A stretch of 64,000 nt of DNA from Pleurocapsa minor GSE-CHR-MK 17-07R (GTDB taxonomy: Bacteria > Chloroflexota > Anaerolineae > Aggregatilineales > Phototrophicaceae). The stretch is from positions 1 through 64,000 of the forward strand of contig JAHHHY010000005.1 in NCBI GenBank assembly GCA_019359125.1, in the 5' to 3' direction. Made by a program: the position numbers and the translations under genes. Positions 1-64,000 of this stretch are shown here, one piece after another (positions within the stretch are counted from its first letter, which is position 1; every line of letters starts with the position of its first letter). The notes beneath the pieces are model-generated. The model was not told the DNA's origin and did no database searches. It worked only from the letters and a program-made list of their open reading frames with translations.

Positions 1-160
1 CACTGGTCACACGGCCGGTTTCCCCGCTTCCCGGATTGCCGCTGATGGGTCCCCCGGAACTGCCGGAGTCCACGCTGACATCAGGCATGGGGGCAAAATT
101 ACATGCGGCTGTCGCCAGCACAAAGATTAAGAGGAACGTGAATAGCGTGTGTCGCTTCAT
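1..160 (-). CDS. Putative lipoprotein, N-terminal part only
   Basis: The first 53 codons of a gene that runs off the left edge of the window. The start ATG is at 160-158. The product begins with a basic MKRH, then a hydrophobic stretch, then a lipobox-like LATAAC, so the cysteine at residue 20 is the expected lipidation and type II signal peptidase site. After it comes a Gly/Ser/Pro-rich linker, as in surface-anchored lipoproteins. The function cannot be named because the mature domain lies outside the window. It is divergent from the TetR gene. No strong ribosome-binding site is visible. Confidence 0.6.
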   Translation of the reverse strand, partial: MKRHTLFTFLLIFVLATAACNFAPMPDVSVDSGSSGGPISGNPGSGETGRVTS

Positions 161-183
161 ATTTGCCCACGGCAGGAGTCTGC

Positions 184-189
184 TATAAT
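184..189 (+). promoter_or_regulatory. Extended -10 element of the tetR promoter
   Basis: A perfect TATAAT preceded by TGC (TGnTATAAT) lies 39 bases before the ATG at 229. No good -35 hexamer is present, which fits an extended -10 promoter. The predicted leader is about 33 nt. Confidence 0.5.
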
Positions 190-228
190 GCAAAAGTATG
201 CCTAGTTTACCATGCCCCTCAGTGAACC

Positions 229-825
229 ATGAATGACTTTGTGATTTTTCAGGATGCACGCCCCACCCGCAGCGACGCGGTCAAAAACCGTGAGCAGATC
301 CTGCGCACCGCCCAGGAGCTGATCCATGAGCGCGGCGTCGAATCGGTCACTATGTCTGCCGTGGCCGAGGCCGCCGGCGTGGGCAAAGGCACCCTGTATC
401 GCCATTTCCCAGGCAAGCCGCAGCTGCTGGAAGAACTGATCGACGCCGACCAGCGCGACCTGCAAAACCGCACGCTGTATTATCTGCGCACCCACCCCGG
501 CACGCCGATGGAGAACCTGCACTGGTTTGTGACTGAGGTGATCGCCTTTGTCGAGCGCAACATGGGCCTGCTGAGCACGATCACCGTCATTCAGACCGAC
601 GCCGGCGTCGATCATCCGGCGCATTACTGGTGGCGACAGACGATTCGCGGGCTGCTGACGCAGGCCGGTATCGCGCAGCACCTCGACATCGAGTATGTCA
701 CCGACCTGATCTACGTCATGCTGGATCCACGGGTGATGACCTATATGGGGCGCACGCGTGGCTATGACATCGAGCGCCAGCGCGATGCTGTGCTGGGGGT
801 TGTCGATACCCTGCTCGCGCGTTAA
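229..825 (+). CDS. TetR/AcrR family transcriptional repressor
   Basis: This 198-residue protein has the usual TetR length. An N-terminal helix-turn-helix spans about residues 20-70, with the typical VTMSAVAEAAGVGKGTLYRH segment followed by F and a Lys/Leu-rich helix. The rest is a variable helical ligand-binding and dimerisation domain, so the effector is unknown. The gene is 140 bp upstream of yceI in the same direction. The gap between them carries two identical copies of a 12 bp palindrome round the yceI promoter, so yceI is the most likely target (inference). No such palindrome precedes tetR itself, so autoregulation would have to be indirect. Confidence 0.9.
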   Translation: MNDFVIFQDARPTRSDAVKNREQILRTAQELIHERGVESVTMSAVAEAAGVGKGTLYRHFPGKPQLLEELIDADQRDLQNRTLYYLRTHPGTPMENLHWFVTEVIAFVERNMGLLSTITVIQTDAGVDHPAHYWWRQTIRGLLTQAGIAQHLDIEYVTDLIYVMLDPRVMTYMGRTRGYDIERQRDAVLGVVDTLLAR

Positions 826-834
826 AGCATCCTT

Positions 835-854
835 AACGGACTATAGTCCATTTC
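835..854. promoter_or_regulatory. Operator copy 1, palindrome GGACTATAGTCC
   Basis: A 20-base block whose core GGACTATAGTCC (838-849) is a perfect 12 bp palindrome. It lies just upstream of the predicted yceI -35 box and is repeated exactly at 909-928. It is the probable TetR-family binding site. Confidence 0.65.
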
Positions 855-868
855 TAACACAACGTTTA

Positions 869-897
869 TGGACATCGGCAACTGCCTCTGTTATGCT
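869..897 (+). promoter_or_regulatory. yceI promoter
   Basis: The -35 box TGGACA (869-874) matches TTGACA at five of six positions. The -10 box TATGCT (892-897) follows after a 17 bp spacer. The predicted transcription start near 904 falls just before operator copy 2, so a bound repressor would sit on both sides of the promoter. Confidence 0.5.
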
Positions 898-908
898 TAG
901 GTCATCAA

Positions 909-928
909 AACGGACTATAGTCCATTTC
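909..928. promoter_or_regulatory. Operator copy 2, palindrome GGACTATAGTCC
   Basis: An exact second copy of the 20-base block at 835-854 (core 912-923), 74 bp downstream centre to centre, which is close to seven helical turns. It sits just after the predicted yceI transcription start. Confidence 0.65.
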
Positions 929-965
929 ATTTTGGCAAGCAGCCAATCAGAGGGAATTAACGAAC

Positions 966-1508
966 ATGGCCAAGTGGGTTCTCGATCCGACACATTCCGC
1001 AGTAAATTTCAGCGCCCGTCACATGATGGTCACCACCGTGCGCGGCAATTTCAAGCTGTTCAGCGCAACTATCGACTTTGACCCCGCCAACCCGCAGGCT
1101 GGCTCGGTGACTGCCGAAATCGACGCCTCCAGCATCGACACCAGCGTCGCCGACCGTGACGGCCACCTGAAGAGCCCGGACTTCCTGGACGTGGCGAACT
1201 TCCCGAAGATCACCTTCGTCAGCAAGAAGATCGACATCAAGGGCGACAAGACCGGCGTCATCACCGGCGACCTGACGATTCGCGGCACCACCCGTGAAGT
1301 GAGCCTGGACACCGAGTTCCTGGGCACCATGGTGGACCCGTTTGGCAACAACAAGGCTGCCTTCTCGGCCAGCACCAAGATCAACCGCGAAGACTTTGGC
1401 CTGGTGTGGAATGTGGCCCTGGAAGCCGGCGGCGTGCTGGTGAGCAAGGACATCAAGATCGAAATCGAAATCCAGACGGTGCCCGCCCCCGTGGAAACCG
1501 CTGTCTAG
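966..1508 (+). CDS. YceI-family lipocalin-like protein
   Basis: The 180-residue product matches the YceI family throughout. It starts WVLDPTHSAVNFSARHMM and contains the FDPANP segment, the central DGHLKSPDFLDVANFPKI region and a late DFGL motif. YceI proteins form an extended beta-barrel that binds isoprenoid-like lipids, and many are stress- or acid-induced. No signal peptide is present, so this copy is probably cytoplasmic, unlike the E. coli periplasmic form. The start is supported by CAGAGGGAA upstream. Its promoter is flanked by twin operators for the adjacent TetR protein, and a bidirectional terminator follows. The bound lipid is unknown. Confidence 0.93.
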   Translation: MAKWVLDPTHSAVNFSARHMMVTTVRGNFKLFSATIDFDPANPQAGSVTAEIDASSIDTSVADRDGHLKSPDFLDVANFPKITFVSKKIDIKGDKTGVITGDLTIRGTTREVSLDTEFLGTMVDPFGNNKAAFSASTKINREDFGLVWNVALEAGGVLVSKDIKIEIEIQTVPAPVETAV

Positions 1509-1534
1509 CGTTCAGCAGACACACAACGCAGAAC

Positions 1535-1568
1535 AAAAAGAGCCCGGCGCGATGCCAGGCTCTTTTTT
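1535..1568. terminator. Bidirectional intrinsic terminator
   Basis: AAAAAGAGCC pairs with GGCTCTTTTT around a short loop. A-tract and T-tract on the two sides let it end both yceI (plus) and the decarboxylase gene (minus). Confidence 0.85.
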
Positions 1569-1588
1569 ATGACAGCTTATTCAGCTGT

Positions 1589-2761
1589 TTACGCGACTTC
1601 CAGCTCGGACTCGTCTGCTTCCGCTTCGATGCATTCGGTGTTCAGCGCGATCACTTCGGGAATCGGGAAGCCGTTGAACGGCACCGCATATTCGTTGGTG
1701 TAGGCGCCAACATCGATGAAGGCCAGGCGGTCGTTGATACGCAGCTCGGGCAGCAGGTAATTGCGCGCCACCACGTCATTGCTGTCGCACGACGGGCCAG
1801 CGATGGTATACGCCTTCACCGGGCGCGAGGCCACATCATGGCCCAGCACATAGATCACCGGCGGGAAACCCTCGAAGGTCTCCATCAGGCCGTTGAAAAC
1901 GCCGACATCCAGATACGCCCAGTCATTCTCGCCGCGACGGGCCAGGCCGGTCACGCTGGCGACCAGACGCCCCGCCTCGCCAGACAGGCCGCGACCGGGC
2001 TCCATCACCATCATCAGGTCGGGCGTCGTGGGGATATGCTCCACCAGCGCGCGCTCAACCGCGGCGCCGATCGCGCCAATCGTCGGGATGGTGTGGTCGT
2101 GATAATGGCCAGCGGGGAAACCGCCGCCAATATCCAGGAAATAGAAGTGATGGCCGCGCGCCACAGCAGCTTTCCACGCATCGCCACAGGCAGCAATCGC
2201 CTTGACAAAGTTGGCCACGCTGAGGCACTGCGATCCCACGTGAAACGACAGGCCAATCGGATTCAGGCCCAGTTCACGGGCCATATCGCACAGTTCCAGC
2301 GCCAGATCCGCATCCACGCCAAACTTTCCGTCCAGCGGCATCACTGCACCGCTGTTATCCACTGCGAGGCGCACATACACGCCCGCGCCGGGCATATGCT
2401 GTGCCACTTTTTCCACTTCATGCGTGGAATCAACGACGACAGCGAAAACATCTGCGGCCTGCATCCGCTGCAAAAACATCGGGCTCTTGATCGGGTTGCT
2501 GCAGATGATGTGTTCACCATCGGCGCCCGCTTCAAGGGCTTTGTCCAGCTCCGGCAGCGAGGCAATTTCCAGCCCGCCACCGCGGTTGACCACCAGGCGC
2601 AGAATATCAGGGTTGGAGTTCGCCTTCACGGCGTAATACACCAGACCGCTGGGGAAATGTTCTTCAAACTGACGGTAGTTCTCGGCAATTACGGCAAAAT
2701 CGAGGACAAGGCTTGGGGTTGCAGCTTCCTGCATTACAGCGTCCGTGCGGACATCCATCAT
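1589..2761 (-). CDS. Fold-III PLP-dependent ornithine/lysine-type decarboxylase
   Basis: This 390-residue enzyme belongs to the alanine-racemase-fold decarboxylases (ODC, LDC, DAP decarboxylase). The PLP lysine is K46 in YYAVKANS, HVGSQ is at 174-178 and the PLP-phosphate loop EPGRG at 254-258. The catalytic cysteine is C325 in GPSCDSND, and GAYT at 352-355 completes the site. The short length and CDSxD box fit bacterial ornithine or lysine decarboxylases better than DAP decarboxylase, but substrate choice cannot be fixed by eye. It would make putrescine or cadaverine, in keeping with the polyamine importer at 17-23.7 kb. It is transcribed alone. Two ATG codons lie at the start (2761 and 2758). 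Confidence 0.88.
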   Translation of the reverse strand: MMDVRTDAVMQEAATPSLVLDFAVIAENYRQFEEHFPSGLVYYAVKANSNPDILRLVVNRGGGLEIASLPELDKALEAGADGEHIICSNPIKSPMFLQRMQAADVFAVVVDSTHEVEKVAQHMPGAGVYVRLAVDNSGAVMPLDGKFGVDADLALELCDMARELGLNPIGLSFHVGSQCLSVANFVKAIAACGDAWKAAVARGHHFYFLDIGGGFPAGHYHDHTIPTIGAIGAAVERALVEHIPTTPDLMMVMEPGRGLSGEAGRLVASVTGLARRGENDWAYLDVGVFNGLMETFEGFPPVIYVLGHDVASRPVKAYTIAGPSCDSNDVVARNYLLPELRINDRLAFIDVGAYTNEYAVPFNGFPIPEVIALNTECIEAEADESELEVA

Positions 2762-2815
2762 CTCGTTTTACGTGTCTCCCTTGGCAAGTGCACTATTTAT
2801 GGACAACAGTTAAGC

Positions 2816-2821
2816 AGTATA
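2816..2821 (-). promoter_or_regulatory. -10 element of the decarboxylase promoter
   Basis: TATACT on the minus strand, preceded directly by TG, 55 bases before the decarboxylase ATG. A GGGAGA sequence in between could serve as ribosome-binding site. Confidence 0.4.
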
Positions 2822-2891
2822 CAGCCTTTTTTTTCGCACGTATATGAGAATCTGACTGCATTTTCCCCAATTTTCCGGGGGTGTTTTTCAC

Positions 2892-2933
2892 ACAAAACGA
2901 CCCCCTGCCGCACGATGCGCACAGGGGGTCGTC
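2892..2933 (-). terminator. Terminator of the cytochrome oxidase cluster
   Basis: CGACCCCCTG (2898-2907) pairs with CAGGGGGTCG (2922-2931). Read on the minus strand it is followed by TTTTGTGTG. It lies 25 bp after the ctaF stop codon. Confidence 0.75.
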
Positions 2934-2958
2934 AGAAAGCCAAATTGAGGGAAGAAAA

Positions 2959-3426
2959 CTAGCGGCCTGGGCCGTACCCGGTGGACGGCACCGCCAGCAG
3001 GAACATGCACGAGACCACGCCGATCAGCAGCGGCAGGATAATCGCCGCGGCGAACAGCTTGTTGTCTTCCTTCAGGTGCATGTAGTACAGCATGACCAGC
3101 ACCGCTTTCGCCAGCGACATCACCACCAGCAGCGGGGTGCGGAAGAACACCGACTCCGGCAGGATTTCGGCCAGGATCACCTCGATGATGGTCAGGATGG
3201 CCAGCGCGCCAAATACCACGACATAAATGTTGGCCGGAATCACGCGGCCAAACACGACCGTCGTATCAGGCACCGAGTGGGCCAGCATCGTGGCCGGCGA
3301 CGACGCATGCTCTGGTTCCAGGCCCTGGGTGAGCGCGTTACCTTCGGCCATCGCCGGGTCGAGATGCACACTGGCGGATGCGGCGGCTTCTTCCGCGCGC
3401 GCTTCTAGAACTTGTTCGTCTGCCAT
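2959..3426 (-). CDS. ctaF: Cytochrome c oxidase subunit IV (CtaF/CyoD-like)
   Basis: A 155-residue protein with a polar N-terminal region of about 60 residues and three hydrophobic helices, as in the prokaryotic subunit IV family of caa3 and bo3 oxidases. The last two helices carry the typical MSLAKAVLVMLYYMHLKED signature. Subunit IV aids assembly or stability of the oxidase and holds no cofactor. An upstream in-frame start at 3474 would overlap ctaE. The ATG at 3426 is preferred because TGAGG precedes it and it starts 11 bp after the ctaE stop. It is the last gene of the oxidase cluster, before a strong terminator. Confidence 0.88.
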   Translation of the reverse strand: MADEQVLEARAEEAAASASVHLDPAMAEGNALTQGLEPEHASSPATMLAHSVPDTTVVFGRVIPANIYVVVFGALAILTIIEVILAEILPESVFFRTPLLVVMSLAKAVLVMLYYMHLKEDNKLFAAAIILPLLIGVVSCMFLLAVPSTGYGPGR

Positions 3427-3437
3427 AGTCGTCAGCC

Positions 3438-4058
3438 TCAGACCAGATAAATGAGCGTGAACAGGACAATCCACACCACGTCGACGAAGTGCCAGTACAG
3501 GCCGAACACTTCCACGCCGAGGTAGTTTGTGCTGCTGTATTTGCCATTACGCGCGCGCCACATCACCCAGACAGCCCAGATGACGCCAATCAGCACGTGC
3601 ACACCGTGGAAAGCGGTCGGCGCATAAAAGCGCATGCCGAACTGCCCGCTTTGCAGCGTGATGCCTTCCGCGCCCAGCGTGTTGTATTCCACCCACTGAA
3701 GCAGCAGGAAGATGGTGCCCATCACGGCCGTCAGGCCGATCCAGCGCACCAGGCCAGACACGTTGCCACGCTGAATTTCGCGCAGGCCCATCACCATCGC
3801 CCACGAGCTGGTCAGCAGGATGAAGGTGTTCAGTGCCACCAGCAGCACGCCCGCCTTCTCGTGGACTTCCTTCACCACTTCCGGGTGATCGATGCGAAAC
3901 ACCACAAACGTGGCGATCAGCACCGTGAACAGCACCACTTCGCTGGCCAGGTACAGCCACCAGCCCAGCTTGAAATTCTCGACGCGCAGGGCTTCATGCT
4001 TGGCATGAGCATCAGCCGCGCTGTGTCCGTGCGATTTTTCCAGAGATACTTCGGTCAT
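3438..4058 (-). CDS. ctaE: Cytochrome c oxidase subunit III
   Basis: A 206-residue subunit III of the short five-helix type found in caa3 oxidases. Family landmarks are the first helix with LGWWLYLASEVVLFTVL, the FYAPTAFHGVHVLIG segment and the C-terminal YWHFVDVVWIVLFTLIYLV helix. Subunit III stabilises the CtaD core and its proton uptake. The gene is tightly packed, 6 bp after the unknown 437-residue membrane protein and 11 bp before ctaF, so translation is probably coupled. The N-terminus is His-rich (SHGHSAADAHAKH) before the first helix. Confidence 0.93.
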   Translation of the reverse strand: MTEVSLEKSHGHSAADAHAKHEALRVENFKLGWWLYLASEVVLFTVLIATFVVFRIDHPEVVKEVHEKAGVLLVALNTFILLTSSWAMVMGLREIQRGNVSGLVRWIGLTAVMGTIFLLLQWVEYNTLGAEGITLQSGQFGMRFYAPTAFHGVHVLIGVIWAVWVMWRARNGKYSSTNYLGVEVFGLYWHFVDVVWIVLFTLIYLV

Positions 4059-4064
4059 CGCTTG

Positions 4065-5378
4065 TTATCCCTTCTGGAACAGGAATTTCGGAATCCAACG
4101 CAGCAGGCGCACCATCAGGCCGGCAAAAATACCCAGCAGGCCCAGCAGCCAGTTCAGGCGATACAGCAGCGCGGTAATCAGCACCACATTGGCGATCGCC
4201 AGCACCGTCTTGGTCGGCTCGGACGGCAGGATCAGGCCGATGGCCGCGTACCAGAACACCGCGTACAACACGGCGGCCGTGGCGCAGTATTTGGCCAGCG
4301 TCTTCATGCGGCTGTCCGCGCGGAAGACCATCGCCGGGGCGGTCAGCGCAGCAACCTGGCCGATGATTTCAATCACCCCCGCGAAGAACGGGTCGATGTA
4401 CATGTTCGAAACATCGCGGAACCAGCTGGCCCCCAGGCTGATGACGACATAGGCCGCCAGCGCCGTGATGGCATACTTCAGCACCGCGTCAAACGGGCGC
4501 TCTTCCGCCGGGATAATCTCGATGAACAGCAGCACGCCCGCGCCGATGAACAGCAGCGAAAGCAGCGGCCAGATATCGGCCAGCGCGGTATTCAGGCCAA
4601 ACAGCGCCAGCGCCGGGAAGTGCACGAAGTAAATCAGCGCAGCAATCACCAGCCAGAAGGCGAAGCGCGGCGGCAGCGGGATATTGCGCGGCTGACGCGG
4701 CGCGGCAGTGGCAGCAGGCGGGGCAGCGACGAGGGCATCGCCCGCGCCAGACGTCAGCGCAGCGACAGCGGCATTGCCACTGCCCAGCGCCGGGCCAGCC
4801 GCCGCAGCTTTGGCTTCCAGCTGCGCGACCTTCAGGCCGCGGTCATAGTTGAAGACCAGCATCGCCAGGCCACCGGCAATCAGCCCCAGCGACAGCAGCA
4901 CAAACGCCACAAACAGCAGGAAAATTACAAACTGGCTGAGGTAAAGCGTCTCACCGGCGATCGTCAGCTCAAAAAAGCCAACCATCTTCGTCGACGAGTT
5001 GGGGTCACCGCTGATCGTCAGCGACGGGCCCAGCACTGCCGCGGCGAAGATCAGCAGGATCATGCCCAGCAGCAGGCCACCGATCTGCCAGACCGTGCTG
5101 GTGAGGATGTACGAAGGCTCTTTGGCCTTTTCCTGCAGTTCAGCATGAATCTTTTCAATTTCAGGGCCTTCACCGTGGGCGCTCAGCTTAAAGTTGAACG
5201 CGCCGATGCCCCAGACAAAGAACGCCGCGCTCAGGAACATGCTGAAGATGATCCCGACGCCGGAGTCCCAGATGGGATCCATCGACTGAAGTGCCCGGAT
5301 GACCGTTACAAGCAGTGAGCCGGTCAGGAATCCGAGGATTCCCATCAGTGTGGCTCTGCCAAGACCCGGTTGTGCCAT
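4065..5378 (-). CDS. Polytopic membrane protein of unknown function inside the oxidase cluster
   Basis: This 437-residue product has about ten hydrophobic segments: four in the first 185 residues and the rest after residue 240. Between them lies a soluble Ala/Pro-rich linker (about 190-240). I do not recognise a characterised family. No haem, copper or quinone motif is visible, and histidines are scarce, so a redox role is unlikely. It lies between the divergent subunit III gene and ctaE, in the same direction and 6 bp from ctaE, so a role in assembling or stabilising the oxidase is the simplest inference. It starts ATG at 5378, with a purine-rich GGGAGG on the minus strand just upstream. Confidence 0.8.
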   Translation of the reverse strand: MAQPGLGRATLMGILGFLTGSLLVTVIRALQSMDPIWDSGVGIIFSMFLSAAFFVWGIGAFNFKLSAHGEGPEIEKIHAELQEKAKEPSYILTSTVWQIGGLLLGMILLIFAAAVLGPSLTISGDPNSSTKMVGFFELTIAGETLYLSQFVIFLLFVAFVLLSLGLIAGGLAMLVFNYDRGLKVAQLEAKAAAAGPALGSGNAAVAALTSGAGDALVAAPPAATAAPRQPRNIPLPPRFAFWLVIAALIYFVHFPALALFGLNTALADIWPLLSLLFIGAGVLLFIEIIPAEERPFDAVLKYAITALAAYVVISLGASWFRDVSNMYIDPFFAGVIEIIGQVAALTAPAMVFRADSRMKTLAKYCATAAVLYAVFWYAAIGLILPSEPTKTVLAIANVVLITALLYRLNWLLGLLGIFAGLMVRLLRWIPKFLFQKG

Positions 5379-5447
5379 AAGACCTCCCTACAGTAACGGC
5401 ACAGGATTATAGCGCACAATCAGCGCCACAATCAGGCCGAAACGACG

Positions 5448-6035
5448 CTAAAACACGTACAGCACCGCATAGAACAGCACCCATGCGATGACGACGAAAT
5501 ACCACAATTTTGCGCCCGCTTCCACGCCCCAGGCGTCAGACGAGCCATACGCCCCCTGCGCGGCATTGCGATAGACCTGCACCATCCACGCGCCGATCAC
5601 CAGCGCATGCAGCGCATGATAGACCACCATGACGCGGAAAATCTGGCTGTATTGCAGCAGGTCGCCATACGGATTGAAGGCCATCACGGCCAGCATCACC
5701 AGGATGAACGCGCCACCCAGCACGAGGGTGTAGCGCCAGAAGACGAAGAAGCGCGCGCGCTGATCGGCCTGAATCGCTTTCAGGCTTTGCCAGGCCGTCC
5801 ACACGCTGCCCAGCAGCGCCAGCGTCGCACCCAGCGGCACGATCACCTGAATGGCGTTCAGCGCAGGCAGCGGACCGCTGGTGCCACGAATCTGAATGGC
5901 GACCACGGCCAGGCACACAAACACCATGATCCACGAAATCTGGAACACGGTGACCAGCGTGCGTTTATTCTTGAGGGCAATCACCTCATCCCGTGTCAGC
6001 TTGCGCTCTGGCATCGGGCTGATTTGCTGTGTCAT
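5448..6035 (-). CDS. Divergent subunit III-like oxidase protein
   Basis: A 195-residue protein with five predicted helices. Its second half aligns by eye with ctaE in this window: VYHALHALVIGAWMVQVY against FHGVHVLIGVIWAVWVMW, then an AYGSSDAWGVEAGAKLWYF segment against YSSTNYLGVEVFGLYWHF, and both end in a WVLFYAVLYVF-type helix. It is therefore read as a second, diverged subunit III (inference). The ATG at 6035 is chosen over an upstream start at 6125, because the upstream extension is polar, Cys-rich and crosses a terminator hairpin. It lies 133 bp after ctaD and 69 bp before the 437-residue protein gene. Confidence 0.72.
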   Translation of the reverse strand: MTQQISPMPERKLTRDEVIALKNKRTLVTVFQISWIMVFVCLAVVAIQIRGTSGPLPALNAIQVIVPLGATLALLGSVWTAWQSLKAIQADQRARFFVFWRYTLVLGGAFILVMLAVMAFNPYGDLLQYSQIFRVMVVYHALHALVIGAWMVQVYRNAAQGAYGSSDAWGVEAGAKLWYFVVIAWVLFYAVLYVF

Positions 6036-6095
6036 ATACGTCTCGCTGAAAACCAACTTAGTGGCCGAACGATCAGGACCAGGCCCTGTGCAGCA

Positions 6096-6134
6096 TTCAT
6101 AACAAACGGACGCCCTGGTTTGCATGGGCGTCCG
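6096..6134 (-). terminator. Terminator or attenuator between ctaD and the downstream oxidase genes
   Basis: CGGACGCCC (6107-6115) pairs perfectly with GGGCGTCCG (6126-6134). On the minus strand the hairpin is followed by TTTGTTATG. It should reduce read-through from ctaCD into the accessory subunit genes. Confidence 0.65.
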
Positions 6135-6168
6135 CTCATCTCACATCACTCTCGTGGGCGTGCGCCGT

Positions 6169-7890
6169 CTAGTCGCCAGCGGGTGACGATGAAGGCTTCA
6201 ATGCCCGGGCCGGTTCTTCTTCCAGATTCGGCCACGACTTGCCCAGCTCGGCCTCCTGCGCCTCCAGATAGCGGTAAGCCGCTTCGGTGCCATAGCCATA
6301 CGGATTCTTGTACGGCACGGGATCGCCATGGAAGTTGTGCGCCGGCGGCGGCGACGAGGTCGCCCATTCCAGCGTCAGCGCGCGCCACGGGTTCGGGCCG
6401 GCCTGCTTGCGCTTGATCAGGCTGTAGACCATGTTGTAGAGCAGGATGAAGGTGCTGATGCCCAGCACGAAGCTGGCAAAGCTGACGATGCTGTTCAGCG
6501 TCTGGAATTCCGGCGCATACACGGCCACACGGCGCGGCATACCCAGCATACCCAGCAGGTGCATCGGGAAGAACGTGAAGAAGAACGACACGTACGTGAG
6601 CCAGAAGTGCCACTTGCCCATGCTCTCGTTGAGCAGGGTGCCGGTCACTTTCGGCCACCAGTGATAGATACCGGCGTAGATGGCCAGCACCGATCCGCCG
6701 TACAGCACGAAGTGGAAATGGCTGACGACGAAGTAAGTGTCGTGCACGTGCAGGTCAAACGGCACCGCCGCCAGCATGACGCCGCTGATGCCGCCGATCA
6801 CGAACATCGACAGGAAGCCGAGGCCGAACAGCATCGCGCTGTTAAAACGAATCTTGCCGCCCCAGATCGTGCCGATCCAGCTGAAAATCTTGATGCCGGT
6901 GGGCACCGCGATAATCATCGAGGTGACCATGAACGGGATACGCAGCGACGGGGTGAGGCTGGTGAACATGTGATGCGCCCACACCGTGAAGCCCACCAGA
7001 GCAATCGCCATGCTGGAGAGCGCGATGGCGCGATAGCCAAACACGTTCTTGCGGGCATGCACCGAGAGCACTTCGCTGAGCATGCCGAAGCCGGGCAGCA
7101 CCATGATATACACGGCCGGGTGGCTGTAGAACCAGAACACGTTCTGCCACAGCAGCACGTCACCGCCCTGCGCGGGATTGAAGAACGCCGTGCCGGCCAC
7201 GCGGTCCAGAATCAGCAGGGTCAGGCCGCCCGCCAGGAATGGCGTCGCCATGACGATGATGATCGAGGTCGCCAGCATCGCCCACACGAACAGCGGCATC
7301 TGGAAGTAGCCCATGCCCTCGGGACGCATGTTGCGGATGGTGACGATGAAGTTGAGCGCGCCCAGGATCGACGACGCACCCAGCAGATGGATGGCAATGG
7401 CCCACATCGTCTGGCCGTCGCCATCGCTGAACATCGTGCTCAGCGGCGGATAAGCGGTCCAGCCAGCCTGCGCCTGCCCGGCGAAGTAGCCGAGGATCAT
7501 CAGCACGCCTGCGGGCGGAATCAGCCAGAAGGCGAACGCGTTCAGCCACGGGAAGGCCATGTCTTTCGCGCCCAGCATCAGCGGCACGAGATAGTTGCCA
7601 AAACCGGCCATCATCGGGATGATCCACAGGAAGATCATGACCGTGCCGTGCATGGTGAAAAACTGGTTGTAGGCGGTGCCATCGGCAGCGACGTCCAGCG
7701 CGGGTGTCAGCAGCTCCCAGCGGATAGCCATCGCCAGAGCGCCGCCGATGATGAAGAAGAACAGCGCCGTCACGGCATACTGCACGCCGATAATTTTGTG
7801 GTCGACACTCCACTTCAGGTAGTCCCCGATGCGGAGCTTACCTTCTTCACTGACCTGTATGCCCGGCAGAGGGGCGGAAATAGTAGCCAT
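6169..7890 (-). CDS. ctaD: Cytochrome c oxidase subunit I, A2 type
   Basis: The catalytic subunit of a haem-copper oxidase, 573 residues with twelve core helices. Haem ligands are H81 and H393 (haem a) and H391 (haem a3). Copper B is bound by H257, H306 and H307, with Y261 in the His-Tyr cross-link position. D110 and N117 of the D-channel entrance are present. The motif is YSHPAVY rather than GHPEVY, so the glutamate of A1 oxidases is missing and the Tyr-Ser pair typical of A2 oxidases (Thermus or Rhodothermus caa3) takes its place. It follows ctaC by 33 bp and has AGGA upstream of its ATG. Confidence 0.97.
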   Translation of the reverse strand: MATISAPLPGIQVSEEGKLRIGDYLKWSVDHKIIGVQYAVTALFFFIIGGALAMAIRWELLTPALDVAADGTAYNQFFTMHGTVMIFLWIIPMMAGFGNYLVPLMLGAKDMAFPWLNAFAFWLIPPAGVLMILGYFAGQAQAGWTAYPPLSTMFSDGDGQTMWAIAIHLLGASSILGALNFIVTIRNMRPEGMGYFQMPLFVWAMLATSIIIVMATPFLAGGLTLLILDRVAGTAFFNPAQGGDVLLWQNVFWFYSHPAVYIMVLPGFGMLSEVLSVHARKNVFGYRAIALSSMAIALVGFTVWAHHMFTSLTPSLRIPFMVTSMIIAVPTGIKIFSWIGTIWGGKIRFNSAMLFGLGFLSMFVIGGISGVMLAAVPFDLHVHDTYFVVSHFHFVLYGGSVLAIYAGIYHWWPKVTGTLLNESMGKWHFWLTYVSFFFTFFPMHLLGMLGMPRRVAVYAPEFQTLNSIVSFASFVLGISTFILLYNMVYSLIKRKQAGPNPWRALTLEWATSSPPPAHNFHGDPVPYKNPYGYGTEAAYRYLEAQEAELGKSWPNLEEEPARALKPSSSPAGD

Positions 7891-7923
7891 AAGGATCCTC
7901 TGTTGTGCTTCGTTTGCCGTGCG

Positions 7924-9126
7924 TTACTGCGTCTGCGTGAGCAGATAAGCGACAATCGCGTCCAGATCGGCATCGCTCATGTAGTTGGGCTGCGCCGGAT
8001 CAGCATTGAACTGAATCATCAGGTTGTTATAGCCGGGCACCAGATACTCGCCCGGATTACGGATCGACGCGTGCAGGTAGTCGGCCATATCGCTGTAACC
8101 GGACGCAGTGAGGCGCGCCGAGCGCGAGGCGATACCGTTCAGCGTCGGGCCAGTCACACCCACCCACCCCAGATCGTCCAGGATGTGGCAGCCAGAGCAC
8201 GGATAGTTCTGGATCACCTGGCGGCCCAGCAGCGCAGGGTCGGTCGGCGGATACAGGATCTTTTCCAGCTCGGGATAATAGAATTCGCGCAGGTAGGTTT
8301 CTTCGTCCGGATGCACGATCAGCCACGCGCCGCTCAGCTCACCGCTGGGCGTGACGATGCCTGCCATGTTGCCGTGGCCACCGCCGCACAGCTCGGCGCA
8401 GACGATGCGGTACACGCCAGCTTCAATCGGCGTGAAAGCGATGCTGGTCACACGGCCTGCCAGCAGGTCCTGCTTGATGCGCATGCCGGGAATCCAGAAG
8501 GCGTGGTTGACGTCGTCGGTTTCCATCGACACATTGACCGGCTGATTCACCCACGTGTGCAGCTGGGGCGAAGTGAAGGTCAGACCTTCTTCGCTGCTGA
8601 TGCGTGTCACGACATCTTCCGGCACCGCATCCATGTTCACATCGGGCGGCAGGGTCTCGCTGTTCGCCTCATACGAGAACGACCATGCGTAACGCTGGCC
8701 CAGCGCGCCGACCTGCTGAGAATTGGGCGGGACGGTTTCAATCTGCTGCCACACCACAAAGGCATAGATGGCAATCACCGTGACGACAATCGCGGGGATG
8801 ACCGTCCACACGAATTCAAGCGTGGTATTGCCCTGAATCGGCGGACCATCCGCGCGGTCGCCCTTGCGGTGGCGAAAGCGGATGACCGACACCAGCAGCA
8901 GGCCTTCCACCAGCACGAAGACACCGCCGCCGATGAACAGCATGAAGCGGAACAGATCGTCGATGAGCACGGCCTGGGCCGACCCTGCGCGCGGCAGGAT
9001 CGAGGGCGTAACCAGCGAAATCAGGTACCCGCCAACGATGACAATCAGACCGCCAATGACGATCCAGACGACAGGAAACCCGCCGCCGCCTTGCTTCTGT
9101 GTGTTACCGAGCTTGGGTAAATTCAT
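7924..9126 (-). CDS. ctaC: Cytochrome c oxidase subunit II fused to cytochrome c
   Basis: A 400-residue caa3-type subunit II. Two membrane helices (about 17-43 and 66-91, with a third hydrophobic stretch at 108-135) precede the cupredoxin domain. The CuA ligands are H208, C243, C247, H251 and M254 (CAELCGGGHGNM). A C-terminal cytochrome c domain (about 300-400) binds haem at C310-S-G-C313-H314. This fusion takes electrons directly from soluble or membrane cytochrome c or similar donors. The ATG at 9126 is preferred over an upstream TTG at 9144, as GGGCGAG lies at the right distance. It is the first gene of the cluster. Confidence 0.96.
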   Translation of the reverse strand: MNLPKLGNTQKQGGGGFPVVWIVIGGLIVIVGGYLISLVTPSILPRAGSAQAVLIDDLFRFMLFIGGGVFVLVEGLLLVSVIRFRHRKGDRADGPPIQGNTTLEFVWTVIPAIVVTVIAIYAFVVWQQIETVPPNSQQVGALGQRYAWSFSYEANSETLPPDVNMDAVPEDVVTRISSEEGLTFTSPQLHTWVNQPVNVSMETDDVNHAFWIPGMRIKQDLLAGRVTSIAFTPIEAGVYRIVCAELCGGGHGNMAGIVTPSGELSGAWLIVHPDEETYLREFYYPELEKILYPPTDPALLGRQVIQNYPCSGCHILDDLGWVGVTGPTLNGIASRSARLTASGYSDMADYLHASIRNPGEYLVPGYNNLMIQFNADPAQPNYMSDADLDAIVAYLLTQTQ

Positions 9127-9397
9127 GTGATGCTCGCCCGTCAAAACCTTCTTCGAGGAAAATCAGAATTGCTATGTTGTTGTGCACTAAACAATTTGGC
9201 TGATCGTTTGTTACATAACTCACAAACGACGCCTCAAGTTTACTGCAAACCCTATGGCCATGCAAGCACATGATGTTAAGCGTGTCTTTAATAGCTAATT
9301 CTTAAGCCTGAAATCCACTATGCATACTCTATCTTTAAGATTACGGGACCCGTAACAGCGCCCGGACTATTGATCTGCATTACAGGGAGAATAACGC
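9127..9397. other. Divergent intergenic region between ctaC and the PPC-repeat gene
   Basis: This 271 bp, AT-richer region must hold the promoters of the oxidase cluster and of the secreted protein gene. I find no convincing -35/-10 pair. A short palindrome GGGACCCG/CGGGTCCC lies near 9347-9354, just upstream of the plus-strand gene. No other structure was seen. Confidence 0.4.
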
Positions 9398-12300
9398 ATG
9401 CATCGTAAACCAGCGCTCATAGCGAGCAGCATACTTATGCTTCTGTTTGTGCTCATTTCAGGGATACAGCCAGCACAGGCACAGTCCTGCCCCGGCACGC
9501 TGCGGGGTGCCGACTGCACCAACTATAACCGGGCCGTGGAAACATTTTATGGACTGGAAAATGCAGCATTTGAATTTGAATACCGCGTGACGACCGAGAT
9601 GGGCAACATGTCGTCGTCCACCACCAGCATCCGCGGGTCGGGGCGCTTCTTTGTTAACGCGCAGGGCAATATCGACAACATGTTCCTGCTTCTGGACAGC
9701 GCCAGCATGGACATGGGTGGCTTTTTCTCAGGCGGCATCTCCAGCTATGACGGGCTGGCAGAAGGCGCGACCAATTACATCATCGCGATTGTCGACGGGC
9801 GCCTGCTGCTGTGCCGGGGTGTCAGCGGTGAAGGCTCATGCGACAGCTACGACGCCAGCCAGCTGCGCATGCCGCTGTCTCGTCTGGACCCGAACGTGGG
9901 GTTCGCACAGGTTCCCGGCATCAGCACATCGTGGGCGGTCAGCGAGCAGAGCACATCCGACATTCCAGCCTACGCATCATTCGCGCAAAGCAATGCGCCG
10001 ATGGCCGAGGCGCTGGGCATGCTGGGCGGCCAGATGGGCAGCCCCGGCAGCGGTGACTCCATGATGGGCGCGCTGCTCGGCAGCATGTTCGGCTCCGGCT
10101 TCGACGCGCAGATGCAGACCCAGGCCGCATACGGCGGGCTCATTTCGCTCAATGCTGCGGAAAACCGCATTCAGGCGCTCAACCAAATCACGTCCGCCAG
10201 CACCGATATCAGCGGCATGGTGGGACAGGACCTGTTCAGCTCGCTGGTGGGCACCACCAGCGTGGTCACCCAGGCGAATAACATTGGCTTCTTCAGCATC
10301 AATGACCCGGAGCTGGAACGCGAGACGCTGGACAATATCCCCTACACCATCCGCCCGGCCAGCGGCGGCAGCATCTATATCGCGGCCGCCAATAACACCA
10401 GCATCTTCGGGCTGGCCCAGGCCTACTATCTGCCGCTGCTGATGGGCGGCCAGCTCAACAACGGCGTCTCCAGCGCGTCCGGGTCGTCGTCTTCTTCGTC
10501 AGGCAGCACGACAGTCACGGCGCTCAGCCCGATTTCCGCGCTGAATGGCTCGGTCAGCGCGACGCTGCCCAGCGGGCGCACCTTCGACTATACCTATCAG
10601 GCTGAGGCAGGCGAGACGGTCACCTTCCTGCTCACCTCGGAAGACTTCGACACCTTCCTTGAGCTGTTCAATGCCGACGGCACCATCATCACCGCGGACG
10701 ATGACAGCGGCGGCAGCCTGGATTCGCTCATCACGCGCACTTTCAGCACGTCCGGTGAGTATGTGCTGCGCGTACGCTCGTTTGGCAATTCATCCGGCGG
10801 CCCGTTCACGCTGACGGCCACCCGCGCAGGCAGTGCCGGAGGAACTACGTCTTCGGGCAGCTCATCTTCGGGCGGCACAACATCAGGCAGCGCATCCGGC
10901 AGCACGAATCCGATGACGCTGGAAAGCGGCGCCCGCGATATGGGCGTTTTTGAGGTTGAAGCGGGCGGCACCATGCGCAGTGGTGAACAGCATGATTACA
11001 CCTATCTGGCGCAGGGCGGCGAGACCGTCACCTTCTACCTCACCTCCGAGGACTTTGATACCTACATCGAGGTCTATAACGAATCTGGCGATTTCATCGC
11101 GTCAGACGATGACAGCGGCGGCAGCCTCGACTCGCTGATTACGATCACGCTGAACGATCCGGGCGCCTATCTGGTGCGCGCGCGCGCATTCGGCAGTTCC
11201 GGCAGCGGCGACTACGCGCTGATTGCCACCGTGGAAGACTTCGGAAGCAGCACATCGGGCAGCACCTCCAGCGGGACAACCTCGGGCACGACGACTGGTG
11301 CGCAGGCCTCTGGCGAACTGGTGTCGGTTGTCAGTGGCAATCTGCCCAGGGGGGGCCAGCAAGACTACATCTACAGCGCGCAGGCCGGCGAACGCGCCAC
11401 GTTCCTACTGGCTTCGGCTGCCTTCGACACGTTCCTGGAGCTGTACGGTCCGTCCGGCTTGCTGCTTTCCTCGGATGACGACAGCGGCGGCAACCTGGAC
11501 TCGCGCATCACCCACACCTTCGGCGGCGCGGGCGAGTATGTGCTGCGCGTGCGCTCGTTTAACAACAACTCTGGTGGGGCATTCACGCTGACGGTCGAAG
11601 GCACGACGGTCGGGACGGCACCCTCATCGTCCGGCAGCAGCACAACGGCATCGGCCGCGGGCACGCTGGCCGGGCAGCTCACGGATGTCATCAATGGCAC
11701 CCTGCCCGATGGCGACACACTCGATTATGGCTACACAGCCGCGGCGGGCGAAACGGCCACGTTCCTGCTGGCCGCGCCGCAGTTCGACACTTTCCTGGAA
11801 CTGCTGGACGCCAGTGGAGACATTATCGAATCTGACGACGACAGCGGCGGCAGCCTCGATTCAATGCTGACGTATACCTTCAGGCAGGCCGGGGATTACG
11901 TGCTGCGCGTGCGCTCGTTCGGCAACAGTGACGGTGGGGCGTTCACCCTGTCGCTGGAGAGCACCACCAGCGCCAATCAAGCCGCCCCCACTGCTGCGCC
12001 TACGGCTGTTTCCGGCAGCGTCAGCAGCGGCCTGCTGCCCGTCAGGGGCGGCGCACTGGGCGGCACACGGAATGGCATGCTGATTGCCGGGAACGTCATC
12101 GATTATGTGTACAACGCCGAAGCCGGGGAGGTGGTCACCATTGCCCTGACATCCAGCGCGTTTGCGCCCCGCTACGAAATTTTCAGCCCGGATGGCACAC
12201 TGAGGAACACCTCTACCGTCAGCGATGGCACCGTCAGCAGCACCCTGACCCTTGATCAGGCGGGCACATGGACCATCCGTGTGAGCGATGCATCCGGCAC

Positions 12301-12682
12301 AGGCAGCGGCGCCTTCACCGTGTCGCTGAACCAGCAGACGCCAGAAGAAGTGGAAGCGGCACTGGACACGCGCGAGGTCGTTTCCGGCGACACGATCGTC
12401 TACGGCGAGCAGGTGACAGGCACGCTGGAGGGTGCGCCTATCCTCCTGACCTTCTCCGGCACAAGCGGCGACGAGGTGTTTATGGCGCTGACTTCCAGCG
12501 ATTTCGATACGTACCTGATTCTGCGCGATGACCGCGGCACGCTGATTGCCGAAAACGATGACTATGACGGCACGAACTCGCAGATCGTGTACACATTGAG
12601 CAAGAGCGGCACCTACCAGATTGAGGTGCGTGGCTACTATGAATCCGCAGAAGGCACGTTTTTCCTGAACTTCGGCGGCTGA
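9398..12682 (+). CDS. Secreted protein with six PPC-like beta-domain repeats
   Basis: A 1094-residue exported protein. A signal peptide (1-29, ending AQAQ) is followed by an N-terminal domain of about 340 residues that I do not recognise. Six beta-sandwich repeats of about 90-100 residues follow, starting near 380, 524, 648, 767, 884 and 993. They match the bacterial pre-peptidase C-terminal (PPC) domain pattern: DYxYxAxAGExxTF, FDTxLELxxxxG, DDDSGGSLDS, a GxYxLRVRSF strand and a final GxFTL. Repeats 1-4 are the most alike and repeats 5-6 have drifted. Ser/Thr/Gly-rich linkers separate the first ones. There is no protease domain, so it is probably a binding or structural envelope protein. AGGGAG precedes the ATG. 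Confidence 0.85.
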   Translation: MHRKPALIASSILMLLFVLISGIQPAQAQSCPGTLRGADCTNYNRAVETFYGLENAAFEFEYRVTTEMGNMSSSTTSIRGSGRFFVNAQGNIDNMFLLLDSASMDMGGFFSGGISSYDGLAEGATNYIIAIVDGRLLLCRGVSGEGSCDSYDASQLRMPLSRLDPNVGFAQVPGISTSWAVSEQSTSDIPAYASFAQSNAPMAEALGMLGGQMGSPGSGDSMMGALLGSMFGSGFDAQMQTQAAYGGLISLNAAENRIQALNQITSASTDISGMVGQDLFSSLVGTTSVVTQANNIGFFSINDPELERETLDNIPYTIRPASGGSIYIAAANNTSIFGLAQAYYLPLLMGGQLNNGVSSASGSSSSSSGSTTVTALSPISALNGSVSATLPSGRTFDYTYQAEAGETVTFLLTSEDFDTFLELFNADGTIITADDDSGGSLDSLITRTFSTSGEYVLRVRSFGNSSGGPFTLTATRAGSAGGTTSSGSSSSGGTTSGSASGSTNPMTLESGARDMGVFEVEAGGTMRSGEQHDYTYLAQGGETVTFYLTSEDFDTYIEVYNESGDFIASDDDSGGSLDSLITITLNDPGAYLVRARAFGSSGSGDYALIATVEDFGSSTSGSTSSGTTSGTTTGAQASGELVSVVSGNLPRGGQQDYIYSAQAGERATFLLASAAFDTFLELYGPSGLLLSSDDDSGGNLDSRITHTFGGAGEYVLRVRSFNNNSGGAFTLTVEGTTVGTAPSSSGSSTTASAAGTLAGQLTDVINGTLPDGDTLDYGYTAAAGETATFLLAAPQFDTFLELLDASGDIIESDDDSGGSLDSMLTYTFRQAGDYVLRVRSFGNSDGGAFTLSLESTTSANQAAPTAAPTAVSGSVSSGLLPVRGGALGGTRNGMLIAGNVIDYVYNAEAGEVVTIALTSSAFAPRYEIFSPDGTLRNTSTVSDGTVSSTLTLDQAGTWTIRVSDASGTGSGAFTVSLNQQTPEEVEAALDTREVVSGDTIVYGEQVTGTLEGAPILLTFSGTSGDEVFMALTSSDFDTYLILRDDRGTLIAENDDYDGTNSQIVYTLSKSGTYQIEVRGYYESAEGTFFLNFGG

Positions 12683-12707
12683 CGCACCCACTGCGCCAGC
12701 ATTTCGA

Positions 12708-12744
12708 GGGGATACGGGCAGATTACCCGTGTCCCCTTTCTGTT
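12708..12744 (+). terminator. Intrinsic terminator after the PPC-repeat gene
   Basis: GGGGATACGGG pairs with CCCGTGTCCCC (one G-U pair) around a seven-base loop and is followed by TTTCTGTTT. Confidence 0.8.
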
Positions 12745-12792
12745 TCACGCTACAATTCAGGCAGAAACCGATCACAGCGCGGACAATACCTT

Positions 12793-14346
12793 ATGAAGCT
12801 CTTTCTGATTCACGGACCCACCGACCAGCAGGTTGCCAGCAATGTGCGCCGCGAGCTGAAAACTGCAGGCTACAGCGTGCGCACCCATGCCGATATCGCC
12901 TACAGCGCCGGCGAAGACGAATTTATGGAGTCGCTGAACACGACGATTTACGACAGCGATTACGTGATCGTCATCCTGAGCGAGCAGGCGCTGAAGGCAA
13001 AAATCGTGACCGGCGTGCTGGACTTTGCCGCCCACATCGGCAAGCCGATTTTCGCGCTGTTCAGCGGCGACCTCAGCCGTTTCGGGCTGATGCTGCCGCC
13101 GGAGCTGGAATTTCTGGATGAGCTGGAGTGGCTGGACGCGGCCGACAGCGCCATCTGGCTGGCCGCCCTGCTGGATGAAACCGCGGCCGATCCGTTTGCC
13201 GATGACGATGATGAGGAAAGCGCGAAGCCCGACAAAAAATCAGCGCGACCTGGCCTGATTGACGAAGACCGGCGGCGCGAGTCGTCCGCCTCAAAGCCGG
13301 ACGCAGGCTTACTGGACGGGTCCACCAGCAACGGCGCATCGTCCGGGGTGATGCCAACGCCGTCACCGCAACCCTCTCAATCAGCAACCACCAGCAGGCC
13401 ACCCGCGCCGATTATGCCGCTGCCAGCCCCGGAGCCGACTACAGACTTTTTGGAAGATAACCTGAGCAAAGAAGAACTCGAAGCCGAGGCGCAGGCCGAC
13501 GAGGCCCCGGCAGCCTCCGGCGGTGAAAGCGAAGACGCAGGCCTGGCTTTTGCCAGCTATGCCCCGAAAGAAGCCGCTATCGATATGTGGATTCCGCTGG
13601 CGGCTTATGTCTACCGCGAGGGATTCGAGAGCGCGGTGCAGGCCGATGCCTCCGACCTGCTCAAGTCTGCGCTGGACGATTATCGGCGCAATCAGAGCGA
13701 TGCGCTGATGCCGGTGGCCGAAGGCGCGCTGATTATCGCCACACCCACGCTGGAAGGCTTCCAGATCAACCCGCCAGCCGTCAGCATCGCGCTGTATGAA
13801 TCATGGCACCGCTTCGACTTCAAAGTGCGCGCCAAAACCGCCCCGCCCGACCTGGCCGTCAACGGGAAAATCACCTTTTCGGTGGAAGGCGTGATCGTGG
13901 CCGACATCCCGATCAGCATCTTCGTGACCTCAAAGCCATCCCCCGGCCGCGCCGACGGCACGCAGGTTCAGGGGGCAGCCGTGCGCCCATACCCGGCCAT
14001 TTTTTGCAGCTACAGCCATAAAGACACGGCGATTGTCGAGCGTGTGGAGCGCGCCTACCGCATCCTCGGCAGCCAGTACCTGCGTGACGCGACCACGCTG
14101 CGCAGCGGTGAAGACTGGAACGACGCGCTGATGGACATGATCGACCGCGCCGATATTTTTCAGCTTTTCTGGAGCCCGGCGGCGGCGGCCTCGAAGTATG
14201 TGCAGCAGGAATGGGAATACGCGCTGAGTGTGCGCGATCGTAAAGCAGCATTTATCCGGCCTGTCTACTGGCAGATGCCGATGCCGCCCCCGCCAGACCC
14301 GCTGGCCGATATCCATTTTGTGTTTGAGCCGGGGCTGGACGACTAG
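12793..14346 (+). CDS. Protein with two TIR-like domains flanking a central unknown domain
   Basis: 517 residues. Residues 1-115 form a TIR-like fold: strand LFLIHG, helix DQQVASNVRREL, then SDYVIVILSEQAL. The position of the catalytic glutamate is not acidic (TGVLDFA). An acidic, Pro/Ser-rich linker (130-250) follows. The middle domain (about 258-390) contains IDMWIPLAAYVY and a beta-rich half, and I do not recognise it. Residues 398-517 are a second TIR-like domain (AIFCSYSHKD, ADIFQLFWS), with E472/E474 in QQEWEYAL where NAD-cleaving TIR domains keep their glutamate. It may be a signalling or defence effector, or only a protein-interaction scaffold. A TACAAT -10 box is at 12751-12756. The stop overlaps that of the convergent gene. 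Confidence 0.8.
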   Translation: MKLFLIHGPTDQQVASNVRRELKTAGYSVRTHADIAYSAGEDEFMESLNTTIYDSDYVIVILSEQALKAKIVTGVLDFAAHIGKPIFALFSGDLSRFGLMLPPELEFLDELEWLDAADSAIWLAALLDETAADPFADDDDEESAKPDKKSARPGLIDEDRRRESSASKPDAGLLDGSTSNGASSGVMPTPSPQPSQSATTSRPPAPIMPLPAPEPTTDFLEDNLSKEELEAEAQADEAPAASGGESEDAGLAFASYAPKEAAIDMWIPLAAYVYREGFESAVQADASDLLKSALDDYRRNQSDALMPVAEGALIIATPTLEGFQINPPAVSIALYESWHRFDFKVRAKTAPPDLAVNGKITFSVEGVIVADIPISIFVTSKPSPGRADGTQVQGAAVRPYPAIFCSYSHKDTAIVERVERAYRILGSQYLRDATTLRSGEDWNDALMDMIDRADIFQLFWSPAAAASKYVQQEWEYALSVRDRKAAFIRPVYWQMPMPPPPDPLADIHFVFEPGLDD

Positions 14347-14717
14347 CGCGTCAGCAGCGCCTGGATGCCCAGCACTAGCACAAGGCAAACGCCCCACGCC
14401 AGATAGCCCGCGCCGATGACCTGCCAGAATCCCCATCCGGCGCGGGCAGTGACATAAGCCACCACCATAAACAGGAACGTGGGAATCAGGCCGATGATCG
14501 CGCCGCCCAGAAAATCGACGAACGCCTGGCGGTCGGACGCCTCGCTGAGCGCGCCGCCGTTGGTGATGACGTACATCGCCAGCGGGATATTGATCGGCAT
14601 GGTCGCCAGGATGACGGCAGCCGTGCGCGATGTCGAGCGAACAATCGCCACGACGATCAGGATCGCGATGCTGACGAGCACAGGCAGCACGCGCTGCCAG
14701 TCGATGGTGATGGGCAT
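14343..14717 (-). CDS. Small membrane protein of unknown function
   Basis: A 124-residue protein with four hydrophobic segments (about 8-26, 32-50, 68-92, 97-118) and few charged residues outside two short loops. No family recognised. It converges on the two-TIR gene, and the two stop codons interlock in the bases CTAG at 14343-14346. It is followed upstream by the antiporter gene on the same strand, with a terminator between them, so it is probably transcribed separately. Confidence 0.72.
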   Translation of the reverse strand: MPITIDWQRVLPVLVSIAILIVVAIVRSTSRTAAVILATMPINIPLAMYVITNGGALSEASDRQAFVDFLGGAIIGLIPTFLFMVVAYVTARAGWGFWQVIGAGYLAWGVCLVLVLGIQALLTR

Positions 14718-14755
14718 GAGGATGTGGCTTCCAGAAAGGAATTCAGTACATCAAA

Positions 14756-14797
14756 TAAACAGGGGCACAGAGGGTAATGCGTCCGTGCCCCGCTTTC
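14756..14797 (-). terminator. Terminator after the Ca2+/H+ antiporter gene
   Basis: GGGGCAC (14762-14768) pairs with GTGCCCC (14785-14791). On the minus strand the hairpin is followed by TGTTTATTTG. Confidence 0.65.
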
Positions 14798-14812
14798 ACT
14801 CAGTCTGCCAGC

Positions 14813-15913
14813 TTAAACCGGATGCGCGACAGCGGCCGGCAGGAACAGGAACGCCAGCGCGATAATCACGTACACCGCGATCAGCATGGCGCCTTCCAGC
14901 CAGTTGCTCTCGCCGTCCTGCGCGATAAACGCCGCGATAATCGCCGTGCCCAGCAGCACCACCAGCTCATACGTGTTGAACACCAGCAGCAGCCGCTGAT
15001 TGAACAGCAGCGCCAGGAACACCAGCAGCGGGGCCACCAGCAGCGCGATCTGCAGGCTGCTGCCCAGCGAGACGGCCATGCTCAGCTCCATCTTGTTCTT
15101 GATGGCCACCTGCACAGCGACCAGATGCTCGGCGATGTTGCCCACCAGCGGGATGATGATGATGCCGAGGAAGAATTCGGTCAGGCCAAGCTGCTCCGTG
15201 ACCGGCTCGACCGCGCCCACCAGCGTCTCGCTGACGAGGGCGGTGCCCAGCGTGGCCAGCACCAGCACGATCACGGTGAAGCGCACTGTCCATTTGGGCT
15301 TGTGGTGTTCTTCTTCCGGGCCGCTGCTTTCAGCAATCGGCGCGTGCGGGTCCGGCTTGCCGCTGCGGAACGAATACACCACCGACAGGATATACAACAC
15401 GATCAGCACGACCGCCACGCCTTCATTGAACAACAGCTCGGCGGCAGGAGCAGACGCGATGCCCGCGTCGAAAATCGACGGAATCGCCAGGGCGATCACC
15501 GCCAGCACCAGCAGCGTGGCATTCAGCCCGGCCGTGCGCCGGTCAAAGCGCTGCGTGCCATTTTTCAGGCCGCCCAGCAGCAGGCTGGCGCCCATCACCA
15601 GCAGCAGGTTGCCAATGATCGAGCCGGTGATCGATGCGCGCACCAGGTCCAGCAGGCCAGCCTGGATCGAGAAGAACGCAATAATCAGCTCGGCAGCATT
15701 GCCCAGCGTGGCATTCAGCAGGCCGCCCAGCTTCGGGCCGGTGTAGAGCGCCAGTTCTTCAGTGGCGTCGCCGATCAGCTTCGCCAGCGGAATCAGGCCG
15801 ATAGCGGATAACACAAACACGATAATCGGGTCAGCACCCAGCAGATCCGCGATGACAGCGACCGCCGCGACGATGACCAGGTAATACAGCCTGTTGCTCA
15901 GCCGGAATTTCAT
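14813..15913 (-). CDS. Calcium/proton antiporter (CaCA superfamily, Cax/ChaA type)
   Basis: A 366-residue protein with about eleven membrane helices in two inverted halves. Each half carries the alpha-repeat signature of cation/H+ exchangers: GNAAELIIAFFSI in the first and GNIAEHLVAVQVAI in the second, whose Glu and Asn residues bind the ion. An acidic and His-containing loop (about 205-225) lies between the halves, as in Cax proteins. It would export Ca2+ (or Na+/K+) in exchange for protons at the cytoplasmic membrane. Length is normal for the family. A purine-rich GGGGGGAA precedes the start codon. It is a single-gene unit. Confidence 0.92.
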   Translation of the reverse strand: MKFRLSNRLYYLVIVAAVAVIADLLGADPIIVFVLSAIGLIPLAKLIGDATEELALYTGPKLGGLLNATLGNAAELIIAFFSIQAGLLDLVRASITGSIIGNLLLVMGASLLLGGLKNGTQRFDRRTAGLNATLLVLAVIALAIPSIFDAGIASAPAAELLFNEGVAVVLIVLYILSVVYSFRSGKPDPHAPIAESSGPEEEHHKPKWTVRFTVIVLVLATLGTALVSETLVGAVEPVTEQLGLTEFFLGIIIIPLVGNIAEHLVAVQVAIKNKMELSMAVSLGSSLQIALLVAPLLVFLALLFNQRLLLVFNTYELVVLLGTAIIAAFIAQDGESNWLEGAMLIAVYVIIALAFLFLPAAVAHPV

Positions 15914-15970
15914 GATGATGGCGTTCCCCCCAGAAGACGCGCTCCACGATAACTGGAGTGTAGCTTAATG

Positions 15971-16834
15971 CTACTTGAACGCAATGACCGCGAAGGCTTC
16001 CGGCCGCCGCGTCACATTTTTGAAGCCAGCCGCGGTCAGCCGATCGATCACGCCGCGCACGGTGCGCGCGCCGCTGGTGCTGTTCAGGTCACCAATATAG
16101 TGGAACAGTCGGCCGCCGCGCCGCAGGATACGGAACAGCTCACGGTAGTACACGCCGCTGTACAGGTCACCCGCCAGCACGATCGTCGGCGGGTCGTGGA
16201 TGATGCGGGTGAAGCTGTCATCGGGAAATTCGGTGATGACCTCGGCGCTGTCGCCAATGCGCCGCTCGATGCGCGGGTGGGTGAACAGCTCACGCGAATA
16301 CGGGTTATAGGTCGCCACTTCTTCCACGCCGGGGTCCAGCTCAATCGTGATGACATGCTCGGCCGTGCGGGCAGCGCCAATCGCCGTGTAGCCCAGCCCC
16401 ATCGACGTATCCAGCACGATGCCGGTGGGCTGTGCCGCTTTAATCTTCAGCTCGGTGTCCTGCATCGGGTTGACGCCCTTGATGCGATGCATCGGCAGGC
16501 CGGCCACCAGCAGCGCAGGCGCGGCCGGCGTGGGATACAGCGAGCAGTGTCGGCGCGTTTCCTCGCTGAACACAAACACCTTGACGGGGGTCAGAGCATC
16601 GCTGGCGGCACCCCGCTCCAGCACATAGCAGGCGTTGTCGCTGTCAGCGACGTCATTAGCGTCCTTCCACGACAGCAGGCCTTCGGCATAGCGGATGCCC
16701 TCCGGAGTCAGCGTCACCGGGACCTGCGTCAGGTTCAGGTCGACCGACGAGACGACGTCTGTTTCGCCAGCGCGACGGGCTTTCAGCAGTGGCTTCAGTT
16801 GAATATGCGAGATGATGGGATCAGTTGCGGTCAT
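15971..16834 (-). CDS. SAM-dependent methyltransferase, archaeal-type COG2521-like
   Basis: 287 residues. The second half is a Rossmann methyltransferase: motif [16 protein letters not shown], the acidic strand end [16 protein letters not shown], then IIHDPPT as motif IV and [12 protein letters not shown]. This run of motifs matches the predicted methyltransferase group COG2521, found mainly in archaea. The N-terminal 125 residues are specific to this group and may bind the substrate. The substrate is unknown. Spermidine-synthase-like folds share the HDPP region, so an aminopropyltransferase is a less likely alternative. A TGCTATACT promoter lies about 150 bp upstream, with a repeat in the leader. 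Confidence 0.8.
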
Positions 16835-16884
16835 GCATGGGGTGCCTGTTGTTCAGAGGTGAGTGGTTTGCCCGCACTAAATCG

Positions 16885-16966
16885 CCTCACCCCGAAACCC
16901 TGCCGGGTTTCTGCCCCTCTCCACGCTGTGGAGAGGGGCGGTTGAGCGCAGCGAAACGGGGTGAGG
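16885..16966. repeat. REP-like palindromic repeat
   Basis: An outer inverted pair, CCTCACCCCG (16885-16894) and CGGGGTGAGG (16957-16966), encloses a perfect inner hairpin CCCCTCTCCAC/GTGGAGAGGGG (16914-16938). The same motifs recur at 50174-50307, so it is a dispersed family. It lies in the leader of the methyltransferase gene. Confidence 0.7.
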
Positions 16967-16985
16967 TTAAGTGAGGGAAAGCACC

Positions 16986-16994
16986 AGTATAGCA
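16986..16994 (-). promoter_or_regulatory. Extended -10 element (TGCTATACT)
   Basis: On the minus strand TGC precedes TATACT. It points towards the methyltransferase gene starting at 16834, and the predicted transcript would carry the REP-like hairpin in its leader. Confidence 0.4.
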
Positions 16995-17014
16995 GAATGG
17001 GTGAAAATCGCGCG

Positions 17015-18190
17015 CTAATGTCCCAGAATACGGGCCGTCTCGGCGTCGAAATAGATATACGCGGGCTGGCCCACTTCAAACGACGTATCCGAGCGCAGGC
17101 CAAAGTTCTGGATGCGCGCCACGATGCTGTGCTTGCTCGCGCCAAACTCGGCCATGTAGCGGGTGTCGGTGCCGATATAGTTGGCGTAGGTCACCGTCCC
17201 CTGCACCAGATTGATATCCGGGTCGCGCAGCAGCGCGGTCTTGTAGGCGCTGGCCTGGTCACTGGAGCCATCGGGATACTTGACGACGCCTTCGGTGGCA
17301 AACAGGTTGAACTTCTCCGGGCGGATGGCGACGGTCACTTCCTGGCCGATATTCAGCGACGGGTCATTCACGCCGGCCTTGATTTCCAGGCCTTCGTCCA
17401 GCTCCACCCAGCCAAATTCGCCTTCGACGCGCTTCAGGCGGCCCGTCAGGAAATTCGTCTCGCCGATGAAGTCGGCCACAAAGCGCGAGACCGGGGTCTC
17501 ATAAATTGCGTCGGCCGGGCCGATTTGCAGCACATGGCCCTTGTCCATCACCGCGATGCGGTCGGCCATAGACATGGCCTCTTCCTGGTCGTGCGTCACG
17601 AAGATAAAGGTGATGCCCAGGTTTTCCTGCATCTGTGCCAGCTCAAGCTGCATTTCCTTGCGCAGCTTCAGGTCCAGCGCGCCCAGCGGCTCGTCCAGCA
17701 GCAGCACGGCCGGCTCATTCACCAGCGCGCGGGCCAGGGCGACGCGCTGCTGCTGGCCGCCAGAAAGCTGGCGCGGCTTGCGGTCATACTGGTTCAGGCG
17801 CACCATCTCCAGCGCGGCCTGCGCCTTCTTGCGCGCTTCCGGCTTGTTCACGCCGCGCATCTCCAGGCCAAACATCACGTTTTGCAGCACGGTCATGTGC
17901 GGAAACAGCGCGTAGTCCTGAAACACGGTGTTCACCGGGCGGTGGAACGGCGGCACATTCTGCATCGCCTTGCCGCGCAGCAGAATTTCCCCGCTGCTGG
18001 GATCTTCAAAACCAGCGATCATGCGCAGGGTCGTCGTCTTGCCGCACCCGCTGGGGCCCAGCATGGCAAAAAACTCGCCTTTGTAGATGTCAAACGAGAT
18101 ATTGTCGACGGCGCGCATGGTTTCGCCACCCTTGGTGGGAAACTCTTTGACCACATTCTTGATTTCAATATCGACTGGTTGCGAAGTCAT
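17015..18190 (-). CDS. potA: Spermidine/putrescine-type ABC transporter ATPase
   Basis: A 391-residue ATPase. Walker A is GPSGCGKTT (about 45-53), the Q-loop is VFQDYALFPHM, the signature LSGGQQQRVALARAL, Walker B LLLDEPLGALD, and the H-loop FVTHDQEEAMSMADR. The C-terminal 150 residues form the TOBE regulatory domain, with VTVAIRPEK typical of PotA. It powers import through PotB/PotC. The ATG at 18190 is chosen over an upstream start at 18232, because GAGGTGGGT precedes it closely. It is the last gene of the importer cluster, but a strong terminator separates it from the binding protein genes, so its expression may be lower. Confidence 0.94.
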   Translation of the reverse strand: MTSQPVDIEIKNVVKEFPTKGGETMRAVDNISFDIYKGEFFAMLGPSGCGKTTTLRMIAGFEDPSSGEILLRGKAMQNVPPFHRPVNTVFQDYALFPHMTVLQNVMFGLEMRGVNKPEARKKAQAALEMVRLNQYDRKPRQLSGGQQQRVALARALVNEPAVLLLDEPLGALDLKLRKEMQLELAQMQENLGITFIFVTHDQEEAMSMADRIAVMDKGHVLQIGPADAIYETPVSRFVADFIGETNFLTGRLKRVEGEFGWVELDEGLEIKAGVNDPSLNIGQEVTVAIRPEKFNLFATEGVVKYPDGSSDQASAYKTALLRDPDINLVQGTVTYANYIGTDTRYMAEFGASKHSIVARIQNFGLRSDTSFEVGQPAYIYFDAETARILGH

Positions 18191-18291
18191 ACCCACCTCT
18201 GAGACCACACGCTGCAATTGGTTCCGGCACACAGGGGCAGCCTCGCCCCCACTTCATCTCAAAAAGTCACCGCAAACAATACTCTTTTCTG

Positions 18292-18326
18292 CAAAAAAAG
18301 GACAGGGCGCAGACCGCGCCCCGTCC
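18292..18326 (-). terminator. Strong terminator between binding protein 1 and potA
   Basis: GGACAGGGCGC (18300-18310) pairs with GCGCCCCGTCC (18315-18325), with one G-U pair. On the minus strand it is followed by a run of seven T. It lies inside the Pot cluster, so it probably limits read-through into potA. Confidence 0.85.
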
Positions 18327-18345
18327 CTGACACAACTGTTTCAGA

Positions 18346-19434
18346 CTAGCGGCTGAGCGAAACCTTGACTTCGTCCCAGGCCAGGCTGTAATCCACTTCC
18401 GCATCCGGCACATCGATCAGCGAATACAGGTTCATCATGATTTCCTCCGGCGGGTAAATGCCGGGGTTGGTCAGCAGTTCCTCATCGATCAGGCCCGCGT
18501 CGATAGCAGCCTGGTTGGGCGAGCCATAGGCGGTGTAGTTGCTGATGTCGGCGCCCACCTGCGGGTCGAGGATATAGTCGATGAACACTTCAGCCAGCGC
18601 CTTGTTCGGTGCGTCCATGGGAATGGCCAGGTTGTCCATCCACAGCTGCGCGCCTTCTTCCGGCACCACATATACGTAGTCTTCGCATTCACATTCCACG
18701 TTCAGCTGGAAGATATCGCCGTTGTATTCAATCGTGGCGTCCACGTTGCCAGCCAGCAGCTGCGCCTGGCCGTCATCGGCGGCAAACACCTGCACGTTCG
18801 AGCCGTTCTCGATCAGGAAGTCACGAGCGGCCTCGATGTCAGCAGGTTCCTGGGTGTTCGGGTCCAGGCCCAGCAGGTTAAGGGCGATGCCCATCACGCC
18901 GCGCTGGTCATCCAGCCACGCCACCGGGCCTTCGTGGGCCCACAGCTGCGACCAGGAGGTGATGCCGTCGGGGAAGGCATTGACGTTATAGCCGACGCCG
19001 ATGGTGCCCCACTGGTAAGGCACGCTGTACACATTGCCCGGGTCAAACGGCTGATCGAGCAGCGATTCAGTCACGTTGGCCAGATTGGGAATATTGGCCT
19101 GATCCAGCTCTTCCAGCAGACCTTCGGCGGCCAGAATCGTCACCGCGTAGTCGGTCGGGACGACAATGTCATAGCCGGGGTTGCCCTGGCGCAGGCGGGC
19201 GATCACTTCTTCGTTATTGCCAAACACGTCATAATTGACGGTGACGCCGCACAGCGCCTCAAAATTGGAAATAGTGTCTTCAGCGACATAGGTGGACCAG
19301 TTGTACACGCTCAGCGTCTGGCCCTCAAAGCCTTCGGGGCAAGCCCACGGTTCCAGCTCGGCATCCTGCGCCATCACCATCACCGGCGCGGCGGCCAGAG
19401 CAGCCAGTCCCATTGCAAACAGCAGTTTACGCAT
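18346..19434 (-). CDS. Polyamine-type ABC transporter binding protein 1
   Basis: About 362 residues, PotD-like. A signal peptide (MRKLLFAMGL..., cut near MAQDAE) is followed by a mature protein with LSVYNWSTYVAEDTISNFE, PGYDIVVPTDYAV, SVPYQWGTIGVGYN and NYTAYGSPNQAAI. These are the usual landmarks of spermidine/putrescine-binding proteins. Cysteines near the mature N-terminus (WACPEGF), in ALCGVTV and in VECECED are shared with the two sister proteins. The ATG at 19434 is chosen because GGAGG lies 5 bases before it. It is the closest to potA of three tandem paralogues. The ligand is probably a polyamine, not proven by sequence. Confidence 0.9.
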   Translation of the reverse strand: MRKLLFAMGLAALAAAPVMVMAQDAELEPWACPEGFEGQTLSVYNWSTYVAEDTISNFEALCGVTVNYDVFGNNEEVIARLRQGNPGYDIVVPTDYAVTILAAEGLLEELDQANIPNLANVTESLLDQPFDPGNVYSVPYQWGTIGVGYNVNAFPDGITSWSQLWAHEGPVAWLDDQRGVMGIALNLLGLDPNTQEPADIEAARDFLIENGSNVQVFAADDGQAQLLAGNVDATIEYNGDIFQLNVECECEDYVYVVPEEGAQLWMDNLAIPMDAPNKALAEVFIDYILDPQVGADISNYTAYGSPNQAAIDAGLIDEELLTNPGIYPPEEIMMNLYSLIDVPDAEVDYSLAWDEVKVSLSR

Positions 19435-19528
19435 CATTTCCTCCAGAGAATGTCCCATTACTCACAGCGGGAATGCCAGTATGACCCGGCAAATACCCAC
19501 AAGACCACCCAAAAATTCAGGGGGATGA

Positions 19529-20611
19529 CTAGCGGCCCAGGGCCACCTTCACTTCATCCCAGGCAAAGTTGAATTCCAGTTCGTTATCCGGATCGGCCAC
19601 CGATTCAAACAGGCGCGCCCGCACTTCTTCGGTCGGATAAATGCCCGGATTGTTCAGCAGGGCTTCGTCGATCAGGCCGGCTTCCAGCGCGACCGCGTTA
19701 GGCGTGCCGTAAGCAGTGTAATTGCTGATGTCGGCGCTCACCTGCGGGTCCAGCAGGTAATCGATGAACACGTTGGCCAGGGCCTCGTTCGGGGCATCGG
19801 TCGGAATGGCCACGTTGTCCATCCAGAACTGGGTGCCCTCAGAGGGGATGACATAGGCAAAGTCGTCGCAGTTGCATTCCGCCAGCAGCTGGAAGGTGTT
19901 GCCCGGATAGTCGATCGCCATGTCGATCTCGCCCGCCTGAAGCAATTGCTTGGAATTGCCCATCACGATGGTCAGCACATTCTCGCCATTCTCGATCAGG
20001 TAATCGCGCGCGGCGGCAATCTCATCGACATCGGTGCTGTTCGGGTCAAAGCCAAGCTGATTGAGCGCGATGCCCAGCATCCCGCGCACATCTTCCAGCC
20101 ACGCCACCGGCCCGTCATAGGTGAACAACTGCTCGTAGCTGGTGATGTCTTCGCCCACGGCGGTGCGGTTATAGGCGATGCCGATCGTGCCCCACTGGTA
20201 AGGCACGCTGTACACGTTGCCGGGGTCAAACGACTGGTCCAGCAGGTCCGGGCTGATGTTGGCGATATTGGGAATCGCATCCGGGTCGAGCGGCGTCAGC
20301 AGGCCTTCCTCGATCATCACCTGCACGGCATAGCCGGTGGGAATCACGATGTCATAGCCGGGATTGCCCTGCAGCAGGCGGGCGATCAGGTCTTCGTTGC
20401 TGATGTACACGTCATAATTGACGGTTACTCCGCACAGCTCCTGAAAATTGGCGACGGTATCCTCTGCGATGTAGAAGCCCCAGTTATACACATTCAGCGT
20501 CTGGCCTTCAAAGCCTTCCGGGCAGGCCCACGGCTCCAGTTCAGTCTCCTGGGCAGTGGCTGCCGAGGCGGCAATCAACAGGGCGGTTGTGGTCAGCAGC
20601 AGTTTCCGCAT
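19529..20611 (-). CDS. Polyamine-type ABC transporter binding protein 2
   Basis: About 360 residues, the middle of three tandem PotD-like paralogues. It starts with a signal peptide MRKLLLTTTALLIAASAATA. The mature part has LNVYNWGFYIAEDTVANFQ, PGYDIVIPTGYAV, SVPYQWGTIGIAYN and a C-terminal NYTAYGTPNAVAL. It shares most sequence blocks with protein 1, including WACPEGFEGQ, the LCGVTVNYD cysteine and an ECNCDD pair. Residues lining the ligand pocket differ (for example the aromatic at GFYIAED), so the paralogues may prefer different polyamines or related cations (inference). The start at 20611 follows GTGGAG. Confidence 0.9.
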   Translation of the reverse strand: MRKLLLTTTALLIAASAATAQETELEPWACPEGFEGQTLNVYNWGFYIAEDTVANFQELCGVTVNYDVYISNEDLIARLLQGNPGYDIVIPTGYAVQVMIEEGLLTPLDPDAIPNIANISPDLLDQSFDPGNVYSVPYQWGTIGIAYNRTAVGEDITSYEQLFTYDGPVAWLEDVRGMLGIALNQLGFDPNSTDVDEIAAARDYLIENGENVLTIVMGNSKQLLQAGEIDMAIDYPGNTFQLLAECNCDDFAYVIPSEGTQFWMDNVAIPTDAPNEALANVFIDYLLDPQVSADISNYTAYGTPNAVALEAGLIDEALLNNPGIYPTEEVRARLFESVADPDNELEFNFAWDEVKVALGR

Positions 20612-20711
20612 CTTTTCTCCACTCATCGTCTAGTATGACCCTCTCAGGCCGGACAAGCCGCCCTGTTTATACCGTGTTTTCCCCTGAATGCAAGCCCGCG
20701 CACCGCCAGGT

Positions 20712-21797
20712 TCAAGGGTCGATGGCCGCCAGCACGTCCTCCCAGGCAGCCTCATACAGGGCCTGGATTTCAGCCGAGCGGTCGGTGATATACAGGCGTT
20801 CGCGCACAGCCGGCGGCGGATAAATCGACGTATTGACCAGCATCGAGCGTTCGATCAGGCCGCGCTCGATGGCCGCTTCATTGGGCGAGGCATAGGCCAC
20901 GTAATTACTGATGTCCGCGCCCACATACGGGTCCAGCACGTAGTCAATGAACGCCTCAGCCAGGTCGGGATTCTCGGCGTTGGCCGGAATCACCATGTTA
21001 TCCGTCCACAGCAGCGAGCCTTCGTCTGGAATCAGATAGACGAATTCGTCGCACATGCAGTCCATCGCCAGCTGGAAGATATCCCCGCTGTATTCCACGG
21101 CGATATCCACATAGCCGGCAGCCAGCAGCGCCTGCCCGTCATCCTCGGCCACCGCGATCACATTGTCGCTGTTTGCAATCAGAAAGTCGCGCGCGGCCAG
21201 AATCTCATCAGGGTTAATGCTGTTCGGGCTGTAGCCCAGCACCGACAGTGCCGCCCCCATCATCACGCGCAGGTCATTCAGCCAGGCCACCTGACCCTCA
21301 TAGTCAAACAACTGCGCCCATGAATTCAGCAGGCCGGTGCGCGCCGGCACATAGCCGATGCCAATCGTGCCCCACTGGTACGGGATGCTGTGGGCATTGC
21401 CCGGGTCATACGAGGGATCCCGCAGTGACTGGCTGATATTCACCCTGTTGGGGATATTGGCCGGGTTCAGCGGGCGCAGCAGCCCCTCATCGATCATCAG
21501 GCCGATGACGTAATCGCTGGGGAAAATCAGGTCGTATTCCGCTTCACCACTGCGCAGCGCCGCCAGCACATCTTCGTTGTTCGAGAAGATGTCGTACTCC
21601 ACGGTGACATCGCAGGCATCTTCAAAGTCGGGGATGGTGTTTTCCGCGACATAAGTGGCCCAGTTCCAGATGCGCAGTTCCTGCCCGGCGAAGCCATCCG
21701 GGCACACCCACGCACGCTGGGCTGTGATGCCCCCCAGCGGCAGCAGCAGCGCACACAACACCAGACACAACAGTAGACGGCGAGCGATGAACGTCAT
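20712..21797 (-). CDS. Polyamine-type ABC transporter binding protein 3
   Basis: 361 residues, the most diverged of the three paralogues and the first to be transcribed. A signal peptide (1-26) is followed by WVCPDGFAGQELRIWNWATY, AEYDLIFPSDYVIG, SIPYQWGTIGIGY and NYVAYASPNEAAI. The cysteine pattern is kept: WVCPDG, DACDVTV and DCMCDE. It lies 72 bp after potC in the same direction. AGGA sits just upstream of the ATG. PotD-like proteins deliver substrate to PotBC at the outer face of the membrane. A tandem triplicate in one cluster is unusual. Confidence 0.9.
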   Translation of the reverse strand: MTFIARRLLLCLVLCALLLPLGGITAQRAWVCPDGFAGQELRIWNWATYVAENTIPDFEDACDVTVEYDIFSNNEDVLAALRSGEAEYDLIFPSDYVIGLMIDEGLLRPLNPANIPNRVNISQSLRDPSYDPGNAHSIPYQWGTIGIGYVPARTGLLNSWAQLFDYEGQVAWLNDLRVMMGAALSVLGYSPNSINPDEILAARDFLIANSDNVIAVAEDDGQALLAAGYVDIAVEYSGDIFQLAMDCMCDEFVYLIPDEGSLLWTDNMVIPANAENPDLAEAFIDYVLDPYVGADISNYVAYASPNEAAIERGLIERSMLVNTSIYPPPAVRERLYITDRSAEIQALYEAAWEDVLAAIDP

Positions 21798-21869
21798 TGA
21801 ATCCTGGCCCCCTCTATGAAATGCTCGATGTCAGTGACTGCACAGATACGATACCGGTGTCCCCTTCAG

Positions 21870-22805
21870 CTACGAGTTTTTGGCGATTTCGCGCCCCTGC
21901 AGGCTCATCGCGATGCCGATCAGCAGCGTCGACAGAATCAGGATGATGGTCGAAATCGCATTGATTTCCGGCGTCACCGACGTGCGCAGCAGACCGAACA
22001 CGAAGACCGGCAGCGTGGTCGAGCCGACGCCCGACAGGAAGAACGTGATGACGAAGTCGTCCAGCGACAGCGTGAAGGCCAGCAGCGCGCCAGAAATCAC
22101 GCCCGGCAGAATCAGCGGGAAGGTGATGCGCCAGAAGGTCACCCACGGCGTCGCGCCCAGGTCCTGCGCCGCTTCCTCCAGCTTGGGATTCATGTCGGCA
22201 AAGCGCGCGCGCACCACGATCGCCACATAGGACAGCGAAAACACGACATGGCCGATGATGACCGTGCCGAAGCCAGGGGTCGGTGAAGCGCCGACATCGC
22301 GCAGGAAGCCAAAAATCAGGTTGAAGAAGATCAGCAGCGAGACACCCTGCGTAATCTCCGGGATGACGACCGGCAGGAACAGCAGGTTGTCGACGATGCG
22401 CTTGCCGGGATAATTGCCGCGCGCCAGGCTCATGCCCACCAGCGTGCCCAGCGTGGTGGCGATGGCCGTGGCTGCCACCGCGACGATAATGCTGCTGCTG
22501 AAGCTTTGCAGCATTTCAGAGGTGGAGAAGCGCGCCTCAGAGCCGACGATATTGTTGAAAATGTTGGTATACCAGCGCGTGGTGAATCCCTGCCACGAAG
22601 CGGTCGAGCGCGAGTCGTTGAAGGAAAACAGCACCAGGATGACGATCGGCGCCCACAGGAAAAAATACGCGGCGATCGGCTGGATCAGCAGGCCGATTTT
22701 GCCGACGCGGCGCACGTTCATATCGCGCCGGACTTTGCCTTCGTTGACGTAAATTTCATCGACGCGTGATGAAGCGGATGTGTAGGGGGCGGCTGATTCG
22801 GTCAT
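21870..22805 (-). CDS. potC: Spermidine/putrescine-type ABC transporter permease C
   Basis: A 311-residue membrane subunit with six helices after a polar N-terminal tail of about 35 residues. PotC landmarks are WAPIVILVLFSFNDSR near the first helix and the cytoplasmic EAA loop EEAAQDLGATPWVTFWRITFPLILPG, which contacts the ATPase. With PotB it forms the channel for polyamine uptake. The gene starts 2 bp after the potB stop, so translation is very probably coupled. GGAAG lies upstream of the ATG within the end of potB. Confidence 0.94.
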   Translation of the reverse strand: MTESAAPYTSASSRVDEIYVNEGKVRRDMNVRRVGKIGLLIQPIAAYFFLWAPIVILVLFSFNDSRSTASWQGFTTRWYTNIFNNIVGSEARFSTSEMLQSFSSSIIVAVAATAIATTLGTLVGMSLARGNYPGKRIVDNLLFLPVVIPEITQGVSLLIFFNLIFGFLRDVGASPTPGFGTVIIGHVVFSLSYVAIVVRARFADMNPKLEEAAQDLGATPWVTFWRITFPLILPGVISGALLAFTLSLDDFVITFFLSGVGSTTLPVFVFGLLRTSVTPEINAISTIILILSTLLIGIAMSLQGREIAKNS

Positions 22806-22807
22806 GC

Positions 22808-23692
22808 TTATTTCTTCCGTCCAGAGACAAAGGCGTTCACCATCAAAGCAAGCATCACGATGGCCATCATCACCACCGACGCGGCAGAGCCCAGCGGCCA
22901 GTTGCCGGTGCCACCAAACTGGCGCTGAATCAGCGAGCCGATCATCAGGCCCTGATTGCCGCCCAGCAGCTCTGGCGTGATGAACGAGCCGATCGCCGGG
23001 ATAAACACGAGGATACAGCCAGCGACCACGCCCGGCGCGGTCAGCGGCAGCATGATGCGCCAGAAGGCGCGCCAGTCATTCGCGCCCAGGTCATAGCCCG
23101 CTTCAATCAGCCTGAAGTCAAAGCGCTCGATACTGGAATAGATGGGCAGCACCATGAACGGCAGGAAGCCATACACCAGGCCGACCAGCACGGCGAAATC
23201 GGTGAACATAAACTGCACCGGCGCCTGCACAATGCCGAGCGACATCAGGATGCCGTTCAGCAGTCCTTCATTGCCCAGAATCAGGCGCCAGGCGTAGGTG
23301 CGCACGAGGAAATTGGTCCAGAACGGCAGGATGACGAAAAACAGCGCCATGCTGGACGACCAGCGCCCCTTGCGCGTGGCGATGAAAAAGGCCAGCGGGT
23401 ATCCGGCCAGCACGCAGATCACCGTGGTGAACAGCGCCAGCACGATCGAGTCGACGAACACCGGGAAATACGTCTGGTTGAAAACCGTCTCATACCAGCG
23501 CAAGGTGAATTCGGGGCGGATGAATTCCCCGCGCCCGCCGCGCTGCATGAAGCTGATGGCGATGACGATGACCAGTGGAATGATAAAGAAGAATCCCAGC
23601 CAGAGCACGGCTGGCAGCGCCAGAATCCCGCCTTTACGTTTCTGGCGGACGTCATACCCTGACGACCCGCTTAAATCGAGGTTGAACGCCAT
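22808..23692 (-). CDS. potB: Spermidine/putrescine-type ABC transporter permease B
   Basis: A 294-residue permease with six predicted helices and the EAA loop EAGYDLGANDWRAFWRIMLPLTAPG. It is similar to PotB in order of helices and in FIIPLVIVIAISFMQRG near the N-terminus. The start ATG at 23692 gives a normal PotB N-terminus, while an upstream GTG at 23755 would add 21 polar residues over the promoter. It is the first gene of the importer cluster, and a TGCTATACT promoter lies 67-75 bases upstream. Confidence 0.92.
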   Translation of the reverse strand: MAFNLDLSGSSGYDVRQKRKGGILALPAVLWLGFFFIIPLVIVIAISFMQRGGRGEFIRPEFTLRWYETVFNQTYFPVFVDSIVLALFTTVICVLAGYPLAFFIATRKGRWSSSMALFFVILPFWTNFLVRTYAWRLILGNEGLLNGILMSLGIVQAPVQFMFTDFAVLVGLVYGFLPFMVLPIYSSIERFDFRLIEAGYDLGANDWRAFWRIMLPLTAPGVVAGCILVFIPAIGSFITPELLGGNQGLMIGSLIQRQFGGTGNWPLGSAASVVMMAIVMLALMVNAFVSGRKK

Positions 23693-23758
23693 AGGATGTT
23701 TCTCGCAAATCTCAGGTTTGAAAGAAGAATAAGCGATGCTGACACTGATGCCCACAAG

Positions 23759-23767
23759 AGTATAGCA
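23759..23767 (-). promoter_or_regulatory. Extended -10 element of the Pot importer cluster (TGCTATACT)
   Basis: On the minus strand TGC precedes TATACT. The predicted start is about 60 bases before the potB ATG. No convincing -35 box lies 17 bp upstream. Confidence 0.5.
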
Positions 23768-23931
23768 ACTTGCAGCCCTGTGCCACTGATTGATTCATAC
23801 AAATTCCGTGCAGCGGACACAAGCACATCTAAACAATTTCAAACCAACAGGGTGATTTTCTCAATGAATTGAGGCGAAAAATGATGAGCGTAAACTTTGT
23901 TTTCGTATTACAATCAAGTAACATAATATAA

Positions 23932-23971
23932 ATTGTCAGTAATATGGCGGGGCGGCCCGCTAACTGACAAT
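23932..23971 (+). repeat. Large composite hairpin in the leader of the LysM gene
   Basis: ATTGTCAGT (23932-23940) pairs perfectly with ACTGACAAT (23963-23971). Inside it GCGGG pairs with CCCGC (23947-23960). It ends 35 bases before the ATG at 24007 and has no T-run, so it is not a standard terminator. It may be an mRNA leader structure or a binding site. A possible TACAAT -10 box is at 23909-23914. Confidence 0.5.
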
Positions 23972-24006
23972 CATTGTGCGCGCAGAGTGGGGTGAAAAGA
24001 GGATTT

Positions 24007-24735
24007 ATGCGTAAGCGAACGTTGTCCATTTTCGTTATTGCCGGGCTGGTCATGCTGCTGCTGGCCAGCTTCCTGAGCGTGTCGGCCAGCCCGACCGCCC
24101 AAAGCTGTGGTCCCAGCGTGCAGCACACGGTCGCACGCGGGCAGACGGTGTTCCGCATCGCGATCGCCTATGGCACCACGGTGGGCTCCATCGTGCGCGC
24201 CAATATCCTCGTCAATCCGAATCTGATTTATCCCGGCCAGGTGCTGGTCATCCCCTGCCCGTCGGGCAGCGTGGGCGGCGGCAGTGGCAGTGGCAGCGGC
24301 ACCCCGGTGCCCACCAGCGTGCCAGTGACCAACGTGAATACCGGTGACAGCGTGACCGTGACCGGCGGCAATGCCGTGAACAGCGGCGGCGGCGCGATCA
24401 ACTGCACCAACCTGCGCGCCACCTCGCCCACCGACGGCCTGGCCCACGGCGTGAATGTGTTCTTCTGGAATCCTGCACCCGGCGCGACCGGCTACCGCCT
24501 GAATATCCTCAACCTGGATGGCGGCGGCTACCTGGCGGCTTCGTGGGATGTCGGACAGACCTTCACCAATGTGACGGCTGATGCCAGCGCAGGCGCGATT
24601 GGCGACGGCTTCCGCTTCAGCTGGTACGTGGAAGCGCTGGTCAATGGCCGCGTGGTCTGCCGATCGCAGTCCGTGACGGTCTTCCGCGCCCCCGCGCCGA
24701 CCGCAGTGCCCGTCGTGCCGACGGCAGCTCCGTAG
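24007..24735 (+). CDS. Secreted LysM-domain protein
   Basis: 242 residues. A signal peptide (1-28) is followed by one LysM domain (about 37-84: QHTVARGQTVFRIAIAYGTT, NPNLIYPGQVLVIPC), which binds peptidoglycan or chitin-like glycans. A Gly/Ser-rich linker (85-115) leads to a C-terminal beta-rich domain (about 130-235) that looks like a fibronectin-III-type fold (VNVFFWNPAPGATGYRLNI). A short Ala/Pro/Val tail ends the protein. No catalytic domain is seen. The ATG at 24007 follows AAGAGG. It is divergent from the Pot cluster and converges with guaA, with a shared terminator. Confidence 0.85.
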   Translation: MRKRTLSIFVIAGLVMLLLASFLSVSASPTAQSCGPSVQHTVARGQTVFRIAIAYGTTVGSIVRANILVNPNLIYPGQVLVIPCPSGSVGGGSGSGSGTPVPTSVPVTNVNTGDSVTVTGGNAVNSGGGAINCTNLRATSPTDGLAHGVNVFFWNPAPGATGYRLNILNLDGGGYLAASWDVGQTFTNVTADASAGAIGDGFRFSWYVEALVNGRVVCRSQSVTVFRAPAPTAVPVVPTAAP

Positions 24736-24767
24736 CCGGCAGCACAGGTCTTCACAATACATAAAGC

Positions 24768-24807
24768 AGCGGGGCAGCCGATTCATCTGGCTGCCCCGCG
24801 CTGTTTT
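24768..24807. terminator. Strong terminator between the LysM gene and guaA
   Basis: GCGGGGCAGCC pairs with GGCTGCCCCGC around a nine-base loop, followed on the plus strand by CTGTTTTT. It may also stop the convergent guaA transcript. Confidence 0.85.
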
Positions 24808-24810
24808 TCG

Positions 24811-26364
24811 CTATTCCCACTCGATGGTGCCGGGCGGCTTGCTGGTGATGTCGTAGACGACGCGATTGACGCCGCGCACCTCGTTCACAATGCGACTGCT
24901 CACGCGCGCCAGAAACTCATACGGCAGGCGCGACCAGTCGGCAGTCATGAAGTCGTCGGTGCTGACGCTGCGCAGCGCGATCACTTCCTCGTAGGTGCGG
25001 TTGTCGCCCATCACGCCCACGCTCTTGACCGGCAGCAGCACGGCGAAATACTGCGAGGCCATGTCCGTCAGCCCGGCGGCAACCAGCTCACTGGTGAAGA
25101 TATGGTCGGCAGCGCGCAGCGTCTCCAGCCGCTCCCAGATCAGGTTACCCAGGCAGCGCACCGCCAGCCCCGGCCCGGGGAACGGCTGACGCCACACGAT
25201 GTCAGCAGGCAGGCCAAGCGCCTCACCGACCTTGCGCACCTCGTCTTTGAACAGATCGCGCAGCGGCTCAATCAGCGCAAAATTCAGGTCGTCAGGCAGG
25301 CCGCCCACATTATGATGGCTCTTGATGACCTTCGAGGCCTTGCTGCTGGCCGCGCTCTCGATCACATCCGGGTAAATCGTCCCCTGCGCCAGAAACTTCA
25401 CACCCTGCGCCGACATCTGCCGCGCCTGCCCGGCAAATTCGTCAATGAACAGGCGGCCAATCAGCTTGCGCTTGGCTTCCGGCTCGGTGATGCCGCGCAG
25501 CGCCTCAAGGAACGTCTCGGTCGCGTCGACGGCCAGCAGATTCATGCCCTGCTGGTCGCGGAACACCCGGACAACGTGTTCCGGCTCATGCAGGCGCAGC
25601 ATGCCGGTGTTCACAAACACGCACACCAGCTGCTCGCCAATCGCCTGATGCAGCAGCGCGCCCGCCACCGCCGAGTCCACGCCGCCAGACAGCGCCAGCA
25701 GCACACGCTCACTGCCAGCCGTCTCGCGGATGCGGGCGATACTGTCTTCAATGAAGCTGGCCGCCGACCATTTGGCCTCGCAGCCGCACACGCCAAACAC
25801 AAAGTTCTTCAGCAGCGCGGCGCCCTGCGGCGTATGCACCACCTCCGGGTGAAACTGCACGCCATATAACCGGCGCGCCACGTCGCCCATCGCCGCGAAC
25901 GGCGCATTCGGCGTGCTGGCCATCGGGACGAATCCGGCCGGCGGCGCGTCGATGCGGTCGCCGTGGCTCATCCACACCTCGAGCGATTCTGGCAGTCCGG
26001 CAAACAGCGGGCTGGTTACATCGGCCTGGATGCGCGCCGAGCCATACTCACGGGCCTGCGCCGGGGCGACAACGCCGCCCAGCGCATGCGTCAGCGCCTG
26101 CATGCCGTAGCAGATGCCCAGCGTCGGCGCGCCCTCAGCCAGCACAAAGGCGGGCATCTGCGGCGCACCCTCCTCATAGATGCTGTTTGGCCCGCCGCTG
26201 AAGATATACCCGCGCGGCTGATGGGTATTCACCTTCTCGCGGGTCGCATCATGCGGAAAAACCTCGGCATACACGCCCATCTCGCGCACACGGCGGGCGA
26301 TGAGCTGGGTATACTGCGAGCCGTAATCGATGATTGCGATGCCACCTGATCGCACGTCTGTCAT
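24811..26364 (-). CDS. guaA: GMP synthase (glutamine-hydrolysing)
   Basis: About 517 residues. It converts XMP to GMP with ATP and glutamine in purine biosynthesis. The N-terminal class I amidotransferase has the nucleophile in GICYGMQ and the His-Glu pair in FHPEVVHT. The synthetase half has the PP-loop [36 protein letters not shown] and the dimerisation end KPPGTIEWE. ATGs at 26370 and 26364 are both possible, and the second has GGGGG at a better distance. The open frame extends far upstream but that part is not homologous. It lies in a cluster of envelope genes but is transcribed on its own. Confidence 0.97.
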
Positions 26365-26390
26365 AGTCATGTCCCCCGGTGCAGCCAGAA

Positions 26391-26419
26391 ACAAAAACGC
26401 GGGAGCCGAAGCCCCCGCG
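26391..26419 (-). terminator. Terminator upstream of guaA, ending the LysM-stalk gene
   Basis: CGCGGG (26398-26403) pairs with CCCGCG (26414-26419), with GGC/GCT pairing inside. On the minus strand it is followed by TTTTTGTTT. It separates the gene ending at 26436 from guaA. Confidence 0.8.
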
Positions 26420-26435
26420 CACTCGTGAACCAAAT

Positions 26436-28322
26436 TCAGCGGCCCAGCGCCCGTACCGCCAGCGTCAGGCCAGAGCCCATGATGACGACCACCGCCGCCA
26501 GCCCAAAGGCGATATAGCTGGCGTTGGCCTGCAGGGGCGATTCCGGCCCCTTCGCTACAGCGTCCGGCTTGGCGGCATCCGCCAGGCTGGTCGCTGCGCC
26601 CGCATCCGACGTGTTGGTGCTGGTAGGGGCAGCGGGAGGCTGCACGCCTTCGCCCGCGCCAAACGCGATGTTGATCGTCCAGCCGGGGGCCGGGCGCACC
26701 ATCAGTTGTTCGGGCGTGGTCAGGCCATAGCCAGCCGGCGAAATCGCACTGGCGATGTAATCGCCTGCAGGCAGGTCGGTGAAGCATTCCGGTTCGTCGC
26801 CGGTGGTGGTGTACGTCTGGAACATCTCGCCGTCTTTAATCAGCAGGATGGTGCCATCGGCCAGCAGCGGCTCGGTGACTTCATTCAGACGGTTGCGGTT
26901 CTGGTCATCGAACATCGACAGGCAGATGGTGGCCGGTGCGTTGGCGATATCCAACGCGGGCGCGACATCTCCGGTCGTAATGCTGATGATCGGCGCGGGC
27001 GGCGCGCTGTCCGGCGTCAGGCCAGAGGCTTCCACCGTGGGCACGGCGATATCCAGCGGCGCCACTTCAGCAGTGGCGACAGGTTCTTCGGCGGTCAGCG
27101 GGCCTTCGCCTTCAGGATAGGTCGAGCCATCCGGCGCGGCGCGCACGATGATTTCCTCGCCCACCACCAGCTCGGATTCAGATTCAAATTCATTCAGGGC
27201 CAGCAGCTCGTCCACGGTGATGTTGTTCACCGTCGCGATCGACTGCGCGGTGTCGCTCGCCTGCACGATGTAGGCCACCGCACCGTTGGACAGGATGCGC
27301 AGCGCACTCAGCGCGCCGCTGCTGATGACCATGCCGGCCTGTGTCGGACGGGGCGTGGCGGCCTGCGCCACCTGCGCGACCGTATTGGTCGGCTGAATAG
27401 CTGTCGTGGCGGTGGCTTCCGGCGCATTGGCGATCAGCAGCCGGTCACCCACCAGCAGATAGCTGCCACGGGCCATGCCGTTCAGGTCCAGGATTTCCTG
27501 GCGCGACACGCCGTAGGCAAACGCGATGGCGTCCAGCGTATCGCCACCCTGCACGGTGTGCACGGTCGAGCCGTCCGGCTGGGGGGGCTGGCGCGCCACA
27601 AAGCTGGCAAACGGCACCGGCGTGGGAATCAGCGTGGCAGCGGGGACACCCGGCTGTGACGGCGCGGCTGCGCCACCCGGGCCACCGCCGGTCAGCGACG
27701 CCGCATCAAAATACACATTGTTGAGCTGCGACGGCCAGGCCTGTGTCACGAACAGGAACAGCGTGACGGTGGTGCCGGTGGCGGTCGCATTCACGCTCAC
27801 CTGCTGCCAGCGGTCATGCGGGAAGGCATTGGCCGACCACACGATGTCGGTGTCATACGGGTTATTGCCGCCGTTCGGGTCGATGCCGACGCGCACATAC
27901 GCGCCAGATTCCACCGCGCTGCCGCAGTCGGGCGTGTTCGGCGCCGGATTACATGTCTTCAGCCACGCATACGCGCTGCCGACCAGGTTCGAATTGGCGG
28001 CGACGTTCACCTGCTGATAGACAGCGGCGGTGAAGGTGGCATAGCCCTTGTTCAGGTTCAGCGCACGCGCGCCTTCATACGGATTGGGGCCGGGGCCATT
28101 GTGCGGGAAAGCGACCGGCTGGAGGTTCATCCAGCTCTCGGTGCGCGGCGACTCCGCGAACCAGATCTGCCAGCCATCGGGGATGTTGAAGTCCGCGCGG
28201 CCGCGATTGCTGTAGTTCCCTTCAAAGCTCGGGTCTATCAGCGAGTTCTGCGCGGATACCGGCGCAGCGGCCAGCGACGCCAGCAGGACCACGATGAGAC
28301 AAAGCATGAGTCTCTTTTGCAT
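26436..28322 (-). CDS. Surface protein with carbohydrate-binding-like, LysM and SD-repeat-like domains
   Basis: 628 residues. Signal peptide 1-24. Residues 25-210 look like a beta-sandwich carbohydrate-binding module ([38 protein letters not shown]). Two LysM domains follow, about 253-300 ([19 protein letters not shown]) and 345-393 ([19 protein letters not shown]), joined by Pro/Thr/Ala-rich stalks. Residues 470-555 resemble an SdrD-B/prealbumin-like domain ([21 protein letters not shown]). A final membrane helix (603-622) with a basic tail anchors it. It is probably a cell-surface protein that binds wall polymers. The start fits the signal peptide. It diverges from the propeller gene at 28549. 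Confidence 0.85.
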
Positions 28323-28548
28323 AGTGCTTTACCAAACCTTCATTGATGAGCAGTGGCCGCATTGTATATCAGTGGCGGGGAACTTATCAATTGCAGTGCT
28401 GGCGCAGGCGGCGCGTCAGGCGATAAAAGTTGGGAAGTCGTCGGGTTGCAGGCGTGTTTGTGCGTTTATTCACCAATTAATCACAAAGTCGTGGTACCCT
28501 TGCCCCACGTTGATCACATCAGGCTTTCACCACAGGACAGGCACGACT

Positions 28549-29640
28549 ATGGCCAGGCAGCCACAAGCCCGCAATACTCCCGGATTCATGCGCCTCTCGC
28601 TGCTTCAGCGGCGCTTCGTGTTCTTCATGCTGCTGGTGGGCGGCGTGCTCATCATCGTGGCGATTACACTGGGGCTGTTTGCTATCACCTCCAACAGCGG
28701 GCGCTCGCAGCCGATCGCGCTGCTGCCCGAAGTCGCGGTCGGTGTGCTGGCCGAGCTGCCCGATAATGACGCCTTTCCGGCGGCCGTCGCGCTGGGGCCG
28801 GACGAGAGCGTGTATACCGGCAGCTTTGCCACTGGCGCGGTCTGGCGCATCGATGCAGACGGGAGCGTGACGGAAATCCCCGGCACACGTGAGGCCATTG
28901 GCGGCGTGAGCGCGCTGGCCGTGCTGGCGGACGGGTCGCTGCTGGTCCTGGACACGATCGACACCGATGCGCGCACCGGCGGCGGCGCGCTGCTGCGCAT
29001 CCTGCCCGACGGCACGACCGAGACCTATGCGGTGGCGCCTGATTCACGCGGATTCATCTCGCCCAACGACCTGGCCATTGATGCGCAGGGGCGCGTATAC
29101 GTCAGCGATGGCGGGCGCGGCGATGTGCTGCGCTTCACCCCGTCTGCTGATGGGACCGTCGAAGCTGAATCGTGGTGGAGCGCGCCGCCCGCACCGGATA
29201 ACGGCCTGACCAGCCTGACCGGCCTCGCCTATGATGCCGGGCGCGACGCGCTCATCATCACCGACCCGGAAACCAATGTGGTCTATCGCGTGGCGATCAG
29301 CGACGGCGCGACCGAGACGCTGTACGCGCACGGCCAGATGCCCAACGCGCCCGGCTTCGACGGCGCGGTCGTCACGCCGGATGGCGCGGTGTATGTGGCG
29401 GCGCTGGGTCAAAACGGCATCGCGCGGGTGAATACAGAAACCGGCACGCTGGACTACATCGCCGGGCTGTTCCGTGGTTCATCTGACATTGAATACCAGC
29501 CGGGCAGCGGGCGCTTCATCGTGCCCAATTTCGACCAGGCCTCGCTGGTGATCCCGCTGCTGTCGGCCAGCCTGCCGTTCACCATCGACACCGTGACGCT
29601 CAATCCTGAGGCGCAGCCAGAGGCCACGCCGCCCGCGTAG
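28549..29640 (+). CDS. Membrane-anchored SMP-30/NHL-type beta-propeller protein
   Basis: 363 residues. One membrane helix (about 23-47) after a basic N-terminus anchors a large extracytoplasmic domain. This has repeated strand patterns of six-bladed SMP-30/gluconolactonase or NHL propellers: NDLAIDAQGRVYVSDGGRGDVLRF, GLAYDAGRDALIITDPETN and VVTPDGAVYVAALGQNGI, and an Asn-Asp pair in SPNDLAID as in metal-binding lactonases. It could be a lactonase or only a binding propeller. The ATG at 28549 is chosen because the open frame upstream is not protein-like and AGGACAGG precedes it. Confidence 0.82.
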   Translation: MARQPQARNTPGFMRLSLLQRRFVFFMLLVGGVLIIVAITLGLFAITSNSGRSQPIALLPEVAVGVLAELPDNDAFPAAVALGPDESVYTGSFATGAVWRIDADGSVTEIPGTREAIGGVSALAVLADGSLLVLDTIDTDARTGGGALLRILPDGTTETYAVAPDSRGFISPNDLAIDAQGRVYVSDGGRGDVLRFTPSADGTVEAESWWSAPPAPDNGLTSLTGLAYDAGRDALIITDPETNVVYRVAISDGATETLYAHGQMPNAPGFDGAVVTPDGAVYVAALGQNGIARVNTETGTLDYIAGLFRGSSDIEYQPGSGRFIVPNFDQASLVIPLLSASLPFTIDTVTLNPEAQPEATPPA

Positions 29641-29746
29641 GCAAAACGCCTATTGCATGGCCATTTTGACGGCATTACCATAACGGCGGGTTGTGCGGCG
29701 CTGCTGTATAGTGCGCGAAAACAGGCACCCCCCGAGGAAGACAGCT

Positions 29747-31030
29747 ATGAATGATGATTTTCAGCGTGACGAACCGCTGGCCGATCACCTGGCAGACACC
29801 GGCAAGGTGGTCGCCATTCGCCCGCAGGGCAGCCGCGCGACCGGCATCGTGCTGCTGCTGGGGGCGATGATTTTCACGATTGCGACCGTCGTCATCCTGG
29901 TGCTGCCCGCGCCGCCCGCCGAGACGCCAGACGTGGACACCAACGACGCCATCACCAATGAAGTGATCGCCCTGCCCACGCAGCCGCCGGTCAACACGGA
30001 TACGCAGCAGATCGAGCAGCAGCCCACGCAGGCGCCGATCATCGCCCAGCCCACGCTGGACCCCGCGCAGATCGCCTCGTTCCTGTCGCAGCCGCCCGCC
30101 CAGTCGGTGGCGGCCTCCAGCGGCAGCGCCTTCCAGTTTGTGCGCAACACCTATAACCCGTTCACGATCATCCCCGACCGTCCGCGCACAGAAGTGATCG
30201 AATACGAGATTCAGGACGGCGACACCATCTTCAGCATCGCCGAGCGTTATGGCCTGAAGCCGGAAAGCATCGCCTGGGCCAATGACCGCTCGATCATCGG
30301 CGGGCTGCGCCCCGGCCGCCAGATCAACATCCTGCCGGTGGACGGCGCATACTGGACCGTCCCGTCCGAGCAGACGATCGCGGATATCGCGGCCCAGTTC
30401 CGCGTCGACCCGTATGCCATCATCGACTCTGAATTCAACGACCTGTTTGGCGCGACGCCCGAAACCAGTCTGCCCACCGGCACTCAGGTGGTCGTGCCCG
30501 GCGGCGAGGCCGAGGTCATCACCTGGACGGCGCGCGTAGAAACCCGCGGCGGCGAAGACAACAGCACCAGCGGCGCGCAAAACTCCTCGGTATCCGGCGG
30601 CCAGGTGAACTTTGAGCCGGGCGATCCGGGCTCGTGCGGCTGGGTGGATAATCCGGGTAATCCGGGCGCGTGGAGCTATCCGATGAATCCCGGCAGCTAT
30701 CAGTGGACGCGCGGCTATTCGTCGTACCACACCGGCGTCGATCTGGCCGCGTCACCCGGCGCCCCGGTCTTTGCGGCCAATGGCGGCACGGTCGTGTTTG
30801 CGGGATGGAATACCTACGGCTATGGCAACACCGTCGTGCTGGTGCACGGCTCGTTCATGACGCTGTACGCGCACATGAGCGCGATCAATGTCGGCTGCGG
30901 CCAGTATGTCAACGCAGGCCAGGTGGTCGGCGCGGTCGGCTCGACCGGCAATTCCAGCGGCGCGCACCTGCATTTCGAGATTCGCTTCAACAATATCACG
31001 CAGGACCCGACGTATACGCTGCCGTTCTAG
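29747..31030 (+). CDS. LysM and M23-family peptidase (peptidoglycan hydrolase)
   Basis: 427 residues. A cytoplasmic tail and one membrane helix (about 31-53) are followed by a Pro/Thr/Gln-rich stalk and two LysM domains (about 150-197 and 202-253). The C-terminal M23 (lysostaphin-type) domain has all the zinc residues: HTGVDLA near H328/D332, YAHMS, and GAHLHFE near 407-409. It would cut peptide cross-links of peptidoglycan. GAGGAAG lies before the ATG at 29747, and TATAGT at 29707-29712 may be the -10 box. Its active site is intact, unlike many EnvC-type activators. Confidence 0.93.
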   Translation: MNDDFQRDEPLADHLADTGKVVAIRPQGSRATGIVLLLGAMIFTIATVVILVLPAPPAETPDVDTNDAITNEVIALPTQPPVNTDTQQIEQQPTQAPIIAQPTLDPAQIASFLSQPPAQSVAASSGSAFQFVRNTYNPFTIIPDRPRTEVIEYEIQDGDTIFSIAERYGLKPESIAWANDRSIIGGLRPGRQINILPVDGAYWTVPSEQTIADIAAQFRVDPYAIIDSEFNDLFGATPETSLPTGTQVVVPGGEAEVITWTARVETRGGEDNSTSGAQNSSVSGGQVNFEPGDPGSCGWVDNPGNPGAWSYPMNPGSYQWTRGYSSYHTGVDLAASPGAPVFAANGGTVVFAGWNTYGYGNTVVLVHGSFMTLYAHMSAINVGCGQYVNAGQVVGAVGSTGNSSGAHLHFEIRFNNITQDPTYTLPF

Positions 31031-31041
31031 GTGGGGCGTAA

Positions 31042-31165
31042 CGGACAACGCAGGCGCATCGGAGATAACGCAGGCGCATCGGACAACGCAGGCGAATCGG
31101 ACAACGCAGGCGTTGTCCCTACAAACACACATGTCGTAGGGACGAGGCCCGCCTCGTCCGTGGTT
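31042..31165. repeat. Tandem 18-20 bp repeats plus nested hairpins
   Basis: Four units of CGGACAACGCAGGCGCAT type start at 31042, 31060, 31080 and 31098. The last joins a perfect inverted repeat GGACAACGCA/GGCGTTGTCC, followed by CCCTAC...GTAGGG and GGACGAGG/CCTCGTCC hairpins. It resembles other palindromic intergenic repeats in this window and fills the gap between two convergent genes. Confidence 0.7.
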
Positions 31166-31198
31166 TTCTCGTTCGCCCGGGATTAAAATACCCACCCC

Positions 31199-33853
31199 TC
31201 AGCGCAACCGCAGCTTCGACACTTTCAGCGGGCGGCCATTCGGGCCGGATGCCTCGGCTGAAGCGTCGCCCGCTGGTGCTGATGAAGATGGCAATGACGG
31301 ACGCGTCGCCCACAGCACGACCAGCGCGGCCAGCCAACCAACCCACGCGACGCCACCGGCCAGCGGCACCATCGGCCACCACGGCGGTGCATAGGTGAAC
31401 ACGACCGTGCTGTCGCCCGCCGGGACCTGCACCGCCCGGAAGAAGCCCAGATGCCGGACGATGTCGGCGGATTCACCGTTTACGGTCACTGACCAGCCGG
31501 GATAATCCGCCCCGCTGACGACCAGCAGGCGCGGCTGATCGGCGCTAACGGACAGCGTTTCGCCCTCATCCGACTGCGCCAGCACGCGCACACCGTCGCC
31601 CGCCAGCATCGCCCCACTTTCATCGGCCAGAAAGGCATAGCGCGCATCGGCGTGCTCATACACTTTCAGCTCGCTGGAAAGCACACGCGTGAACGGCAGC
31701 GGCGCAAGCTGCTGAAATGCCCGCGTGCGCGCATCGACCAGCGTGACCGCGTGAATCACGGCACCGGCCAGGCGCACGTCAACCGTTTCCGGGGCAATCG
31801 CCTCGTCTGACGCAAACACGGCCAGGCGATAGCCCTGCACCTCATCGTCACGGGCGAGGTCTGGCGTCAGGCCATCCAGAGACAGCGCAAGCCCAGATTC
31901 ACACGCAGAATCACACATATAAAGCACATGGATTTCCGTCAGCGTGAAGCCCTGAATATTCTGATATCTCGCCGCCTCGCGCATGGGCAGGCCGACATCA
32001 TAGGCCAGTTCGTCGGCAAACACGTCATGCGTCTTGTCGAGGATCAGCCAGCGCACGTTCATCTGCGCCAGCAGCCCGGCATCCGGCACGCAGGCCGCCC
32101 CACACGCGTCGATGCTGAGCGCCTCGATCAGGCGGCCATCGGCAACAGGCAGGCCGTCGGGCGTCAGGCGGGCAGAAAAGTCCGCGTAGCTTAGCAGCGG
32201 TAGCAGCCCGCCATCGAAGCCGTCTGCCGTGGGAACCCCGACCATCAGGCCGAGATTGGCGCGCAGGGCGTCCCAGGCTTTGGCAGCCGTCAGCGCGCTG
32301 TGCAGCGAGAGCGCCGAATACCCACCATCCTGGTAGCGCCGCGTGATCGCGCCCAGGTCATAGGTGTCCCAGGTCAGGTCGCTCAGCGTGAGCGTGCGCC
32401 CGGCGACCGGCAAAGGCTCGTTGAGCACGCGCACCTGCGCCGCCGTGAAGCGGGTGTCCGCCAGCGCGTCGGCCTGCACGGTCTGGTTATGGGGCAGCAC
32501 CAGCGACGCCGCGAACAGCTCGATGCCCAGCGCGAGGCAGGCAGCTACCGGCAGATAGATCGCGTCCCGTTTGCTGAAAAAGCGAATCAGCCCGAAGAAC
32601 ACGGTCAGCGCGACCGCCCAGCCCAGCAGCGTCACCGCGTTGGGCACGGGCACATCCGGCGTGCCCGATTGTCCGGCCAGGTACGCCATGCATACGAGGA
32701 TGATGACGCCGAAGCCAATCGCGCCCTGCTGCCGATAGCCCGCCCGGTGAAACGTCTCCACGCCCAGCGCGACCAGCATCGCCCCGCCCAGCACGGCCAG
32801 CGCCAGCCAGCGCGCAGGCACGCGGAATAAATTCAGCGGTGGCAGATTCGCCAGCAGCAGATACAGCGGGTTATACGCGCCCAGCGCCAGCAGCAGACCA
32901 GCGGCGCACAGCAGCAGCCACGGCCAGCGTTTCGCGCCGCCATTGAATCCGCCCAGCGCGGCCAGCCCCAGGCCAATCACGCCGATATAGCCGATGTATT
33001 CGGTGAACAGCAGGCCGTCATAGGCCGGCAGCAGGCCGCGCCCGATCACGAACGGGGACAGCGAAAACGAGACTGCTTCATTGACTGGCAGGCCGCCAGC
33101 CCGCACCGACTGCGCGCTCAATTCCAGCGTGGGGATGAGCTGCGGCGCGATCAGCGGGGCGGCGAGCAATCCGGCGCAGGCCAGCAGCGCCACCGGACGC
33201 ACGCGGCGCGTCGCCAACGCGACAATGCCCAGCCCGACAATACTGATGAAGACGGTCTGCGTGTGGCCGGTCAGAAACTGCAGCGCCAGCGCGCCCGCCA
33301 GGCCGAGCGCCCCAGCGGCAAATCCGGGCCGGGTCGTCGTGCTGCCGCCCACATGCAGGATCAGCAGCAGCCACGGCAGCCAGGCCAACCCCTGAAACTG
33401 ATTGACGTGTTCGGTCTGCGCGCCCAGATAGCCGCTGAACGCAAAGGCCAGCCCGGCGGCCAGCGCGCTCATCCGGCTGACGTCGAGCGCCGTCCGCGCC
33501 AGGGCAAAGGCGCCCAGCGCCGCGAAAAACGCGTGCAGCATCAGGCTCAGCTTGAGGGCGACCGGGGCGGAAAAGAGGGTCAGAGGCCAGTTTGGGGGAT
33601 ACAGCGCGCCGATCTGGCTGTTGGCCAGCACGGGCACACCCATGAACAGGTCAGGCGTCCATAACAGCGAGGCCGCCCCGCGCAGGGCTTCGGCGCGCAG
33701 GTGCCAGTACGGGGTGAAATACAGCAGCGCATCGCCGCGACCCATCAGGTCGCCGGTCAGGGCGAGGCGATGAAAAAACAACGCCGTCAGCAGCAGCAGG
33801 GCACCCGTATACAGAAACAGGGTAAACCGGATGCGCGGACGGCGTGGAGTCAC
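31199..33853 (-). CDS. YfhO-like large polytopic membrane protein
   Basis: 884 residues. About thirteen membrane helices fill the first 520 residues. A large extracytoplasmic domain of about 300 residues follows, with one last helix near the C-terminus. The start (LTGDLMGRGDALLYFTPYWHLRAEALRG, PDLFMGVPVLANSQIGALYPPNW) is characteristic of the YfhO family, which belongs to the GT-C glycosyltransferase-like fold and in Firmicutes is linked to glycosylation of wall polymers. The substrate is unknown. The start codon is GTG. It overlaps no neighbour and is followed by a repeat-rich gap. Confidence 0.85.
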   Translation of the reverse strand: MTPRRPRIRFTLFLYTGALLLLTALFFHRLALTGDLMGRGDALLYFTPYWHLRAEALRGAASLLWTPDLFMGVPVLANSQIGALYPPNWPLTLFSAPVALKLSLMLHAFFAALGAFALARTALDVSRMSALAAGLAFAFSGYLGAQTEHVNQFQGLAWLPWLLLILHVGGSTTTRPGFAAGALGLAGALALQFLTGHTQTVFISIVGLGIVALATRRVRPVALLACAGLLAAPLIAPQLIPTLELSAQSVRAGGLPVNEAVSFSLSPFVIGRGLLPAYDGLLFTEYIGYIGVIGLGLAALGGFNGGAKRWPWLLLCAAGLLLALGAYNPLYLLLANLPPLNLFRVPARWLALAVLGGAMLVALGVETFHRAGYRQQGAIGFGVIILVCMAYLAGQSGTPDVPVPNAVTLLGWAVALTVFFGLIRFFSKRDAIYLPVAACLALGIELFAASLVLPHNQTVQADALADTRFTAAQVRVLNEPLPVAGRTLTLSDLTWDTYDLGAITRRYQDGGYSALSLHSALTAAKAWDALRANLGLMVGVPTADGFDGGLLPLLSYADFSARLTPDGLPVADGRLIEALSIDACGAACVPDAGLLAQMNVRWLILDKTHDVFADELAYDVGLPMREAARYQNIQGFTLTEIHVLYMCDSACESGLALSLDGLTPDLARDDEVQGYRLAVFASDEAIAPETVDVRLAGAVIHAVTLVDARTRAFQQLAPLPFTRVLSSELKVYEHADARYAFLADESGAMLAGDGVRVLAQSDEGETLSVSADQPRLLVVSGADYPGWSVTVNGESADIVRHLGFFRAVQVPAGDSTVVFTYAPPWWPMVPLAGGVAWVGWLAALVVLWATRPSLPSSSAPAGDASAEASGPNGRPLKVSKLRLR

Positions 33854-33877
33854 AGCGTGCAGGTGTGGAGCCGCGGG

Positions 33878-34084
33878 TTACGCGTCGGCGGACTGCTGCT
33901 GAGCCGGCTGGGCGGCTGGCGTTTCTTCGGGCAGCGCAGCAGGAGCCGCGGGCAGAGCCGGCGTTTCTTCCGGCGGAATGAACCATTCCTCGTGCTCGTG
34001 CTTCTCCTGCAATACCATATACATCACGCCCACCACTGTGGCAGCGGCGGTCAGGATGATGATCAGGCTAATTAGGACACCCAT
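33878..34084 (-). CDS. Small single-pass membrane protein
   Basis: 68 residues. One helix at the very start (MGVLISLIIILTAAATVVGVMY, in part) is followed by a cytoplasmic tail with EKHEHEEWF and a Pro/Ala/Glu-rich end. An upstream start at 34174 would add 30 unlikely residues. The ATG at 34084 has an excellent GGAGGG 7 bases before it, and a TGGTATACT extended -10 box lies about 40 bases upstream. Family not recognised. It lies 24 bp before the YfhO-like gene in the same direction, so the two may form an operon. Confidence 0.72.
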   Translation of the reverse strand: MGVLISLIIILTAAATVVGVMYMVLQEKHEHEEWFIPPEETPALPAAPAALPEETPAAQPAQQQSADA

Positions 34085-34123
34085 GTAATTACCCTCCGGA
34101 AATGGATGTTCGACAGGCCTCGC

Positions 34124-34132
34124 AGTATACCA
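34124..34132 (-). promoter_or_regulatory. Extended -10 element (TGGTATACT)
   Basis: On the minus strand TGG precedes TATACT, with a predicted start about 33 bases before the ATG at 34084. It probably serves the 68-residue protein and the YfhO-like gene. Confidence 0.5.
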
Positions 34133-34198
34133 AACAATCTGCGCCATGACGAGGCAATACACGGGCGCGCTCATTGTTCGGCAGCGTAGAAACCGCGC

Positions 34199-34954
34199 CT
34201 ACATCGACCCGTCGCCCAGGTTTTCGCCGCCGTCCACATTGATATGCGCGCCGGTGATGAAGTCGTTGGTGGCCACAAACAGGCAGGCGCGGGCGGCATC
34301 TTCCGGGTCACCGCTGCGCTTCAGCGGCAGGCGACCCTCCACGCGCGCCCACACCTCGTCGGGCAGATTGTCTGTGCGCAGGATCGGCCCGAACACCAAT
34401 ACGTTGCAGCGGATGTTGTAGCGGGCCAGCGCACGCGCCGTCACATCGGTCAGCATGAGCAGGCCAGCCTTGCTGACGCTGTGCTGCGGGCGGTGCGGCC
34501 ACGGGCGCTGTCCCGCCGTGTCGCCGATATTAATGATGCAGCCGGGCTTGCCAGCATCGCGCAGCAGGCGCCCGGCCAGCTGCGAGCAGTAAAATGGCGC
34601 GGTCAGGTTGACGTCGATGGCCATCTGCCAGCTTTCCGGCGTCACCTCCAGGAAGTCGCCCGATTCAAAATTACTCGCGCTGTTGACGAGGATATCAGGC
34701 ACGCCAATCTCGGCCTGAATGTGCGCAAACGCCGCCGTAATCTCGGCAAGCTGGCGAAAGTCACCCTTCACCACCCACGCATTCACGCCCAGCGCACGAA
34801 TCTCGGCGGCGGTCTCGGCGGCCGCCGCATCAGAATTGCTGTGGTGGATGATGACGTGCGCGCCCTCCCGTGCAAATCCAAGCGCGATGGCACGCCCCAC
34901 CCGGCGCGCGCCGCCCGTCACAAACACCAGCTTGTCTTTTACCGATTGATACAT
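34199..34954 (-). CDS. Pteridine-reductase-like SDR with altered catalytic residue
   Basis: 251 residues, short-chain dehydrogenase fold. The cofactor loop TGGARRVGRA at 13-22 and HHSNS at 37-41 resemble the NADPH sites of PTR1-type pteridine reductases. NSAS is at 91-94. Asp145 takes the place of the usual serine, as in PTR1. The catalytic Tyr of YxxxK is replaced by His158 (HSVSK), with Lys162 kept. The C-terminus ends in the usual DGGENLG. Reduction of pterin or folate is a guess. The His could mean altered chemistry or loss of activity. The ATG at 34954 follows GGGAGA. A longer frame to 35023 adds 23 non-homologous residues. Confidence 0.82.
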   Translation of the reverse strand: MYQSVKDKLVFVTGGARRVGRAIALGFAREGAHVIIHHSNSDAAAAETAAEIRALGVNAWVVKGDFRQLAEITAAFAHIQAEIGVPDILVNSASNFESGDFLEVTPESWQMAIDVNLTAPFYCSQLAGRLLRDAGKPGCIINIGDTAGQRPWPHRPQHSVSKAGLLMLTDVTARALARYNIRCNVLVFGPILRTDNLPDEVWARVEGRLPLKRSGDPEDAARACLFVATNDFITGAHINVDGGENLGDGSM

Positions 34955-35146
34955 CGTCGATTGTCTCCCATATGCCGGGGCAGTACCGATTTCCCAACAC
35001 AATTTCTGTGCGTGGAAATGCACGCCGCGCTATACTGAACCATATTCTGCTTAGCATCTGCTTAAGCGGGCGCGCCACACGGCGCAGACAGATGACGAAA
35101 GCGGTTGGTCGTGGGCCAGCGCGCGCAGGAAACAGGGAGATTCGGC

Positions 35147-36220
35147 ATGATCAAGCGGTGGTTCGCTCTCTTTGCGGTCATTATCGTGTTCAGCGCGGGC
35201 GGCATTTTCGCCTCGCGGACCGGTGCCGCACCCTCACGCGATTTCGGCGTCGGCTGGACAGCCCAGTATTTCAACAATACGTCCCTGTCAGGCACGCCTG
35301 TATTCACCGAGTCGCTGCCTTCGGGCATCAACTTCTTCTGGGGCACCGGCTCGCCCAACCCGGCCGTGCCGTCCGACAACTTCAGCGCGCGCTACACCTC
35401 GGTGCAGCAGTTTAACGCCGGCACCTATCAGTTCAGCGTGCAGTCCGACGACGGCGTGCGCGTGTTCATCGACGGTGTGATCGTGCTGGACAGGTTCGTT
35501 GGCCGCGTGCTCACCAACGATACCTTCAGCATCAGCCTGACGCAGGGGCCGCACACGCTGGTAGTCGAATATTTCGAGGGCATCGACCAGGCCGCGCTGC
35601 AATTCCAGTGGTTCCAGGTCAGCACAGGCATCGTCGGCACCCCGACGGTCTTTGGCGCTCCCACGGCCACTTTTGGCCCGACGCCCTCGGCCACGCGCAT
35701 CCCGCCAACCTCGCTGCCGGCCATTCCGCCGGGTGCGTTAACCGGCACCGTGGTGCGCGCCACCGTGCTGCTCACCCGCTCCGAGCCGTATATCGGCGCG
35801 CCGGTGGTGGGCCGCGTGCTGCGCGGCCAGACCTACGCCGTGATCGGCCGCGATGCCGATGCGCGCTGGTTCCTGCTTCAGCTCAGCGGCTTCCAGGGCT
35901 GGGTGTGGGGCTACTACCTGTTCGTCAATGGCAATGAATTCAATGCCCCGGTCGTCGGGCCGTTCACGACCTCTGGCGCGCCCTCAAACGCGACCGGCGT
36001 CGTCATCCAGACGAACAGCGGCCTGCGCCTGCGCGCCGCGCCCACCACTGAATCCGCCCAGATCGGGCGCATCCCGTGGGGCGAAATCCTGCCCGTGATT
36101 GGCCGCACCGCCAGCAATGGCTGGGTGCAGGTCGAATTCCGCGGCACGATCGGCTGGGTCTCCAGCGGCTTCTTCGACTTTGTCGAGGGCGATCTCAACA
36201 CCGTGCCGGTCACCGGCTGA
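35147..36220 (+). CDS. Secreted PA14 and SH3b-domain protein
   Basis: 357 residues. A signal peptide or anchor (1-25) is followed by a PA14 domain (about 32-150: WTAQYFNNTSLSG, SDDGVRVFIDGV, HTLVVEYFEG), a beta-barrel that commonly binds carbohydrates. A Pro/Thr-rich linker leads to two bacterial SH3 domains (about 198-262 and 284-350; the second has GLRLRAAPTTESAQIGRI and GWVSSGF), which often bind peptidoglycan peptides. No enzyme domain. AGGGAGA precedes the ATG. A TATACT box at 35031-35036 could be its promoter, giving a leader of about 100 nt. Confidence 0.85.
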   Translation: MIKRWFALFAVIIVFSAGGIFASRTGAAPSRDFGVGWTAQYFNNTSLSGTPVFTESLPSGINFFWGTGSPNPAVPSDNFSARYTSVQQFNAGTYQFSVQSDDGVRVFIDGVIVLDRFVGRVLTNDTFSISLTQGPHTLVVEYFEGIDQAALQFQWFQVSTGIVGTPTVFGAPTATFGPTPSATRIPPTSLPAIPPGALTGTVVRATVLLTRSEPYIGAPVVGRVLRGQTYAVIGRDADARWFLLQLSGFQGWVWGYYLFVNGNEFNAPVVGPFTTSGAPSNATGVVIQTNSGLRLRAAPTTESAQIGRIPWGEILPVIGRTASNGWVQVEFRGTIGWVSSGFFDFVEGDLNTVPVTG

Positions 36221-36245
36221 CGGTTCAGGGCAGTAACGCAAACAG

Positions 36246-36285
36246 AACGGGGACAGGACTGGTCAATCAGCCTGTCCCCGTTTTT
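36246..36285 (+). terminator. Intrinsic terminator after the PA14/SH3 gene
   Basis: AACGGGGACAGG pairs with CCTGTCCCCGTT around a 13-base loop and runs into TTTTT. Confidence 0.9.
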
Positions 36286-36299
36286 GTTGCCCCGTGCGC

Positions 36300-36644
36300 T
36301 CAGCTTTCCAGCACAGTCCGCCAGTCATGGATGGGCACAATGTAAATCACCGGCTCCTCATACGGATGGACCGCTTTGATGGCCGCAATCGCGCCTTTCA
36401 GACGGTCGTGCGTCACCGTGGTCTCGATGCGGATTTCGGGGATGGCATTGTCCGTGCTGACCTCGCCAACGGCGGGTCTGGCATTCGGCCCCGGCCGAAA
36501 ATGCCCCTCGCCGCGCCACACGAACGCGCAGTGGGTATAGTCGCCCACCACGCCCGCCCCGCCCTGGGCGATAGCTTCCAGAATGGCCGCCTCATATTCA
36601 GGAGGCACGCCAATCACTAACAGATACGTCTCTGATTGCAGCAT
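36300..36644 (-). CDS. Stand-alone NIF3 insert domain (YqfO/COG3323-like)
   Basis: 114 residues. It matches the PII/CutA-like domain that is inserted in many NIF3/YqfO proteins: TYLLVIGVPPEYEAAILEAI, GAGVVGDYTHCAFV, GHFRPGPNARPAVGEV, RIETTV and HPYEEPVIYIV. In this family a conserved His-Pro-Tyr-Glu end marks the domain. The dimetal NIF3 core is absent, so this is the free form known in other bacteria. The role is unknown, possibly trimeric ligand binding. The ATG at 36644 follows GGGAAG. It converges on the PA14/SH3 gene. Confidence 0.82.
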   Translation of the reverse strand: MLQSETYLLVIGVPPEYEAAILEAIAQGGAGVVGDYTHCAFVWRGEGHFRPGPNARPAVGEVSTDNAIPEIRIETTVTHDRLKGAIAAIKAVHPYEEPVIYIVPIHDWRTVLES

Positions 36645-36843
36645 CGCATCTTCCCTTGCTGGACAAGTTGCACAATGAAACGCGCGCACTTCAGGACACA
36701 AACGACTTTCATGCGCCGTGTGACTACGTTACACTCTACGCACAATACCAGCTTCTGACAATCCATACACCGACTCTTTCATCCGGCTCTGGCTCGCGCT
36801 ACGTTTTCACGTGCATGCGACAGGGCGACAGGGCTTTATCACC

Positions 36844-38061
36844 ATGATGGTGCGCTCGCGTTATTCGTCATCCAATCGTGGGGCACGCCGCCGCTTCAGC
36901 TGCGCCTCGCTGCTGTTCCTGGTGGGCATTGTGGCCGGCGCGGCCAGCGTGACCTGGCTGTGGCTGACACGGCACAACGTCAGCGCGACCAGCGGCGTGC
37001 CCTCTGCCGAGCAGCTTTCGCAGGCGCAGGCGGCCTTTCTGCGCGGCGACCTGTCGCTGACGATCGCGCTGGCCCGTGAGATTCAGCCCGACCCGGCCGC
37101 CCCAGCCGACATCTACGACCGCGCTGTGCTGCTGGTCACGCGCGCCTATCTGTACCGGGGCAGCAGCGATTACGACCGCGCCAACGACCTGAAAACAGCC
37201 CTGACGCTGACCACCCGCGCCGTGCAGTCTGCCCCCAGCATGCCCCTGATTCGTGTCGCCTATGCCTTTGCGCTGGCCGCCAACGGCCTGACCGCCAGCG
37301 CCGGAGAGTCCGCCAATGCGGTGCTGGCGGTGCTGCCAGAGCACAGCAGCGCGCGCGCAGCCCTGGCCTATGCCTACAGCCGGGCGGGCGCGCATGACCG
37401 CGCCGTGCGTGAGGCGCTGGAGGCCGTGCGCGCCTCATCCGATGATACCGATCGCACCGACGCGCTGCGTATCCTGGCCGCCGCCTACAATGACACTGGC
37501 GATTATCCCGCGGCGGTGGCCGCCATCGACGAAGCCATCCGCCTGAGCAGCACGCTGGTGCCGCTGTATTTCGACCGCGCGCTGTATGCCCTGCAAACCG
37601 GCGATGCCGACGCCGCCACGGTCGCCTATTTCCAGGTGCTCACGCTGGACGACGCCAACGTGCAGGCGCGCCTGAGGCTGTGCGAAGTATCGACGCTGCT
37701 GCGCGAACACGATACCGCACTGGACTACTGCGCCCAGGTCACGCGCATGGCGCCCGGCTGGTCTGATGGCTGGTATCAGCTTGGGCGCGAATACTTCCTC
37801 AACGGCAATTTCGCCCTCGCACAGTCCAATTTCAACCGCTGCGCCACGCTTCAGGTCGTGCAGGATGTGCCGGTGCCAGAGCGCCGCTTCGAGTGCTGGT
37901 ATTTGCAGGGGCAGGCCGCGCAGATTCTGGGCGACTGCCCCGCCCTGCTGGCGACTTATCAGGAATTCCGGCTGATGACCGCCGATGAGCCGGTGCTGGA
38001 GACATGGGTCTATCCGCCGGAGGGCCCGCCCGGCTGCCCGACGGCTGCCCCCATCCGCTGA
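36844..38061 (+). CDS. Membrane-anchored TPR protein
   Basis: 405 residues. A basic N-terminus and one helix (about 22-42: SLLFLVGIVAGAASVTWLWL) anchor a helical domain of tetratricopeptide-like repeats. Clear units occur at about 165-200 (SSARAALAYAYSRAGAHDRAV), 205-240 (ALRILAAAYNDTGDYPAAV) and 240-345. Three pairs of cysteines near the C-terminus (DYCAQV, NRCATL, FECWYL, GDCPAL, GCPTA) could form disulfides if the domain is outside. The function is probably scaffolding. Two ATGs at 36844 and 36847 compete, and no strong ribosome-binding site is visible. Confidence 0.8.
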   Translation: MMVRSRYSSSNRGARRRFSCASLLFLVGIVAGAASVTWLWLTRHNVSATSGVPSAEQLSQAQAAFLRGDLSLTIALAREIQPDPAAPADIYDRAVLLVTRAYLYRGSSDYDRANDLKTALTLTTRAVQSAPSMPLIRVAYAFALAANGLTASAGESANAVLAVLPEHSSARAALAYAYSRAGAHDRAVREALEAVRASSDDTDRTDALRILAAAYNDTGDYPAAVAAIDEAIRLSSTLVPLYFDRALYALQTGDADAATVAYFQVLTLDDANVQARLRLCEVSTLLREHDTALDYCAQVTRMAPGWSDGWYQLGREYFLNGNFALAQSNFNRCATLQVVQDVPVPERRFECWYLQGQAAQILGDCPALLATYQEFRLMTADEPVLETWVYPPEGPPGCPTAAPIR

Positions 38062-38074
38062 TGCACATCGACAT

Positions 38075-38101
38075 AAAAAAAGCAGCCGCGGGGCTGCTTT
38101 T
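38075..38101. terminator. Bidirectional terminator
   Basis: AAAAGCAGCC pairs with GGCTGCTTTT around a GCGG loop, with A- and T-tracts on the two sides. It serves the convergent TPR gene and the small membrane protein gene. Confidence 0.9.
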
Positions 38102-38136
38102 GGGTCTGGCATCATTTGTGCGACGGATGACTCGCG

Positions 38137-38436
38137 TCAGGCGGGTTCCGCATCTTTTTCAACGGCCGTCGCATTTGCCTCAGGTGTGGGCGACTTCAAC
38201 GGGTCAGCCGGGGCTTCCACATCGTCGGCATCTTCCCACGAGATGATCCACACACACGCGCCAGCTACCAGCACGCAGGCCGCCATCAGCGCGATGACCT
38301 GGCCGGGCAACAGGCCCACGTTGGAGGCTTCAATCAGCAGGATGACGATCATCCCGACCGACAGCACAATCCACGCCGCCAGACGGGGATGCACCCGCGC
38401 CCAGCGCACGATCGACAATTCAGCTAGTCTTTGCAT
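38137..38436 (-). CDS. Small membrane protein with two helices
   Basis: 99 residues. Two hydrophobic segments (about 20-36 and 44-66) are followed by an acidic, Pro/Ala-rich tail of about 30 residues. No family recognised. The start ATG at 38436 follows GAGATGCAAAG-type sequence; a TATAAT box on the minus strand at 38471-38476 is well placed as its promoter. Confidence 0.65.
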   Translation of the reverse strand: MQRLAELSIVRWARVHPRLAAWIVLSVGMIVILLIEASNVGLLPGQVIALMAACVLVAGACVWIISWEDADDVEAPADPLKSPTPEANATAVEKDAEPA

Positions 38437-38470
38437 CTCAGGCCACTCGTATCATGGGCAGGTACTCGTG

Positions 38471-38476
38471 ATTATA
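38471..38476 (-). promoter_or_regulatory. -10 box of the small membrane protein gene
   Basis: A perfect TATAAT on the minus strand, 34 bases before the ATG at 38436. Confidence 0.4.
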
Positions 38477-38579
38477 CTGGCGATTGAGGGTTGCGTGTAG
38501 CGCAAAACGGTTGGCTGTGCATGTTATGGGCGGCAGACACAGCGTTTATCTGAAAGGCAATCTTGTCGTTTGTTTCGGC

Positions 38580-38709
38580 GGGCGCGTCGCGACGCGCCCC
38601 TACGATTGCGTGCCTGGCAGGTCACAATGACCTGTTGTTTCTTCAAAATTCCTTGTGTTGGCGCCAACCTCATGAGATTGGCGCTGTAGGGGCGCATCGC
38701 GATGCGCCC
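38580..38709. repeat. MITE-like inverted repeat element
   Basis: The 24-base palindromic end at 38580-38603 (GGGCGCGTCGCGACGCGCCC then CTAC) returns inverted at 38686-38709 (GTAG then a GGGCGCATCGCGATGCGCCC-type palindrome). Between them are a small hairpin (AGGTCACAATGACCT) and a TTGGCGCCAA palindrome. No coding sequence. The 330 bp between 38437 and 38766 holds nothing else that I can identify. Confidence 0.7.
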
Positions 38710-38766
38710 GGCGGTATCAATGCAAAACGCTGCTTTGACAACCCTGGGCGTGTTCGTCCGGCTGAA

Positions 38767-39930
38767 TTAAATCGGCTTCATGACGCGGTCTGCGCGGAGC
38801 TGCTTCATCAGGCCGACGTTGTCAGGCGTGACCAGCTCGTGCGCGGCCTCGCGCCAGGCCGGAAACTTGACCTGGTCGAGGCGCAGCGGCTGATAGCCCG
38901 CGCCCAGAAAAGCTTCACCGATGTCTTTCGGCGTCGTCTTGGGCAAAAAGACAAAGCTGACTTCGCTTTGCAGCTCACGGCTGGCTTCCTCGACCGCGTT
39001 CAGCAGCGAACGCACAATCGGCTCGCGCGGCACGCCCGGCGCCAGATAAAACTCATCCACGCGGGTGATCAGGTTTTCCACCTGCCAGCCGGCCAGCGCG
39101 ATCACTTTCTGCTGCCCATCCTGCACAATCAGATAGCTTTTCTCGCCAAAGGCCAGCATGATATCCATGCGCGACAGCGTGCGATTGGTGCGCGCATTGA
39201 CAAACTGGGCAATTTCTTCCGCGTTGGCGGGCATCCCGCGCCTGACGGTGATTTCCAGCCCGCTGGACAGCGTCTGCACGCCTGCGCTGTCGGTGGCCTT
39301 GCTGACCACCGGCGCATCGGGCACGCCGCGAATTTTCGAGGGCAGCTTGCTGAAAGCGTCCTGCACCTGCTTCCAGGTTTGCTCCACATCGGCGTCATTC
39401 ATGATGATGACGTTGGCACGGGCAATCTTGTCGGCCTGCGGACGCTGCGCCACGATGCGTTTGCGCGCTTCATCCTCAGACATCCTGCGTTTTTCGGTCA
39501 GACGCCTGATCTGCGTGTCGGGCGAAGCATCCACCACCCACACAGACTGCACCAGAGTCTTCAGATTACTTTCCAGCAGCTTGATCGCCTCGACGACGAT
39601 CAGCTTCTGCTTCGAACGCGCCACAATGGCCATGATCCCCTGTGCGACGATGGGATGGATGATCGCTTCCAGCTTTGCCAGCGCATCGGGATAAGAAAAA
39701 ACGATGCTGCCCAGCAGGGCGCGGTTGATCGTGCCATCTTCATTCAGGATGAACTTGCCAAACATTTCCACAACAGGCGCATAAGCAGGCGCGCCAGGCG
39801 ACATGGCCTGGTGCGTGAGCTGGTCTGCATCGATGGTGCCGGCGCCCAGATGCTGAAGCATCTGCCGGACGACGCTTTTGCCGACCGCGATATTGCCAGT
39901 GAGACCGATGACGTATCTGTCTTCGCTCAC
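38767..39930 (-). CDS. coaE: Dephospho-CoA kinase fused to a GNAT-like domain
   Basis: 387 residues. The first 200 form dephospho-CoA kinase, which phosphorylates the 3'-OH of dephospho-CoA in the last step of CoA synthesis. The P-loop is GLTGNIAVGKS, followed by DADQLTHQAM, IIHPIV and the lid region RRMSEDEARKRI. Residues 215-387 look like an acyltransferase (GNAT-type) fold (EITVRRGMPANAEEIAQFVN, LIVQDGQQKVIALAGWQ), so the protein is about twice the usual CoaE length. The second domain may use CoA, but its role is unknown. A GTG at 39930 with GGAGG 5 bases upstream is the best start. TTG at 39942 is the alternative. Confidence 0.9.
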   Translation of the reverse strand: MSEDRYVIGLTGNIAVGKSVVRQMLQHLGAGTIDADQLTHQAMSPGAPAYAPVVEMFGKFILNEDGTINRALLGSIVFSYPDALAKLEAIIHPIVAQGIMAIVARSKQKLIVVEAIKLLESNLKTLVQSVWVVDASPDTQIRRLTEKRRMSEDEARKRIVAQRPQADKIARANVIIMNDADVEQTWKQVQDAFSKLPSKIRGVPDAPVVSKATDSAGVQTLSSGLEITVRRGMPANAEEIAQFVNARTNRTLSRMDIMLAFGEKSYLIVQDGQQKVIALAGWQVENLITRVDEFYLAPGVPREPIVRSLLNAVEEASRELQSEVSFVFLPKTTPKDIGEAFLGAGYQPLRLDQVKFPAWREAAHELVTPDNVGLMKQLRADRVMKPI

Positions 39931-40074
39931 GGCTTCCTCCAATGAAGGGAATATAAAGACAACTTGCGATCTTCATTGTAGCGCGGAAAACCAACGCTAA
40001 GCAAACCGTCTGCATTAAGATACCCGTACAAAACGGGTGATCGTATGGGACGTATGGGAAGCGTGCGGGGTGCG

Positions 40075-41409
40075 TCAGGCGCGTGCAGCGTCGGCCTCGG
40101 CGGAAATCACCGACAGCTCATTCAGCGCCGCCTGATGCGCGGCATTGGCGGCCGCGCTGCTGGCCAGCGCCTCGTCAGACGGCAGGCGCAGCGCCATCAC
40201 GCCGGACACGACGGTGACGATGCCGACAAACTGGTAGGCCGCCTCCAGGCCGATGCGGTCGCCCAGCGCGCCGATCAGCAGCGTGCCCAGCGCGCCCATG
40301 CCGAACATATAGCCCAGCGACAGGCCGCTGATGAAGCCCTTGCGCGCAGGCAGAAGCTGCTGCGCCATCACCACCAGCAGGCTGTGGCTGCCGCCGGTCA
40401 GCGCGCCGACCAGCAGCGTCATCAGCAGGGCGACGCCGACCGTATCGGCCGATGGCAGCAGCAGCATCAGCGGGCCGCCCAGTATCAGCGTGACGGCGAT
40501 GACCGTGCGGCTGCCGAAGCGGGTGGCCCAGCGCGCAAAAATCACCCCGGCGATGCCGCCCGACAGCCAGAACGCGCCGGTCAGGATGCCATATTCACTG
40601 GCAGGCCAGCCCTTGAGCGCGAAGATGCGCGGCACGAACGCGGCAGAACCGGGATTCGAGAGCGCGCGCAGGGCAATATTGACCGCCAGATACACGATCA
40701 GGCCAGTGGCCAGCGGCGAGGTCATGCCGCCATTGCCCTTCACGCGCGGCGGATGCGTCTCGATCCACTTCATGCGGTTGGGCATGGTGAACAGCATCAG
40801 CAGCACGGCGGGCACAGCCATCAGGCCCAGCACCGCAATCGGCGTCAGCGTGCCATGCTCCACCAGCAGGTTGCTGAAACGCGGGCCCAGCGAGTCGGTG
40901 AAGATGGTATTGCGCGTGGCAAAGGCATCCAGCAGCACGCCGATCACCGTGGGGCCGACGCCGCCGCCCAGCTGGCCGGACAGGAAAAACAGCGAGGTAT
41001 TGTGCGACGCGCGCGCCTTGTCATGGTCAGAGGCATACATCGCGCCGATGGGGTGAAAGGCGCCGCTGCCCAGCGCAGCAATCACAAATGGCACCAGCAT
41101 GAGCGCGTAGATGCCAGTCGTCGCGCCAATCATCGACACGATCAGGAAGGCGATCGTCCACAGCACGCCAAAGGTGCTCAGATAGCGCCCGCCCGTCTTG
41201 TCGGCGGCCAGGCCGAAGAACGGCTGCGAGAACGCGCCCGCCATCTGATAGCCGCTGACAGCGATGCCGATCTGCGTGTTCGTCAGCCCCATGATGTGGC
41301 CGCTGATAAACGCCAGGATGACCGGCCCCATCGCGTTGAAGAAGTCGACGATGAAATGCCCCAGGCAGATGGAGCGGAAAAGCCATTTTTCTGACAGCGT
41401 GATGTGCAT
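40075..41409 (-). CDS. MFS transporter, fosmidomycin-resistance (Fsr)-like
   Basis: 444 residues with about twelve helices. The first helix GHFIVDFFNAMGPVILAFI and the loop NTQIGIAVSGYQMAGAFSQPFFGLAADK match the Fsr branch of the major facilitator superfamily, which exports small drugs or acids by proton antiport. The loop 2-3 motif GLAADKTGGR is intact, and FHPIGAMYA in helix 4 is typical. A central loop of about 25 residues separates the halves. The real substrate is unknown. The ATG at 41409 has AGG nearby; a TTG 15 bases upstream is possible. Confidence 0.87.
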   Translation of the reverse strand: MHITLSEKWLFRSICLGHFIVDFFNAMGPVILAFISGHIMGLTNTQIGIAVSGYQMAGAFSQPFFGLAADKTGGRYLSTFGVLWTIAFLIVSMIGATTGIYALMLVPFVIAALGSGAFHPIGAMYASDHDKARASHNTSLFFLSGQLGGGVGPTVIGVLLDAFATRNTIFTDSLGPRFSNLLVEHGTLTPIAVLGLMAVPAVLLMLFTMPNRMKWIETHPPRVKGNGGMTSPLATGLIVYLAVNIALRALSNPGSAAFVPRIFALKGWPASEYGILTGAFWLSGGIAGVIFARWATRFGSRTVIAVTLILGGPLMLLLPSADTVGVALLMTLLVGALTGGSHSLLVVMAQQLLPARKGFISGLSLGYMFGMGALGTLLIGALGDRIGLEAAYQFVGIVTVVSGVMALRLPSDEALASSAAANAAHQAALNELSVISAEADAARA

Positions 41410-41589
41410 GAAAAGTGCCTGCAATCCGGGACTTGTTTACGTTAAGGGACCGTTTCCATCTTCACGCACGGCAGGGCAGGCTGTCAATCCGATTTGGACT
41501 GGCATGGTTATGCCCCGGCCTCCGGTTGCTTGACGATGTATGGGCGCAGTGGCTAAGATAAGCATGAGGATTCCTGCGAGAATCCTATC

Positions 41590-43746
41590 ATGTTCCCTGC
41601 AACACAGGCACTTATGGCTCCTACGGTTTATCTCTGCCACCGGCGTGACGTATCGCGACTGTTTGCCCTGTCGCTGTTTCACGCCCTCCACGATGCCGGT
41701 GCGGATGTGCTGCTTGATCCTGATGAACTGCTCACAAGCGCTGTCGAGCAGCAGATTCGCGCGCGCGAATTTCTGATTGTGCTGGCCGGCCCGGCCACGC
41801 TGGCCAACAAGCCCGCCGACGAACGCATCGCGCAGGAAATCCGCATCGGCGCAGACGCTGGCCGCAAAATTGTGCTGGTGCTGATGTATGCCGCCGAGCT
41901 GGACGAACATGCCAAACTGAACGCGCTGCGCGGCCTGAAAAACACGCGCATCACCGCCGCGCCGGTCAATGAGCCGGTCAGCCGATTTGCGGCGCGGCTG
42001 ATGCAGGCGCTGACGCGGGCCAGCAGCCCGGATGCCCCTCCCGCGCCGGAAGAACCGGCCGTGCAGCGCAAGTTAAACCGCGCGCTGCGCCTGCCCGTCT
42101 CCAGCGATGACCAGCTTGAAGCCGAATACCTGCTCAACCTGGCGCTGTGCCAGGAAGACGACGTGAGCACGATTCCGGTGCTCAGCGAGGCGATCCGTCT
42201 GCATCCCGACTATGCCGAGGCCTATTTTCAGCGCGGCGTGCTGCACGTGCGGCGCAAGAATTATCTGGCCGCCCTGCCCGACTTTGACGCGGCACTGCGC
42301 CTGCGCCCGCTAGACCCGGTGGCCTATAACAATCGCGGGCTGGTCAAGCGCACGCTGAATGACATGGCCGGGGCCATCGCCGACTTTGACGAGGCCATCC
42401 GCCTGAACAGCCATTTTGCCAGCGCATATAACAATCGCGGGCTGGCCCGGCGCGCCAGCAACGACATCGATGGCGCGATTGAGGACTTCACCGAGGCCCT
42501 CATCATCCGCCGTGACTATGCCACCGCCTACACCAATCGCGGCCACGCGCAGAAGGTCAAAGCCACCCAGCAGGCCGATCATCCGTCGGCAGCGCGCGCC
42601 ATCCTGATGGCCGCGTTGGAGGATTATGATGCCGCGCTGGCCTGCCAGCCGCGCTATGCCCCGGCCTATAACAACCGCGCCTCGCTGAAATACCTGCTGC
42701 GCGACTATGACGGGGCGATCGCCGATTATACGTCCGCCCTGGTGATCGACCCGACCTATGCGACCGCCTATTTCAATCGCGGCATCGCCTACAAGACGCG
42801 TGGAGACGTCCACAGCAGCCAGCTCGCGGTGGCCGACTTCGACGCCGCAGCGCGCCTGCAACCGCGTGCCGAGACTTTCTATCATCGCGGCCAGGCCCGA
42901 AAAGTCACCGGCGATTTGTCTGGCGCGCTGAAAGACTACGAAGAAGCCCTCAAGCTCAATCCAAATGCCTCGAACGCGCTCACCCAGCGCGGCGCGGCCA
43001 AACGCCTGACCGGCGACCTGTCGGGCGCGCTGGCCGACCACGAGGCGGCGCTTCAGCAGGGCGACAACGCGCAGGCGTACTATAATCGCGCGGCGGCACG
43101 CGCCGAATCGGGCGACATCCCCGGCGCGCTGAGCGACTACGACCAGGCGCTGCGCATCAATCCGCGCTTTGCCGAGGCCTATAACCGGCGCGGCATCCTG
43201 CGCTACTCGCATGGCGACATGAACGGCGCGCTGGCCGATTACGGCTTCGCGATTGCTATCAATCCGCGCCTGGCTGCGGCCTACAACAATCGCGGCACGG
43301 CCCGCTACGCGCAGAACGATATCGAAGGCGCGCTGGCCGATTACTCGCGCGCTATCCTGCTGGACGAAAACTATACGCTGGCCTATGTCAACCGGGGGGC
43401 CGTGTATGCGGATACCGGCGACTTTGGTGCTGCGCTGCGCGATTATGACGTGGCGATTGCGCTCAATCCGCAGCATGCCAGCGCCTACTATAATCGCGGC
43501 GTGGCACACCTCAGCCTGGACCAGCTGGACGAGGCCATCGAAGATTACGACCGCGCGCTGGTGCTCAACCCGATGCTGCACGAGGCGCGCCTGAACCGCG
43601 GGCTGGCACGCGCCTCTCGCGGGATGCCGGAAGATACCCCGCTGGCGATGAGCGACCTGCGCGGCTATCTGCCCTATGCCGAGCCGCAGCGCCAGCAGGA
43701 AGTCAGCGAAATTCTGGCCGCATTAGAGAAACAGCTCAGAAAATAG
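41590..43746 (+). CDS. TIR-like domain followed by about 14 TPR repeats
   Basis: 718 residues. Residues 10-130 form a TIR-type domain (TVYLCHRRDVSRLFALSLFHAL, LLDPDEL, REFLIVLAGPATL, AQEIRIGADAGRKIVLVL); the glutamate in AQEI is a candidate catalytic residue. After a linker (135-190) come about 14 TPR units of 34 residues up to residue 700, many with AYNNRGxAR and GAIADFDEAIRLNP-like sequence. The repeat array suggests a sensor or scaffold with TIR as output, as in other bacterial TIR-TPR proteins. ATGs at 41590 and 41614 are both possible. The J-domain gene follows 73 bp downstream in the same direction. Confidence 0.85.
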   Translation: MFPATQALMAPTVYLCHRRDVSRLFALSLFHALHDAGADVLLDPDELLTSAVEQQIRAREFLIVLAGPATLANKPADERIAQEIRIGADAGRKIVLVLMYAAELDEHAKLNALRGLKNTRITAAPVNEPVSRFAARLMQALTRASSPDAPPAPEEPAVQRKLNRALRLPVSSDDQLEAEYLLNLALCQEDDVSTIPVLSEAIRLHPDYAEAYFQRGVLHVRRKNYLAALPDFDAALRLRPLDPVAYNNRGLVKRTLNDMAGAIADFDEAIRLNSHFASAYNNRGLARRASNDIDGAIEDFTEALIIRRDYATAYTNRGHAQKVKATQQADHPSAARAILMAALEDYDAALACQPRYAPAYNNRASLKYLLRDYDGAIADYTSALVIDPTYATAYFNRGIAYKTRGDVHSSQLAVADFDAAARLQPRAETFYHRGQARKVTGDLSGALKDYEEALKLNPNASNALTQRGAAKRLTGDLSGALADHEAALQQGDNAQAYYNRAAARAESGDIPGALSDYDQALRINPRFAEAYNRRGILRYSHGDMNGALADYGFAIAINPRLAAAYNNRGTARYAQNDIEGALADYSRAILLDENYTLAYVNRGAVYADTGDFGAALRDYDVAIALNPQHASAYYNRGVAHLSLDQLDEAIEDYDRALVLNPMLHEARLNRGLARASRGMPEDTPLAMSDLRGYLPYAEPQRQQEVSEILAALEKQLRK

Positions 43747-43819
43747 CGGGATGATCTTCCCCATGGCCCACCCGTTCCTGTACACTACACAGGCAGGTTA
43801 ACACAGGCTTATTGAAGAC

Positions 43820-44671
43820 ATGAAAGAGACCATCAAGCGGTGGCTGGCGCGCCAGCTGGCCGGTGTGGAGAGCGTGCGTGCGTGCGGCTTTGGCCGCGAG
43901 GCCGATCTGGTGGCCGTGACGTGGAGCGCGTCGATCATCCACATCTATCTGCTGGACAGCCCGGCCAAAACGCGCATGCTGAAGAAGATCGTCAGCGAGA
44001 ACACGCGCATCGGCATCGGCACGCTGTTCATCATAGACGCGGCGCTGGCACCGGCCGACGGCAGCCGGCTGACGCCCGATGACGGGCTGATCGCGCTGCA
44101 TGCGCTGTTCCGCGACAAGTTCTATACCTATCGTATGAATGGCGACCAGCCGAGCATCGGCCAGGTGCATTTCAAGTCGTTTGGACGGGGCGACGAGCGC
44201 GAAGTGTGGTATGGGCCGGATATCGCGGTGCATCATCTGCCCTACTACAAGATCAGCGTGCGCCACCCAAATTCGGTCAAAGGCGAGTGGCTGATGGCCA
44301 CGCTGGGCAGTGAGGCGTTCTGGAAACAGGCCGATTACAGCGCGGGGCGCGATGCCTTCCGTAAACAGGTGCATGAAGGCCAGACGCGCACCTACAGCTG
44401 GAGCCGCGACACCTTTGGCGATGCGCACATGCACGACCAGGCAGAAGCGCCACCCCGTCCCGCACCTGTCAGGATGACGCGGCTGGACACATCGCTGGCG
44501 CAGCTTGGGCTGGCCCGTGGGGCAGACAGCGAACAGGTGAAGGCCGCGTTCCGCAAAATGGCCCGCGAGCTTCACCCGGATGTAAGCACATTACCGAAAG
44601 AGGAAGCCGAACATCAATTCCGAAAAGTAAGCGAGGCATACGCATTCATCAAGCTTACGATGGGCTGGTAG
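43820..44671 (+). CDS. Protein with C-terminal J-domain
   Basis: 283 residues. A C-terminal J-domain (about 221-283) has helix II KAAFRKMARELHPDV, with the HPD triplet at 252-254, and ends in FRKVSEAYAFIKLTMGW. It can be expected to stimulate a DnaK ATPase. Unlike classical DnaJ the domain is at the end, with no G/F or zinc region. Residues 1-190 form a separate mixed alpha/beta domain (VESVRACGFGREADLVAVTW, IGIGTLFIIDAALAP) that I do not recognise. It lies 73 bp after the TIR-TPR gene. A TACACT box at 43781-43786 could also give it its own promoter. Its end overlaps the next convergent gene by 17 bp. Confidence 0.83.
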   Translation: MKETIKRWLARQLAGVESVRACGFGREADLVAVTWSASIIHIYLLDSPAKTRMLKKIVSENTRIGIGTLFIIDAALAPADGSRLTPDDGLIALHALFRDKFYTYRMNGDQPSIGQVHFKSFGRGDEREVWYGPDIAVHHLPYYKISVRHPNSVKGEWLMATLGSEAFWKQADYSAGRDAFRKQVHEGQTRTYSWSRDTFGDAHMHDQAEAPPRPAPVRMTRLDTSLAQLGLARGADSEQVKAAFRKMARELHPDVSTLPKEEAEHQFRKVSEAYAFIKLTMGW

Positions 44672-44888
44672 CCGGTTCTGTTTCAGCGGAGGCTTCCGGC
44701 ATGCGGCGCAGGTCATCCAGCAGGCGGGCCAGGCCACGCTTCACGCGCTCCGGCTTGGCCTCGGCCTCGCGGGCCAGGCGTTCCAGCTTCGCCCGTTCGA
44801 TCAGGTCTTTGCGTCGTTGTTCCTGCACATGAACGTCTGAATATGAATTGAACACGATATTTTCCCCCAAATTGCGGTATGCTGTCAC
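44655..44888 (-). CDS. Small charged protein, hypothetical
   Basis: 77 residues from a GTG start. The middle (EQRRKDLIERAKLERLAREAEA) is a strongly charged helix, followed by KPERVKRGLARLLDDLRRM and an acidic tail. It could be a small coiled-coil or nucleic-acid-binding protein. No family recognised. The 3' end overlaps the J-domain gene by 17 bp. There is no strong ribosome-binding site, so confidence is moderate. Confidence 0.5.
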   Translation of the reverse strand: MTAYRNLGENIVFNSYSDVHVQEQRRKDLIERAKLERLAREAEAKPERVKRGLARLLDDLRRMPEASAETEPATSPS

Positions 44889-44979
44889 GTTACTTACAGA
44901 ATCTATATGACCCTATACGATGAATCTGTGACAAAGTTTCAGCAGATTCGTGAACCTTTATGACACGTTATGCACCGAA

Positions 44980-45993
44980 ATGGATGATTCTGTCATGCCT
45001 TACGAACCGGTCATCGGCCCGACCAGCGCGACCGACATCACGCTGGTGCCGATCGCGCTGCCCTATCGCCTGCGCTGGGTGAACTGCTATGCAGCGCGCC
45101 ACACCGACGGGTCATGGACGCTGATCGATACCGGACTGAACCACAGCGAGACATCCATACAAACGTGGCTTCAGGCCTTTCACGCGCTTGAAATCCGCCA
45201 CGCGCGCGACATTCGCCAGGTGCTGCTGACGCACATGCATCCCGATCATTTCGGCATGGCCGGCCTGCTGCAGCAGCTCAGCCACACGACCGTGTTCATC
45301 AGCGCGCGTGACCGCGAGGCGGCGCGCATCGCCTGGATGGAGCGCGAAGGCCGTTCGGAGGTGATGAAACGCTGGTTTGTGGGCTGTGGCGCGGATACCC
45401 CGCTGGCGACGGAAATCGCCGCCTACGCCGACATCACCGCGCAGGCCACCGAGCCGCATCCCACGCGCCTGCGCGACCTGGACATCGCCGCCCCGATCAC
45501 CTTTGGCGGGCGCTCGTGGCGCATCATTGAGACGCCCGGCCACAGCGACGGGCATGTCATGTTTTTCAGCGAGGCCGATGGGGTGCTACTGGCCGGCGAC
45601 CATGTGCTCAACCGCATCACGCCCAACATCGGGCTGTGGCCGGACGGCGATGCCTCGCCGCTGCGGCGCTATCTGGCCTCGCTGGACAGCCTGCTGGACC
45701 TGCCCGTGCGGCTGGCGCTGACCGGGCATTTCGAGCCGATTGAGGACTGGCGCGGGCGCATCTACGAGATTCAGGCGCATCATGCCCACCGGCTGAGCTG
45801 GATGGCAGACGAGGCCGGAAGCGGCGCGACCGTGTATGACGTGGCGCGCAAAGTCTTTGACATGGAGAGTCTGGATATTCACCAGATGCGCTTCGCGCTG
45901 GCCGAGACGCTGGCGCACCTGGAATTTCTGGCCGAGTCAGGCGAGCTGGTGCAGGAGCAGCGTTACGGACAGCGCTGGTTCCGGCCCGCCTGA
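44980..45993 (+). CDS. Metallo-beta-lactamase-fold hydrolase
   Basis: About 337 residues. The MBL core has LIDTGLNHSE, the zinc motif THMHPDHFG (HxHxDH), IETPGHSDGH, LLAGDHVL and a late TGH. These are the full set of metal ligands. The C-terminal 80 residues (RLSWMADEAGSGATVYDVARKVF, FALAETLAHLEFLAESGEL) form a winged-helix-like cap seen in the glyoxalase II/LACTB2-like branch. Likely a thioester or phosphoester hydrolase, substrate unknown. In-frame starts are GTG 44950, ATG 44980 and ATG 44995, and none has a clear ribosome-binding site. The core begins about 20 residues after 44995. Confidence 0.88.
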   Translation: MDDSVMPYEPVIGPTSATDITLVPIALPYRLRWVNCYAARHTDGSWTLIDTGLNHSETSIQTWLQAFHALEIRHARDIRQVLLTHMHPDHFGMAGLLQQLSHTTVFISARDREAARIAWMEREGRSEVMKRWFVGCGADTPLATEIAAYADITAQATEPHPTRLRDLDIAAPITFGGRSWRIIETPGHSDGHVMFFSEADGVLLAGDHVLNRITPNIGLWPDGDASPLRRYLASLDSLLDLPVRLALTGHFEPIEDWRGRIYEIQAHHAHRLSWMADEAGSGATVYDVARKVFDMESLDIHQMRFALAETLAHLEFLAESGELVQEQRYGQRWFRPA

Positions 45994-46007
45994 CTTTCGG
46001 GACGAGC

Positions 46008-46496
46008 CTATTCGGGAGTGCTGCTGCCGCCGCCGCTACCAAATTTGATGCCGCTGGCATAGGCAATCGCGGCCAGCACCAGCGCCACCGCCACGCCGTA
46101 CGCCAGAATATCGGTGTCACCGTCCCAGATGGTGACCTCTGCGAGGAAGCTGATCGAGATCATCACGACCACCACGCCCAGCAGCTTCACCTTCAGGTCA
46201 TTGATGTGCGTAATCTCCAGCCAGCCCGGCAGTTGCAGTGATTCGTCCACGAACAGCTCATACAGGCCCAGCGCGACGATATACAGGATGGACGCCAGCA
46301 GGAAGATATCGACCACCGTGAGGAAATCGACCGAAAGCTGCTTGGCCCCGGTTTTGCCAATCTCGCTGGTGAAGGCTTTGAGGATGATCTGCACCACGGT
46401 AATCAGGCCGTAGATCAGCGTGGCCAGTGAGGCAATAAACGATCCCAGCGTGGCCAGGACCATCATGTAGCGGCTTTTTTCCAGCACGGTCTTCAA
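46008..46496 (-). CDS. YqhA/UPF0114-family membrane protein
   Basis: 162 residues with four helices (about 13-38, 56-80, 103-125, 130-148). It starts [19 protein letters not shown] and has [23 protein letters not shown], which are signatures of the UPF0114/YqhA family of inner membrane proteins. Function unknown. The start is TTG at 46496, with GGAGAGA 5 bases upstream. It is divergent from gatA, and the 114 bp gap must hold both promoters. Confidence 0.85.
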
Positions 46497-46562
46497 TTGT
46501 GTCTCTCCAGACAGGTAATTTTTCGAAACCCGCGCAACTATACCGCCGCTCCCCGCGCATAT

Positions 46563-46570
46563 GCTATACT
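46563..46570 (+). promoter_or_regulatory. Extended -10 element of gatA
   Basis: TGC directly before TATACT (46565-46570) gives an extended -10 box 40 bases before the gatA ATG at 46611. No clear -35 box. Confidence 0.5.
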
Positions 46571-46610
46571 TGCCCGGTCTTTCCTACGCGGGCATGCACG
46601 AGACCATCAG

Positions 46611-48071
46611 ATGACCAACCTGACCGAACTGACCCTGACGCAGGCGCGCGCCCTGCTGAAAAAGCGCGAGATCAGCGCCACCGAGCTGGCCCAGGAGACG
46701 CTGGACCAGATTGCCGCGCACGACGGGGCGATTGGCGCCTACCTGACGGTCACCGGGGAGCGCGCGCTGGCTGATGCCGCCGCCGCCGACAAGGCAATTG
46801 CCGCTGGCGATGACCGCCCCATGCTGGGTATCCCGCTGGGCATTAAAGACGTGCTGAGCACAACCGGCATCGAGACCACCTGCGGCTCGAAAATCCTCGA
46901 AGGCTACAAGCCCGTGTATACCGCCACCAGCGTGAAGAAGCTGGAAGACGCCGGCATGGTGATGCTGGGCAAGCTGAACATGGATGAATTTGCGATGGGC
47001 TCGTCCACCGAGAACAGCGCCTACAAGCGCACGACCAATCCGTGGAACACAGGGCGCGTGCCGGGCGGCAGCAGCGGCGGCAGCGCGGCGGCAGTCGCGG
47101 CGGGCATGGCGCTGGGCACGCTGGGCACCGACACCGGCGGCAGCATCCGCCAGCCGGGCGCGTTCTGCGGCGTGGTGGGCCTGAAACCGAGCTACGGGCG
47201 CGTCAGCCGCTATGGGCTGGTGGCCTTCGGCTCGTCGCTGGACGTGGCCGGCCCGCTGACCAAAACAGTCGCCGACGCCGCCGCCATCTTGCAGGTCATC
47301 GCGGGGCACGACCCGCTGGATGCAACCTCGATGGATGTGCCGGTGCCGGACTACAGCGCCGCGCTGACGGGCGATATTCGCGGCCTGCGCGTGGGCGTGC
47401 CGAAAGAATACTTCATCGACGGCATGCAGCCGGACGTGGAGCGCAGCACCCGCGAGGCCATCGCGCAGCTTAAGGCCCTCGGCGCAGAAATCGTCGAAAT
47501 CAGCCTGCCGCATACCGAGTATGCGCTGCCGGTGTATTACATCATCGCGCCCGCCGAGGCCAGCGCGAACCTGGCCCGCTACGATGGCATCCGTTTCGGC
47601 AAGCGCATCGATACAGGCGACATGTGGGGCACCTACAAGGCGACACGCGGCCAGGGCTTCGGCAGCGAGGTCAAACGCCGCATCATGCTGGGCACGTATG
47701 CGCTGAGCGCGGGCTACTATGACGCGTATTATGGCAAGGCGCAGCAGGTGCGCACGCTGCTGAAGCGCGACTTTGACGAGGCGTTCCAGCAGGTGGATGT
47801 GATCGCCGCGCCCACCACGCCCAAGACCGCGTTCCCGTTTGGCGCGAACACCAGCGACCCGCTGCAAATGTATCTGGAAGACGTGTTCACGCTGCCCGCC
47901 AGCATGGCCGGCGTCCCCGGCATGAGCGTGCCCTGCGGCTTCGACCAAGACGGCCTGCCGATTGGCCTGCAATTGATCGGCCCGGCCTTTGGCGAGGAAA
48001 ACGTGCTGCGCGCAGGCCACGCCTACGAGCAGGCCACCGAGTGGCACAGGCGCGTGCCTGTGCTGGGGTAA
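46611..48071 (+). CDS. gatA: Asp-tRNA(Asn)/Glu-tRNA(Gln) amidotransferase subunit A
   Basis: 486 residues, normal GatA length. The amidase signature is present: Lys in [10 protein letters not shown], the [13 protein letters not shown] loop and the nucleophile in [12 protein letters not shown] give the Ser-cisSer-Lys triad. GatA releases ammonia from glutamine and GatB uses it to convert mischarged Glu-tRNA(Gln) or Asp-tRNA(Asn). gatB and gatC are not in this window. The ATG at 46611 fits the family; the open frame upstream is not homologous. No terminator with a T-run follows, only a large GC-rich hairpin at 48121-48148. Confidence 0.96.
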
Positions 48072-48120
48072 AACGTGTCTTCTGAGGTACACCCGGATAG
48101 ACCTTGACCGAAATTGACCC

Positions 48121-48148
48121 TGCCGGGCGCGTCGTGGCGCGCCCGGCA
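48121..48148. repeat. GC-rich palindrome after gatA
   Basis: TGCCGGGCGCG (48121-48131) pairs perfectly with CGCGCCCGGCA (48138-48148). It resembles the ends of the MITE-like element at 38580. It could stop gatA transcripts, but no T-run follows directly. Confidence 0.6.
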
Positions 48149-48272
48149 ATGTTATGTTTTCCTAAAATTTTGACCCTCTATAATTAACCTTTATCTTTCT
48201 GCTTTCTTCTCCTGCGCCCGCCGCGCTACAATGCATAGGATGTCCTGAATACACACCGAGGCTGTATCGCAC

Positions 48273-49184
48273 ATGCATCCGCTTCCCTTCGCCCTGCCCG
48301 GCAGGTTCTGGCGCGGCAACCTGCACACGCACACCACCAACAGCGATGGCTTTCGCTCAACAGAACAGGTCTGCGCCTTTTATCGCGCCATGGGCTACGA
48401 CTTTCTGAGCATCACTGACCACTTCATGGCGCAGTTCAACTTCCCGATCACCGATGCGCGCGCGTACGAGTCGGCCGACTTCATCACCATCCCCGGCGCG
48501 GAGCTGCACACAGGGCGCACGCTGACCGGCGAGCCGTGGCATATTCTGGCCAATGGGATACCGTTCGACTTTGCGCCGCCGACCGCAGATGAAACTGGCC
48601 CGCAGATTGCCGCGCGGGCGCTGGCAGCGGGCGCGTTCGTGACCTGCGCGCACCCGGCCTGGTACGCGCTCAGCGAAGCGGAAGTGCTCTCGCTGGGGCC
48701 CGTCCATGCCATCGAGACGATCAACGGCATCTCGCTCGACCACAGCGACCGCATCGACAGCTGGTATATGCTGGACGCGCTGACGAATCAGGGGCATCGC
48801 TATCTGGCGCTGACCACCGACGACGCGCATTTCCACCCAAAGCATAACGATCGTCTGCTGGGTTGGACGATGGTCAAAAGCGAGACGCTGTCGGCTCCAG
48901 CGATCCTGGACGCGCTCAAACGCGGCGCATATTACAGCAGCAGCGGGCCGATTCTGGAAACCGTCGAGTTTGACGGGCGCAAAACGGTCTATATTCGCTG
49001 CTCACCCGTCGACAGCATCTTCATCACCGGCCGTGGCTCGAAAAGCGTGTATCATCATGGCAATGGCATGGTCGAGGCGGAGCTGGGGCTGGAGCGCCTG
49101 GGCGACAGCGCCTTCTGCCGCGTGACGGTGCGCGATGACCGAAGCCGCCATGCCTGGACGAATGTGATTACCTTCGAAGACTGA
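48273..49184 (+). CDS. PHP-domain metal-dependent phosphoesterase
   Basis: 303 residues. The PHP motifs are in order: NLHTHTTNSDG, LSITDHF, PGAELHTG, CAHPAW and TTDDAHF. The histidines and aspartates of the trinuclear metal site are all there. Relatives include phosphoesterases and histidinol-phosphatase-like enzymes; the substrate is not known. After residue 220 a short beta-rich extension contains SIFITGRGSKSVYHHG. It is 13 bp upstream of the PfkB kinase gene, so the two probably form an operon. A TACAAT box at 48227-48232 may be the promoter. Confidence 0.88.
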   Translation: MHPLPFALPGRFWRGNLHTHTTNSDGFRSTEQVCAFYRAMGYDFLSITDHFMAQFNFPITDARAYESADFITIPGAELHTGRTLTGEPWHILANGIPFDFAPPTADETGPQIAARALAAGAFVTCAHPAWYALSEAEVLSLGPVHAIETINGISLDHSDRIDSWYMLDALTNQGHRYLALTTDDAHFHPKHNDRLLGWTMVKSETLSAPAILDALKRGAYYSSSGPILETVEFDGRKTVYIRCSPVDSIFITGRGSKSVYHHGNGMVEAELGLERLGDSAFCRVTVRDDRSRHAWTNVITFED

Positions 49185-49197
49185 AAGCTGGATCATT

Positions 49198-50136
49198 ATG
49201 GGAATTGTGTCTTTTGGCGAGCTGCTGATTGATTTTGTCGCGCTGGAATCCGGCGTCACCGTGGGCGAGGCCAGCGGCTTCGTCAAAGCGCCGGGCGGCG
49301 CACCCGCCAATGTCGCGGTGGCGGCGGCTCGTCTGGGGCATCCCAGCGCGTTTCTGGGTGCGGTGGGTGATGACCCGTTTGGGCATTATCTGGAAGGCGT
49401 ACTGGCTGAGACGGGCGTAGATACGCGCGGGCTGCGCTTCAGCAGCGCGGCGCGCACGGCGCTGGCCTTCGTCTCGCTGGGCAAAGACGGGGAGCGCTCG
49501 TTCTCGTTCTACCGCAACCCCAGTGCCGATATGCTGATGACCCCGGCCGATGTCGCGCTGGACGTGATCGACGCGGCGCGCATTTTCCACTTCGGCAGCA
49601 TCACGCTGATCGACGAACCGTGCCGCAGCGCCACGCTGGCCGCCGTGAATCATGCCATCCGGCGCGGCCTGCTTATCAGCTATGACCCGAATCTGCGCCT
49701 GGCGCTGTGGCCCAGCGCCGACGCCGCCCGCGAAGGCATGCTGGCGGGCCTGGGATATGCGAATTTTGTCAAGGTCAGCGACGAGGAACTGGAATTCCTG
49801 ACCGGCGGCAGCGACCCGATGGCGCTGTGGCGGCCAAATACGCGCCTGCTGGCCGTCACCCGTGGTGCCGATGGCGCGTCGCTGTACACGCGCGATGTCA
49901 GCGTGTCGCTGCCGGGCTATGCGGTCGAATCGGTGGACACCACCGGCGCGGGTGACGGATTCGTGGCTGGCGTGCTGCACGGCCTGATGCGCTTCGGTGA
50001 TGACTTCGAGGCCAATCTGGAGACGATCGGGCGGACAGCGTGCGCGGTCGGGGCGCTGGCCACCACTGGCAAAGGCGCGATTCCGTCGCTGCCCATGCTG
50101 GCCGTTGTCGAGGCGTTTCTGTCGGCGCAAAATTAA
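49198..50136 (+). CDS. PfkB-family carbohydrate kinase (fructokinase-like)
   Basis: 312 residues. N-terminal FGELLIDF and the first PfkB signature GGAPANVAVAAARLG (about 33-47), then AFLGAVGDDPFG. The second signature DTTGAGDGFVAG has the catalytic Asp. This pattern is closest to fructokinases (2-keto-hexose kinases). The gene follows the PHP gene by 13 bp, which suggests linked sugar-phosphate metabolism (inference). The start ATG lies after ATCATT with a weak GAAAGCTGGA upstream. Confidence 0.92.
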   Translation: MGIVSFGELLIDFVALESGVTVGEASGFVKAPGGAPANVAVAAARLGHPSAFLGAVGDDPFGHYLEGVLAETGVDTRGLRFSSAARTALAFVSLGKDGERSFSFYRNPSADMLMTPADVALDVIDAARIFHFGSITLIDEPCRSATLAAVNHAIRRGLLISYDPNLRLALWPSADAAREGMLAGLGYANFVKVSDEELEFLTGGSDPMALWRPNTRLLAVTRGADGASLYTRDVSVSLPGYAVESVDTTGAGDGFVAGVLHGLMRFGDDFEANLETIGRTACAVGALATTGKGAIPSLPMLAVVEAFLSAQN

Positions 50137-50173
50137 GGGCGAACTCGGCTGAATTCGGTGAACTGATTCCCCA

Positions 50174-50307
50174 CCTCACCCTGCGTCGCTGCGCTCCGCT
50201 GTCCCTCTCCACGATGTGGAAGAGGGACGGAAGGCCTATCCTGCTGGTCGAAAATATGCCCCTCGCTCCCCTCTCCACTGCGTGGAAGAGGGGAGCGAGG
50301 GGTGAGG
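50174..50307. repeat. Pair of REP-like hairpins
   Basis: Unit 1 is GTCCCTCTCCAC (50201-50212) with GTGGAAGAGGGAC (50216-50228). Unit 2 is CCCCTCGCTCCCCTCTCCAC (50259-50278) with its complement at 50282-50302 (one extra A). The block is bounded by CCTCACCC and GGGTGAGG, as at 16885-16966. It fills most of the 244 bp gap between convergent genes. The rest of the gap holds nothing recognisable. Confidence 0.7.
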
Positions 50308-50380
50308 TTGGTTTGAGCACTTCGGCGCGAGCAAAGCACGGGAATGAACTTGCCTTGTGGGTTCGATCCCTTAACCCCCG

Positions 50381-51133
50381 CTATTTGCGCCCGTGGCCAA
50401 AGCCCTGAGCCGTCATATACGCATAGCTGCGGGCGATAGCGGTCATCATGTCGGTGGCGCAGGCGTCCAGCTCCACCACCAGCCAGTCGGCAGACGCCGC
50501 CGCGACGATGCCCGCCGTATCCAGCACGCCGTCGCCCACGGCCAGCATCGGCTCGCCCTTTACGCCCGGCCCATCCTTGATATGGAGCAGCGGCGCCCGA
50601 TCCGCCAGCGCCAGCGCTCGCACACGCGCCGCCGCATCCTCACCGGCCACGGTCACCCAGTAGGTGTCCAGCTCCATGAAGATGCTCTCATCGAGCAGCT
50701 CCAACAGCAGGTCATAGGCCGGGCGACCGTCGATGTGAGTAAATTCAAAATCGTGGTTGTGATAGCCCAGTTCCAGGCCCTGCCCGCGCACAATGCGATT
50801 GGCCTCGTTCAGCTTGTCGGCCAGCGCCCGGACGCCCTCAGCACTGGCAAATGACTCTGGCGGATACCACGGCACCACGGCCCGGCTGATGCCATAAGCC
50901 GCTGCCTTCTCCAGTGCCGAGTCAAGATCGCTTTCCACCAACCCGCTCAGATGCGCGCTGTGGATCGTCAGGCCATGTGCCTTGCAGGCAGCCACCACCC
51001 GCCGCGCATCCAGCCCGCCGTAGGGCTCGACACCCAAGTAGCCGATGTCGGCCACCTGTGCGATGACTTTTTCCAGGTCTTCAGCGATGGCATCTCGCAG
51101 CGAATACAACTGAACAGACAAGGGCGCGGTCAT
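50381..51133 (-). CDS. Sugar phosphate isomerase/epimerase-like TIM-barrel protein
   Basis: 250 residues of the xylose isomerase-like TIM barrel superfamily. Landmarks are VQLYSLRDAI at the start, GYLGVEPYG, LGYHNHDFEF, MELDTYWV and LLHIKDG. The Glu, Asp and His residues of the single metal site (in NHDFEF, ELDTYWV and HIKDG) are in the usual places. The substrate is unknown. It is convergent with the PfkB kinase and divergent from the monooxygenase. Confidence 0.88.
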   Translation of the reverse strand: MTAPLSVQLYSLRDAIAEDLEKVIAQVADIGYLGVEPYGGLDARRVVAACKAHGLTIHSAHLSGLVESDLDSALEKAAAYGISRAVVPWYPPESFASAEGVRALADKLNEANRIVRGQGLELGYHNHDFEFTHIDGRPAYDLLLELLDESIFMELDTYWVTVAGEDAAARVRALALADRAPLLHIKDGPGVKGEPMLAVGDGVLDTAGIVAAASADWLVVELDACATDMMTAIARSYAYMTAQGFGHGRK

Positions 51134-51246
51134 GATGGGTTACTCCACTGCACGTATAAAAACGCTTTTCTCAAAAGTGTGACAGATTTTTGTCCGCTTT
51201 GCCAGCGAATCGGCCTGAAACTGCGCACCAGCCAAAATGGGTTTTG

Positions 51247-51255
51247 TGATACACT
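51247..51255 (+). promoter_or_regulatory. Extended -10 element next to a start codon
   Basis: TGATACACT ends only seven bases before the ATG at 51263, so the transcript may be leaderless. No ribosome-binding site lies between. Confidence 0.45.
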
Positions 51256-51262
51256 TCACAAG

Positions 51263-52681
51263 ATGAACACACACCCTTCCCTCTCTCATATCATCGTCAT
51301 TGGCGGGTCGATGGCCGGGCTGCTGGCGGCCCGCGTCGCCAGCCAGTTTGCCGCGCAGGTCACGCTGATGGAGCGCGATCATCTGCCGCCTGACGGGCGC
51401 TTTCGGCCGGGCACGCCCCAGGCACGGCATGTGCACGGGCTGCTGGCGCGCGGGCTGAATATCCTCAATGACCTGTTTCCCGGATTTGACGCTGATTTAG
51501 ACGCCGCTGGCATCGCGCGCGTCGAGTGGATGTGGGACACGATGCAGCATGTGCCCACCGGCTGGACGCCGCGCTATCACAGCGGCATCGTCAGCCGGCC
51601 GATCACGCGGCCGCTGCTGGAGCATCTGGTGCGGACGCGCATCCGCGCCATCCCGAATATCCGCCTGCGCGACGGTCTGGAAGTGACCGGTCTGCTGCTG
51701 GAGGACGGGCGCGTGCACGGTGTCACCATGCAGTCGCGTCCGCGCAGTGCCGGCGCCCCTGAGTCGCTTCGGGCAGACCTGGTGATCGATGCATCGGGCC
51801 GCGCCAGCAAATCGAGCGAGTGGCTGGCCGAAGCAGGCTACGGCGCGCCAAACGAAACGCTGATCGACGCGCACATGGGCTATGGCACCCGCGAATATGC
51901 CATGGAGACGCGGCCGCCCTTTGACGCACTGCTGGCGCTGCCCAGGCCGGACGATCCGCGTGGCGGCGTGCTGACCGTCGTGGAAGACGGGCGCTGGCTG
52001 ATGACGCTGGCTGGCTATGGCGAGGAGCATCATCCGCCCACCGACGGCGACGCATTTGACGCATACGCCCGCGCGCTGCCGCTGGAGCCCTTACAAAATG
52101 CGCTGGCGCATGCGCGGCCGGTCGGCCCTGTGTACGGCTATCACCGCACCGCGAACATCTTCCGCCACTACGAGCGCGCCCGCCTGCCCGCCGGATTCAT
52201 CGTCACCGGGGACGCCGTGTGCGCGTTCAATCCGGTCTACGGCCAGGGCATGACGGCCAGCGCGATTGCCGCCGAGACGCTGCATCACACGCTGCTGCGC
52301 CATGACGCGCGTGACCCGGCCTTCCCGGCGAACTTTCAGCCTGCGCTGGCGCGGGCCGTGGCCGATGCCTGGCTGATGGCGACCAGCGAAGACCTGCGCT
52401 ATGAGCACGCGATTGGCGGCCCGGCGAACCTGAAGACGCGCGTTCAGCACGGCGCGCTGGATATCCTGTTTCAGGCAGTGCCCGTCTCACCGAAGGTGTC
52501 GAAGGCGCTGCTGGAGACGCTGCACATGCTGCGTTCGCCGCTGGGCCTGTTCACACCGGACGTGCTGGCTGCCTTTGGCGTGGGCATGCTGAAGCGGCTA
52601 GCCCGCCCACCACAGGCGAATGACGCCGTCGAGGCTGGCGGTGGCGATGATATCGCCACGCGGGTTGAAGGCGGCCTGTAA
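51263..52681 (+). CDS. FAD-dependent monooxygenase-like oxidoreductase
   Basis: 472 residues. The Rossmann N-terminus VIGGSMAGLLAARVA (GxGxxG form) binds the ADP part of FAD. DASGRASKSSEW and the second FAD motif GDAVCAFNPVYGQGM (GD motif) place it among group A flavin monooxygenases related to UbiH and to epoxidases of secondary metabolism. The substrate is unknown. The ATG at 51263 fits the Rossmann start. The upstream open frame is not homologous. The last 84 bp overlap the convergent WD40 gene on the other strand. Confidence 0.88.
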   Translation: MNTHPSLSHIIVIGGSMAGLLAARVASQFAAQVTLMERDHLPPDGRFRPGTPQARHVHGLLARGLNILNDLFPGFDADLDAAGIARVEWMWDTMQHVPTGWTPRYHSGIVSRPITRPLLEHLVRTRIRAIPNIRLRDGLEVTGLLLEDGRVHGVTMQSRPRSAGAPESLRADLVIDASGRASKSSEWLAEAGYGAPNETLIDAHMGYGTREYAMETRPPFDALLALPRPDDPRGGVLTVVEDGRWLMTLAGYGEEHHPPTDGDAFDAYARALPLEPLQNALAHARPVGPVYGYHRTANIFRHYERARLPAGFIVTGDAVCAFNPVYGQGMTASAIAAETLHHTLLRHDARDPAFPANFQPALARAVADAWLMATSEDLRYEHAIGGPANLKTRVQHGALDILFQAVPVSPKVSKALLETLHMLRSPLGLFTPDVLAAFGVGMLKRLARPPQANDAVEAGGGDDIATRVEGGL

Positions 52682-53548
52682 CAGCGGGGCGTCCCCGGCG
52701 CTGTAAATGGCGACGACATCCCCAAGCGATGTATCCCAGATTCCGGCGCGGTTTCCAGACGAAAACAGCACCACGCCCGTTTCCGGATTAAATTCCACGC
52801 TGGTGATATCCTCGCGCGGGCGAATCGTGAAGGTGCTCTCGGTGGTGACGGCCACGTTGAGCAGGCGCAGCACGCCACCGCGCCCGCCCGACACGATGAG
52901 CGCGCCGTTCGGGCTGATGTCATTGGCCAGCAGCGGCCGCCGTCGGCTGCGCTGAAAGCCAAATGGTTCGCCAGTCACATCGTCCCAGAAGCGCAGCGTA
53001 TTATCCAGGCTGGTCGTGCTGACCATGCTGCCGGCTGGCGAAAAGGCGATGTCGGTGATGCGGTCGCTGTGGCTGTCGGCCAGGCCGGTAATCGCCTGCG
53101 TCTCCAGGTCAAACAGCACCAGCGAGCTGCCACTGGTATAGGCGAGGCGGTGGCCGTCGGTGCTGAAGGCAATCGGCGCACTGCCCGTCAGCGACCCAAT
53201 CTCACGTTGATTCACCACATCCCACAGGCGGATGGTGCTGCCGGTCACAGCCGCCAGCGTCTCACCATCCGGGCTGTAGGCCAGATCAACCGTGGGCGAC
53301 GCCTGGCCCAGCAGGACGGGCGGCGCATCCCAGCGGCGCGCATCGAACAGCAGCACCCCGCCTGCGGTGGCCGCGGCGAGCGTCTCGCCATCCGGTGACC
53401 AGGCGATATGCCCCACGCCGGGCGCGCTGAGGGCGGCCTGTTCAGTCACAAAACTGGCATTGTCCGGGGAAATAGCGGCATTCTGGGCAGTCAGCCCGGT
53501 GGTGGCCAGCAGACAGGCCGCCGCCACCCCGATGATACGACGGAACAT
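52598..53548 (-). CDS. Secreted WD40-repeat beta-propeller protein
   Basis: 316 residues. A signal peptide (1-22, FRRIIGVAAACLLATTGLTAQ) is followed by about seven WD40-like blades: HIAWSPDGETLAAATAGG, DLAYSPDGETLAAVTGSTIRLWD, IAFSPAGSMVSTTSLDNTLRFWD and a last AAFNPRGDIIATASLDGVIR with LWWAG. It is an extracytoplasmic binding scaffold of unknown partner. The ATG at 53548 gives a proper signal peptide; AGGAT precedes it. The 3' end overlaps 84 bp of the monooxygenase gene. Confidence 0.87.
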   Translation of the reverse strand: MFRRIIGVAAACLLATTGLTAQNAAISPDNASFVTEQAALSAPGVGHIAWSPDGETLAAATAGGVLLFDARRWDAPPVLLGQASPTVDLAYSPDGETLAAVTGSTIRLWDVVNQREIGSLTGSAPIAFSTDGHRLAYTSGSSLVLFDLETQAITGLADSHSDRITDIAFSPAGSMVSTTSLDNTLRFWDDVTGEPFGFQRSRRRPLLANDISPNGALIVSGGRGGVLRLLNVAVTTESTFTIRPREDITSVEFNPETGVVLFSSGNRAGIWDTSLGDVVAIYSAGDAPLLQAAFNPRGDIIATASLDGVIRLWWAG

Positions 53549-53654
53549 GATGACATATCCTATACATCTCTGAGGAAACACTATCTTCCCAGACAGATAT
53601 TAAGGGCGTGTCAAGCAGATGTGCAGATTGTGTAATCACCTGCACGGCGGGCGC

Positions 53655-54617
53655 TCAGCCATCCAGCGGAAAGCCGACCAGCGCCTCCAGGATTTTGTCG
53701 TGCAGGGTTCCGCCACTGCTGACGACCATGCCCTTGTTCTTCACCAGCACGCGGCCATGCGAAAAGTCGAGCGGGCTGCCATCCAGGTCGGTGGCCGCGC
53801 CGCCCGCTGCATGCACGATCGCCACGCCCGCCGCATGGTCCCACACCTTATGCTGTTTGCCATCTTTGGGCAGGCGCAGATACAGATCGGCATCGCCGCA
53901 GGCCACCATGCCATACTTGTCCTGGCTGTCGATGCGCTCCACGACCGGGCTGGCCAGCTTCGCTTTGGCGAAGATCTGCATCATGCCATCGTGATCGGCG
54001 TGCTGATGTTCCACGCTGCCCACAGCGCGCACGCCCTTCAGGCCTTTTTTCTCCGGCGCGACGGCGATGCGATGGGCTTTAGTCTCGCTCAGGCGGGTCA
54101 TCCAGGCGGCGCTGCCCTGCGCGTATAAGAGCACGCCCGTTTCCTTGCCCATCGGGTATCCGGGGCAGGCCAGCAGGCCGCCGGCCGCGAAGCCATCCAG
54201 CAGCATGCCCAGCGCGATGCTGTAGCGTCGCCCGGCGATAAAGCCTTTGGTGCCATCGACCGGGTCGATCAGCCATGTCCGCGCCGCATCGCGCCCGCGC
54301 CCGTGATTCAGCCAGTCCACCAGCTGCGACTCGCTTACAGTCTGTTTCAGCGCCTCGCCCACCAGCGTCGCCACCAGCTGGCGGTCTTTTTCGCTCACCA
54401 GCGACAGGAACTGTTCGCCACTTTCCTCGGCCAGCACCGCGTCGTCGGGGAATTCGCGGGCGATGGCGTGGCACATCACGGCCTGCGACGCGTAATCGGC
54501 AATCGTGACCGGCTCCCCCTCTTTCATCAGCCCCACGGCGTTCATTTTCTGCACGCGCAGCGTCAGCGTCGCGCATACCCGCATCGCGGCGATCAGCCCG
54601 TTAAAGTCCACACTCAT
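53655..54617 (-). CDS. 3'(2'),5'-bisphosphate nucleotidase-like (CysQ/Hal2 family)
   Basis: 320 residues of the inositol monophosphatase superfamily. Metal ligands lie in VLAEESGE, in IDPVDGTKGF and in VWDHAAGVAI, the three classical motifs. GTKGF and the overall length fit Hal2/CysQ 3'-phosphoadenosine nucleotidases, which remove pAp formed during sulfate assimilation, rather than inositol phosphatases (GTxNF). The ATG at 54617 starts a family-like N-terminus. It is divergent from the glycosyltransferase gene at 54686. Confidence 0.9.
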   Translation of the reverse strand: MSVDFNGLIAAMRVCATLTLRVQKMNAVGLMKEGEPVTIADYASQAVMCHAIAREFPDDAVLAEESGEQFLSLVSEKDRQLVATLVGEALKQTVSESQLVDWLNHGRGRDAARTWLIDPVDGTKGFIAGRRYSIALGMLLDGFAAGGLLACPGYPMGKETGVLLYAQGSAAWMTRLSETKAHRIAVAPEKKGLKGVRAVGSVEHQHADHDGMMQIFAKAKLASPVVERIDSQDKYGMVACGDADLYLRLPKDGKQHKVWDHAAGVAIVHAAGGAATDLDGSPLDFSHGRVLVKNKGMVVSSGGTLHDKILEALVGFPLDG

Positions 54618-54670
54618 CAGCTTGTGCTCTCTTATATGACGGCGACAATAGACCGTCAGTATACCCGTTT

Positions 54671-54678
54671 GCTATACT
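54671..54678 (+). promoter_or_regulatory. Extended -10 element of the glycosyltransferase cluster
   Basis: TGC directly before TATACT (54673-54678; the T of TGC is at 54670). The box ends seven bases before the ATG at 54686, which suggests a leaderless transcript. TATACT on the minus strand near 54657-54662 may serve the divergent CysQ-type gene. Confidence 0.5.
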
Positions 54679-54685
54679 GGCGCGT

Positions 54686-55840
54686 ATGAAAATCCTCAAT
54701 CTGCTGTTTGCAACCTGGTATACCGGCCTGGGCGGCGGCGAGACGGCCCAGCTCTCGATGGCGGCCGCCCTCGACCCGGCGCGCTTCCGCGTGCATCTGC
54801 TCACGCCGCGTCTGGGCCAGATGACCGAGCGTTGGGAGGCCAACGGTTGGCCGCATCATCAGGTCGCGTTTCGCGGCGCATCGGCCTTTTTCATCCCGGC
54901 GCTCTGGGCGCGTTTCCCGGCAGTCGCCCGTTTCGAGGCCGTGATGCGCGCGCAGGCCATCGACGCCGTCTACAGCGATTATCACGCGCTGCCGTTCGCG
55001 CTGCCTGCCGCGCACAAACTAGGCCTGCCTGTCGTGTGGATGTGCCAGGGCGGCTGGTATCGCGCCCGGCCGTGGCAGTATGGCTTCTTCCGCCAGCCCG
55101 ACGCCGGCTTCGCAGTGTCAGACTTTGCACGGCGCGGCTTCCTGGGCGACCCACCCTTTATGCCCCTCGACAGCCTGCCGGTGCTGCCGCTCAGTGTGAA
55201 TACCGAGCGCTTTCACCCCGGCGTGGAAGGCCGTGAGCGTGTGCGGGCCGAATTTGGCATCGCGCCTGATGCGCCGGTGGCCACGCTGATCGCCCGCTTC
55301 CAGACAGTCAAAGGACATGAGGTGTTTCAGGCGGCGGCGCGGCGCATCGCCCAGGTCATGCCGGAAGCGCGCTTTCTGGTGGCGGGCGACAGCGTGCATG
55401 GTGTGGCCTCCGACAACGCCTACCGCGATAAAATCCTGGCCGACTGGCAGGCCGACCCGCTGCTGCGTGACCGTCTGACGTACATGGGCTTCCGGAGTGA
55501 TGTCGAGGCCATCATCGCGGCCAGCGATGTGATCGTGTGCAGCTCTTTCTTCGAGGGCTTCGGCGTGGCCCACTGCGAGGCGATGGCCTGCGCCCGTCCG
55601 GTCGTCAGCACACGCAAGGGAGGGCCGTCGGAAATCATGCGCGAGGGCGAGACCGGCTTCCTGGTGGATGTGGCCGACGATGCCGCGATTGCCGAGCGCG
55701 TGCTGACGCTGTTCCGCCAGCCAGAGCTGCGCGCCCGCATGGGCCATGCAGGGCGCGAGCGCGTCGTGGCAAATTACTCCTCGGCGGCGGTCGCTGCGCG
55801 CTTCGCTGAAACCATCGAGCGGCTGGTCAGCAAGGCATGA
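54686..55840 (+). CDS. Glycosyltransferase family 4 protein (GT-B fold)
   Basis: 384 residues. The N-terminal domain has LNLLFATWYTGLGGGETAQL, as in acceptor-binding halves of GT4 enzymes. The C-terminal donor domain has VATLIARFQTVKGHEVF and EGFGVAHCEAMACARPVVST, with the conserved E-x7-E pair. It transfers a sugar from a nucleotide-sugar to a lipid-linked or surface glycan; the sugar is unknown. It is the first of three glycosyltransferase genes in one direction. The start has no ribosome-binding site, and a -10 box lies just before it. Confidence 0.92.
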   Translation: MKILNLLFATWYTGLGGGETAQLSMAAALDPARFRVHLLTPRLGQMTERWEANGWPHHQVAFRGASAFFIPALWARFPAVARFEAVMRAQAIDAVYSDYHALPFALPAAHKLGLPVVWMCQGGWYRARPWQYGFFRQPDAGFAVSDFARRGFLGDPPFMPLDSLPVLPLSVNTERFHPGVEGRERVRAEFGIAPDAPVATLIARFQTVKGHEVFQAAARRIAQVMPEARFLVAGDSVHGVASDNAYRDKILADWQADPLLRDRLTYMGFRSDVEAIIAASDVIVCSSFFEGFGVAHCEAMACARPVVSTRKGGPSEIMREGETGFLVDVADDAAIAERVLTLFRQPELRARMGHAGRERVVANYSSAAVAARFAETIERLVSKA

Positions 55841-55846
55841 TATACT
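55838..55846 (+). promoter_or_regulatory. Extended -10 element (TGATATACT)
   Basis: The TGA stop codon of the first glycosyltransferase forms the TGn part, and TATACT follows at 55841-55846. The next ATG is at 55919. Confidence 0.45.
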
Positions 55847-55918
55847 GCGTGCCGAGAGAGTACACGGCGTGCCGAACCCGCTTGCTGAATCCGCCTGCTG
55901 AAGATCGCTGAATCCCCT

Positions 55919-57112
55919 ATGCACATCCTGATCGTGTCCCGCTGTACACCGTTTCCGCTGTATCTGGGTGACCGGCTGATCCTGTATCACCTGCTGCGTG
56001 AGCTGTCGGGGCGCGGGCACACGTTTGACCTGCTGGCCTTTGATGATCGGCCGGATATCCCCGACCAGCGCGGGCAGTATGCCGACTTCGTGGGGCACGC
56101 CGAAGTCTTTCGGGCGCCGCTGCGCTCAAACGGGACGCTGCTGGGGCGCATCGCCCTGCCATGGATGCGCTTTCCCAAAGCTGCCGAACGGGCCTGGTCG
56201 CCGGAGATGTGGCGCGCCATCGCAGCACGCCGCGCCGCGGTGACTTATGATGCGGCCTGGCTGTTTGGCGGCATCCACGTATACGAATTCGCGCGCGCGC
56301 TGGCCGGGCTGCCATGCATCATCACGCCCTACGAAAGCTATGCGCTGTACCTGAAGCGGGCGTCGCAGGCGGGGTCGCCGGGCGCAGGGGCGGCCGGTCT
56401 GGCGCGCTTTGCGGCAGGCAGCTACGAGGGCTTCATGTTCAGCAGATACCGGGCCGCCGTGGTCGTCAGTGAGCCGGACAGGGCGGAAATCCTGTCGCGC
56501 TGGCGCGGCGGAGACGTGCGCGTCATCCCCAACGGCATCGACCTGTCGGCCTTTCCGCCGCCGGATGACGCTCCGCGTGAGGATGGCCTGCTGCTATTCA
56601 CCGGCAACTACGAATACGGGCCCAACGTGGACGCCGCGCTGTCGCTGGCGCGGGATATCCTGCCGCGGGTACGCCAAAACTACCCCGCCGCGCATGTCGA
56701 GCTGGCCGGCCATGCCCCGCCGGAGTCGCTGCGCGCGCTGGCAGGCGAACAGGTGCGCGTGACCGGCCGCGTGCCGCGCATCCAGGACGCGCTGTATCGG
56801 GCGCCGGTGTATGTCTCACCGCTGCGCGTGGGCGCAGGCATCAAGAACAAGATTCTGGAGGCGATGGCGGCCGGCTGCGCGGTTGTGGCCACGCCGCTAA
56901 GCATGGATGGTATCGACGCGGCGCACGAGCAGCATGCCCTGATCGCCGAGCCTGACGCCATGCCGGAGGCCATCTCGCGGGTGCTGGCCGATGCTGCGCT
57001 GCGCGCCCGGTTGGCGAAAAATGCGCGTGCGCTGATTGAATCCCGCTACACCTGGGGCGTCGTCGCCACAGCCTATGAAAAACTGTTCGCGGAGGTTACG
57101 ATATCGCCATGA
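55919..57112 (+). CDS. Glycosyltransferase family 4 protein (sugar transferase)
   Basis: 397 residues, GT-B fold. It begins ILIVSRCTPFPLYLGDRLILYHLLREL, similar to the exosortase-associated sugar transferases (TIGR03087 type). The donor half has LLLFTGNYEYGPNVDAAL, HVELAGHAPPESL and VSPLRVGAGIKNKILEAMAAGCAVVATPL, with the E of the EAM region conserved. It probably adds a sugar to a surface polysaccharide. The gene overlaps the next by four bases (ATGA), so translation is coupled. Confidence 0.92.
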   Translation: MHILIVSRCTPFPLYLGDRLILYHLLRELSGRGHTFDLLAFDDRPDIPDQRGQYADFVGHAEVFRAPLRSNGTLLGRIALPWMRFPKAAERAWSPEMWRAIAARRAAVTYDAAWLFGGIHVYEFARALAGLPCIITPYESYALYLKRASQAGSPGAGAAGLARFAAGSYEGFMFSRYRAAVVVSEPDRAEILSRWRGGDVRVIPNGIDLSAFPPPDDAPREDGLLLFTGNYEYGPNVDAALSLARDILPRVRQNYPAAHVELAGHAPPESLRALAGEQVRVTGRVPRIQDALYRAPVYVSPLRVGAGIKNKILEAMAAGCAVVATPLSMDGIDAAHEQHALIAEPDAMPEAISRVLADAALRARLAKNARALIESRYTWGVVATAYEKLFAEVTISP

Positions 57113-57837
57113 CGACCTCCCCAGCCGCGCAGCCGCGCACCCTGATTATCATCCCGGCGCTGAACGAAGCCGACAGCATCGCGCATGTCATCGGCCTGAT
57201 TCGCCAGCATGTGCCGTGGGCCGATATCGCGGTCATCAACGATGGCAGCACCGACGAGACGGCGAATATCGCCCGCGCACATGGCGCCATCGTGCTCAGC
57301 CAGCCATACAACGTGGGCATCGGCACGGCGGTGCAGACCGGCTTCATGTATGCGGCGCGCCACGGCTATGAGGTCGCGGTGCAGAATGACGGCGACGGCC
57401 AGCACAACCCGGCCGAAATCCCGCTGCTGATCGCGCAGTTGCAGGCGCATCAGGCCGACCTGGTGATTGGCTCGCGCTATATCGAGGATCGCGGCTATGT
57501 CACACCGTGGTCGCGCCGCATCGGCATCGTCATCCTGGCGAAATTTATCTCGCTGCTCATGCGCCAGACATTTACCGACCCCACCAGCGGATTCCGCGCC
57601 AGCAGCCGCCGCACCATCGAGCTGTGCGCCCATACCTACCCGTTCGACTATCCGGAACCGGAAGCGATCGTGCTGCTGCGCCGCGCCGGCCTGAATGTGC
57701 GCGAAATCCCGGTGACGATGAATCCGCGCTACGGCGGCAAAAGCAGCATCACGCCATTCAAGAGCGCCTACTACATGGTGAAAGTCATCCTGGCGATTTT
57801 CATCGATATGCTGCGCGCGCGCCCGTCTGCCCCCTGA
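57109..57837 (+). CDS. Glycosyltransferase family 2 protein (DPM1-like)
   Basis: 242 residues, GT-A fold. LIIIPALNEADSIAHVI at the start, AVINDGSTDETANIARAHG, and the DXD-type region QNDGDGQHNP bind nucleotide-sugar and metal. FTDPTSGFRASSR is typical of polyprenyl-phosphate mannosyl/glucosyl synthases (DPM1-like), which load a sugar on undecaprenyl phosphate. There are no C-terminal membrane helices, as in the soluble DPM1 type. Its ATG overlaps the stop of the preceding gene. Confidence 0.93.
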   Translation: MTTSPAAQPRTLIIIPALNEADSIAHVIGLIRQHVPWADIAVINDGSTDETANIARAHGAIVLSQPYNVGIGTAVQTGFMYAARHGYEVAVQNDGDGQHNPAEIPLLIAQLQAHQADLVIGSRYIEDRGYVTPWSRRIGIVILAKFISLLMRQTFTDPTSGFRASSRRTIELCAHTYPFDYPEPEAIVLLRRAGLNVREIPVTMNPRYGGKSSITPFKSAYYMVKVILAIFIDMLRARPSAP

Positions 57838-58025
57838 AATCCCCTCGGCATCCTGCACAATCAGCGCGGGTATGCGCCCGGCGCGCTTCCCGCACGCACC
57901 GAAAATCCAGCGCATCCCCTGTCTAAAATAACCGAAGCCGGCCATTTTCCGCGTGAGCACGCGGGCCACCTGTGCACAATCACCCAAATTATGCGGGGTT
58001 CTTTGTTATTTCTGTCCATCTTTGT

Positions 58026-58033
58026 GCTACACT
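58026..58033 (+). promoter_or_regulatory. Promoter of the 45-residue protein gene
   Basis: TGC precedes TACACT (58028-58033), with a TTGTTA -35 box at 58003-58008 (19 bp spacing). The predicted start lies about 30 bases before the ATG at 58071. The 233 bp gap 57838-58070 otherwise shows nothing recognisable. Confidence 0.5.
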
Positions 58034-58070
58034 GCAACAATTGATTCGCATAGCACAGGCCAGTCACTTT

Positions 58071-58208
58071 ATGGACAAGCAGCGTACAGCCATCTGGGCA
58101 GCCCTCCTGATCATGATCGCCCTTTCCGCATTTATCGTGTTTGCGGACAACGGCACCAGTGTCGCCGCGACCGAAGCGGGCACTGCGATTGTGGAGCTGG
58201 TGCGCTAG
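58071..58208 (+). CDS. Small exported or membrane protein, 45 residues
   Basis: MDKQRTAIWAALLIMIALSA continues into a short hydrophobic stretch and ends with a polar, Thr/Ala/Glu-rich tail (NGTSVAATEAGTAIVELVR). It looks like a signal peptide or a single-pass helix with a tiny outer part. It has its own promoter and terminator, which argues that it is a real gene. Function unknown. The open frame extends 33 codons upstream, but this part crosses the promoter. Confidence 0.55.
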   Translation: MDKQRTAIWAALLIMIALSAFIVFADNGTSVAATEAGTAIVELVR

Positions 58209-58244
58209 CAGCATCCCCGCCTGAACAACCTAACCAGAACCATC

Positions 58245-58275
58245 GCCCTGACAGGAACGCCTGACAGGGCTTTTT
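58245..58275 (+). terminator. Intrinsic terminator after the 45-residue protein gene
   Basis: GCCCTGACAGG pairs with CCTGACAGGGC (one internal A-A mismatch) and is followed by TTTTTATTT. Confidence 0.8.
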
Positions 58276-58425
58276 ATTTATCGGTATCAGCAGGATGATC
58301 TCTCCCGCTGGCAGGAAGGTGCGAAACCCTATACAGTCGTGTCATAATAGGGGACAAATATCGGCACCTGTGAACAGCCCAGGCCGCGCCTGGCACACAC
58401 ACCCTTCATCCAGCGGAGACCTTTC

Positions 58426-59196
58426 ATGAAAAGACAGCCCGTCATCATCGTCGTGCTTATCGTCCTGGTGGCTTCAATTGTCCTGATCCTGTTGAACAGC
58501 ACCTCCTACATCAGCCTGAGCGGCACCGGCCAGTTGGACGTGGTCACCACGGCAGAGGCAGACGCGCCTACTGACATGCCCACCGAAGCGCCCACCGACG
58601 TACCGGCCACGGATGCGCCTACGGATGTACCGGCCACCGATGTCCCGACAGACGCTCCTGCGACCGACGCGCCGACTGAAGCACCGACGGACGTTCCCAC
58701 TGAAGTTCCGGCCACCGATGTGCCGACTGAGGTTCCGGCCACCGAAGCACCGACCGACGTGCCGCCGACGGATGTCCCCACCGAAGCGCCAACCGACGTG
58801 CCGGCAACCGCTACGCCGGCTCCGCGGACGATGATTCCCGAGGTCTCGCTGACGCCAGCCACGGCCACCAATACCCCGACGCGCACGCCGACGGTCACGC
58901 GCACCCCCACCCCCACGGTGGCCCCGGCCTCGGTCGGTGTGCAGCTCGTGTGCGATCGCCCGACGCCGTTTAACGTGCTGCGCCGCCTGAGCATCGAAGT
59001 CACGAACACCGGCGGGACGCGCCTGTCGGGCGTGCAGGTGCGCTGGACCGCCTCGATTGGCGGCGGTGGCGTGGCTTTCATCAACCTGAACCCCGGGCAG
59101 AGCACGTCCATTCGCGCGACGCTGGCCGCGGCCAATATCAGCGTGGTCGTGTCTGGCGGCGGACTGGAAAGCGTCACACAGACGACGTTCTGCTAA
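58426..59196 (+). CDS. Surface protein with Thr/Pro/Asp-rich repeat stalk
   Basis: 256 residues. An N-terminal helix (7-24: VIIVVLIVLVASIVLILL) anchors or exports the protein. Residues 45-128 are a degenerate repeat of the hexamer type DVPATD/APTDVP/TEVPAT, at DNA level a run of 18-base-like units between 58555 and 58815. After a TPT-rich bridge, residues 165-256 form a beta-rich domain (VGVQLVCDRPTPFNVLRRLSIEVTN, in part) with cysteines at 171 and 256. It could be a wall-spanning stalk with a small outer head. Partner unknown. The repeats are prone to length change. Confidence 0.8.
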   Translation: MKRQPVIIVVLIVLVASIVLILLNSTSYISLSGTGQLDVVTTAEADAPTDMPTEAPTDVPATDAPTDVPATDVPTDAPATDAPTEAPTDVPTEVPATDVPTEVPATEAPTDVPPTDVPTEAPTDVPATATPAPRTMIPEVSLTPATATNTPTRTPTVTRTPTPTVAPASVGVQLVCDRPTPFNVLRRLSIEVTNTGGTRLSGVQVRWTASIGGGGVAFINLNPGQSTSIRATLAAANISVVVSGGGLESVTQTTFC

Positions 59197-59230
59197 GGCA
59201 TTTGCAGTAATCCCACGATATCAGCGGCTT

Positions 59231-59259
59231 CGCAGAGGGCATAACGCATGCCCTCTGCG
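59231..59259. repeat. Perfect 12 bp hairpin upstream of the aminotransferase gene
   Basis: CGCAGAGGGCAT (59231-59242) pairs perfectly with ATGCCCTCTGCG (59248-59259) around AACGC. No T-run follows. It lies between two co-directional genes and could be a weak terminator or a leader structure. TATACT at 59289-59294 is a candidate -10 box for the downstream gene. Confidence 0.55.
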
Positions 59260-59349
59260 GGGCATCGCCAACCCCGCAGCATTCGCGTTATACTGTGCGC
59301 GCAATCAGCCTTTTATCCCTTAGACAATGTTTCCAGGATGACTCCCATC

Positions 59350-60621
59350 ATGCAGGCGCATTCGCTCGATCACCTTTCGCCCGTCTGGTCCCACCTGACC
59401 ACCATGCAGCCGGTGCGCGGTGAGGGCGCCTATCTGTATGATGGCGATGGCACGCGTTACCTCGACTTCACCAGCGGCATCGGCGTGACCAATACCGGTC
59501 ACAGCCACCCGCATGTGGTGAAGGCGATCCAGGAACAGGCGGCCAACCTGCTGCATGGTCAGATCAATATCGTGATTCCGCCGTCGGTGGCGCGCCTCAG
59601 CCACATGCTGGACGCCATCACCCCGTCGGCTATCGACTGCTTCTTCTTCTCCAACAGCGGCGCCGAGGCCACCGAAGGCGCGGTCAAACTGGCGCGCCAG
59701 GCCACCAAACGCCAGAACATCATCGTGTTTCAGGGCAGCTTCCACGGGCGCACCGCGCAGACGATGGCCATGACCACCAGCAAGACGGTCTATCGCGCTG
59801 GCTATCAGCCACTGCCGGGCGGCATCTTCGTCGCGCCGTTCCCGTACAGCTTCTACTATGGCTGGGACGAGGAAAAGACGGTCGACTGGTGCATCGAACA
59901 GCTGCACCTGCTGCTGAAAAGCCAGACCGCGCCGGAGGAAACGGCCGCCATCTTCATCGAGCCGGTGCTGGGCGAGGGCGGCTACGTGGCCGCGCCGGTC
60001 CGCTTCCTGCAGGCGCTGCGCGAGATCTGCACGCAGCATGGCATCATGCTCGTGATTGACGAGGTGCAGACGGGCTTCGGGCGCACGGGCAAAATGTTCG
60101 CCATCGAGTATGCCGACGTGCAGCCGGACATCCTGGTGATGGCCAAGGGGCTGGGCAGCGGCGTGCCCATCAGCGCGGTCGGCTCGAGCAAAGAATTCAT
60201 GTCACGCTGGACGACCGGCAGCCACGGCGGCACCTATGGCGGCAACGCGCTGGCGGCAGCGGCGGCCTGCGCGACCATCGAAGTCATGCAGGGCGAAGAC
60301 CTGCCCGGCAACGCGGCCCGCATGGGCGCCCAGCTGATGGACGGACTGAAGCAGATTCAGGCGGAATTCCCGGTCATCGGCGAGGTGCGCGGGAAAGGCC
60401 TGATGATCGGCATCGAGTTTGGCCGCACGGGCGCGCCCAACAAGGACGCCGCCAAAGTCCTGCAAAAGAAGGCGATGGCACACAACCTGCTGCTGCTGAC
60501 CTGCGGCAGCTACGAAAATACCATCCGCCTGATTCCCCCGCTGGTGATCAGCGAGGCGCAGGTGAACGACGCGCTGGGCATCCTGGCCGAAAGCGCGGCG
60601 TATGCGCAGGGTTATGCGTGA
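59350..60621 (+). CDS. gabT: Class III PLP aminotransferase, 4-aminobutyrate type
   Basis: About 423 residues. Class III landmarks are YLDFTSGIGVTNTGHSHP, FFFSNSGAEATEGAVKLAR (PLP phosphate), FHGRT, IEPVLGEGGY, LVIDEVQTGFGRTG and the PLP lysine in VMAKGLGSGVP. The pattern fits 4-aminobutyrate or related omega-aminotransferases, which transfer the amino group to 2-oxoglutarate or pyruvate. Starts at 59338 and 59350 are possible, and GGATGA fits the second. The last 120 bp (60502-60621), coding CGSYENTIRLIPPLVISEAQ onward, recur downstream at 63131-63250 and in part at 62284-62338. Polyamine or amino-acid catabolism is a likely role. Confidence 0.92.
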   Translation: MQAHSLDHLSPVWSHLTTMQPVRGEGAYLYDGDGTRYLDFTSGIGVTNTGHSHPHVVKAIQEQAANLLHGQINIVIPPSVARLSHMLDAITPSAIDCFFFSNSGAEATEGAVKLARQATKRQNIIVFQGSFHGRTAQTMAMTTSKTVYRAGYQPLPGGIFVAPFPYSFYYGWDEEKTVDWCIEQLHLLLKSQTAPEETAAIFIEPVLGEGGYVAAPVRFLQALREICTQHGIMLVIDEVQTGFGRTGKMFAIEYADVQPDILVMAKGLGSGVPISAVGSSKEFMSRWTTGSHGGTYGGNALAAAAACATIEVMQGEDLPGNAARMGAQLMDGLKQIQAEFPVIGEVRGKGLMIGIEFGRTGAPNKDAAKVLQKKAMAHNLLLLTCGSYENTIRLIPPLVISEAQVNDALGILAESAAYAQGYA

Positions 60622-60635
60622 GGGAGCGTCCTTCT

Positions 60636-62270
60636 ATGCGTCGAGCACTATTCGCGGTGATGACCTGGCTGTGTTTGAGTCTGCCCGCCTTCGCACAGGA
60701 TGCCCTGCCCGACCCAAATTGCCCTGACGCACCCGCGCCGCGTCTGGTGATCGGTGAGCGGGGACGTGTTTCCTCCGGCCAGTCCAATAACATACGCGAT
60801 CAGGCGGGGCTGAGCGGCGCGCGCATTGGCCAGATCCCCGGCGAACAGGAGTTTGCGGTGCTGGAAGGCCCCGTTTGCCTGGATGGTTTCAACTGGTGGC
60901 GCGTCGATTACAACGGCCTGATCGGCTGGATGGTCGAAGGACAGGGGAACACCTATTGGACAAGTCCGGTCGTGCTCGACGCGACTGTCGCCGTGATTGA
61001 TAACCCCTATCTGACGCCGGAGCACGCTGTCGCCAATCAGCTGGTAACCGGTGCCCAGGTTCGGGTGCAGACAGCCGATGGCACCGCGCTGGCGCTTTCT
61101 GCTGCCCCTGGCGCGGCCGCGGGATCGGACGCACTGGAAGACGGGGCGACGGTAACGCTGCTGGAAGGCGCGGGCGGTTGGTGGCGTGTCGAGGCCGAAG
61201 ACGGCCTCACCGGCTGGCTGCCGGAAGGCATGATGACCGGAAATCCGAGCCGTTTCCTGCCGATTATCGCGCCGCTGTGCCCCCACACGGAGAATCGACT
61301 CGCCTTCATCGTCGATGACGGCCAGACGGGGGAGAATCTCTACACGATCGGGGACGATGCCCGCCGCCTGTGCAACCTCACCTACGGCGTGCTGTCGGAC
61401 TACGAGTCCTTTGACTGGTCGCCGGATGGGCGTGCGCTCGTTTTCAGCGCGTCGCTCACGGGTGGCAATCCATGTCAGGCGCAGGCCTGCCCCAGTGCCG
61501 TGTACACCATCAGCGTCGATGGGCGCGACCTGCGCCGTTTGGGGGACGGCGCTGGCATCAGCAATGTCGCCTGGTCGCCGAATGGGACACAAATCGCTTT
61601 CTTTCAGCAGGGCGACGCGGCGAATACCAGCGACCTGCGCGTGATCAGCGCCGACGGCTCGGCTGACGTTCTCGTGCCGATGCCTGACGAGATCCTGTAC
61701 TCGCTGGTGCGCTGGTCGCCAGACGGGACGCACATCGCCATGGTCGCCACTATCGACCCGGCGGGCGGTTCCGATTTCCACCAGGTCATCATGCGGGTCG
61801 CGCTGGAGAGCGGCGCGGTTGAGACGCTTTTCACCTCAGACTGGCGGGTGCAAAGCCTGGACTGGTCGCCCGATGGGCAATCGCTGGCGGCGTCGGTTTA
61901 TATCGACGTTGGCCGCAACGTGCTGGCCGAAATCGACGCGGAGAGCGGCCAGTTCGAGGTGCTGTACTCGGAAGAGAATGCGGGCGCCGCGTATTCGCCC
62001 GATGGGACACAGCTGGCCTTCTGGCGCAGCGACATGCAGGCGCCGCGCTGGGTCGAGCGTCTGGACCTGGCGACGGGTGAGGTCACGCGGCTGGCGACGC
62101 TGCCGGGCGTCAACGGGCGCGGCGCGAGCTGGACAGCGGACAGCGCGTATGTGCTGGTCGATTCGGGCGGTGTGCTGCGTATCGATGCAGCAACCGGCGA
62201 ACTGCGCTCGCTGTTCCTCGGCGCGGTGGGGCTTGGCCAGCGTGCGATCCAGGTTCAGCCTGCGGGGTGA
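60636..62270 (+). CDS. Secreted protein with two SH3-like domains and a TolB/WD40 beta-propeller
   Basis: 544 residues. Signal peptide 1-20. Two SH3b-like domains (about 41-110 with NIRDQAGLSGARIGQIPG and GLIGWMVEG; about 140-200 with WWRVEAEDGLTGWLPEG). Residues 215-544 form a TolB-like propeller with repeated SPDG or SPNG signatures: FDWSPDGRALVFSASLTGG, VAWSPNGTQIAFFQQGD, RWSPDGTHIAMVATID, LDWSPDGQSLAASV and AYSPDGTQLAFWRSD. It is a probable envelope binding protein. The ATG at 60636 has GGGAG 9 bases upstream; a GTG at 60618 overlaps the gabT stop. It is flanked by gabT and a fragment of the gabT 3' end. Confidence 0.85.
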   Translation: MRRALFAVMTWLCLSLPAFAQDALPDPNCPDAPAPRLVIGERGRVSSGQSNNIRDQAGLSGARIGQIPGEQEFAVLEGPVCLDGFNWWRVDYNGLIGWMVEGQGNTYWTSPVVLDATVAVIDNPYLTPEHAVANQLVTGAQVRVQTADGTALALSAAPGAAAGSDALEDGATVTLLEGAGGWWRVEAEDGLTGWLPEGMMTGNPSRFLPIIAPLCPHTENRLAFIVDDGQTGENLYTIGDDARRLCNLTYGVLSDYESFDWSPDGRALVFSASLTGGNPCQAQACPSAVYTISVDGRDLRRLGDGAGISNVAWSPNGTQIAFFQQGDAANTSDLRVISADGSADVLVPMPDEILYSLVRWSPDGTHIAMVATIDPAGGSDFHQVIMRVALESGAVETLFTSDWRVQSLDWSPDGQSLAASVYIDVGRNVLAEIDAESGQFEVLYSEENAGAAYSPDGTQLAFWRSDMQAPRWVERLDLATGEVTRLATLPGVNGRGASWTADSAYVLVDSGGVLRIDAATGELRSLFLGAVGLGQRAIQVQPAG

Positions 62271-62283
62271 GGCGGGAGGGCGG

Positions 62284-62352
62284 CTGGTGATCAGCGAGGC
62301 GCAGGTGAATGACGCGCTGGGCATCCTGGCCGAAAGCGTGGTGGCATCGTGA
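62284..62352 (+). pseudogene. Partial duplicate of the gabT 3' end (copy B)
   Basis: The 55 bases at 62284-62338 are identical to part of 63151-63210 and differ from gabT at one base (AAT for AAC). They code LVISEAQVNDALGILAES in the same frame as GabT, then change to VVAS and stop at 62350-62352. After AAAGCG the flank TGGTGGCATCGTGA resembles the sequence that follows the gabT-like stop in copy C, so B looks like a deleted version of C. It has no start codon or ribosome-binding site of its own. Confidence 0.8.
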
Positions 62353-62436
62353 TCGCAGCGTTTTCGATGATAAAATGCTGATATAGCGCGTTGTCCTGCA
62401 AGGTATAACGCATAGCCGGTTGACTGGGTTACCACG

Positions 62437-62694
62437 ATGACAGACGCACCGCCTAAAACGATCAAAGATGTCGTTACCGACTTTCTCGGCTCGGCCCCAT
62501 CGCTGGCTGAGATTGCGGGATATCGCCTGCCGCAGGACCTTCAGGCACGCGCGCACTGGCTGCTGGACCGCAATCGTGCGGGCAGCCTGAGCGATGCCGA
62601 GCGTTCGGAGATGGAAGAATTCCGCCAGATTGACCATTTGCTGACGCTGGTTAAGGCCAAGGCGAACCTGAAGCTGAAGGCTCAGGCGCATTGA
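62437..62694 (+). CDS. Small helical protein paired with an HNH endonuclease gene
   Basis: 85 residues. The N-terminal half contains TIKDVVTDFLGSAPSLAEIAGYRLP, and the C-terminal half is a charged helix (LSDAERSEMEEFRQIDHLLTLV, in part) ending in KAKANLKLKAQAH. It looks like small proteins that sit directly in front of HNH nuclease genes in other bacteria, but I cannot name a family. The stop overlaps the TTG start of the nuclease (TTGA), so the two are translated together. A role as partner or antidote is possible (inference only). Confidence 0.7.
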   Translation: MTDAPPKTIKDVVTDFLGSAPSLAEIAGYRLPQDLQARAHWLLDRNRAGSLSDAERSEMEEFRQIDHLLTLVKAKANLKLKAQAH

Positions 62695-63125
62695 GCGAGA
62701 CGTACATTCCCGCCGCGCTTCGCCGCCTGGTCATCGAACGCGCTCAAGGCTGTTGTGAATACTGTCTGATGGGCGAAGGGGATCGATCCATCGACTTCGC
62801 CATCGATCATGTTATTGCCGAAAAGCACGGCGGAGAAACTGCCGAACACAACCTGTGCCTGAGTTGCTACTGGTGTAACAGCTATAAGGGCAGTGACCTG
62901 AGCTCAGTTGACTGGACTGCCGAAGGGCAAATCGTGCCACTTTTCAACCCGCGTCAGCAGTTATGGTCAGATCACTTTCGCCTGGAGGGTGCGCGCATTC
63001 AGGCGCTCACTGCTCAGGGACGCGTGACTGTGTATCTTCTGCGCCTGAATGCGGAAGAACGTTTGGAAGAGCGCGAACTGTTGTTGGCGCTTGGCAGCTA
63101 CCCATGTTCTTTGTTCAGCATATGA
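62691..63125 (+). CDS. HNH endonuclease
   Basis: 144 residues. A classic HNH core: CEYC zinc half-site, IDFAIDHVIAEKHGGETAEHN (in part) with the DH and N residues, then CLSCYWCNSYKGSD as the second zinc half-site. Such single-domain nucleases occur in mobile elements, in restriction-like systems and as free-standing genes. The start is TTG, overlapping the stop of the 85-residue gene. The C-terminal 60 residues (FNPRQQLWSDHFRLEG and on) are common in this HNH subgroup of cyanobacteria and Chloroflexota (from memory). It lies between copies B and C of the gabT 3' end. Confidence 0.88.
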   Translation: MSETYIPAALRRLVIERAQGCCEYCLMGEGDRSIDFAIDHVIAEKHGGETAEHNLCLSCYWCNSYKGSDLSSVDWTAEGQIVPLFNPRQQLWSDHFRLEGARIQALTAQGRVTVYLLRLNAEERLEERELLLALGSYPCSLFSI

Positions 63126-63130
63126 TTATT

Positions 63131-63250
63131 TGCGGCAGCTACGAAAACACCATCCGCCTGATTCCCCCGCTGGTGATCAGCGAGGCGCAGGTGAATGACG
63201 CGCTGGGCATCCTGGCCGAAAGCGCGGCTTTTGCGCAGGGTTATGCGTGA
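63131..63250 (+). pseudogene. Duplicate of the last 120 bp of gabT (copy C)
   Basis: This 120-base block matches gabT 60502-60621 with four base changes, including the stop codon, and stays in frame. It codes CGSYENTIRLIPPLVISEAQ and on to FAQGYA (F for Y). The upstream 12 bases do not match gabT, so the left boundary is sharp. It is preceded by ATGATTATT, which could by chance start a 42-residue peptide, but no ribosome-binding site is seen. It is read as a truncated gene copy or an attachment-site-like remnant. Confidence 0.85.
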
Positions 63251-63277
63251 CGGGATGTGGGGCATCGTGAAGAAATT

Positions 63278-64000
63278 TCAGGGGGATGCGATCATCATCA
63301 GCGGCGCACCATCGCCTGTCGAGATGACGTCCTGCCTACCCGTCGTGATGTCGAGTAGTCTGATTTCCAGCGGAGAATCGGATGTTGTTTCACATGTCGA
63401 CTCGAACGACGTGTAGGCAAGATGCCCGACATCGACCCACGCGATATTGCAGACTGCACCCTGTGTATGCATCTCGTGGAGTATGTCTCCGCTGCTGACA
63501 TTCACTACCACGACGTACCCTCGAATTTCGGAAGTTCGGTCCATGCCCGCCAGAGCTATGTGCACGGCATCGGGCGAGAACGCGACGACACTGAGGATGG
63601 AAGAAGCAGCGCCATTGAATCGCAGTTCCAGGACGGTTCGAAGCGCCTGAGAATGCAGTGCCAGCACGCGCCACTGCGTAAAAGTTGCTACAGCCCCACC
63701 AGACGCAGGACGTATCTCCGACGCCATGCTGACGTACACGACCTCTTCGATGATGTGTATATCGCGGATTGTGTTGTAAAAGCTGTCATCAGTGAGGGAG
63801 AGCGGGTTAAGCTCAAGGCGATTGAGGCCTGCCAGATCGGTCGAATACAGGAAGGATTGCACCTGATCCGATGTGTCGCGGCAACTGACCACGTAATAGA
63901 GCCGCGAGAACAGCGGCGACCGCGCTGAAATATCCGGATAACACACAGAATAGTATTGCAGCACATCCGTCCCAAGATCACGCTCAAGCTGTGCCCCAAT
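63278..64000 (-). CDS. Partial beta-propeller-like protein (5' end outside window)
   Basis: At least 240 residues; the frame stays open to the right edge of the window. It contains VVAFSPDAVHIALAGMD and ILSVV-type strands, VVVVNVSSGDILHEMHTQG and NIAWVDVGHLAYTSF, which point to a WD40/TolB-like propeller with drifted repeats. The bases here are clearly poorer in GC than in neighbouring genes (28 of 60 in one line against 38 of 60 in the SH3-propeller gene). It converges on copy C. Function unknown. No start can be set. Confidence 0.7.
   Translation of the reverse strand: MGAQLERDLGTDVLQYYSVCYPDISARSPLFSRLYYVVSCRDTSDQVQSFLYSTDLAGLNRLELNPLSLTDDSFYNTIRDIHIIEEVVYVSMASEIRPASGGAVATFTQWRVLALHSQALRTVLELRFNGAASSILSVVAFSPDAVHIALAGMDRTSEIRGYVVVVNVSSGDILHEMHTQGAVCNIAWVDVGHLAYTSFESTCETTSDSPLEIRLLDITTGRQDVISTGDGAPLMMIASP

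Follow-up and report, generated by a model that had tools for sequence, protein, structure and literature searches.

Restriction-modification (RM) systems have reportedly been found, by Nobusato et al. in 2000 and by Furuta et al. in 2010, to insert with a long duplication of their target. The accessible portions of four papers (PMC1643837, PMC3874152, PMC3154945, PMC3031569) describe RM systems that enter genomes with no known mobile element involved; the target duplications left behind are long and of variable size, on the order of 100 bp, and were detected by comparing related genomes. In fungal mitochondria, according to the accessible part of PMC3630166, endonuclease mORFs duplicate the C-termini of genes, giving the order host end, nuclease ORF and displaced native end. 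A third precedent is that of the free-standing homing endonucleases of T4-like phages, for which the available text of PMC2988022 describes intronless homing and stand-alone HNH genes located between host genes.

The locus compared with these systems here lies in a stretch of 64,000 nucleotides (the window), where an intact gabT-like gene is followed by two further copies of its own 3' end, an SH3/propeller gene, a small gene and an HNH nuclease gene (Table 1).

Table 1. Features of the gabT locus, in window coordinates.
Feature	Position	Strand	Basis
gabT-like class-III aminotransferase, target gene, intact	59350..60621	+	Pfam Aminotran_3, E 3.7e-126
Copy 1 (E1), gabT 3' end in functional position	60502..60624	+	repeat family D2
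SH3/beta-propeller protein gene, between copies 1 and 2	60636..62270	+	Pfam PD40 and SH3_3
Copy 2 (E2), 59-bp gabT-end piece plus GGCATCGTGA tail also in copy 3	62283..62352	+	repeat family D3
Small gene, 85 aa, first gene of the cassette	62437..62694	+	profile match before HNH genes
HNH nuclease gene, 144 aa, TTG start	62691..63125	+	Pfam HNH, E 3.5e-8, above cut-off
Copy 3 (E3), displaced gabT 3' end plus tail	63131..63270	+	repeat comparison

The best relative of the gabT product shares 79% identity over nearly the full length. A sequence-only reading of this DNA had noted that the terminal 120 bp of gabT reappear at 63131-63250 with four changes, in frame and with the stop kept, and the alignment agrees: the differences at 60519, 60567, 60600 and 60602 fall within the stop-terminated 120 bp, copy 3 reads in frame to its own stop codon, and 60502-60624 compared with 63131-63253 gives 118 of 123 identical positions (96%) and five differences. 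The middle copy also stands, with its exact part corrected from 55 to 56 bp; the full piece covers 62283-62341 (59 bp), 98% identical to copy 3 and 97% to gabT. As had been claimed, the two downstream copies share a base that gabT lacks (AAT against AAC at 60567) and a common tail, with GGCATCGTGA lying 3' of both repeats, at 62343-62352 for copy 2 and at 63261-63270, past the stop, for copy 3. The E values of the gabT-end repeats, 2.5e-54 and 5.1e-25, exclude chance. Elsewhere in the genome the block finds, after these copies, low-scoring pieces of 16 to 43 bp among the 40 matches scored, so that it lies behind no other gene there. The relatives are too diverged to polarise the changes that separate copy 1 from copy 3.

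The small gene and the HNH gene overlap by 4 bp and together span 62437-63125, with a GC content of 55.5% against a window mean of 62.5%. The pair includes no methyltransferase, and the small gene belongs to no Pfam family; its profile, however, matches the ORF immediately 5' of 129 of the 139 HNH genes examined, that of the window included. The small protein is modelled as helical (pLDDT 80), and a fold search against the PDB gave nothing at E 1 or below. For the HNH protein (model pLDDT 93.5), the top solved fold is PtuB of retron Ec78 (Foldseek E 1.8e-3, probability 1.00, TM 0.58), and PADLOC profiles match it as well; identity with Septu/PtuAB was nevertheless ruled out, because the pair lacks the PtuA ATPase partner. 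The order and overlap of the two genes resemble those of type II toxin-antitoxin systems.

Is the end of gabT itself a preferred site? The sequence-only reading had suggested that this could be a hotspot at the gabT end with nested modules. Both the pair and a second gabT end are absent from the 19 relatives' gabT loci fetched, and a recurrent gabT hotspot is therefore not supported; 15 of the 19 hold at least 2 kb downstream, while L042, L049, L051 and L055 have less than 2 kb behind gabT or lack the gabT end. In L043 and L047 the matches are limited to 23-30 bp and fall midway along the final 400 bp of gabT, and the SH3/propeller gene, whose open frame starts at 60618, finds a single weak match (26%, in L054) among these loci. 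What did hold is the broader idea of modules nested behind the 3' end of a gene, with a nuclease taking part and no integrase close by. The feature is not specific to gabT, however: it accompanies the small-gene/HNH pair, around which such scars occur behind many genes. Three related species have different cargo behind one and the same gene, and sites without the insert exist for two other insertions of the pair.

A local direct repeat brackets 25 of 133 HNH genes and 4 of the 658 control positions taken from these loci (Fisher p 8e-17; 26 of 135 before two duplicate records were dropped), and this bracketed set includes seven repeat-rich Pseudanabaena-type cases, one tandem element and one local repeat tract. 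No bracketing repeat is detectable at the other 108 of 133, where it may have decayed or the genes may have arrived by another route. Often the repeat is the 3' end of the upstream gene, cut near the stop: in the window and 10 further loci it is the 3' end of the upstream ORF or lies within about 60 nt of it, and in seven gene-end loci it ends at most 2 nt from the stop codon. The upstream ORF of L154 is short, at 74 aa, and is possibly not a gene; at L091 and L090 the duplicated part is instead the start of the downstream gene. Gene-end duplications range from 28 to 215 bp, and both the length and the sequence of the bracketing repeats differ between loci. The nearest upstream ORF is co-directional with the cassette in 80 of 106 cases. 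A protein-level search for C-terminal copies (25/129) was not counted, as its matches include weak paralogs (18-45% identity) beside true copies.

Comparison between genomes adds a second line of evidence. Two relatives have an insert-free site: G054 for the insertion in G043, and G001, about 95% identical to G007, for the insertion in G007. In both pairs the duplicated sequence flanks the insert and is single in the insert-free site, and no recombinase gene lies inside the insert. G049 has an orphan unit made of the 75-bp gene end of G043 plus the small gene, starting within 2 bases of the start of the displaced copy in G043. In four of six pairs tested (L195/L197, L174/L175, L169/L172 and L179/L182), cassette units 86-94% identical have neither flank aligning. 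The flanks of L162/L165 are common on both sides and those of L180/L186 upstream, so that neither pair shows movement; L180/L186 was dropped as a differently placed pair because some 2 kb from the upstream side of one member finds a 79% match close to the other. Relatives of the window HNH are labelled in nine phyla, and their tree, which has few columns and mostly weak forks, implies at least 16 phylum changes over 65 labelled rows (minimum possible, 8). A search of 50,697 phage records with the HNH, at E 1e-5, gave no match. A classical DNA transposon was also rejected: inverted matches of at least 12 nt between the cassette ends are no more frequent than in the control (11/132 against 13/132). 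As the earlier reading had said, no integrase was recognised near the window pair, in a scan that covered part of the surrounding ORFs. Judged from sequence comparison, the small gene and the HNH gene are thus probably a mobile two-gene cassette of ~0.7-0.85 kb without a transposase or integrase gene.

The way in which such a cassette would insert can be outlined. It would enter near gene boundaries, most clearly right behind the stop of a co-directional gene, and would probably do so transposase-free, leaving a long direct duplication of target DNA. Because the target end is duplicated, the host gene would stay whole and the displaced end copy would come to lie close behind the HNH stop. We infer that the HNH nuclease, with the small protein as helper, cuts one or both strands at the gene end and that the cassette is copied in during repair. 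Comparison backs the part of this explanation that concerns the mobile unit, its duplication and the two insert-free sites, and one and the same modest confidence, somewhat better than even, covers the explanation as a whole: mobile cassette, gene-boundary insertion, target duplication and HNH-driven repair. At gabT, insertion of the cassette would have yielded copies 2 and 3, and a later repair event at the same spot would have placed a gabT end and the SH3/propeller gene before the cassette. The SH3/propeller gene is the cargo of this second event, placed between gabT and the cassette. The three-copy layout with cargo recurs at L120 and L089; outer and inner copies with cargo upstream of the pair occur in 17 of 126 loci against 14 of 256 controls, but many of the 17 come from repeat-rich loci, so that only three clean cargo cases are relied on. 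More tentatively, the pair may represent a hitherto undescribed but widespread class of minimal selfish element, a nuclease with a small targeting partner, which inserts behind stops and duplicates the end so that the host gene survives, repeated breaks turning 3' ends into landing sites for propeller, vapBC and GIY-YIG genes.

Was the end duplicated on the spot, or did it arrive with the cassette? In the latter case the cassette and a foreign 3' end would recombine homologously with the target, forming a chimeric gene and leaving the native end downstream, a reading that is rather unlikely but has some evidence in its favour. Third codon positions hold 26 of 36 differences between copies in seven loci picked post hoc, and 10 of 13 at L093 by itself; this excess in several loci would suit a donor-derived end, and L156 holds only the last 289 bp of the gene preceding the cassette in L155. 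There is also a precedent in the mitochondrial mobile ORFs, as far as the accessible part of PMC3630166 describes them. Over all 13 loci compared, however, the share is 72/136, not above the 0.476 expected, on a simple assumption, for duplication on the spot with one copy constrained (p 0.12), and L172 (4/11), L133 (2/7) and L167 (3/10) have no clear excess. Furthermore, the G007 copies share a base absent from G001 and from older copies, which would suit duplication on the spot.

Slightly less probable still is that the pair is a passive addiction module, with an antitoxin-like small protein and a toxin-like HNH, inserted by host recombination in which the HNH takes no part. The small upstream gene with its 4-bp overlap, the N-terminal extensions of cyanobacterial homologs and the long variable target duplications described for RM systems in the accessible parts of PMC3874152 and PMC1643837 all agree with it. 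So do vapBC modules, 4 of 82 of which have the same scar (L331, L348, L314 and, weakly, L376), and the nuclease may therefore be unnecessary. Yet the scar is ~4x commoner at HNH (25/133) than at vapC genes (p 0.004), and none of 21 small proteins scanned in Pfam/NCBIfam matched an antitoxin family. LEM-3 GIY-YIG genes were tried as a second test family, but just 2 of 61 genomes possess one.

Slippage or unequal crossing over can produce direct repeats of coding ends, and the gabT end might have been tandemly duplicated in this ordinary way, by unequal recombination, the cassette and the SH3/propeller gene arriving independently; this is very improbable, since the displaced copy hugs the HNH stop (5 nt past it in the window, 0-23 nt in 10 of 12 loci read) and such repeats are rare at control positions. 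Least probable is a remnant of an integrase-type element with the gene 3' end as attachment site: such elements do leave gene-end repeats, and some cyanobacterial plasmids have the pair near an annotated site-specific integrase, but relatives of the two plasmid integrases searched occur in 1 of 141 loci (L175), so that integrase carriage was rejected as a general rule, and the bracketing sequences are unlike between loci.

A surface-level literature search found no publication on the small-gene/HNH pair or its scars. On the present comparisons, the scar suggests a little-known transposase-free route for small gene modules, and it provides a testable case of their landing in bacterial chromosomes, a question that has stood open since the long target duplications of RM systems were reported. 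It also accounts for gene 3'-end fragments in the genomes of Chloroflexota and cyanobacteria, and provides a nuclease that in nature may serve to insert behind genes without harm.

With respect to the known systems, the HNH protein shares with PtuB of Septu and retron Ec78 its fold and PADLOC matches, but the pair has an 85-aa partner instead of a PtuA-like ATPase. Like the homing endonucleases of T4-like phages, it is a stand-alone HNH between host genes; the accessible main text of PMC2988022, however, mentions no duplication, and the cassette HNH is unmatched in the phage records searched. In the fungal mORFs, too, a nuclease ORF separates the end of a host gene from the displaced copy of that end, whereas the cassette resides in bacterial chromosomes, encodes an HNH rather than a LAGLIDADG or GIY-YIG enzyme and has a conserved small partner gene; the foreign donor end is theirs, and for the cassette it would be a candidate. 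RM systems are likewise small selfish gene sets with long variable flanking duplications, but the cassette, a small gene plus HNH with no methyltransferase, is not an RM system, often sits directly behind a stop codon and extends over nine labelled phyla. The locus connects the RM-type duplications with those that mitochondrial endonuclease ORFs make of gene ends.

The 3' end of gabT occurs three times in the window (see the table), and these copies bracket two modules in succession. The sequence-only reading had described a repeat of the last 120 bp of the gene with four changes, and sequence comparison confirms it; the middle copy, then given as 55 bp exact at 62284-62338, is present, and its extent is 59 bp. 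The affinity claimed for the two downstream copies, from a base absent from gabT and similar sequence after the stop, also holds: copies 2 and 3 have one base in common at which gabT differs, and share a 10-bp tail. The genes between the copies are those first recognized. The small gene and the HNH gene overlap by 4 bp, and the HNH stop lies 5 nt before copy 3. GC content is 55.5% in 62353-63130; windows of equal length average 62.5%, and 2.5% of them are as low. Just upstream of gabT, imperfect 27-bp repeats make up a proline/threonine-rich protein. A reversed propeller-like gene of low GC (55.5%), with weak Pfam matches only, lies directly 3' of copy 3.

Features of the gabT region (positions in the window)
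Feature	Position	Remark
Proline/threonine-rich protein gene	58426-59196	27-bp repeats
gabT	59350-60621	class-III aminotransferase gene
Copy 1	60502-60624	within and just past gabT
SH3/beta-propeller gene		between copies 1 and 2
Copy 2	62283-62341	59-bp piece of gabT end
Tail of copy 2	62343-62352	10 bp, common to copies 2 and 3
Small gene	62437-62694	85 aa; between copies 2 and 3, before HNH gene
HNH nuclease gene	62691-63125	144 aa; between copies 2 and 3
Copy 3	63131-63270	last 120 bp of gabT at 63131-63250, 4 differences
Tail of copy 3	63261-63270	10 bp, common to copies 2 and 3
Reversed propeller-like gene	63278-64000	open at window end

Is the end of gabT an insertion hotspot, as had been proposed? 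An aminotransferase match was found in all 61 genomes searched (own genome included), and the gabT loci of the 19 relatives with the better matches were fetched. In these loci, tblastn detected no small gene, no HNH gene and no separate gabT end; a propeller match elsewhere occurred in one of them, L054, and was weak (26%). Nor did a gene-end copy appear when the final 400 bp of each relative's gabT were compared with as much as 6 kb of downstream sequence, which amounted to at least 2 kb in 15 of the 19 loci and to less in L042, L049 and L051, while L055 is without a gabT end; L043 and L047 gave only 23-30-bp matches to the inner part of the 400 bp. The arrangement is therefore special to the window's genome among the relatives' loci compared, and recurrent insertion at gabT is not demonstrated. 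As to whether the block also follows unrelated genes, the other matches among the 40 listed in a whole-genome search are pieces 16-43 bp long.

The common factor of gene-end copies is instead the small-gene/HNH pair. HNH matches at E 1e-3 or better occur in 51 of the 61 genomes, in a patchy distribution with many weak matches to other HNH proteins; a single genome has as many as 9, the window's own genome one. Searched with the HNH protein, GTDB species contigs gave at least 80 loci, and nine phyla are labelled among the HNH tree rows. An ORF matching a small-protein profile (built from 21 members, most from the very loci examined) directly precedes 129 of 139 non-redundant HNH genes. The HNH structure model (pLDDT 93.5) has its nearest counterpart in PtuB (retron Ec78 and Septu). 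For the small protein the model is helical, with no match at E 1 or better to a solved structure. HNH genes stand in tandem in L180, L183 and L204, the last with three matches in a row, and Pseudanabaena has a second, diverged HNH type with 36-39% identity to that of the window. On some cyanobacterial plasmids, the pair and an annotated integrase lie within larger shared stretches, 97.5% (L303/L304, 3624-7231) and 96.9% (L301/L302, about 3482-4800) identical when two plasmids from the same strain are compared.

A scar, i.e., a direct repeat enclosing the pair, its first copy upstream of the small gene and its second immediately past the HNH gene, was present at 26 of the 135 HNH genes with enough flank. 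Without the duplicate records L149 and L153 the count is 25/133 (L183, with two HNH genes, enters twice), compared with 4/658 for control anchors matched in geometry and set at other places in these loci, repeat-rich cases included and two of the four in L099 (Fisher p 8e-17). The 26 comprise seven short-repeat-rich Pseudanabaena-type cases, one tandem element (L204) and one local repeat tract (L213). In 11 of them (window, L098, L152, L154, L116, L120, L093, L172, L094, L133 and L211) the repeat is the upstream ORF's 3' end or is found no more than about 60 nt from it, stopping at most 2 nt from the stop codon in seven; in L154 this ORF is short and perhaps not a gene. Exceptions are L091, where the repeat is the start of the downstream gene, and L090, where it is the leader and start of a downstream ORF. 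Of 12 loci inspected in detail, 10 (window, L098, L116, L172, L094, L133, L152, L090, L089 and L120) have the displaced copy starting 0-23 nt past the HNH stop; in L093 and L211 the distance is 72 and 92 nt. The nearest ORF of at least 100 aa is co-directional with the pair upstream in 80/106 cases and downstream in 66/116.

Comparison of similar cassettes indicates that the small-gene/HNH unit moves. Neither flank aligns in four of six pairs (L195/L197, L174/L175, L169/L172 and L179/L182, with cassettes 93.8, 91.6, 88.0 and 86.3% identical), over available flanks from about 0.6 to 4.5 kb, and the shared stretch ends at the HNH end or at most about 40 nt from it. The other two pairs were rejected as cases of movement, since their surroundings match, upstream in L180/L186 (about 2 kb at 79%) and on both sides in L162/L165.

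Empty sites, which the sequence-only reading had suggested looking for, were found at two other insertions of the pair. In genus g30, the insertion of G043 (locus L094) is absent from G054, in which the left and right flanks join over a 23-bp overlap. The G043 cassette begins directly past the gene's stop, and the gene's last 75 bp are in two copies, the downstream one with an internal deletion. G049 has the uninterrupted end of this gene and, at a distance of about 20 kb, an orphan unit of the 75-bp end and a small gene, which starts within 2 bases of the start of the displaced copy in G043. This unit (L286, about 6866-7210; G049:C12:49865-50209) has no detectable HNH gene and lies in a rearranged stretch, parts of which are inverted relative to G043. 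In genus g1, the cassette of G007 (locus L089) is absent from G001, the genomes being about 95% identical. The duplicated stretch of about 50 bp is single at that place in G001, where the right-hand match is only 83 bp long before other differences; further upstream, an older copy is present in G001 and G007 alike. In L156, the last 289 bp of a gene of L155 (803 aa) precede the cassette.

Nested modules recur as well, at genes other than gabT. In three loci a first gene end is followed by cargo, a second gene end, the small gene, the HNH gene and a third gene end: the window, where the SH3/propeller gene is the cargo; L120, where an ORF of 274 aa follows a gene of 1122 aa (first and second ends: 147 bp, 94.6%); and L089, where the cargo behind a glycoside hydrolase is a PIN-domain gene interpreted as vapBC. 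Overall, outer/inner repeats upstream of the pair are weakly enriched (17/126 vs 14/256). Different cargo at one site, sought behind gabT, was seen behind one cellulase-family gene in three g30 species: the pair only in G043; a LEM-3 GIY-YIG gene plus one more small gene preceding the pair in G054; and two reversed genes, a 75-bp gene-end copy (85%) and a propeller gene in G059. The LEM-3-like family was found in 2/61 genomes; in L110 (3032-4081) such a gene and an HNH-less small gene lie between a cellulase-family gene and a complete pair.

Does the HNH nuclease drive insertion? Among the best 82 vapC loci of the match list, from the same genomes and unscreened for HNH, four have a scar, and no HNH gene was found in the fetched stretches of these four. 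In L331, vapBC is bracketed by an 84-bp upstream gene end (98.8% identical); in L314, the G001 locus, a vapC module is bracketed by the upstream gene's end; in L348, the repeat extends over the start of an antitoxin-like gene; and in L376 the scar is weak (58 bp, 72%). This rate exceeds that of control anchors (p 0.007) and is below that of HNH genes (p 0.004). The insertion process thus extends beyond the HNH pair, which makes HNH less convincing as its driver.

Break-and-repair started by HNH is judged the most likely mechanism, and two accounts of the second copy remain. The target may be duplicated on the spot, with copies identical at first. This fits G007, whose two copies have a base in common that G001 is without. 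Alternatively, the cassette may bring the end of a donor gene, so that differences would resemble those between two working genes. In 13 gene-end pairs (including L190, L174 and L167, which are not among the 26 bracketed genes), third codon positions account for 72 of 136 differences: under a simple assumption, no more than predicted for on-the-spot duplication with one copy constrained (0.476, p 0.12). In seven pairs chosen after the fact the figure is 26/36. At gabT, two events are inferred: the cassette would have landed behind the gene, giving copies 2 and 3, and a later repair would have swapped the junction for a gabT end and the SH3/propeller gene, giving copy 1 and shortening copy 2.

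Literature searches, judged from search results alone, found no publication on the small-gene/HNH pair. Restriction-modification systems are described with target duplications that are long (about 100 bp) and variable (PMC1643837, PMC3874152, PMC3154945, PMC3031569), and fungal mitochondria with endonuclease ORFs between a gene end and a displaced native copy (PMC3630166); for the free-standing nucleases of T4, the main text of the paper compared mentions no duplication (PMC2988022). The pair shows the same kind of scar as restriction-modification systems, but is not itself such a system. We therefore file it, short of proven homing, as a new module that leaves a known kind of scar, prefers gene ends and is widespread.
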